IMG/VR virus record: IMGVR_UViG_3300006916_000217
Location: 1-30,658 of that record
Direction: 5' to 3' (one strand)
Length of the DNA stretch: 30,658 nt
DNA from: a virus
Position numbers and translations under genes: made by a program. The notes beneath the pieces are model-generated. The model searched no databases. It was not told where the DNA came from and worked only from the letters and a program-made list of their open reading frames with translations. Positions 1 through 30,658 of the stretch are shown here, piece by piece. Every line of letters begins with the position of its first letter. The first letter of the stretch is position 1.

Positions 1-1526
1 ATCACAAAGCTTCCAGTTCCTCATCAATTCCTATGCCAATCCAACAAACAGAACATCAAGAGATCCAACCGCTTGTCGGTAGCTACAGCGCCATTACAAA
101 CCGCAAGGTCACAGAGGATGCTTGCCGCCTGTTCGGCTACTTCAAGGGCCAACACGGCGACAGTGCTGCTTACTTCTGGCCGATCTACGACAAAGAGCGG
201 CGCTTGACCGGTTACAAGATCCGTAAACCCAACAAGCAATTCGTCCAACACGGATCCAATCCGGATAACACGTTCCTTGGACAGGAGAAGTGGAGCGCTG
301 GTGGCAAACTGCTGGTCATCTTTGAAGGTGAGTACGACTGCCTTAGCTACGCCACGGTGCGGAAGACCTGGCCCTGTGTGTCGCTGCCAAACGGTGCTGA
401 CTCAGCAGAGCGCTGCATCAGGAACAACCTTGATTGGTTGCTGAAGTTTGAGGAGGTGATCCTGTGCTTTGACAGCGATGAGCATGGTTCAGTCGCGGCC
501 AAGAAGGTGGTTCAACTGCTTCCACCACGCAAGGCAAAGATCGGTGCCATAGAGGGCTATAAAGACGCCTCTGAGGCCCTTGTAGCGGGCGATAGCAAAG
601 CCATCATGCAGATGGTGTGGACAGCCGCCAAGTACGAGCCTGACGGGATTGTGAACGGCTCCAATTTGCTGGAGTTTGTGTTGGCTGATCCAAAGGTTGA
701 GAGCGTTGAATATCCCTACTCGTTCCTTAACGACAAGCTGCATGGCTTGCGTAAAGGTGAGCTTGTCACTGTTACAGCTGGCACAGGTATTGGTAAATCC
801 ACTTTTGTTTCAGAGATTGCTTATGACTTGCTCACACGGCAAGGGGAAACTGTTGGCTACGTCGCTCTTGAGGAGAACATCAGACGTACTGCTCGGCGTT
901 TTGTTGGAATGGAGCTTGATTACCCTATCCATATTGATCGGGGTTACTTCACTGATGAACAAGTTGAAGCTGCGTTTGATAAGACGCTTGGATCCGGTCG
1001 TCTGTATCTCTACGACCATTTTGGTTCTTTGGACCCTACCGTTCTTCTTAATCGGATACGCCATCTTGTTTCTGGCTGCAATTGTAACTGGATCATTTTC
1101 GATCACCTTTCGATTCTGGTATCGGGTCTTGATCAAGGTGACGAACGCCGGGCAATTGACCAAACCATGACAAAACTCCGTAGCTTCGTTGAAGAGACTG
1201 GCTGCGGCATGATTCTTGTGTCACACTTACGCCGACCACAAGGCGATAAGGGCCATGAAAATGGAGCGCAAACTGCTCTATCTCAGCTCAGGGGTAGCCA
1301 TAGCATCCCTCAGCTCAGTGATGTTTGTCTGGGGTTGGAACGTGACCAACAAACCGCAGACTCAACCGAAGGGACTACCGTACGCGTGCTCAAGAATCGG
1401 TTCACCGGGTGGTGTGGAGCTGTGGGTGAAGTGAGATATGAAGAAAGTACAGGCAGAATGTTGGAGCTTTCCAGCAATAAAACTACATCCACCAAAGTAG
1501 ATGATTCTTTTGAAACCGATTTTTGA
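1..1526 (+). CDS. gp4: Primase/helicase, T7 gp4-like (5' partial)
   Basis: Bifunctional replicative primase and 5'-3' DNA helicase. The frame is open back to base 3, so the true start and the N-terminal zinc-binding domain of the primase probably lie upstream. Numbering from the ATG at 33: a Toprim region with FEGEYD near residues 97-102 and FDSDEHG near 146-152; Walker A GTGIGKST at 250-257; Walker B IIFDH at 354-358; and an SHLRRP/QLRGS helicase core near 397-422. The protein ends in an acidic tail, DDSFETDF, closely like the T7 gp4 tail (NDTDF), whose terminal Phe contacts the polymerase. The Met at 33 aligns with the internal start of the short T7 form gp4B, so a helicase-only form is possible. 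A small ORF overlaps its 3' end. Confidence 0.95.
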   Translation, partial: HKASSSSSIPMPIQQTEHQEIQPLVGSYSAITNRKVTEDACRLFGYFKGQHGDSAAYFWPIYDKERRLTGYKIRKPNKQFVQHGSNPDNTFLGQEKWSAGGKLLVIFEGEYDCLSYATVRKTWPCVSLPNGADSAERCIRNNLDWLLKFEEVILCFDSDEHGSVAAKKVVQLLPPRKAKIGAIEGYKDASEALVAGDSKAIMQMVWTAAKYEPDGIVNGSNLLEFVLADPKVESVEYPYSFLNDKLHGLRKGELVTVTAGTGIGKSTFVSEIAYDLLTRQGETVGYVALEENIRRTARRFVGMELDYPIHIDRGYFTDEQVEAAFDKTLGSGRLYLYDHFGSLDPTVLLNRIRHLVSGCNCNWIIFDHLSILVSGLDQGDERRAIDQTMTKLRSFVEETGCGMILVSHLRRPQGDKGHENGAQTALSQLRGSHSIPQLSDVCLGLERDQQTADSTEGTTVRVLKNRFTGWCGAVGEVRYEESTGRMLELSSNKTTSTKVDDSFETDF

Positions 1527-1803
1527 CGTTCACATCCGCGAGTTGAACGACCGCAAAGTCTCAATCTTTGCCACAACCGAGGAAGCCAAGACTTTCTGCA
1601 GGCCCTATTTCAAATCCAATGACTTCTGTTTCGATTGCAATTACGAAGGGCTTGAGCGATTCGTTGACGAAGCTCTCGCAGCCGGACTCAAAACCTTTAT
1701 CGACTCTGGTGTTCGATGTCGAGACAAATGCCCTAAAAATCGGGGACGTTACTACGATTCACTGCTGTGCGATTCACGACGGGAACCAGACGCGGCTGTA
1801 TGA
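1501..1803 (+). CDS. Small hypothetical protein overlapping polymerase 5' end
   Basis: A 100-residue ORF starting 26 bases inside the primase/helicase gene and running far into the polymerase gene in another frame. Its first 70 residues look protein-like, with amphipathic segments and several Cys (FCFDCNYEG near residues 42-50). The last 30, which overlap the polymerase exonuclease motif, look like out-of-frame sequence. I do not recognise a family. It could be a genuine overlapping gene, or the remains of a longer protein whose end has been overrun by the polymerase. No Shine-Dalgarno sequence is visible before the ATG at 1501. Confidence 0.45.
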   Translation: MILLKPIFDVHIRELNDRKVSIFATTEEAKTFCRPYFKSNDFCFDCNYEGLERFVDEALAAGLKTFIDSGVRCRDKCPKNRGRYYDSLLCDSRREPDAAV

Positions 1804-3448
1804 AGATCCCAAGGTTTGGATTCCCATCCTTGAGAATGCTGATGTACTGGTTGGTCACAACATCATCCAGTACGACGTGCCTGCCATACAGCAGGTTTAC
1901 CCCAAGTTCAAACCAAAGGGGCACCTGCTTGACACGTTGATTGTTTGTCGGATGTTGTACCCAAACATCCTTGACAAAGACTTCAAGCGCAAGTGGCCGG
2001 ACATGCCAATGCAGATGTATGGCCGTCACAGTTTGGAAGCTTACGGCTACCGCTTGGGCTTTCAAAAAGCACACGCAGACATTACAGACTTCAGCACACT
2101 CACCCCTGAGTTAGCCGAAAGGTGTGTCTGTGACGTGGATTTGAATGCTAAGCTTTTCACTCGGTTGCAACCAAAGATTGAAGGCATCCCTTGTGCCATA
2201 GATCTAGAGATGAACTTTGCGAAGTTGATCTCCCTGCAGGAACGATCTGGGTTTCCGTTTGACGTTGAAGGAGCGCTCAAGCTGGAAGCCGAGGTCAATG
2301 AACAATTGAATATTCTCAGCGAACGATTGAGACAACGGTTCCCGTTCGTTGACGGTGGTGTCTTCACACCGAAGCGTGACAACTCCACACGGGGCTACAT
2401 CAAAGATGCGGCTATGTGTCGTCTTGATGAGTTGAACCCCAACTCACGAGATCACATTGCTTGGGCTCTGCAAACTCATCTGGAGTGGAAGCCAGAAGAG
2501 CTGACAGAGACAGGTAAACCGAAGGTGGATGAAACGATTCTGTCGAAGATTCCAGGAGCTGAGGATTTTGTTTCACACCTCACACTCCAAAAACGGCTAG
2601 GTCAATTGAGCACAGGTAACAACGCCTGGCTCAAACTCGTAGGAGAGGACCACTCACTGCACGGCAGTGTTATCACTGTCGGTTGTGCCACAGCTCGCTG
2701 TAGTCACGTTCACCCCAACATGGCCCAGGTGCCTGCTGTTAGGTCAGCCCTGGGATCGGAGTGCCGAACTCTGTTTGTACCTGACGTTTCGATGAAGCGC
2801 AAACAGGTGGGCGTTGACCTCAGCGGGATTGAGGCACGGTGTTTGGCCCACTACACCTACCCCTTTGATGGCGGTAAGTTTGCCGACGAGGTGTTGCACG
2901 GCGACATCCACACAGCAAATCAAAAGGCTGCTGGGCTAGCTACCAGAGATCAGGCCAAGACATTTTTCTACGCCTTGATGTATGGAGCTGGAGCAGAGAA
3001 GTTGACTTTGATCACCGGACAGGACGGTGGCAAACTCAAAAGAAAGTATTTCAAAAACATGCCAGCCTTGGACAAACTTACCAAGCTGGTAACTGAAAAG
3101 GCAGAAAGCCAGGGCTACATCAAAGCTTTGGATGGCCGTCAGATACAAATCCGCTCAGCGCATAGCAGCTTGAATTTCTTGCTGCAATCCGCTGGGGCAT
3201 TGATCAGCAAGGTCTGGTACATCAGGTGCTTTGAACTGCTGACCAAAGCTGGTTTGTTGTACGACACACACTGGACCTTCCTTGCCCACATTCACGACGA
3301 AATCCAATTTTCTGTGGAGAAAGCTCATGCACAACAACTCGGAGAACTCGCGATCAAGGCAGCTGCACTTGCCGGGGAAGACCTCGGCCTACGGATTCCC
3401 ATTGCAGCAGAATATAAAGTGGGAGACAACTGGGCCGATTGTCACTAA
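1709..3448 (+). CDS. gp5: DNA polymerase, family A, T7 gp5-like
   Basis: Replicative DNA polymerase with a 3'-5' exonuclease domain. Exo I is FDVETNAL right at the start and exo II is HNIIQYDVPA. Polymerase motif A is VDLSGIEARCLAHY, motif B is RDQAKTFFYALMYGAG, motif C is HIHDEIQ, and the protein ends in DNWADCH like T7 gp5 (PNWAICH). The Tyr at 2969-2971 matches T7 Tyr526 (position 762 in E. coli numbering), typical of virulent phages. The frame is open back to a TTG at 1568 and an ATG at 1619, but the sequence before 1700 looks non-native. The GTG at 1709 gives an N-terminus matching T7, so I chose it; no ribosome site is obvious for any candidate. The thioredoxin-binding region (2339-2458) is about half the T7 length, and the exo III Tyr is Arg. 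Confidence 0.93.
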   Translation: MFDVETNALKIGDVTTIHCCAIHDGNQTRLYEDPKVWIPILENADVLVGHNIIQYDVPAIQQVYPKFKPKGHLLDTLIVCRMLYPNILDKDFKRKWPDMPMQMYGRHSLEAYGYRLGFQKAHADITDFSTLTPELAERCVCDVDLNAKLFTRLQPKIEGIPCAIDLEMNFAKLISLQERSGFPFDVEGALKLEAEVNEQLNILSERLRQRFPFVDGGVFTPKRDNSTRGYIKDAAMCRLDELNPNSRDHIAWALQTHLEWKPEELTETGKPKVDETILSKIPGAEDFVSHLTLQKRLGQLSTGNNAWLKLVGEDHSLHGSVITVGCATARCSHVHPNMAQVPAVRSALGSECRTLFVPDVSMKRKQVGVDLSGIEARCLAHYTYPFDGGKFADEVLHGDIHTANQKAAGLATRDQAKTFFYALMYGAGAEKLTLITGQDGGKLKRKYFKNMPALDKLTKLVTEKAESQGYIKALDGRQIQIRSAHSSLNFLLQSAGALISKVWYIRCFELLTKAGLLYDTHWTFLAHIHDEIQFSVEKAHAQQLGELAIKAAALAGEDLGLRIPIAAEYKVGDNWADCH

Positions 3449-3818
3449 GTTCTGCACGGTTTGTAAACAAGACAAACCTGTTACTGAGTTTCACGGTGAC
3501 AAGCAGAAAGCTGATGGCCTGTATCCGCATTGCAGAACTTGCAACAGGATCAACGTAAAGAATCGCAAAAGATTGCGACAACACAATCCACCACCAGCTA
3601 ACGGTAGGTGTGAATGTTGCGGTCAAGTTAAAAAGCTAGTGCTCGATCATTGCCACACGACACAAGAGTTTCGTGGCTGGTTGTGCAGCGATTGCAACGT
3701 CGCACTTGGCAAACTTGGGGACGATACTCAAGGCGTCCTAAATGCGCTTGATTACCTTGAGCGCAAAAATATGATGACATCAATTGACGGAGGAGACCAC
3801 GATGAAACTGCTGCTTGA
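3327..3818 (+). CDS. Recombination endonuclease VII-like nuclease
   Basis: Probable His-Me finger (HNH) endonuclease of the T4 endonuclease VII type, which cuts branched DNA and Holliday junctions. It has CxxC pairs (FCTVC and CRTC), then CECCGQ, a catalytic LDHCH segment, and RGWLCSDCNVALG, matching the zinc and active-site layout of the family. The conserved part starts only at about base 3450, just after the polymerase stop. There is no ATG, GTG or TTG nearby; the closest in-frame choices are TTG 3402 and ATG 3327, both inside the polymerase gene. Start is therefore uncertain, and an ATT at 3438 cannot be excluded. Its 3' end overlaps the next gene. It may replace or supplement the T7 gp3 resolvase, whose usual place is upstream of this window. 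Confidence 0.85.
   Translation: MHNNSENSRSRQLHLPGKTSAYGFPLQQNIKWETTGPIVTKFCTVCKQDKPVTEFHGDKQKADGLYPHCRTCNRINVKNRKRLRQHNPPPANGRCECCGQVKKLVLDHCHTTQEFRGWLCSDCNVALGKLGDDTQGVLNALDYLERKNMMTSIDGGDHDETAA
3789..3795 (+). promoter_or_regulatory. Shine-Dalgarno site of the exonuclease gene
   Basis: GGAGGAG lies six bases before the ATG at 3802 and decides that start over the upstream TTG at 3784. It sits inside the end of the endonuclease gene, so the two genes overlap by 17 bases. Confidence 0.8.
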
Positions 3819-4578
3819 TGCAGACATGCTGCTGTATCAGACAGTGGCCAGTTGCGAGACAGAGATTGAGTGGATGCCTGACATCATCACTACTCATCTT
3901 CCAATTAAGCAAGCTAAACTCATGTTTACTGAGCTTGTGGAAGCAAAACAAAAGCAAGCCAAAGCTGACAGTGTTGTCCTTTGCTGGACTTCAAACGAAA
4001 ACTTTCGTAAGAAGGTTGATCCAACTTACAAAGGCAATCGTGTCAACTATCACCGCCGCAAACCTGTTGGTTTTGTAGCAACCAGGAACTGGGCTGAAGG
4101 AGCGTATCCCTCAGAGTGCTGGTTCAATCTGGAAGGTGATGATGTGCTCGGCATTTTGAGTACTCGTAATCCAGAACAAACCATTCTCTGGTCAGGTGAC
4201 AAAGACCTGAAACAGATTCCTGGCTTGCATCTTGATAACGAGGGCAACACTTACTCCATCTCCGACCTCGAAGCCGATGTTTATTTTTACCGCCAAGTTC
4301 TTACCGGCGATTCCACTGACGGGTATCCTGGCTGCCCTGGCGTTGGTCCAAAGACAGCGGAAAAACTCATCCCAGAAGAAGACTTCACAGAAGCCTCCGC
4401 ATGGGGAACTGTAATCAAACAGTACGAAAAGAAAGGCTTTGGCCCTGACTACGCTCTCACGCAAGCACGCCTTGCTCGCATTCTCAGAAACACCGAGTAC
4501 ACCTTTGATGAACTTCAACTATGGACACCACTCATGATCCCATCAACCCCTCCCACTACGCCATCGACGAAGGCGTAA
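3802..4578 (+). CDS. gp6: 5'-3' exonuclease, T7 gp6-like
   Basis: A 258-residue 5'-3' exonuclease of the FEN/PIN-like family, which in T7 degrades host DNA and removes RNA primers. The acidic metal-binding residues are visible in order: LLLDAD at residues 3-8, EGDD at 111-114, SGDKD at 131-135, and GDSTDG at 169-174. The last runs into a helix-hairpin-helix-like GCPGVGPKTA segment at 177-186. The start is fixed by the strong ribosome site at 3789-3795. The last 58 bases overlap the next gene in a different frame, suggesting coupled translation. Confidence 0.93.
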   Translation: MKLLLDADMLLYQTVASCETEIEWMPDIITTHLPIKQAKLMFTELVEAKQKQAKADSVVLCWTSNENFRKKVDPTYKGNRVNYHRRKPVGFVATRNWAEGAYPSECWFNLEGDDVLGILSTRNPEQTILWSGDKDLKQIPGLHLDNEGNTYSISDLEADVYFYRQVLTGDSTDGYPGCPGVGPKTAEKLIPEEDFTEASAWGTVIKQYEKKGFGPDYALTQARLARILRNTEYTFDELQLWTPLMIPSTPPTTPSTKA

Positions 4579-4838
4579 TTGAGTGCATTGATTACATCGA
4601 AAGCCATGCCTTTGATTTTCTTGAAGGTAACGTAATCAAATACGTCACTCGGTATCAACACAAAAACGGTGTTGAAGATCTTAAGAAAGCACGTTGGTAT
4701 CTTGATCGTTTAATCCAACGGTATGAATCTCGATCAACCTATGATCCAACGATTTACGAATCTGTTCTCAACTGCAATGACTTTGAATTCCAATTCCCGA
4801 ATAGTGAAACACTGGATGAAACAAGCAAACCAGCTTGA
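4521..4838 (+). CDS. DUF3310 protein (T7 gp1.7-related family)
   Basis: A 105-residue protein with the DUF3310 signature: NPSHY near the start, then IECIDYIES, FLEGNVIKYVTRYQHKNG and a following DLKKARWYLDRLI helix. The family includes the nucleotide kinase-like T7 gp1.7 and is common in phages, often as a short stand-alone protein. Nucleotide kinase activity is established for T7 gp1.7 and not for this short form, so the function here is inferred only. It sits among nucleotide-metabolism genes and overlaps both the exonuclease end and the MazG-like start. Confidence 0.88.
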   Translation: MDTTHDPINPSHYAIDEGVIECIDYIESHAFDFLEGNVIKYVTRYQHKNGVEDLKKARWYLDRLIQRYESRSTYDPTIYESVLNCNDFEFQFPNSETLDETSKPA

Positions 4839-5112
4839 CAAGCCAGATTGTGACAAACAACTTCAATTTCTTGAAGAAGAATTTTACGAAGTTATGCACG
4901 CTTGGAAAAACGAAACTCGACCTGAAGTTATCAAGGAACTTTGCGACCTTATCTGGGTTGCTTACGGTATGCTTCATACACTTGAAGTTGATCCAGACGC
5001 TGCTTTTGATCGCATTGCTGCGTCGAACTATTCCAAGCTGCCGTTCAAACTAATCGACGGTAAGGTGCAAAAAGGCCCAAACTACGAAAAACCCAACCTC
5101 ACTGATCTCTGA
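4816..5112 (+). CDS. MazG-like nucleotide pyrophosphohydrolase
   Basis: A 98-residue all-alpha NTP pyrophosphohydrolase-like protein. It has the EEEFYEV acidic helix near residues 19-25 and an ELCDLIWVAYG helix near 39-49, the ExxE and ExxD pattern that binds metal in MazG/dUTPase-like proteins. The ATG at 4816 overlaps the DUF3310 gene by 23 bases. The frame is open further upstream to 4723, but the extra residues are out-of-frame copies of the DUF3310 gene. The role could be removing unwanted NTPs or feeding dNMP pools; the substrate cannot be read from sequence. Confidence 0.82.
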   Translation: MKQANQLDKPDCDKQLQFLEEEFYEVMHAWKNETRPEVIKELCDLIWVAYGMLHTLEVDPDAAFDRIAASNYSKLPFKLIDGKVQKGPNYEKPNLTDL

Positions 5113-5113
5113 A

Positions 5114-6490
5114 ATGAATCCTGCAATCGCAATGACCGGCCGCGTTGAAAGCTGGCTGGAAAATCCTACGCGGCGCTACCCTGTCAGCTGCACGGTGTTT
5201 GTATGCCGTGACACGATGGACGAAGATCCTGATGGTTTGGAAGGTGCGTTCCAGTTTGTCTCTAAAGCTTTGCGCTATGGAGCTGGTGTATCTGTGCATC
5301 TATCACAACTTCGCGCCAAAGGAACAGAAAACGAGCACGGCATGGTTGCTTCTGGTCCTTGCGGTTTTATGGAAATCTTTTCCAAGTTCAACGAGATTCT
5401 TCGTAGAGGCGGACAGTACCGCAACGGAGCTGTTGTGTGTCACCTCGACGCGGACCATAAAGATCTCCTTGAGTTTCTAGATTACGATCGTTCACGTATT
5501 CCTTGGTTGAAGCGTTGTGTAAACATTGAGCCTGAAATTGTTAACGAGCCTGACAAGTTAGCTGCAATCATGAATGCTGCTCGTCGTGGCGATGTTTGGA
5601 TTGTTAAAAAGCAATACGACAAAAACGGCGATCGTATTTATTCCAACGTTTGCCAAGAGATTCTTCTCAAAAGCCGTGACACTTGTTTGTTGAATCACAT
5701 CAACCTCGGTATCTGCAAGGTTGAAGATATTCCTCAAGCTTTTGAAGATGGTATGCGGTTCTTGTGCGAACTGTACAAACAAACTGAAGTTGAAGATTCA
5801 GGTATTTACGTTCACAAAGACAAGCAAGTTGGTCTTGGTGTTCTTGGTCTTGCAAACTTGCTCGCCATTGAAGGCGTTGCTTACAAAGATTTTGTTCAAG
5901 CTTTGCAATACACCAACCTCGGTGTGTATAACGGCGTAACAAAACCTGGAGCAATTTCTGAAGCTCTTCTGGAAGGCTTTAAACGGGCCGCTGCAGTAGC
6001 CGAAGAGCATGGGATGTCTCGCGCCTTTACCGTAGCCCCTACAGCCTCTTGTGCGTACCGCTACCAGGATCGTGAAGGTTACACTACAACCCCTGAAATC
6101 GCTCCTCCTGTTAGCCGTAACATTGATCGCGCTAGTTCAACTCTCGGCGTGCAAAGTTACGAATTTAATCCCAAGTGTGAAACTGCTGAAGAAGTAGGTT
6201 GGGATATTTTCTTTACACTTAATTGTGAATGGCAAAGAATGATGGATAGCACTGGAATGGCACACGCTATTTCCATGAATTGGTGGTCAGACATGACAAC
6301 CATGGACCGTAATTTTATGGCACGATGGATTAACTCCCCCTTGAAGAGTTTGTATTACAGCCTTCAAGTGATACCGGATACGCAAGACAAAACTGACATC
6401 TACGCAGCACTAAAAGATGTTGATGTTGATGATTATCTTGCAGAAATCCTGGAGGAATCCGACCCTGTTCAATGTGATTGCGCCGAGTAA
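5114..6490 (+). CDS. nrdA: Ribonucleotide reductase class I alpha subunit
   Basis: Catalytic subunit that turns ribonucleotides into deoxyribonucleotides. It has the first active-site Cys at SCTVF (C26, E. coli C225), NVCQE at 178-182 (N437, C439 thiyl and E441 equivalents), CLLNHINLG with the second redox Cys at 191, and PTASCAYRY at 309-317. The paired Tyr of radical transfer, LYY at 413-415 (E. coli Y730/Y731), support class I over the older class II annotation used for such phage proteins. The C-terminal tail ends CDCAE and would take electrons from a host reductant. At 458 residues against 761 in E. coli, it lacks the N-terminal ATP cone, so the usual dATP off-switch is absent. It overlaps nrdB as TAATG. 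Confidence 0.92.
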   Translation: MNPAIAMTGRVESWLENPTRRYPVSCTVFVCRDTMDEDPDGLEGAFQFVSKALRYGAGVSVHLSQLRAKGTENEHGMVASGPCGFMEIFSKFNEILRRGGQYRNGAVVCHLDADHKDLLEFLDYDRSRIPWLKRCVNIEPEIVNEPDKLAAIMNAARRGDVWIVKKQYDKNGDRIYSNVCQEILLKSRDTCLLNHINLGICKVEDIPQAFEDGMRFLCELYKQTEVEDSGIYVHKDKQVGLGVLGLANLLAIEGVAYKDFVQALQYTNLGVYNGVTKPGAISEALLEGFKRAAAVAEEHGMSRAFTVAPTASCAYRYQDREGYTTTPEIAPPVSRNIDRASSTLGVQSYEFNPKCETAEEVGWDIFFTLNCEWQRMMDSTGMAHAISMNWWSDMTTMDRNFMARWINSPLKSLYYSLQVIPDTQDKTDIYAALKDVDVDDYLAEILEESDPVQCDCAE

Positions 6491-7203
6491 TGAACCCGTA
6501 TCAAAAACTACAGCAAAGAAAGCGTACCTGGACCCCGATTCAACCCACTGCGGGTAAACTAAGAGAAGGTTCAGAAGAAACCATTCGTCGAGCTTTGGCT
6601 CTTCGTGCTCTTGAACTGCCTGTCGGAGAATTTATCTCCGAGGCAGTCATGGGTGAGGTTCCCGAAGCGGCGCGAGACCTTCTTATTTCAAACATTCGTG
6701 ATGAGGAAAAGCATGATGTTGCACTCGGATACGCAGCTAGAGCGCACGGTGTTGACGCAACAGCAGAAGCGGAAGCACAACGCCTTAAAGAGGCTTGGGT
6801 CGATCATCCAGACCACACCGTACTCAAAGCAATGGTGGCTGAGAGAGCTGTATTCTTCGTTCTCCTCCCGTTCTTTCGCTTCTGTGGAGACACCGGATTA
6901 GCCGTAACTTCACAAGACATCAGTCGTGATGAACAGGTTCATGTTGCGAGTAACTCCTTGGTGTGTCGTGAGCTTGGTCTCACTGTCTCTCCTAGCCTTG
7001 ATCGCCTACGAAAGGCTACAATCGCTTGGGTGATGCAGCCTCTTGGCCGCTCAGAAGACAAATACCTGGACAAGCAGTTCTGGCTTGATCAGAGCGATAG
7101 CTTGATGTACGCCGGTAAAGCCGAAGGTTTGCTTGAAACTAAGCGAGCCCGTGTTCCTGCTTTCTTTGAAACAAGTAACATGGACTTACCTAGTTATGCG
7201 TAA
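6490..7203 (+). CDS. nrdB: Ribonucleotide reductase class I beta subunit
   Basis: A 237-residue ferritin-like radical-generating subunit that pairs with the NrdA encoded just upstream. Two ExxH metal motifs are visible: EEKH at 72-75 and EQVH at 148-151, with Glu 119 in AERA and a Glu at 42 or 47 as the likely other ligands. The place of the radical Tyr (E. coli Y122, four residues after the first His) is Leu 79, so a stable tyrosyl radical there is impossible. This agrees with published reannotation of cyanopodovirus reductases as class I with an unusual small subunit. Its metal and cofactor are unknown. The ATG at 6490 overlaps the nrdA stop. The tail (TSNMDLPSYA) probably docks on NrdA. 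Confidence 0.88.
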   Translation: MNPYQKLQQRKRTWTPIQPTAGKLREGSEETIRRALALRALELPVGEFISEAVMGEVPEAARDLLISNIRDEEKHDVALGYAARAHGVDATAEAEAQRLKEAWVDHPDHTVLKAMVAERAVFFVLLPFFRFCGDTGLAVTSQDISRDEQVHVASNSLVCRELGLTVSPSLDRLRKATIAWVMQPLGRSEDKYLDKQFWLDQSDSLMYAGKAEGLLETKRARVPAFFETSNMDLPSYA

Positions 7204-7205
7204 TT

Positions 7206-7757
7206 ATGTTTAATAGTTCAGAAAGCAAATCTGTTGACCCAGCCATTTGGAGTGATCCTTTTGGCTGGGATTTTTCTGGTGTTGAATTATCTGTTCGTTT
7301 TTGTGACATCTTAGGAACTTGCAACAGGGGTAAAAAGGCAAGACGACGCGCACGTCAAGCAGCACAAGCAGCCGCTGCCGCAGCACAAGCAGCTGAACGT
7401 CAACGCCAACAGCAACTAGAACAGCAACGCCAAGCACAGGCTGCACAAGCCGCCCGTCAAGCACAAGCAAGAGCAGCTGCACTAGCAGCGCAACGCCAAG
7501 CAGAAGCAGCTGCGCTAGCTACAAAACGTATTGGTGCTGCTACACAAGCACAACAAGATATTGTTGGTCAGCGTGAACAAGCAGCTTCTCAACAATTTAT
7601 TCAAGACATTGGTGCAGCAGGTGCAGAAGAACGACTAGGTGCAACAGTTGGTCAGCCTGGTATCTCTCGTACACAATTAACAGCTAGCACAACTCCTCTT
7701 GGCGGTTATAGTGGAACGTCTCCCGGAAACATCTCACCAACAGCTTTGAATATATGA
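7206..7757 (+). CDS. Ala/Gln-rich coiled-coil protein, likely virion-associated
   Basis: A 183-residue protein with a short Trp-containing N-terminus (WSDPFGWDF), a basic patch GKKARRRARQAA at about 43-54, then a long Ala/Gln/Arg stretch to about residue 130 with strong coiled-coil character. The tail is Gly/Ser/Thr-rich, ending TALNI. No family is recognised. It lies between the reductase and portal genes, the T7 gp6.7-7.3 region, where small virion and tail-assembly proteins sit, so a structural role is inferred. The basic patch and tail resemble those of the gene at 7937. Confidence 0.72.
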   Translation: MFNSSESKSVDPAIWSDPFGWDFSGVELSVRFCDILGTCNRGKKARRRARQAAQAAAAAAQAAERQRQQQLEQQRQAQAAQAARQAQARAAALAAQRQAEAAALATKRIGAATQAQQDIVGQREQAASQQFIQDIGAAGAEERLGATVGQPGISRTQLTASTTPLGGYSGTSPGNISPTALNI

Positions 7758-7927
7758 CGCCTTACATTGACCCCGATATTATCAAATATCTGGAAGAAAT
7801 GTATCCTGATCAATGCCCTGATATTAGTATGGAAGAGAAACAAATTTGGTTTTCTTCTGGACAAGTTTCTGTTGTACGGCATTTGAGAGATCAGTACAAC
7901 ATTCAAGAGGAAACTAAGTACAACTAA
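7754..7927 (+). CDS. Small conserved-looking hypothetical protein (57 aa)
   Basis: A 57-residue ORF starting ATGA over the previous stop and ending nine bases before the next gene. The protein begins MTPYIDPDIIKYLEEMYPDQ, with QIWFSSGQVSVVRHLRD near residues 30-46, and ends in a charged tail. The start-stop overlap and lack of any other reading in the gap make it a likely real gene. Similar short proteins ahead of the portal occur in marine T7-like phages, as far as I can recall. Function is unknown. Confidence 0.75.
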   Translation: MTPYIDPDIIKYLEEMYPDQCPDISMEEKQIWFSSGQVSVVRHLRDQYNIQEETKYN

Positions 7928-7936
7928 TTTAGTGCT

Positions 7937-8434
7937 ATGGCTCTTGGTCTTATCATCGGTCTAGGCTCTGCAGCTATTGCAGGCTCTTCTCTTTATTCTG
8001 GTTACCAAACTGGTAAAGCAGCTCGTCGTCAAGAACGACAAGCAAAAGCTCAAATGAGGGCTACTCGTCGCCGCACGCAGATGGAGCTGCAGCAAATGCA
8101 GTCAGAGTCTGCTGCTGCTTCTCAACGTTTTAATCAGCAGCTAGCAATGTCTCGTGAGCGTACTGCAGCTACGCAGCGAGAAGCTGAATTGGCACGTCAA
8201 GCTACAATGAAACAAGTTGCAGCGCAAAGGTCTGCGTCTGCTTTGGCTATTCAGCAACAACAACTGCAGTCTGCTATTCAACGTCAGTCAGCGGCTGCCA
8301 AAGTAGGACAGCAAAAGCGTAAGAAAGTTGGTAGCCCTGGTGCTCTCCGTACAGCCGTTGATGCTCAGTCTGCACTTGCTCTGGGTGGCCCGTCGCAAAC
8401 TACACAATCTGGAGTCGGTGGTCTGAATGTCTAA
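7937..8434 (+). CDS. Membrane-segment plus coiled-coil protein, likely virion-associated
   Basis: A 165-residue protein that starts with a small-residue hydrophobic segment (residues 2-20, glycine-zipper-like, LGLIIGLGSAAIAG). A basic GKAARRQERQAKAQ patch at about 26-39 follows, then a long Gln/Ala/Arg-rich coiled coil to about 135 and a Gly/Ser tail ending GGLNV. The layout recalls small virion or ejection proteins of T7-like phages, but I cannot assign a family. It overlaps the portal gene by eight bases (ATGTCTAA), so the two are probably translated together. Confidence 0.72.
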   Translation: MALGLIIGLGSAAIAGSSLYSGYQTGKAARRQERQAKAQMRATRRRTQMELQQMQSESAAASQRFNQQLAMSRERTAATQREAELARQATMKQVAAQRSASALAIQQQQLQSAIQRQSAAAKVGQQKRKKVGSPGALRTAVDAQSALALGGPSQTTQSGVGGLNV

Positions 8435-10013
8435 AAACAAAGCTGCGGCTCGGTATTCGTTTCTTGAGCCAGAGAAAACTGTTTATCTCGATCGTGCTAT
8501 TGAGTGTAGTCGATACACTTTGCCGACCCTTATTACGGATAACGACCGCAGCACGGGTAAGAATCTTTATACAAAAATTGATACAACTTACCAGGGTCTT
8601 GGAGCACGCGGAGTAAATAATTTAGCAAGTAAACTTCTTATTGCTCTTCTACCTCCAAACCAAAGTTTCTTTCGGTTGTCTGTAGATGACATCAAACTAC
8701 AGCAAGAGTTAGATAATTTCAAAGAACTGCAGTCACAGTTTGAGCAACAGCTTGCTTTAATGGAACGCGCAGTGATGCGTAACATTGAAGAGTCTGGTGA
8801 TCGGACTGCACTGTTTGAAGCGCTAAAGCATTTGATTATTGGCGGCAACGCCTTGCTGTATGTATCTGAAACAGGTACTCGCGTTTACCCGCTCAAGTCT
8901 TTTGTTGTTAACCGTGACCCTGAAGGAAATATTCTTGAAGCTGTTGTACGTGAAGAAGTTAGTCCAGATGTTCTTCCAGAAGGAACAGCAGACAAAAACT
9001 CAAACGGTAGCTTTAAAGATAAGAGCACGTTTCTTTACACTCACGTAACTTGGGATTACGAAAAGGATCGTTGCAATTGGTATCAAGAGGCTTACGGTAA
9101 GCAAGTTAATAAGACTGGCTCAGTTCCTATTGATAAAAGTCCTTGGATTGTTCTCAGGATGTTTCGGGTAGCACACGAAAGCTACGGTCGCTCATACGTA
9201 GAAGAGCTTCTTGGGGATCTTAAGAGTTTAGAATTTTTGTCCAAAGCGATTGTTGAAGGTAGTGCAGCCGCGGCCAAGATCATCTTCCTGTGTAACCCGA
9301 ACGGTACTACGCGACCTGATGCTCTTGCTCGTGCCGCCAATGGGTCCATTGTTGCAGGCAATCCAGCCGATGTGGCTCCTATACAAATGCAAAAGCAGGC
9401 AGACCTGACGGTTGCCTTGAACACTATTGGCCGCATCGAGCAGCGCCTTAGCTTTGCGTTCTTGCTTAACAGTGCAATCCAAGCAGGTGCAGCTGGACGG
9501 GACCGCGTTACAGCCGAAGAGATTCGCATGGTTGCCAATGAGCTAGAGAGTGGCCTAGGCGGTGTGTACTCCATCCTGAGCGTGGAGCTGCAGGTGCCTC
9601 TGGTTAACCGCAAGATGGCGCTGATGGAGCGTGAAGGTAGCTTGCCTCGTTTGCCTCAAGATATTGTCAAGCCTCAGATCACAACTGGTCTTGATGCTCT
9701 CGGTCGCGGCAACGACAAAGCCAAGTTGATTGAGTTTATTCAAACTCTTGCTGGCACTATGGGTCCAGAAGTGATGGCTAAGTTTGTCAACAGTCGCGAA
9801 CTTATTACTCGACTTGCTGCTGCTGATGGTCTTGATACCTACAAATTGATTAAGTCGGAAGAAGACTTGATGGCAGAGGAACAACAACAGGCTATGATGA
9901 TGCAGCAACAAATGGCACAGCAAGATCCTAACAATGATCCTGCGAAACAAGCCGCACTTGTCAAAGCCGAAAATGACTCAATCCGAACCCAGCAAGAAGC
10001 CCCAGGTGGCTAA
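8427..10013 (+). CDS. gp8: Portal (head-tail connector), T7 gp8-like
   Basis: A 528-residue portal protein, close to the 536 of T7 gp8. The N-terminus carries the conserved GLGARGVNNLASKLLIALLPP segment followed by FFRL, and the C-terminal region is Gln/Met-rich (EEQQQAMMMQQQMAQQ near 488-503). It forms the ring at the capsid vertex through which DNA is packaged and ejected, and on which scaffold and tail assemble. Downstream genes in the T7 order support the call. Confidence 0.95.
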   Translation: MSKNKAAARYSFLEPEKTVYLDRAIECSRYTLPTLITDNDRSTGKNLYTKIDTTYQGLGARGVNNLASKLLIALLPPNQSFFRLSVDDIKLQQELDNFKELQSQFEQQLALMERAVMRNIEESGDRTALFEALKHLIIGGNALLYVSETGTRVYPLKSFVVNRDPEGNILEAVVREEVSPDVLPEGTADKNSNGSFKDKSTFLYTHVTWDYEKDRCNWYQEAYGKQVNKTGSVPIDKSPWIVLRMFRVAHESYGRSYVEELLGDLKSLEFLSKAIVEGSAAAAKIIFLCNPNGTTRPDALARAANGSIVAGNPADVAPIQMQKQADLTVALNTIGRIEQRLSFAFLLNSAIQAGAAGRDRVTAEEIRMVANELESGLGGVYSILSVELQVPLVNRKMALMEREGSLPRLPQDIVKPQITTGLDALGRGNDKAKLIEFIQTLAGTMGPEVMAKFVNSRELITRLAAADGLDTYKLIKSEEDLMAEEQQQAMMMQQQMAQQDPNNDPAKQAALVKAENDSIRTQQEAPGG

Positions 10014-10206
10014 AGCTATTACTCCTAAACCTGAAGTTGTAGAGGAAGTAGTTAAAGAAGAACCTCCTGTATCTAAAGGTCCGCTTGATGAATTGATTGA
10101 ACGCCTGAAGGTTGAAAAGCCTATGGTGTACGAGCAATATCGCAAAGCGCTGCGTCAGCGTCGTCCCGCTTGGATCTATCCTGATCTCACCGTCCGTATT
10201 GGTTAA
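9973..10206 (+). CDS. Small hypothetical protein between portal and scaffold
   Basis: A 77-residue protein that overlaps the portal end by 41 bases in another frame and ends two bases before the scaffold gene. The N-terminal half is Lys/Glu/Pro/Val-rich and probably disordered. The C-terminal half (PLDELIERLKVEKPMVYEQY, then RRPAWIYPDLTVRIG) looks folded. I recognise no family. The ATG at 9973 was preferred over the upstream in-frame start at 9934 because it gives the shorter overlap. Its position suggests a part in head assembly. Confidence 0.7.
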   Translation: MTQSEPSKKPQVAKAITPKPEVVEEVVKEEPPVSKGPLDELIERLKVEKPMVYEQYRKALRQRRPAWIYPDLTVRIG

Positions 10207-10208
10207 AC

Positions 10209-10829
10209 ATGGAAGTCGTCGCAGACAACGTACTCAGTCAAGAAACTGGGCCGTATAACGAAAAGGATCTTGAAGTTCTTGGTCAAGAGCAACAAGAAGC
10301 TCAAGAGCAGCAAGACGAAGATCTTATCGGCGGTAAATTCAAAAGCGCTGATGATCTTCTCAAGGCTTACCAAGAACTTGAAAAGAAACTTGGCAGTGGT
10401 CAAACCGAAGAAACAGAGGAATCTGAATCTGAGGTTGAGGATCAAGAGCCTGTTGTTCTGTCTCAAGAAGAAGAGTCAACGATCCTTGAAAGCATCGGCG
10501 GTCAAGAAAACTTTAACGCTGTTCAATCTTGGGCAAAGGAAAACCTTGACCAGGCTGAACTTGATGCTTACAACCGCGAAGTAAATAGCGGTGACTACTA
10601 CCGCGCTCGTAACGCGCTTCAATCTCTTAGTTACGCCTACCAAGAAAACGAAGGATCAGAGCCTCAGCTTCTTGGCGGCAAAATTTCTGCAAACGCTACG
10701 GACGTGTTCCGTTCTACTTCAGAAGTTATGCAAGCTATGAATGATCCTCGCTATTTAAAAGATTCTGCATACACTAATGATGTGCAGGAAAAACTTGTCC
10801 GTAGCGAAGTTCTTGGACCAAGGGGTTAG
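10209..10829 (+). CDS. gp9: Capsid assembly scaffold, T7 gp9-like
   Basis: A 206-residue acidic protein directly before the capsid gene, the place of T7 gp9. The N-terminal half is Glu/Gln/Asp-rich, with KFKSADDLLKAYQELEKKLG at about 44-63, a motif common in phage scaffolds. The C-terminal part has helix-rich segments and a positively charged end (KLVRSEVLGPRG), which in scaffolds typically contacts the coat protein. The protein would guide procapsid assembly and then leave. It is shorter than T7 gp9 (307 aa). Confidence 0.88.
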   Translation: MEVVADNVLSQETGPYNEKDLEVLGQEQQEAQEQQDEDLIGGKFKSADDLLKAYQELEKKLGSGQTEETEESESEVEDQEPVVLSQEEESTILESIGGQENFNAVQSWAKENLDQAELDAYNREVNSGDYYRARNALQSLSYAYQENEGSEPQLLGGKISANATDVFRSTSEVMQAMNDPRYLKDSAYTNDVQEKLVRSEVLGPRG

Positions 10830-10920
10830 TATAAGGGTACGCGCAAGTAATAATTGTTGCCGCTGAGGCGATAACAACAACGAAGACGAGCGCACGTAAA
10901 CACTTAACCAATTAGCTACG
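10830..10920 (+). other. Leader region before the capsid gene with a hairpin
   Basis: The largest gene-free stretch in the window (91 bases). It holds a possible hairpin: TTGTT at 10854-10858 and GCC at 10859-10861 pair with GGC at 10867-10869 and AACAA at 10873-10877, with a three-base bulge. No T tract follows, so it is not a terminator. It may protect or process the abundant capsid mRNA, or lie by a phage promoter. I see no convincing sigma-70 or T7-type promoter, and no strong ribosome site before the ATG at 10921. Confidence 0.35.
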
Positions 10921-12336
10921 ATGCCTGATTTTGCATCTCTTAGCCGGCTAGGTAGTATTAACGGCGCACAATTTAACGCCAACTCCGCAGCCGGTAACTA
11001 CGAGCGTGAAAACGCTAATTTTCTGAAAATTTTTAGTGGTGAGGTTCTCACTACGTTCGAGCGTGAGACGGTCTTCAAAGACCTGACCATGAAGCGTTCG
11101 ATTCAATCTGGCCGCTCTGCTAGCTTCCCAATTACAGGTCGTTTCAGCAGCCGCTACCATCGCCCTGGCGATTGGATTACTGGCCAAGGTAACAAAGGAA
11201 TGATCGGTGAAAAGATCATCACCATTGACGATCTTCTGATTGCCGACGCTTCGATCTATGACCTTGACGAGGCCAAACTGCATTGGGATGTGAGGAGCAT
11301 TTACTCGCAGGAATTGGGCCGCGCTCTGGCTCGTGCATACGACCAGCGCCTTGCTCGTACTCTGCTGTCTGCTTCTCAGTCTGACGGTCGTGTTAACGAC
11401 TGGGATGAGAAGACTTTCCAAACCGCAGGCGGTACTGTTAACTCTGTTGCCGCTAACGGCACCGTTACCCTCAGCGAAAACTTTGCAACCGCTGAACTGG
11501 GTAGCTTTGCAGTTGGCACCACCATCTACGGTGAAGACTCCGGTGCTTACGGCATCATCACCACTGCTCCTACTAACGGCGCTGCTACCTTTGTCATCAA
11601 CCCTGTTGGTGCTATCGGTACTGGCTCTAACGCCACCTTCACTGTTGGCGAGCGCCTGTTTGTTATCGGCACTATGCCTGGTGGTACTTCTCTCACCGGT
11701 ATTGACCTGAACGGTGCTGCTGACCGCAACGCCCGTGGCGATCTGATTATCGACAACCTGTACGATGCTTGCCAGGTTCTCGACGAAAAAGATGCTCCTA
11801 AAGAGGGACGTGTGTGCGTTCTTTCGCCAGGCGCATATTATGATGTGCTGTCTTCTGACCGCGCCATCAGCGTTGACTTCAATGGCAACAGTGGCAGCAA
11901 CGGTAGCTTCGGTGAAAACCGTGTGGCTTCTGCTGCTGGCTTCAAGCTGATCACCTCCAACCACTTGGGTGTTAACGCTTACACCAACGGTCAAACCTAC
12001 TCTGGTGTGGCTAACCAAACTGCTACCACCCGTGGTGAGCGTCCTAACTACATCAATGGCCGCGACGGTTCTGATGGTCGTGTTCAGAACGGCACTAACG
12101 ATTACTTCCAGGATGAGCAAGGTAACGATGGTTCCATTGCGAACGCATTTGCCCTGTGCTTCACCAAGGAAGCTGTCGGTACTGTGTCTCTGAAGGACGT
12201 GTCCATGCAGATGACTGGTTCTGAGTACAAAGCCATGACTCAGAGCACCATGATGGTTGCCTCTTACGCTGTGGGCCACGGTGTCCTGCGTCCTGAGTGC
12301 TCCGTCAGCCTGCTGCACGACGGCAATCCCTATTGA
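10921..12336 (+). CDS. gp10: Major capsid protein, T7 gp10-like, enlarged
   Basis: A 471-residue HK97-fold coat protein related to T7 gp10A (345 aa). Shared blocks are FLKIFSGEVLTTFER at 34-48, KIITIDDLLIADASIYDLDEA near 98-118, DVRSIYSQELGRALA near 123-137, LIIDNL/VLSPGAYYDVL near 275-310, and GTVSLKD and SYAVGHGVLRPE near 420-459. About 85-90 extra residues (roughly 165-262) lie between the helix after 140 and the block at 275, and about 30 more in a Gly/Asn/Asp-rich stretch near 353-400. These probably form surface loops or a decoration-like domain. Codon use is heavily biased to C- and G-ending codons (CTG, AAC, ACC), unlike gp16, as expected for the most highly made protein. Confidence 0.95.
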   Translation: MPDFASLSRLGSINGAQFNANSAAGNYERENANFLKIFSGEVLTTFERETVFKDLTMKRSIQSGRSASFPITGRFSSRYHRPGDWITGQGNKGMIGEKIITIDDLLIADASIYDLDEAKLHWDVRSIYSQELGRALARAYDQRLARTLLSASQSDGRVNDWDEKTFQTAGGTVNSVAANGTVTLSENFATAELGSFAVGTTIYGEDSGAYGIITTAPTNGAATFVINPVGAIGTGSNATFTVGERLFVIGTMPGGTSLTGIDLNGAADRNARGDLIIDNLYDACQVLDEKDAPKEGRVCVLSPGAYYDVLSSDRAISVDFNGNSGSNGSFGENRVASAAGFKLITSNHLGVNAYTNGQTYSGVANQTATTRGERPNYINGRDGSDGRVQNGTNDYFQDEQGNDGSIANAFALCFTKEAVGTVSLKDVSMQMTGSEYKAMTQSTMMVASYAVGHGVLRPECSVSLLHDGNPY

Positions 12337-12366
12337 TAAAATTTATTTGTCAATAACCAATACAAT

Positions 12367-12398
12367 GGGGGAAGCAGTAATTTGTTTCCCCCTTTTTT
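12367..12398 (+). terminator. Intrinsic terminator after the capsid gene
   Basis: A ten-base-pair hairpin, GGGGGAAGCA pairing with TGTTTCCCCC (one G-T pair) around a six-base loop, is followed by six T. It sits 30 bases after the capsid stop and before the tail tube gene, exactly where T7 has its T-phi terminator. It would limit transcription into tail genes and raise capsid mRNA levels relative to them. Confidence 0.93.
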
Positions 12399-12407
12399 GT
12401 TGGCATA

Positions 12408-13046
12408 ATGACTACAAGCAAACTTTCAGCAGTCAACACGCTGCTATCAATTATTGGTGAGGCTCCAGTCAACTCTCTCACCGCTCCTCTGACTGGAGAT
12501 GCAAGTTTGGCGGAGCGGACACTTGATGAAGTAAGCCGTGAAGTTCAAGGCGCAGGCTGGTCTTGGAACACAATGCTTTATGACACAATTCCTCTGGACG
12601 CTGGTACAGGCCAATCCCAACTTCCCAGCAACACCCTGGCAGTACGATTTAACCCGATTTCTTATCCGTCACAACGGTTTGTTCTTCGGGGGCTTAGGCT
12701 TTTTGATCGCGTTAAAAATAGCTTTGATTTGAGAGGCAGCCTTGGTGTATCTATTACTGGCGGAAACAGCGACCTTGTAGCAGAGATTGTTGAAGAACTG
12801 GATTGGGACAGCATTCCAGAAACAGGTCGTCGCTACATTATGATCCGCGCTGGTCGAATGTTTGCAAACCGTGCTGTTACTTCTTCGTCTATTGAAACCT
12901 ACACTTCAGAAGACGAAGCACGAGCCTTGCAAATCTTGAAGCGCACAGAAGATATGGCACAGAATTATAACTACATTAGTGGTCCAGATGATCTATATGG
13001 CGGTCGCGTTATGACTACTTTTGGTCCTGATATTCTTTCTCGCTAA
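12408..13046 (+). CDS. gp11: Tail tubular protein A, T7 gp11-like
   Basis: A 212-residue adaptor that joins the portal to the tail nozzle (T7 gp11, 196 aa). The N-terminus KLSAVNTLLSIIGEAPVNSL closely follows the T7 pattern, followed by EVQGAGWSWNT near 44-54 and an acidic DEARALQILKR helix near the end. Its gene comes straight after the terminator. Its stop overlaps the next start as TAATG, so gp11 and gp12 are probably coupled. Confidence 0.93.
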   Translation: MTTSKLSAVNTLLSIIGEAPVNSLTAPLTGDASLAERTLDEVSREVQGAGWSWNTMLYDTIPLDAGTGQSQLPSNTLAVRFNPISYPSQRFVLRGLRLFDRVKNSFDLRGSLGVSITGGNSDLVAEIVEELDWDSIPETGRRYIMIRAGRMFANRAVTSSSIETYTSEDEARALQILKRTEDMAQNYNYISGPDDLYGGRVMTTFGPDILSR

Positions 13047-16000
13047 TGTCTAGAGAACTTTATAGCCAAGTTATTGGCCCACTTAACAAAGGCGTGAACC
13101 AACAGGCTGACAGTTTTGTGCTGCCAGGCTTTGCAAAAGTTCTTGAAAACGCCAACTGTGACCTTGTGGAAGGTCTTAAAAAACGACTAGGTTCTGTGCC
13201 TCTACGGCAGATTGATAACCTTACACAAAACGCTGGGGGACAAACCCTTACTGCTCCGCTCAAGTGGAATGAAGCTTGGGTGTTTGTTTACAACCGCAGT
13301 ACAGAAGAACGGTTTGTGTTGATGGTTGTTGATGACAGCCGCACTATTGCTAGAACCGGTAACACTACAAACAACTCAAACGTTGTAGCCAGTCTTAATA
13401 GTGCTACTGATGTGTTTGTTGGAGCCACTATTACTGGTACTGGGATCCCAGCTAACACAACTATTTCCAGTATTGAAGGCACAACTATTACGTTAAGTAA
13501 CAACGCAACAGCAACAAACACTGGCACAGCTCTAACTATCACGTCTTCGCTGACGTTTGTTACTGGTGTTTCTAACGTTGAACCAATCACTGGTACGATT
13601 CCGTCAGTGCTGCCTGAAGAGCAAACTTTTACAAACGTTACCACTGCAAACCTAAATTACTTGCGTGGCTCTGGCAGAGCAAAGGATCGACTGCGTGCCA
13701 CGTCTTTCCAAGACTTTGTATTTATTACAAACATTCAGCAGACCGTTGCTTTTGACGCTACTGAAACTCTGACTCGTTTTAACATTTCAGAGATCAGTAA
13801 CGAGTTTCGTCCAACTAGAGCGCAGGTAAACGTCAAACTAGTTGACTACGACAGTATTTATACAGTCCGTATAACGCTTGATAACGGCGATGTAATTATT
13901 GGTAATCACCTTACGCCTTCTCTTACTGATAACAATGGCAACACAAATTTTGTTAGCACAGAAACAATTGCTGCAAAACTGATTAGCAACACAGACACTA
14001 TTTCTGGCTCTACAACAACTGGTAGTTCAACAATTACTAGTGTTAGCTCTGCTGATATTGGAAAGGTACATCAAGGTGAACTAGTTACAGGTTCAAATAT
14101 TCCAACAGGCAGTTTTGTTGGTGATGTTGGTGACACTAGTTTTGAGCTTGTTGACAATGCCGGAGCATCAGTTAACGCAACTGGAAACGGTAGTACTACT
14201 CTGACTCTTGGTGAAGGTCTTGATCAAACAGACATTAACAACGAGCTAAACTTTGAGCGTCAAAACTCACAGATTCTGATTACTTGCGCTAACACAAACC
14301 GGTTTATCCAAAACATCGTCGTGTCTGACGCCAGGGGTAACACCCTGATGGATGGCTTTTCAAACCAAGTTACCAGCATTACAGAGCTGCCTAGTTCTGA
14401 TTGGAACGGTTACATCGTGCTTGTCTCGCCTGATGGCACGTCAAACCAAAGCTCTTACTACCTTCAGTTCAACGCAGAAGGTACAACAACAGATGGCGAC
14501 TACGGTAACGGTGTTTGGGAAGAGGTAGGTAGCTGGGGTACTCCTGGTCTACTTGACGACAACACAATGCCTCATGCGTTTATTTACTACAGAAACGATG
14601 ATGCTCTAGCTCGGTTTACCTTACAACCGTTTAGCGGTACTACTTACACAGACGGCAGCACTAGTTTTGATATTCCTGGTTGGACTACACGGTTGTCTGG
14701 TGATGCAGATGAATTACCGGCTCCAACTTTTGCTGGTGACACAATTAACGACATTGTGTTTTTTAAAAACCGTCTTGGTTTTGTAAGCGGTGAAAACGTC
14801 ATCCTTAGTGAAGCTGGTTCTTACTACAACTTCTGGCAGCAGTCAGCACTGCAAGTCGTAGACAACGACACTATTGACTTGACTGCAGTTAGTAACGACG
14901 TTGCGGTACTAAACTTTGCCTTGCAGCAGCAGGATGAACTTGTTCTGTTCTCTAACGAAAACCAGTTCCGTCTTTACTCAGGCGACAACGTTACGTTTAG
15001 TCCTGAGACAGCTTCTGTGGGTAGGATTAGCTCCATCAGTATGGAAGCAAAAGTCAAACCACAACAAGTTGGTCCTCAAGTCATCTTCCCAGTCAAAGAG
15101 GGTGATTTTACTGGTCTTCATACATTTATCACTACTGACCGTACCGTTGGTATTAACTTGGGTCAAACGGCAGTTATTACAGAGACTGTACCGAAATACA
15201 TCCCCAAAAATATCGACAGTTTGGCTGTAAGCCGTACTGATCAATACCTTGTTGCACTTAGTAATGACGATAAAAACGCACTTTATGTGTACCAATTTTT
15301 CTGGGAAGCTTCTGGCGGTTCTCTAACTAACCGACAGAACGCTTGGTCTAAATGGACGTTCCCTAACAAAGAACTGCACTGGTGCGATTTTGTTGAAGGT
15401 ACTCTTTATACTTTGACTGAGTACGACAACGACGGTACTGCTGAGTATTACCTTGAAGGCATTAACGCTTCTCGACCTCCTCAAGAACCTACCAGCCTGT
15501 TTCTGCTAGATCGCCAGCTGTCCAACTCTATTACTACCAACGCTGGTGCTGTCACTTTTACTTACAACGCAGGAACCAACAAAACAACCGTAAACCTGCC
15601 GTATCGAACTGTTAACGCAAGTCAATTTGTTGTTATTAAACAGGATGCAAGCGATGCAAACGAAGCTGAAAAACGTTGGATCGTGGCTAATAATGTTCCG
15701 GCTGACGTTACTAGTTTCGAGTGCGATAGCGTTGGGGATTTTTCAAGCAGCTCTTGGGTCTTTGGTGAAAAGTATACGTTCACTTTCCGACCTCCGCAGC
15801 TCATGCCTTACAGCCGAACTGCTACTGACAATACTTTTATTGGCAATCGTACTGGAAGGCTTCAGCTTAGGTATATGGATGTCTACTACAACGATGCCCG
15901 TTATTTCAAAGTAGAAGTCACACCAAAATACCGTGACAAGGTTACTTACGAGTTTGACCGTCGTGATCCAATAAACGGAAACATTGTTATTGGTGAGGAA

Positions 16001-16153
16001 GAAGAGTTTGAACAATCAAAGTTCCGCTCACATATCCAAAGCAAGAACGACCAAGTTACAGTAGAAATAGTCAACGATAGCATTGATCAGTCTAAGTTCA
16101 TTGCTATGGAATGGACTGGTTTGTATTTTGATGTTGCGAGGAAGTACGGTTAA
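13046..16153 (+). CDS. gp12: Tail tubular protein B (nozzle), T7 gp12-like
   Basis: A 1035-residue nozzle protein against 794 in T7. Conserved blocks are GPLNKGVNQQADS near the start, FQDFVFITN near 221-229, the TMPHAFIYY region, and INDIVFFKNRLGFVSGENVILSEAG near 570-600. Two Thr/Gly/Ser/Asn-rich beta-type modules account for part of the extra length. One is at about residues 104-168, with TGTGIPANTTISSI-like sequence. The other is at about 317-390, with TGSNIPTGSFVGDV-like sequence. Both have the pattern G-x-x-IP-x-x-T/S followed by a short beta strand and look like diverged copies. They may decorate the nozzle and touch the cell surface. Confidence 0.93.
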   Translation: MSRELYSQVIGPLNKGVNQQADSFVLPGFAKVLENANCDLVEGLKKRLGSVPLRQIDNLTQNAGGQTLTAPLKWNEAWVFVYNRSTEERFVLMVVDDSRTIARTGNTTNNSNVVASLNSATDVFVGATITGTGIPANTTISSIEGTTITLSNNATATNTGTALTITSSLTFVTGVSNVEPITGTIPSVLPEEQTFTNVTTANLNYLRGSGRAKDRLRATSFQDFVFITNIQQTVAFDATETLTRFNISEISNEFRPTRAQVNVKLVDYDSIYTVRITLDNGDVIIGNHLTPSLTDNNGNTNFVSTETIAAKLISNTDTISGSTTTGSSTITSVSSADIGKVHQGELVTGSNIPTGSFVGDVGDTSFELVDNAGASVNATGNGSTTLTLGEGLDQTDINNELNFERQNSQILITCANTNRFIQNIVVSDARGNTLMDGFSNQVTSITELPSSDWNGYIVLVSPDGTSNQSSYYLQFNAEGTTTDGDYGNGVWEEVGSWGTPGLLDDNTMPHAFIYYRNDDALARFTLQPFSGTTYTDGSTSFDIPGWTTRLSGDADELPAPTFAGDTINDIVFFKNRLGFVSGENVILSEAGSYYNFWQQSALQVVDNDTIDLTAVSNDVAVLNFALQQQDELVLFSNENQFRLYSGDNVTFSPETASVGRISSISMEAKVKPQQVGPQVIFPVKEGDFTGLHTFITTDRTVGINLGQTAVITETVPKYIPKNIDSLAVSRTDQYLVALSNDDKNALYVYQFFWEASGGSLTNRQNAWSKWTFPNKELHWCDFVEGTLYTLTEYDNDGTAEYYLEGINASRPPQEPTSLFLLDRQLSNSITTNAGAVTFTYNAGTNKTTVNLPYRTVNASQFVVIKQDASDANEAEKRWIVANNVPADVTSFECDSVGDFSSSSWVFGEKYTFTFRPPQLMPYSRTATDNTFIGNRTGRLQLRYMDVYYNDARYFKVEVTPKYRDKVTYEFDRRDPINGNIVIGEEEEFEQSKFRSHIQSKNDQVTVEIVNDSIDQSKFIAMEWTGLYFDVARKYG
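13355..14215 (+). repeat. Two diverged beta modules inserted in the nozzle gene
   Basis: The protein segments coded at about 13355-13549 and 13994-14215 share the order: N/S/T-rich strand, GxxIPxxT or GxxIPxxS turn, short gap, then a hydrophobic strand and N-A-T/G-rich end. Similarity is clear only at protein level. The span given covers both copies and the nozzle core between them. Confidence 0.5.
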
Positions 16154-16995
16154 TGGCTATTCAAAACTCTCTTCAAAGCATGTTGGCTAGTCCTGGTGCT
16201 GGAGGTGCATTTACATTTGCTACGCAGCTTGGTCAAACAATGACTAAAAAGGGCGCAGCAGATATTGAAAACTGGCGTAAATGGGAATCAGACACTGTTC
16301 GAGCCTATCGAAAAGCTGCTGATACTAACAGGCAAAATTATCGAGCCTATCAAGTTGACCTTCAAAACTGGTTTAGCAAATCTAATTATGTAGAAGAACT
16401 TCGTCAATACGAAGAACTCAAAGCTAAACAAGCAGCTGAGTTTAAAACAGAAACATCTATTGCTGCTACTCGTGATCTTGGTAGAAAACTTGCTTCTATT
16501 GAAGCTCGCTTTTACGAGCAAGAGGCAGCAGACGAAGTTCAACTAGACACTATTCGTTTGCAGTCAATTGCTAACTCAGTTAAAAAGGTTGCTAGCGGTC
16601 AAGTAGGACGCACCGTAGAAAACATTAGAAACACCGCTAACCAGCAATACCTGCAAAACGCTAGCAACCGTCTAATCACTCGTCAGTACAGGATTGCTGA
16701 TAAACTTGACGCTGGTAGGGCTTTCTCTATTGAAGCTCAAAACAAAACAAATTCTGCGCGTCTTTACAATCCAAGACCTTATGCTGATCCTGTTAAACCT
16801 ATGGCACCTTTGGCTGCTCAAGTTTACGGGCCTAGCAAACCAAGTAAAGCTCGGGGTCTGACTTTAGGCGACGTAACAAACGCTGCCGCAGCAGCAATTG
16901 GTGAATATAAATCTATGCTGCCTCCTTCTACTGAACAAAGTGGATCAGGAAGTGATCAGCAAGAAACTACTGAACAAACCGAAACACAGCCATGA
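16153..16995 (+). CDS. gp14: Internal core protein, T7 gp14 position
   Basis: A 280-residue protein (T7 gp14 has 196). The N-terminus is Gly/Ala-rich with possible membrane-active character (residues 8-27). A long helical, coiled-coil region follows to about 190, then a Pro-rich stretch and a Gln/Thr/Glu-rich tail. T7 gp14 is ejected and forms an outer-membrane pore. The call rests on position and general make-up rather than a diagnostic motif. It starts as TAATG over the gp12 stop and overlaps the next gene as ATGA. Confidence 0.78.
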   Translation: MAIQNSLQSMLASPGAGGAFTFATQLGQTMTKKGAADIENWRKWESDTVRAYRKAADTNRQNYRAYQVDLQNWFSKSNYVEELRQYEELKAKQAAEFKTETSIAATRDLGRKLASIEARFYEQEAADEVQLDTIRLQSIANSVKKVASGQVGRTVENIRNTANQQYLQNASNRLITRQYRIADKLDAGRAFSIEAQNKTNSARLYNPRPYADPVKPMAPLAAQVYGPSKPSKARGLTLGDVTNAAAAAIGEYKSMLPPSTEQSGSGSDQQETTEQTETQP

Positions 16996-19757
16996 CCAGC
17001 AGCTTTAACATTCAGCCCCAGCGTCAGCTGCGAGATACGTTTGAGCAGCCTGAACAACGTGCAGAGATCGCTCCACCAGCTCAACCAGAGCAGGTTTCTC
17101 AACAACGTGGTGGTCAGCTTCTAGATTTTACTAGCTACCAACCTGATCTAGAGCTACAAGACAAGGTAAACAGCATTGCAAACCTTGTAGAGACCGGTCA
17201 AGGTCTCATGCGGCAAAACGTCAAAGACCAAGCCGAAAAGGTTGGGTTTCAAGTAGATAAGCTGTTTGATCAAATTAGTCAATACCAGTTAGACACGGTT
17301 GAACTGGGTGAAACGGCACGTCAACTCCGTAAAAAGGGTAGGCCAGACCTTGCTGAGCAGGTAATCAGTACTAACCCTTGGTTTAAGTTTCACTATTACA
17401 ACAAGAAAGCAGAGACTGCTGCTACTAAATCCGTTGTCAACCTTAACGAGTATGTAACTAATAACATGGGGCGTCTTCAGCAGATTGAAGACCCAACAGA
17501 AGTTACATCTGAGCTGGTTAAACAGAACCAAAATTACCTAAAACAGAACTACCCTGACATCCCTGATCGGATGTATTCCGGTTTGGTTGCACCAGCTTTG
17601 GCAAAAGCAATGCCACTGCTGCAGCAAAACATTGCTGAAAAGCGAGCTGAATACAACGTAACGCTGCTTAACGCAGCAGCAAACCAAACGCTTGATGGTG
17701 GTGTTGCTACTTGGATGAGTGGTAAAGCTCCAGGTACTCTTGCTGCTACTCTTCGCAAAGCTCAGCTTGAGTACATGGCTGCAGGTAAAACTGCTATTGA
17801 GTTTGCTAACAACATTCGTACTCCGTTTCTTACTAATCTTCAATTTGATGCTGATAAAAACGGTATAAACGATTTTGAAGAAAACCCAGAATTAAACGGT
17901 TTGCTGTTGAAAGAGCTTAGTAACTTTGATTTGGGCGATGGTCAAGGAATGCTGCTTGATTATAAAGACGCAGAAAACGGCAAATCAATGCGTCAAATTA
18001 TTAGAGAGAATAGAGATACAATTCAAGCCCGAATAGTTAACAAACAATCTATTGCAGATAAACAGGCTCAACTTGAATACAACCAAACTCGACGCGATCT
18101 GCAAACTGCTCTGTCTCTTATTGCACAAAGAGATGGAGATGGAGATGCTTTTGTTCGCGGTTTGCAGGTAGGAGGAGTTAATAAGATTCCTTTTCTTGAT
18201 GAAAACGGACAAATGGTAGAAAAGGATTTATTCATTCCTAGAACTTTTAGCCCGCAAGGATTGTATAAAATTTATACAGATTCTGTAGCTGTACCAGATC
18301 AAAGGCAGCTAGCAGAGGATAAATCTAACTTTGCTTTGGCTTTAACTCAAAAAGACGAAGCAACTCAAAACGAAATTTTAAATAGATACCCGACAGGTAG
18401 TGCAGCTTTTAATAGCCTCGTCCAACTAAAAACAACGGCTCAACAAAACGCAGTTAAGTTTGAAACTAAAATTAACTCCGCTTCAAGTACTCTTGTTGTC
18501 CAAGCGCTAGCAAATCTTGACAAAGCAAAAGAAGACGCTCTAAAAGCTGCAGGCAACAACAATGTAAAGGTTAAAAAAATTCAAGAACGTTATGACGATA
18601 TTTATAGAGACCAATTTAAAACGCTAGTAAAAAAGAGAGCTGGAGACATTATTGAACAGCAAATGCAGGGAGCCACTCGGGCTCAGTTAGAGGATGATGG
18701 GTGGTGGGCACAACTCCAAGAAGACCTAAGAGCTGATTTAGCACAAAATGAATTTTTTAGCACAAATCTTTTTGATCTCACAAATCCAGCGCCAGAAATT
18801 TTTAGGAACATTGAAGAGTACGCTTTTACTACTCGCAATGCTGACACAACCGGAAAACTTACTTCTGTCAAAAAAGCACAGATTGTTTATACGCCAGAGG
18901 AGTTTTTAGCAAAAAACCGTAAAAAGGCTGATTTTGGCCTTTATTACATAAAGGAACCTATGGTAAGTTCCAATACTTTTAACGAAGTAATGGATGTAGC
19001 TATTGGTAAAAAATTAAAGGTAAGTCCTGAATCGTTAAATGAGCTTAAAAACGCAATGGTTATTTTTAAAGAAATGCAGCCAGGTTCTAGTCTTGAAGCT
19101 TTACTTAGAGGGCAAGCCCAGGCAGCAGTGTTTGATTATAGAGAGCCACCAAATATAAAGCAAGGCCTCTCCACACCTAATAACCCAGCTATACAAACAC
19201 TTCAAAAACAAGTTGAGAAACTGATGTCAACAACGACACCAGTAAACACAACCATAGCAAGACGTACCTACGGCCACCCTTTAAATTTTGGTCCAAGGGC
19301 TGATGGAGCAATTGACTTTTATCTTCAAGATAAAAACGGTGAAAATAATGACGTAAACTTTGTGGCTCCTACACAAGTTAAGGTTGTTGATATTGGATTT
19401 CAACCTGGAAAAGGTGGTAACTGGATTTTAGTTGAAGTTTTAGAGGGAATTGGATCTAACGTAGAATCAAAGCACAATTTAAACAAAGGAGATGAAATCT
19501 TCATTGCTCACGCTCGTAGCAGCCAAGCCGGCACTAACGGCTACACCGGCTATGATTGGCCTGTCAAAGTTGGAGACGTTATTTCTGCTGGAAACCCTCT
19601 TGGCCGTCAACACACCACAGACTCTTACAGAAATGATGTAGACGGTGGTACTGGTATGCACCTTCACGTTGAGGTTCGTCGTAACAGAGGAAATATACTT
19701 CAAAGTGACATGGTAAAAATTTACGACACTATTCTTAGTACTGGACTTGCTGACTGA
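16992..19757 (+). CDS. gp15: Internal core protein, gp15 position, with M23-type peptidase domain
   Basis: A 921-residue ejection protein (T7 gp15 has 747). Most is helical and poor in recognisable motifs. The last 160 residues form a lysostaphin/M23-type metallopeptidase domain: NFGPRADGAIDF at 765-776, FIAHA at 838-842 with the His of the YAHL-like motif, a VKVGDVISAGNPLG block, and MHLHVEV at 889-895 with the HxH pair. Such domains cut peptidoglycan cross-bridges. The first zinc-ligand His of the HxxxD motif is Asp 771, with Asp 775 kept, so activity needs testing. The domain would open the cell wall for DNA entry, the job done in T7 by gp16. Overlaps: ATGA with gp14, TGATG with gp16. Confidence 0.87.
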   Translation: MTSSFNIQPQRQLRDTFEQPEQRAEIAPPAQPEQVSQQRGGQLLDFTSYQPDLELQDKVNSIANLVETGQGLMRQNVKDQAEKVGFQVDKLFDQISQYQLDTVELGETARQLRKKGRPDLAEQVISTNPWFKFHYYNKKAETAATKSVVNLNEYVTNNMGRLQQIEDPTEVTSELVKQNQNYLKQNYPDIPDRMYSGLVAPALAKAMPLLQQNIAEKRAEYNVTLLNAAANQTLDGGVATWMSGKAPGTLAATLRKAQLEYMAAGKTAIEFANNIRTPFLTNLQFDADKNGINDFEENPELNGLLLKELSNFDLGDGQGMLLDYKDAENGKSMRQIIRENRDTIQARIVNKQSIADKQAQLEYNQTRRDLQTALSLIAQRDGDGDAFVRGLQVGGVNKIPFLDENGQMVEKDLFIPRTFSPQGLYKIYTDSVAVPDQRQLAEDKSNFALALTQKDEATQNEILNRYPTGSAAFNSLVQLKTTAQQNAVKFETKINSASSTLVVQALANLDKAKEDALKAAGNNNVKVKKIQERYDDIYRDQFKTLVKKRAGDIIEQQMQGATRAQLEDDGWWAQLQEDLRADLAQNEFFSTNLFDLTNPAPEIFRNIEEYAFTTRNADTTGKLTSVKKAQIVYTPEEFLAKNRKKADFGLYYIKEPMVSSNTFNEVMDVAIGKKLKVSPESLNELKNAMVIFKEMQPGSSLEALLRGQAQAAVFDYREPPNIKQGLSTPNNPAIQTLQKQVEKLMSTTTPVNTTIARRTYGHPLNFGPRADGAIDFYLQDKNGENNDVNFVAPTQVKVVDIGFQPGKGGNWILVEVLEGIGSNVESKHNLNKGDEIFIAHARSSQAGTNGYTGYDWPVKVGDVISAGNPLGRQHTTDSYRNDVDGGTGMHLHVEVRRNRGNILQSDMVKIYDTILSTGLAD

Positions 19758-22700
19758 TGCCTTATTTTCTTGTTCCTGATCAAGGTGTTCAATACTTTGA
19801 TTCAGAAGACGACTACAACACACTTATAAACAAAGAGAAATTAACATCTCCTTATGCAACTGAGGCTTCTCAAGAGCCTGAACCTGCACAACCTGTTCAA
19901 CCTGAAACCCCGGCGCAGCCTGAAAAAGGCCCTGATTGGTGGGAAGACACAGTTAATTTTGCTAAAGAAGTACTACCAACAATAGGAGGAGAACTACTTA
20001 GAGTGCCTGCGTCTATGGCCGTTCAAATGGCTGAAGACACTACTGAAGGTTTCCAGCAGCTTGTACAGACAACGCCTCAATATATGGCTCAAATAGGGGC
20101 CATGGGAGCTTTTGGTACTGATCCAAATTTAGCTTATGTGTCTCAACTTGCCATGAGGCAGCAGGCAGACCCTGAATCGCTGAAAGATGTTGAATTAGAA
20201 GAAGGTGTATTTGTTCCGGAATTTGTTGCAAAAGATCGTGTACAAGCTGAGATAGGCGCTAAATATGCTGCTTTAGGTCTTCAAGTGCCTGCTAAGGATG
20301 GCGTTGTTAAACCCCTTGGTATGGGTCAAGATACCCCTTTCGTTAATTTGTTTGCAAAGGGTGGAGCAATTTATGAGGCTACTAACCCTAAAACTCAGAT
20401 TGGCCGCGACATTTCAGATGTAGGGACAATTATCCTTACTTCTATGTTGATGCCCAACATTGGGCCTAGCACAGCGCAAACTAGGATTCGTGCTGGTGAA
20501 CGCCTTATTAGAAGGGCAGCTTTACGGCCTACTCCCGCTAATTTAAGGCAAGCTGGAGCAGTCGTTACTAAACGAATTGGTCTTGATCTTCCTCAAGATG
20601 CAATGGAAGAACTGTTGCTAGGTTCGACTGTTCGTGTTGATGCTCAAACAGAAGCACAAGTAGGTGCAGCTTTAGATCAAATTGCAAATGACGATAAAGA
20701 TGATTTGTTGAGATATCTTCTTGCTGATACTGATGCTGAAGAAGATTATTACGCAAAACGTGTTGCAAATTTTACAGCTGGTATGGGAGCTGGAGCCGCC
20801 TTTCGTGGCTCTATGGCGCTAGTAAAAAATACTCTTAAAAGGAGAGCAATCCGTCAACTTTCTGAAAGTAAAACTTTAACTCGTCAAGAAAAACTTCAAC
20901 TAAAAGAACAGACAGTAAAACTAGATACTCAAGAACAAAACATTGTTGAAGAAGTAACAGATGAAGCTGTAGATCTTCAACAACGAACTACTGTTGACGC
21001 ACTTTCAAAAATTACTCGTGGTTACAACCATGAATATGAACAAAGCCTTGCAACACTAAACGATGGCGCACAAGGTTTGATGCGTGCTCAAGATGCAATT
21101 CTTGGTACTAGTCAAGAGGCTATTGGTTTTGGCCGTAGAAGCATTGAGCTTGGTGCAGAGGCTGATGTTGATATAAAAGAAATTGACAACCTTACAAAGC
21201 TTGCAAAGGCTCGTCAAAGTGCCCTTCGTGAAATGGATCGAGCTGCAAAAGCAGATCCAAATTATTTGAAAAAACCTTCAAACAAGGCACGTTACAACCG
21301 CTATAAAAAGCAGCAAGCTGAGTATGAAACTCGTATTAAAGAGCTAGAAACAAGCACTTACGGTCGCCTTGAAGAAGTAGAGAGCATTGAACAGCGCGAG
21401 TTGATGTCTGGTCAACAGATGGATTCTATGCTTGCTGCTCAGCGTATTGGTAGGGAAACCTTCCAAACTAACATTGATACTTTTATGCAACGTATCAATC
21501 AACTTGAAGAACAGTTTGATGCTAATAATCAAGGTATTCCTACTGAATCTCGTGGTGATCTAAATTATCGTGCAGGCGTTTCTCGTTTGCGCCAGGCTTA
21601 CAACCGTTATCAAGAGCTACTGCCTCAAGCTGTAGAAGGCGTTGAAGATCCTACTATTGATCTAGCCAAAATTAAAAACGAAAGACAGCTGCTGGAAACC
21701 ATTCAAGAGCTGTTTAACGAAATTCCTGGCGGTAGCTCTATTAACAAGGTTGAACTAAAGCCAGAGGTTGTAAAAGAAGCCGTCAAACGGTTGCAAGCAG
21801 AAGCAGCGCCTAAGCCGCAACCAAAAGCACCTGAACCTAAAGAAACGCCGGAACCTAAGTCAGAGGCTACTGAAGAGCCAGCTAAAGTTGTTCAAGCTGA
21901 AGTTGTTGAAAATCCCTGGGAAACTAGTACACAACTACCTCTTCGTCAATTAGATACTGCAAACGAAGCAGAAATTGTTCCTAGCGCTAACCCCAACATT
22001 AAAACTGGTTTTACTGAACAACCCCCTGTTACTAAAGAAGTAGAAGCACGGCAAGCAGAAACAGAACTTTTTGGAGACAAACCTGCTGATTTGGAGGGTA
22101 TCTCTGACGAAGTTCGTAGAGCTAGCTCTGATGAAGCTCAAGGTGAATTTTGGCAAAATTTTGCTGAAGAGTACAGTCGTAACGATACTGGTTGGGGTGC
22201 TCGTGCTGACCGTTCTTTGGTAAGAAGTGTTAACGGCATTGGCGATAATGCAGGGCGTATGTTGAAACTTCTTAGCGATAAAAAGTTTGAAAAGATGCCT
22301 AAAAGCGCTCTTCCTAATGCAATGCGAGCAATGGGAGGTTATATGGACGCTTTGGCTAACGCTGAAGTAGCAGAGTCAATGGGATTAGGTTCCCTTGCTG
22401 AGTTTATGGAGAGTGGAGCACTTAAAAATCAAAAATTGCTTAAAAATTTAAATCAAGCAATTAAATACTCTCTTGCAACTGGTTTAAATGTTGGTGTTGG
22501 AGCCGAGCGTCTTGCTATTGCTGCTCAAAAAACTCAAAAGTTTCTTGACGCTGGTATGTCTGATCAACGGACTTATCGGCTGCATTTAGCTGTACAAGCA
22601 AAAGAAGCTCTCTTGCTCTACCGATCTTTGGGAGATTTCATGCAGTTTCGGAATAGTGCTGGTAACTTTTTAGCCTCCTTCCAAGGTAAATATCGGGTAT

Positions 22701-25699
22701 ATCTTGCTCAACAAATGCGAAAAGTGCGGGGTGGGCTAGTTAAAGGTGCTGATCTTGAGGCTGATCTTCAAGAATTTGCTGAAGCAGCTCAAAAAGAACT
22801 AGCAGTTAAAACTGAATCTGTTAAAAGGGGTTTAGATGAATACATTGGGTTGCCTTCTCACCTACATCGTGTACAGGAAATTCTTGATAAAGCAAGTGAT
22901 CCTGATGCAATTCTGGACGGTACTGAAGAAGGTGTATTTAATGAGCTAATTAACAACCTTGTTTTTGCTTCTGCTAACCCGCATTTGCTTGGTTCTAAGC
23001 CTTTAGAAGGCGACGGGATCCTAGTCAGGGTTCTTCGTTCTAGTGGTTTGACTGGCCTTTCTACTCAGTTTGTTCAGCCAGCACAGGCTCTAGTCATGAC
23101 TAGCGGTGACTTTGTGCAGAAATTGGCTGCTGGTCCATCAATGCAACTAAGCAATTTTATTAGGACAACACTTGGAGGCCGTGCTGATAAACAGGCACAA
23201 CTAGAAGCTGACAAGATGACAAGAATTGCTTTGAATATGTTCCGTGTTGACGCTCAAACGTATGGAGTAGCAGCTAATAATGCACGTACTTTGCGGTTGT
23301 TTAATCGAAGCACGATTGACGACACTACTACCTCTAAATTTGGGCGTCAAATGATGACTGACCCTCTAAGAGAAGCTGCAATACTTAAAGACCTTAACAG
23401 CAAAGAAGCGCCAGACAATACTTCTTTTAAAGCGCTTGTGCGTCTGTTTGGTCAAGAACGAGCCCAGCAAATATACAACAAGTACAACGTTACTAGAAAA
23501 CAATTCAATGATTTGTTCTTCTTAGGTGATGCCGATAAAGCTATGCAGGCTGGCGGTAAAGGTTCAATTGGATCTACCGCTAGTTTCTTTAATAAAGCAA
23601 GCTTACAAGGCGCGGCTCAAGTAGGTTTACAAGAGCTTAATAATAGAACTGGTGGCCGTTCTTTCGCTTCGCCTTATACATCTAAATATCCAGGCGGTGA
23701 ACGTGTAGGCGGCAACATTGGTTTTGTTGGGGCTGAGTGGGGTACTGAATACATTTCCAGTATTTATGCTCAAGTTGTTTCAAAAGCTTCAGCAATGGAT
23801 GAAGTAGCTGCAATGACTAATGCTGACGGCCTTGCTCAATACAAACGGGGTACTTCTGCGTTTGATCTTGCTGTCGAAAAACAGTTTTACACTAAATACA
23901 CTGAGCCTATTTTTGCGGGTATTGGTCAAGACATGCAAGAAATTGGTTACGCCATTAAAAATCAAGAAGCCATTGATCTTGCAAAATACGTTGACATGCA
24001 AGAGGAGTTTGTTGAAGGCACTATTAAAGGTGATGTAGGTCTTGGGTTTACTAAATTTGCTGCTGAGAGATACAAGCTGCTTGCTGCAGTTATCTCGCCT
24101 TACATTAAAGCACCTTTAAATAATATTGCTCGCATGGCTTATCTTCAGCCAGTTATGGGTCCACTTCCTTTAGGAGTTTTTGCTGAAGCAGCAGAAATGA
24201 CTTGGCATAATACTTTTAAAAAATGGAGGTATTTTAGCCAATCTCAAGGCGCAGACGCTTATAAAAAGTGGCAACGGTCAGAACGTAAAATTCTTGGATT
24301 CCAATCTCAACTTAATCATCCAAATGCATACGTTCGTCAACGAGCTAACTCTGCTTTGATTTTGGCTACAAGTCTTAACGCTGGTTTTATATCACTTGTT
24401 ACATCTTCTGATTTGGAAGTTACTGGTGGTCAAAAAGGAACCTATAAAAACTCTTTGTATCCTGAAATCCCCGCTTATCACATTAAGATGGGCGGTCAGT
24501 GGTATCCGTATCGGTACATTCCCTTTCTCGGAGAACTACTGGCTTATAGCGCCAACATGCGAGATTACATTCGTAGCGAAAATCTTAGTGACTCTCAGCA
24601 CTTTTTTGGTGCTGGTATTTCCGCTACAGCAATGAGTATTCTTGATAACCCAGCTGTTCAAGGACTAGACACAATAATCGGCGCACTTCAAGATCCCCAT
24701 AAAGCGGAATCTTTGATATATTCGTTTGCTGAAAAAGTTACTCAAGGTCAGCTTATTGGTTTGAGAAAATTTGCTCTCACAACCATGGGACCAGACGTTT
24801 ATAAGACAAAACGAATTATTACTGGTTCTAGGGCTGGAATGCTACAAACTGCATCAGTAGACGTTGAAAATTTAAGTGCTGAAGAGTTAGAAGAGGTACA
24901 AAAAACACAATATATGGAAAAAGTACGCATGGCCGCTGTTGGTGCGGGTGATTCTCTTAAATCAGTAGCTGAAAAACCGCTTGTTTTTGGCCTTGGGTTA
25001 GCAAACAAGCTTGCAGATACTATGGGTCTGGCTTCAGTAGTTGAATACCTTGACGCACACGTCAATTCAGAAGAAGTTGAAGAAGGCGATTACCGTGTAG
25101 CACATTGGTACAAGACTGGAGATGTTACCTATCCTGGAGTAAGAGAGCGTACGTTCTTTAGCTCTGTAGCGGGTAAACTTGTTCCTTTCCCAGCTCAAGG
25201 CGATACTGTAGATAACGAACTGTTTCTAAACGGAGTTCGGCCACCAGAACAGGTGTTTAGAAAATTCGGCATTCTTGCAAACGAAGTAGCTCTAAACCGT
25301 TTTAGGCGTTATATGGGCACTGAATTTAGGTATCAAGCACCTGATGGAAATGAGTACAGTTCTTATGAAATGTTTGAACGTTTGATTAACGGTACAGACA
25401 CTGTTGAAGGTCTGCAAACTTACGATCAACTTCCTGACGATTATAAAGTTGCTCTAAATCTTGACGCAGCTGAGCGTCCTCCAGTGTTCTCATCTTTTGA
25501 TTCAAAAACTAAACGAGAAGCATTGGAAGACCTTAAACAAGAAATGATCGCACAGGCTCGGGTAGAATTTTTAACAGGAACCAGAAGTGTTGTAATGCCG
25601 GACGGTTCTGTTAATGAAGTTCCGGTTGAACTAGCAGCTCCTGCTGATATGCAGGAAGAATATCAAAAGTACATGATCAAGAAACCAGCACGCTCTTAA
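19757..25699 (+). CDS. gp16: Large internal core protein, T7 gp16 position
   Basis: A 1980-residue protein, the largest in the window (T7 gp16 has 1318). Gene order marks it as the gp16 core/ejection protein that spans the inner membrane and pulls in DNA. The N-terminus is a short globular start followed by a Pro/Glu/Gln-rich linker near 38-58. There are long helical and coiled-coil stretches near 370-600, a Pro/Lys/Glu-rich hinge near 680-720, and a long helical remainder to the end. I see no soluble lytic transglycosylase motif at the N-terminus, where T7 gp16 carries it. The gene is AT-rich at third positions compared with the capsid gene. Confidence 0.85.
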   Translation: MPYFLVPDQGVQYFDSEDDYNTLINKEKLTSPYATEASQEPEPAQPVQPETPAQPEKGPDWWEDTVNFAKEVLPTIGGELLRVPASMAVQMAEDTTEGFQQLVQTTPQYMAQIGAMGAFGTDPNLAYVSQLAMRQQADPESLKDVELEEGVFVPEFVAKDRVQAEIGAKYAALGLQVPAKDGVVKPLGMGQDTPFVNLFAKGGAIYEATNPKTQIGRDISDVGTIILTSMLMPNIGPSTAQTRIRAGERLIRRAALRPTPANLRQAGAVVTKRIGLDLPQDAMEELLLGSTVRVDAQTEAQVGAALDQIANDDKDDLLRYLLADTDAEEDYYAKRVANFTAGMGAGAAFRGSMALVKNTLKRRAIRQLSESKTLTRQEKLQLKEQTVKLDTQEQNIVEEVTDEAVDLQQRTTVDALSKITRGYNHEYEQSLATLNDGAQGLMRAQDAILGTSQEAIGFGRRSIELGAEADVDIKEIDNLTKLAKARQSALREMDRAAKADPNYLKKPSNKARYNRYKKQQAEYETRIKELETSTYGRLEEVESIEQRELMSGQQMDSMLAAQRIGRETFQTNIDTFMQRINQLEEQFDANNQGIPTESRGDLNYRAGVSRLRQAYNRYQELLPQAVEGVEDPTIDLAKIKNERQLLETIQELFNEIPGGSSINKVELKPEVVKEAVKRLQAEAAPKPQPKAPEPKETPEPKSEATEEPAKVVQAEVVENPWETSTQLPLRQLDTANEAEIVPSANPNIKTGFTEQPPVTKEVEARQAETELFGDKPADLEGISDEVRRASSDEAQGEFWQNFAEEYSRNDTGWGARADRSLVRSVNGIGDNAGRMLKLLSDKKFEKMPKSALPNAMRAMGGYMDALANAEVAESMGLGSLAEFMESGALKNQKLLKNLNQAIKYSLATGLNVGVGAERLAIAAQKTQKFLDAGMSDQRTYRLHLAVQAKEALLLYRSLGDFMQFRNSAGNFLASFQGKYRVYLAQQMRKVRGGLVKGADLEADLQEFAEAAQKELAVKTESVKRGLDEYIGLPSHLHRVQEILDKASDPDAILDGTEEGVFNELINNLVFASANPHLLGSKPLEGDGILVRVLRSSGLTGLSTQFVQPAQALVMTSGDFVQKLAAGPSMQLSNFIRTTLGGRADKQAQLEADKMTRIALNMFRVDAQTYGVAANNARTLRLFNRSTIDDTTTSKFGRQMMTDPLREAAILKDLNSKEAPDNTSFKALVRLFGQERAQQIYNKYNVTRKQFNDLFFLGDADKAMQAGGKGSIGSTASFFNKASLQGAAQVGLQELNNRTGGRSFASPYTSKYPGGERVGGNIGFVGAEWGTEYISSIYAQVVSKASAMDEVAAMTNADGLAQYKRGTSAFDLAVEKQFYTKYTEPIFAGIGQDMQEIGYAIKNQEAIDLAKYVDMQEEFVEGTIKGDVGLGFTKFAAERYKLLAAVISPYIKAPLNNIARMAYLQPVMGPLPLGVFAEAAEMTWHNTFKKWRYFSQSQGADAYKKWQRSERKILGFQSQLNHPNAYVRQRANSALILATSLNAGFISLVTSSDLEVTGGQKGTYKNSLYPEIPAYHIKMGGQWYPYRYIPFLGELLAYSANMRDYIRSENLSDSQHFFGAGISATAMSILDNPAVQGLDTIIGALQDPHKAESLIYSFAEKVTQGQLIGLRKFALTTMGPDVYKTKRIITGSRAGMLQTASVDVENLSAEELEEVQKTQYMEKVRMAAVGAGDSLKSVAEKPLVFGLGLANKLADTMGLASVVEYLDAHVNSEEVEEGDYRVAHWYKTGDVTYPGVRERTFFSSVAGKLVPFPAQGDTVDNELFLNGVRPPEQVFRKFGILANEVALNRFRRYMGTEFRYQAPDGNEYSSYEMFERLINGTDTVEGLQTYDQLPDDYKVALNLDAAERPPVFSSFDSKTKREALEDLKQEMIAQARVEFLTGTRSVVMPDGSVNEVPVELAAPADMQEEYQKYMIKKPARS

Positions 25700-25703
25700 T
25701 TCA

Positions 25704-27533
25704 ATGGCATTTGCATCAATCACCTATACCAGCGCTAGCGGTACTACGTTTGCCCTGACAAACAGCGATGGCAATGCCATTGAGTACCTGCGTCAAGAAG
25801 ACATTAGTGTTACTGTTAACGGCACTGTTCAAACAGTAACCACTGATTACACCTTTAACGCTGCTGGAACGTCAATTGTTCTTAACAGTGCAGTTACCAA
25901 CGCAACAGTGGTTCTGGCTCGTACAACAGACATTGCAGACGCAACTGTTAGCTTTACCCCTGGTTCAACCCTTACAGCAGCTGATCTAAACAACTCAGAT
26001 AAACAAAACAGATTCTCACTACAAGAGTTTTCTGACAGTTTTGGAGGTTTGTCCTCTGGTACTGGTGACCTAAGCGCTCTTGCTGGTTTTATTGGTGGTA
26101 GTGAGACGTGGACTTCTGACGATGCTCACGCTGCTACTACAGCTGGTATTGATGCCCGTATTGATACTGTTTTAACCACCGATATTAGTGGTGGTGACGG
26201 TGTAACCATCGTTGATAACCAGCCTGCTGCTGGTCAAATCCGCGTTGACCTGGATGCAGACATCGCAACGTTGCGGGATATGCAGACTGGGGCTGCTACT
26301 CAGCTTGCTGCTCTTACTAGTGGTGAACTAGCAATCCTTGACGGGGCTACTGTTACTACTGACGAGCTAAACCGAGTTGATGCTACTTCTAGTATTCAAA
26401 CTCAGCTTGATAATAAGCAACCTCTTGATGCAGAGCTAACAGAGTTAGCCACGATGGCGGACACTACTGCCGCTGCTTTGGCTGATTTGACGGCAGTTGA
26501 AGTAGGGATTCTTGACGGTGCAACGGTTACTACTAATGAGTTAAACCAGCTTGACGGTAACACCCTTACCAACACGTTTAACTCAACTGAAACCGACGAG
26601 TTTCCTAGTTCTTCTGCCATCAACACTCACGTTGTTGGTTTGATGAACGCGCTGGGTGGTTTTGTTGCTATTGCTGACGATCAAAGCTTTCCAGAAGCTA
26701 ACCCAGACCCAGAAGACAACGCTGGTACGGTTGTAAGTCTTACTAACGCTGGTGGTCTTGTTATTGATGCTAACGGCACGTCAACTACTGGCCGAACTAT
26801 TACAACTGACTCCACAGTAACGATTACTGGTTTTCCTGATGTAATGGACAGCACGACCGTTCAAGACGGTCTTGGTCTGCAAGTTCAAACCACTACTACC
26901 CTTAACACCTATACCTACCACAAGCTGATTGCTCGTGAAGAAGATATTATCCAACTTTCGGATGATATTAACGACTTTAACAACCGTTATCGTCCTGCTC
27001 GTGCAACTGACTACACGACAGATAACGACACTGGTGATCTGTACTTCAACACCACTAACGACGTTTTACGTGTTTTTGACGGTACTAACTTTATCAACGG
27101 TGTTGCTAGTAATGCTTCTGATGTAACCAACGTAGCTGCAGGAGACATTGAAGCTACTAACGTTCAAGACGCTATTGACGAACTTGATGATGAAAAAGTT
27201 CCTCGCACTAGTCTTACTGGAGCCGCAGAACTACCTGTAGGTACTACTGCTCAACGTGATGCTGACGGTGGTACACCTGCAAATCTTCGTGGTTACATCC
27301 GTTTCAACACTACTGACAACAGTTTTGAAGGTCACAACGGAACCACTTGGGGTTCTATTGGTGGAGGTGCTACCGGTGGAGGTGGTGACGCTGTTTTCTA
27401 TGAAAACGGTCAAACAGTAAATAACGATTACACTATTACTGCGAACAATAATGCAATGTCAGCTGGACCTATTACGGTTGATGCTGGCGCAACAGTTACT
27501 ATTCCTGCTGGCTCTGTCTGGGTGATTGTTTAA
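25704..27533 (+). CDS. gp17: Tail fibre with T7 gp17-type N-terminus
   Basis: A 609-residue fibre protein. The first 130 residues match the T7 fibre anchor: SITYTSASGTTFALT, a YLRQEDISVTVNG segment, then FTPGSTLTAADLNNSDKQN. That domain attaches the fibre to the tail. The shaft contains two copies of a 26-residue repeat (ILDGATVTT core), a GTTAQRD...IRFNTT...W module near 510-553, and a C-terminal cassette (FYENGQTVNNDYTI, NAMSAGPITV, TIPAGSVW) that I recognise as common in cyanophage tail proteins. It is the first of a receptor-binding gene cluster and starts five bases after the gp16 stop. Confidence 0.92.
   Translation: MAFASITYTSASGTTFALTNSDGNAIEYLRQEDISVTVNGTVQTVTTDYTFNAAGTSIVLNSAVTNATVVLARTTDIADATVSFTPGSTLTAADLNNSDKQNRFSLQEFSDSFGGLSSGTGDLSALAGFIGGSETWTSDDAHAATTAGIDARIDTVLTTDISGGDGVTIVDNQPAAGQIRVDLDADIATLRDMQTGAATQLAALTSGELAILDGATVTTDELNRVDATSSIQTQLDNKQPLDAELTELATMADTTAAALADLTAVEVGILDGATVTTNELNQLDGNTLTNTFNSTETDEFPSSSAINTHVVGLMNALGGFVAIADDQSFPEANPDPEDNAGTVVSLTNAGGLVIDANGTSTTGRTITTDSTVTITGFPDVMDSTTVQDGLGLQVQTTTTLNTYTYHKLIAREEDIIQLSDDINDFNNRYRPARATDYTTDNDTGDLYFNTTNDVLRVFDGTNFINGVASNASDVTNVAAGDIEATNVQDAIDELDDEKVPRTSLTGAAELPVGTTAQRDADGGTPANLRGYIRFNTTDNSFEGHNGTTWGSIGGGATGGGGDAVFYENGQTVNNDYTITANNNAMSAGPITVDAGATVTIPAGSVWVIV
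26304..26381 (+). repeat. Fibre repeat, copy 1
   Basis: Codes 26 residues with the core ILDGATVTTDELNRVD, part of a tandem-type fibre shaft repeat; copy 2 lies at 26478-26555. Such repeats are usual in cyanophage fibres. Confidence 0.8.
26478..26555 (+). repeat. Fibre repeat, copy 2
   Basis: Codes 26 residues with the core ILDGATVTTNELNQLD, matching copy 1 over its whole length but with diverged codons, so selection acts on the protein. Confidence 0.8.
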
Positions 27534-27535
27534 TC

Positions 27536-28810
27536 ATGACTGTAAGAATTCAAGGAGACAACTCAAACGCTTCTCCCGCCATTACTGGTGATGATACTGA
27601 TTCAGGTATTGTTATCGGAACAAACGAAGTAGACATTGTTACCAATGGTACTTCCAAAGTAAACATTGACACTGACGGAAACGTCGAAATTTCAAGCACA
27701 GGTGCTTTGACAGTTCCTGTAGGAACAGAAGCTCAACGTCCTGGTACAGGCGCAGCAGGTATGCTTCGCTATAACAGCGAAACAAATAACCTTGAGTATT
27801 TTCGTACTGACAGCAACGCTTTTGTAGCAGTTACAGATACTGGTCCTGATACCAGCATTCGTTATCTAGTTATTGCTGGTGGTGGTGCTGGTGGTGCATG
27901 TTTCCAAGGCGGTTGTGGCGGCGGCGGAGGCGCTGGTGGTTATCGCACTAATTTTGGTACTGGTAACGTTTCTGGCGGGGCAAGCGCAGTAGAAGCCGAC
28001 ATGGCTATGGTGCTAGACACTGCTCTAGACCTAACTGTTGGTGCTGGTGGAACTGCTCAAGCTGGTGGAAGTAACTCAACAGATCCTGCGAATAGCGGAA
28101 GTAACTCTACATTCCGTACAATTACTTCCACTGGTGGTGGAGGTGGGGGCCGCAATGATGGCGGTAATGGCGCTAACGGTGGTTCTGGCGGTGGTTCTGG
28201 CGGCCGTTTAGCAAGTGCTAACCCAGGTTCAGGTACTGCTAATCAAGGTTTTATCGGTGGTGATTGTACTCAAGACAATGACCGAGCTGCTGGTGGTGGT
28301 GGTGGTGCCGGTGAAGCTGGTGACCAAGGTGTTACTAGCGGTAGCCCAAACCTTGCTCAAGGTGGCGACGGGCTTGCTTCAGAAATTACTGGTACTTCTG
28401 TAACCCGAGGTGGTGGCGGTGGTTCTGGTGGTAATTCCAGTAGTTGCACACTTGATGCAAACGAATCTGGTGGCCTAGGTGGTGCTGGTGGTGGAGGTGG
28501 AGGTGCTGCAGCAAACAGCGCTAACGGTACTGCTGGTACTGCTAATACTGGTGGTGGCGGTGGCGGTAACCTTCGCAACTGTTCTTCAAGTAGTTCTGGT
28601 GCAGGTGGTTCTGGGGTTATTATTTTACGGACCCCTAGCACTGTTAGCGGTAACAATCTTCAAGCAACCTTTACAGAAGGTGTTGTGGTAAACGGCACTA
28701 CTGTTGGTGCGGGTGGCGCAGTTGTCGCTGGTGACACTACTGTTGCAGGTCAATTGATTTGGACTATAACTGCAGCTGCTTCTGATACCGTAACTTTCTC
28801 TACTACTTGA
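27536..28810 (+). CDS. Glycine-rich tail adhesin
   Basis: A 424-residue protein with a short N-terminus (MTVRIQGDNS), a GTEAQRP...MLRYNSET...EYF module near 60-90, then RYLVIAGGGAGG at about 109-120. A long region with many GGGGG and GxG runs and scattered Cys extends to about 365, and the C-terminus is beta-type. Glycine-rich adhesins of this look form polyglycine II sandwiches and bind receptors in T4-like phages; the fold here is inferred. The start is separated from the fibre stop by two bases. Its front half is closely related to the partial gene at the window end. Confidence 0.82.
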   Translation: MTVRIQGDNSNASPAITGDDTDSGIVIGTNEVDIVTNGTSKVNIDTDGNVEISSTGALTVPVGTEAQRPGTGAAGMLRYNSETNNLEYFRTDSNAFVAVTDTGPDTSIRYLVIAGGGAGGACFQGGCGGGGGAGGYRTNFGTGNVSGGASAVEADMAMVLDTALDLTVGAGGTAQAGGSNSTDPANSGSNSTFRTITSTGGGGGGRNDGGNGANGGSGGGSGGRLASANPGSGTANQGFIGGDCTQDNDRAAGGGGGAGEAGDQGVTSGSPNLAQGGDGLASEITGTSVTRGGGGGSGGNSSSCTLDANESGGLGGAGGGGGGAAANSANGTAGTANTGGGGGGNLRNCSSSSSGAGGSGVIILRTPSTVSGNNLQATFTEGVVVNGTTVGAGGAVVAGDTTVAGQLIWTITAAASDTVTFSTT

Positions 28811-28811
28811 T

Positions 28812-29177
28812 ATGGCCCACTTTGCTCTTTTAGATTCAACTTTGACAGTTATTGCTGTTCACGTCGCTTCTGACGTTATGGATGGTCGAGAGTTAGATCT
28901 CTGCCAAAAATCAGGCAAAACGTATCGCCAAACATCTTATAACACCTATGCAGGTGTTCATAGGTCTGGTGATCCAGAAAAAGCTTTTCGTAAAAATTAT
29001 GCCGGTATTGGCTATAAATACGATGAAGAGCGTGATGCGTTTATTCCGCCTAAACCTTTTCCTTCGTGGATTCTTAACGAAGAAAGTTGCTTGTGGGAAG
29101 CACCAGTAGAATATCCTACAGACGGTGTGAAGCTTCTATGGAACGAAGAAACTACTTCTTGGGAGGCTTCTGAATAA
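28812..29177 (+). CDS. Conserved marine-phage protein near tail fibres
   Basis: A 121-residue protein beginning MAHFALLD, with QTSYNTYAGVHR near 40-51, RKNYAGIGYKYDEERDAFIPPKP near 60-82, SWILNEESCLWEAPVEYP near 84-101, and LLWNEETTSWE at the end. From memory this pattern recurs in many cyanophages and other marine phages without known function. It is aromatic-rich with no signal peptide. The position between two fibre genes suggests a virion or fibre-assembly part. It overlaps the next gene as TAATG. Confidence 0.8.
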   Translation: MAHFALLDSTLTVIAVHVASDVMDGRELDLCQKSGKTYRQTSYNTYAGVHRSGDPEKAFRKNYAGIGYKYDEERDAFIPPKPFPSWILNEESCLWEAPVEYPTDGVKLLWNEETTSWEASE

Positions 29178-29830
29178 TGCCTTTACGAATTCAAAACGGA
29201 ACTAACCACGTTGAACTAGCGGCCCCTACTCTTACAGGAAACGTTGATTTGACGCTTCCAAACGGTGTCGGTACAGCTAACCAAGTTCTACGGAACAGTG
29301 GTACAGCTGGTGAACTTGAATTTGCAACTCTTGCTGTAGGTCAAAACAACGTCATTGTTAATACTGCACAAGTAACAATTGACAGTACATCAACTTTTAA
29401 CAGCGGATGTCAAGCATTCGTAAGATTTGCAGCGATGGATGTTGCTTATACGACTACTGTTGCTGGTTCAATTATTGCTACTTTTAGTTGGTCATTTACA
29501 AATAGCGCTCCATCTTCTGATATGACATGGAGACTATTTAGAAGGATCGGCAGTGGTACTGCAACTGAAATTCTTGTAAACGCAAGTCCAGTTGGCAGCT
29601 CAAGTTCAGCTATGATTCCAAACTTTAGAGATAACACTTCAACACAAGGCATTCGGATTTGTTATAGCTTTATTGATACTCCTGGTCACACAGCTGGTGA
29701 TGTAATTACTTACGAGCACCACGTTTTGTGTGAAGGTTCTAATACCATAAATTTGAACCACGGAGCGCAGACAGCAGCACGACACGGTACAACCGTATCT
29801 ACCATTGTGTTTCAGGAGGTAGCACCATGA
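29177..29830 (+). CDS. Second fibre-like protein
   Basis: A 217-residue protein. Its N-terminus, MPLRIQNGTNHVELAAP then VDLTLPNGVGTANQVL, matches the start of the partial protein at 30180 and probably attaches to the tail or to another fibre. The remainder is a beta-rich domain (roughly residues 55-217), likely the receptor-binding head; no family recognised. Its end overlaps the next gene as ATGA, with that gene's ribosome site inside its last codons. Confidence 0.75.
   Translation: MPLRIQNGTNHVELAAPTLTGNVDLTLPNGVGTANQVLRNSGTAGELEFATLAVGQNNVIVNTAQVTIDSTSTFNSGCQAFVRFAAMDVAYTTTVAGSIIATFSWSFTNSAPSSDMTWRLFRRIGSGTATEILVNASPVGSSSSAMIPNFRDNTSTQGIRICYSFIDTPGHTAGDVITYEHHVLCEGSNTINLNHGAQTAARHGTTVSTIVFQEVAP
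29814..29820 (+). promoter_or_regulatory. Strong Shine-Dalgarno site of the chaperone-like gene
   Basis: AGGAGGT lies six bases before the ATG at 29827. It is the fullest anti-Shine-Dalgarno match seen in the window, so the chaperone-like protein may be made in larger amount than its fibre neighbours. Confidence 0.85.
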
Positions 29831-30177
29831 TTCAACAATCACTTGCTCAAGCTGTTATTGCACTTGGTAACGGCAAAGGTTTTCAACTAACAGGTAATAC
29901 TTACGACGATTTTGTAGTTGAAAGTGCTGATCCACAAAACCCAGTTGTTTTTGATCGTGACGCTGTAGTTGCTAAAGCTCAAGAAATTGAAGCTCAAATT
30001 CCTTGGGATGAGATGCGTGAAAAACGCAACAGTTTGCTAGCTGCAACTGATTGGACTGCTAATTCTGACGTTATTATGTCAGAAGAAATGAAGGTATATC
30101 GCCAACAGTTGCGTGATCTACCTGCAAACATTGCTAGCCCTCTCAACCTTATTTGGCCTGCTCCTCCTAAGTCTTAA
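29827..30177 (+). CDS. Tail fibre assembly chaperone-like protein
   Basis: A 116-residue protein whose C-terminal half has the pattern of phage tail assembly chaperones: REKRNSLLAATDWTANSDV near 60-78, then a YRQQLRDLP segment near 91-99 and a Pro-rich end. The N-terminal half contains a FQLTGNTYDDFVVES strand region. Proteins of this kind accompany fibre genes and help them fold or trimerise. It sits between the second fibre and the second glycine-rich adhesin, and could serve either or both. Confidence 0.83.
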   Translation: MIQQSLAQAVIALGNGKGFQLTGNTYDDFVVESADPQNPVVFDRDAVVAKAQEIEAQIPWDEMREKRNSLLAATDWTANSDVIMSEEMKVYRQQLRDLPANIASPLNLIWPAPPKS

Positions 30178-30179
30178 TC

Positions 30180-30658
30180 ATGCCTATTCGACTAAACGGC
30201 TCGACATCAGGCCGTATTGAAATTGATGCCCCAGCAGTTGCAGGAACTACTGACATCACGTTGCCAGCTACTGCTGGAGAGATCCTTGTAGGTAGCGCTA
30301 ACGGTGCTGTTTGTCTTCCTACTGGAACTACCGCACAACGTCCAACTGGCGCTCAAGCTGGTGATATTCGGTTTAACACCACAACAGGTCAAGTTGAATA
30401 CTGGGCTTCTACTGATGACACCCCACAATGGCGGCCTATAACAGAATCGCCAGTAAGATCAGTAAATACTAGATACCTTGTTATTGCTGGCGGTGGTGCT
30501 GGCGGTGGCCAAGCCGGTGGTACTCACTACTCTGACGGTGCTGGAGGTGGTGGTGCTGGAGGTCACCGCACTAACTGTGGCAGTGGAAATATTAATGGTG
30601 GCATGACTGATGTTGAAGCAGCTATGTCGTTGTCCGTTAGTACTGCATACAGCGTAAT
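30180..30658 (+). CDS. Second glycine-rich adhesin (3' partial)
   Basis: An open frame of 159 residues that runs off the window. It starts MPIRLNGSTSGRIEIDAP then ITLPATAG, like the gene at 29177. A GTTAQRP...DIRFNTTTG...EYW module near 50-75 follows, then RYLVIAGGGAGG near 98-109 and Gly-rich sequence with GHRTNCGSGNINGG, like the gene at 27536. It is therefore a mosaic of the two neighbours and most likely a receptor-binding adhesin. Start is two bases after the chaperone stop. Confidence 0.82.
   Translation, partial: MPIRLNGSTSGRIEIDAPAVAGTTDITLPATAGEILVGSANGAVCLPTGTTAQRPTGAQAGDIRFNTTTGQVEYWASTDDTPQWRPITESPVRSVNTRYLVIAGGGAGGGQAGGTHYSDGAGGGGAGGHRTNCGSGNINGGMTDVEAAMSLSVSTAYSV

Follow-up and report, generated by a model that had tools for sequence, protein, structure and literature searches.

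Gene setting and homologues of the gp15-position protein

The window, by which the whole analysed stretch of 30,658 nucleotides is meant, corresponds to a record of 30.7 kb from an uncultivated virus with an inferred host. Based on Pfam matches, the gene order is portal, scaffold, capsid, tube and nozzle, then the gp14, gp15 and gp16 positions and a T7-type tail fibre. The protein encoded at the gp15 position (Table 1) resembles T7 gp15 in its size class and in its location, which is after the nozzle gene and flanked by gp14- and gp16-type genes. The gp15-position and gp16-position assignments rest on gene position; for gp15-like ejection proteins, size and synteny are the usual basis of matching (PMC8954989). 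Comparison with hhalign detected no sequence similarity to the gp15 of T7 or of P-SSP7, and no PHROGs family was matched by the gp14-, gp15- or gp16-position proteins. The N-terminal part is predicted to be helix-rich: the AlphaFold2 model of residues 1-735 was mostly helical, and too poor for a fold search (pTM 0.26). Presence of the protein in the virion, its ejection, zinc binding, activity and substrate, like the host, are inferred. The reverse strand carries a 456-codon open frame antisense to nearly the whole major capsid gene, which is probably a codon-usage mirror frame.

Table 1 Features of the window discussed in the text (positions in the window; residue numbers refer to the gp15-position protein)
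Feature	Position	Strand	Basis or remark
Open frame antisense to the major capsid gene	10948-12318	-	456 codons
gp14-position gene	16153-16995		Adjoins the gp15-position gene
gp15-position protein, 921 aa	16992-19757	+	ORF; between gp14- and gp16-position genes
M23/LytM-type domain, residues 758-921	19263-19754	+	Sub-threshold Pfam match, hhalign, Foldseek vs PDB, Pfam-positive homologues
His762, probable first zinc ligand, H(x)12D	19275-19277	+	Invariant in the window clade; hhalign; spacing in L139
Asp771, variable loop position, not a conserved ligand	19302-19304	+	D/T/Y/P/N in relatives, never His
Asp775, predicted zinc-ligand Asp of H(x)nD	19314-19316	+	D in 20 of 26 distinct sequences
His840, catalytic-type His	19509-19511	+	Invariant, 26 of 26 distinct domain sequences
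His874	19611-19613	+	Invariant in the 13-member inner clade; canonical Gly in all outer relatives
Asp884	19641-19643	+	Invariant in the inner clade
His890, first His of HxH, catalytic type	19659-19661	+	Invariant, 26 of 26
His892, second His of HxH, predicted zinc ligand	19665-19667	+	Kept in the window group, in L110 and in every outer relative
gp16-position protein, 1980 aa	19757-25699	+	No transglycosylase detected (Pfam, SLT search, hhalign)

The only isolate with a homologue of the whole protein, as found by tblastn in 50,697 phage records, was P-RSP2 (HQ332139), whose PRRG_00027 is 28.8 % identical over 96 % of the length of the window protein. IMG/VR scans with the full gp15-position protein, its domain or the gp16-position protein gave few loci. 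The decisive wide set came from a scan with the nozzle protein (80 loci), and in many of these loci a profile built from the N-terminal part of gp15 detected the gp15 homologue. The gp15-position proteins of an outer clade are homologous to that of the window, as the profile of the N-terminal 735 residues matched them with E values of about 1e-29 to 1e-41. When they were used as tblastn queries against the same 50,697 records, only M23 parts of unrelated phages were added.

The C-terminal domain

The last ~160 residues of the gp15-position protein are an M23/LytM-type domain. In Pfam searches, Peptidase_M23 matched the whole 921-residue protein with E = 0.0046, and the domain alone matched PF01551 with E = 1.6e-4 and 22.2 bits, which is lower than the curated cut-off of 28.7 bits; this match spans profile positions 32-92 only, with the HxxxD half outside it. 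The M23 membership therefore rests on homology and not on the protein's own Pfam score, since the cut-off is passed by homologues: all five outer-clade proteins tested, from other contigs, scored 31.6-37.5 bits.

A profile of the window group (the window with the three distinct homologues nearest to it) was compared by hhalign with an M23 profile built of IMG/VR phage M23 domains and E. coli MepM, which gave a probability of 96.5 %, while 20 column-shuffled controls reached at most 2.4 %. The AlphaFold2 model of the domain, made with seven homologues, was of moderate quality (pTM 0.63, mean pLDDT 64.8) with well predicted core strands. Its best 15 Foldseek matches in the PDB were all M23 proteins (lysostaphin, LytM, EnpA), with E values down to 6.4e-4, and among the best viral fold matches were M23, lysozyme or endopeptidase proteins, including a protein of Arthronema virus TR020 and ORF33 of Pf-WMP4. 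Sequence searches of the PDB with the domain, a close alignment or a wider alignment gave chance matches only. A chance resemblance to M23 was ruled out by the shuffled controls together with the fold search. Besides the LytM beta fold, for which Foldseek and hhalign agree, the domain has the HxH motif of the family (H890 and H892) and the upstream catalytic His (H840). The fusion of an M23-type domain to a gp15-position protein, as proposed in the first-pass annotation, is thus upheld by the Pfam-positive relatives, hhalign and the fold search alike.

Position 771 and the candidate zinc ligands

The first-pass annotation had also read the HxxxD motif of the window protein as DxxxD, with Asp771 at a zinc-ligand site. 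The residues it named, D771, D775, H840, H890 and H892, were all found at their positions when the codons were read in the ORF. The ligand role of residue 771 did not survive the survey of relatives that the annotation had suggested, as the residue changes even in a 93 % identical homologue (L002), which has Thr instead of Asp, and is Tyr in L003-L006, in conserved surroundings. Over 26 distinct domain sequences Asn was found in 18, and Asp, Thr, Tyr and Pro in two each; His was never found. A zinc ion bound by Asp771, Asp775 and His892 would fit the HxxxD register of the letters if gaps were disallowed, and is nevertheless highly improbable, as the two sequences with Tyr keep everything else and His is seen at the position in 0 of 26. 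The Asp-Asp-His metal site was rejected on this pattern of conservation at residue 771. As judged from the alignments, D771 is a variable loop residue and not a zinc ligand, and nothing speaks for an M23 site of the Asp-Asp-His type.

Another residue of the same loop, His762, is most likely the equivalent of the ligand His of the family, with the spacing H(x)12D. In the outer clade the upstream His lies in an HxHS motif that is followed by NRA-V/I-D, and D775, H840, H890 and H892 are kept in 13 of 13 relatives. The spacing is H(x)6D in 11 of the 13, and loop insertions have lengthened it to H(x)8D and H(x)12D in L128 and L139, respectively. When the window group was aligned with the outer group by hhalign, the YGHP of the window (H762) was placed on the invariant HGHS, directly followed by a six-residue gap, and it is this placement, made without motif information, that points to H762. 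An insertion of the same kind, also of six residues, is present in L139, which is closely related to L113. Wherever D775 is kept (20 sequences), a His is found 6-13 residues before it, and the loop His is absent from all four sequences in which both D775 and H892 are replaced by Asn. The exact spacing of the window is conserved only in the window group, and L110, L115 and L106 have their His at other spacings. Spacings of H(x)12D and H(x)7D have been published for M23 enzymes (PMC9662197). The first-pass annotation had named His762 as a residue that might take the ligand place instead of Asp771. This placement comes from the alignment and not from the structure model, in which the loop that carries His762 (residues 760-768) has pLDDT values below 50.

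At position 775 the exceptions are Ser in the P-RSP2 group and Asn in the L137 group, and residue 892 is Phe, Asn or Asp in three sister groups.

The gp16-position protein

It had been suggested that the wall-cutting function moved from gp16, a transglycosylase in T7, to gp15. No SLT domain was found in the gp16-position protein of the window or in the records of relatives that were searched, and T7 gp16, the positive control, was detected with 5.8e-33. Pfam gave no domain match for the gp16-position protein, and a profile comparison with the N-terminus of T7 gp16 by hhalign was negative. In P-SSP7 gp16 the SLT domain was likewise not detected. Apart from M23, Pfam found no other wall-hydrolase domain among the likely genes of the window; lysis genes may lie outside the fragment. 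The proposed move is consistent with these searches, including the one for a transglycosylase in gp16 that could have spoken against it, but as an idea it is not new: swapping of hydrolases between gp16-like and gp15-like proteins has been stated in a review, and gp35 of K1E/K1-5 is a known case of a hydrolase on a gp15-like protein (PMC8954989).

Evolution of the site in related phages

In a tree of the gp15 N-terminal part, from which the domain was excluded, the window falls in a 13-member inner clade with a support of 100/100. Within this clade the full set of candidate residues is found in the window group and in L110. HxH has become HLD in L115 and L106, D775S is combined with H892F in the P-RSP2 group, and D775N with H892N in L135, L137, L143 and L151. 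Three inner groups thus carry three different replacements, which suggests that the losses of the predicted zinc ligands were separate events. With distant degenerate relatives included, the presence of the full set required three changes on the partly unresolved tree, of which at least two are forced by well-supported branches.

In two of the groups predicted to be zinc-less, dN/dS (NG86) of the domain was ~0.19-0.23, compared to 0.33-0.39 elsewhere in the same genes, with few sites; these values indicate that the domains are under purifying selection and are not decaying freely. For the window group, also with few sites, dN/dS of the domain was 0.48-0.61, somewhat higher than that of the N-terminal part (0.30-0.42).

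H840, H874, D884 and H890 are invariant in the 13 sequences of the inner clade (median identity 32 %), while D775 and H892 vary, and H874 and D884 persist even in the groups without zinc ligands. The site of H874 is Gly in 45 of 46 reference M23 rows. In the AlphaFold2 model H874 comes directly after the strand preceding that of H890 and H892.

Some observations were made on individual sequences. In L009 and L011 of the P-RSP2 clade, a new His is present two residues after the lost Asp (ISFHIE); it is probably on the same strand face and could partially replace that Asp. The deposited gp15 gene of P-RSP2 (L001, HQ332139) is frame-broken inside the M23-like domain at 14511-14774, and the gene is intact in the closely related L011, so that either a sequencing error or a mutation of the strain may explain the break. 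Four distant gp15-position proteins of 958-1129 aa (L120, L121, L122 and L154) have an M23-like stretch in which nearly all catalytic residues are changed; they appear more degenerate by eye, ISNLAS at the catalytic His being one example, and most of them have a further C-terminal extension.

Discussion

We consider it reasonably probable that the gp15-position protein of the window is an ejection protein with a C-terminal M23/LytM-type peptidoglycan endopeptidase domain, which has an ordinary zinc site with a long first loop. The zinc would be bound by H762 and D775, as H(x)12D, and by H892, and H840 and H890 would form the water-activating pair, with D771 in the loop. The protein is predicted from these residues to be probably an active endopeptidase. 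After adsorption, it would be ejected together with its gp14- and gp16-like partners. The domain, which is located at the C-terminus of the tunnel protein, may then cut the peptides that cross-link the wall and let the tunnel through. In T7 the N-terminal part of gp16 carries a transglycosylase on the gp15 tunnel (PMC8954989), and by analogy the M23 domain could do the job of that transglycosylase. In the groups without zinc ligands the role of the domain may be limited to binding of the wall or of neighbouring proteins, like that of EnvC, NlpD and SpoIIQ. The first-pass annotation had left two alternatives for the window protein, an unusual Asp-Asp-His site or an inactive enzyme; neither of them was the most probable reading, in which an ordinary site has a long loop between His and Asp.

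The sister groups are an argument against an active enzyme: they stay constrained in spite of the lost ligands, and the activity may be dispensable in the clade. It is somewhat unlikely that the domain of the window is itself a degenerate, non-catalytic LytM-type domain, kept as a wall-binding or as a protein-binding or assembly module of the ejection tunnel. The ligands have been lost in the three inner sister groups and nearly all of them in distant relatives, with purifying selection persisting in two ligand-less groups, and SpoIIQ of B. subtilis, in which the His of HxxxD is Ser, works in a ring-shaped channel (PMC4605598). However, D775, H892, H840, H890 and a loop His are all present in the window protein and in the three distinct relatives closest to it, and this is the set lost in the degenerate groups. 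EnvC, NlpD and SpoIIQ share the LytM fold and the loss of zinc ligands with the sister groups (PMC9662197, PMC4605598), and differ from the window protein, in which the full candidate set is kept.

The invariance of H840, H874 and H890, with D884, when canonical ligands vary, and the replacement of the family's Gly by H874 right after the modelled strand next to that of H890 and H892, would also fit a site that is no longer canonical, in which H840, H874 and H890 bind a metal or ligand at the entrance to the same groove. We regard this as quite improbable, as H874 and D884 may be structural residues of a longer loop before HxH and the canonical set is still present in the window group. It is a doubtful possibility, only slightly less improbable, that in the clade of P-RSP2 and the window the M23 domain as such changed its function, with the metal or ligand site relocated to H840, H874 and H890 (with D884) in a tunnel-associated LytM domain. 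The ordinary zinc site with H762, D775 and H892 remains the reading we prefer for the window protein. It has counterparts in LasA, with H(x)12D, and phi29 gp13, with H(x)7D, which likewise have more than three residues between His and Asp, a catalytic His and HxH (PMC9662197); the window domain shows no specific sequence kinship to either of them, its best fold matches being lysostaphin and LytM.

An M23 domain on an internal protein encoded near the nozzle is already known in Pf-WMP4-like cyanophages, and the window protein is an added member of this set. ORF33 of the freshwater cyanopodovirus Pf-WMP4 (DQ875742) was deposited as 'internal protein with peptidase domain', and the hot-spring relative TC-CHP58 has an 'internal protein-M23-peptidase' (PMC6129581). 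In these two phages, as in the window, the protein is a large internal one, encoded two genes after the nozzle and before a very long gp16-position protein. The M23 domain of ORF33 is in the middle of the protein (629-728), has a canonical HxxxD and scores 63.8 Pfam bits, whereas that of the window is C-terminal, has H(x)12D and scores below the threshold. PRRG_00027 of P-RSP2 and its counterparts in the contigs L009-L011 are the same protein with the same domain as in the window, but with D775 replaced by Ser and H892 by Phe, so that the predicted zinc site is lost, and they have been annotated only as hypothetical. What is additional here, as far as alignments tell, is the three sister groups without zinc ligands and the invariant extra His874 in the clade of the window; a limited literature search found no earlier report of either.

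The present analysis provides a function hypothesis for a large virion protein that is unannotated in P-RSP2-like phages, P-RSP2 being a phage of Prochlorococcus, and removes the Asp-Asp-His M23 site as a false lead. It adds one more clade in which the wall hydrolase is carried by the gp15-like ejection protein instead of the gp16-like one; T7 gp16 carries its hydrolase (SLT), and the window gp16 has no detectable one. Apparently intact and zinc-less versions of one domain form a natural series, in which phage entry by wall cutting could be compared with entry by wall binding.

Two further features were seen in Pf-WMP4. In ORF33 (L181, 24439-27480) the M23 domain is followed by a stretch that by eye resembles lysozyme or transglycosylase (AHETDNTFDP...GLIQF) and had no Pfam match. 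The gp16-position ORF32 (L181, 20060-24439) has an ADP-ribosyltransferase-like C-terminal domain (PF03496, E = 1.1e-9).
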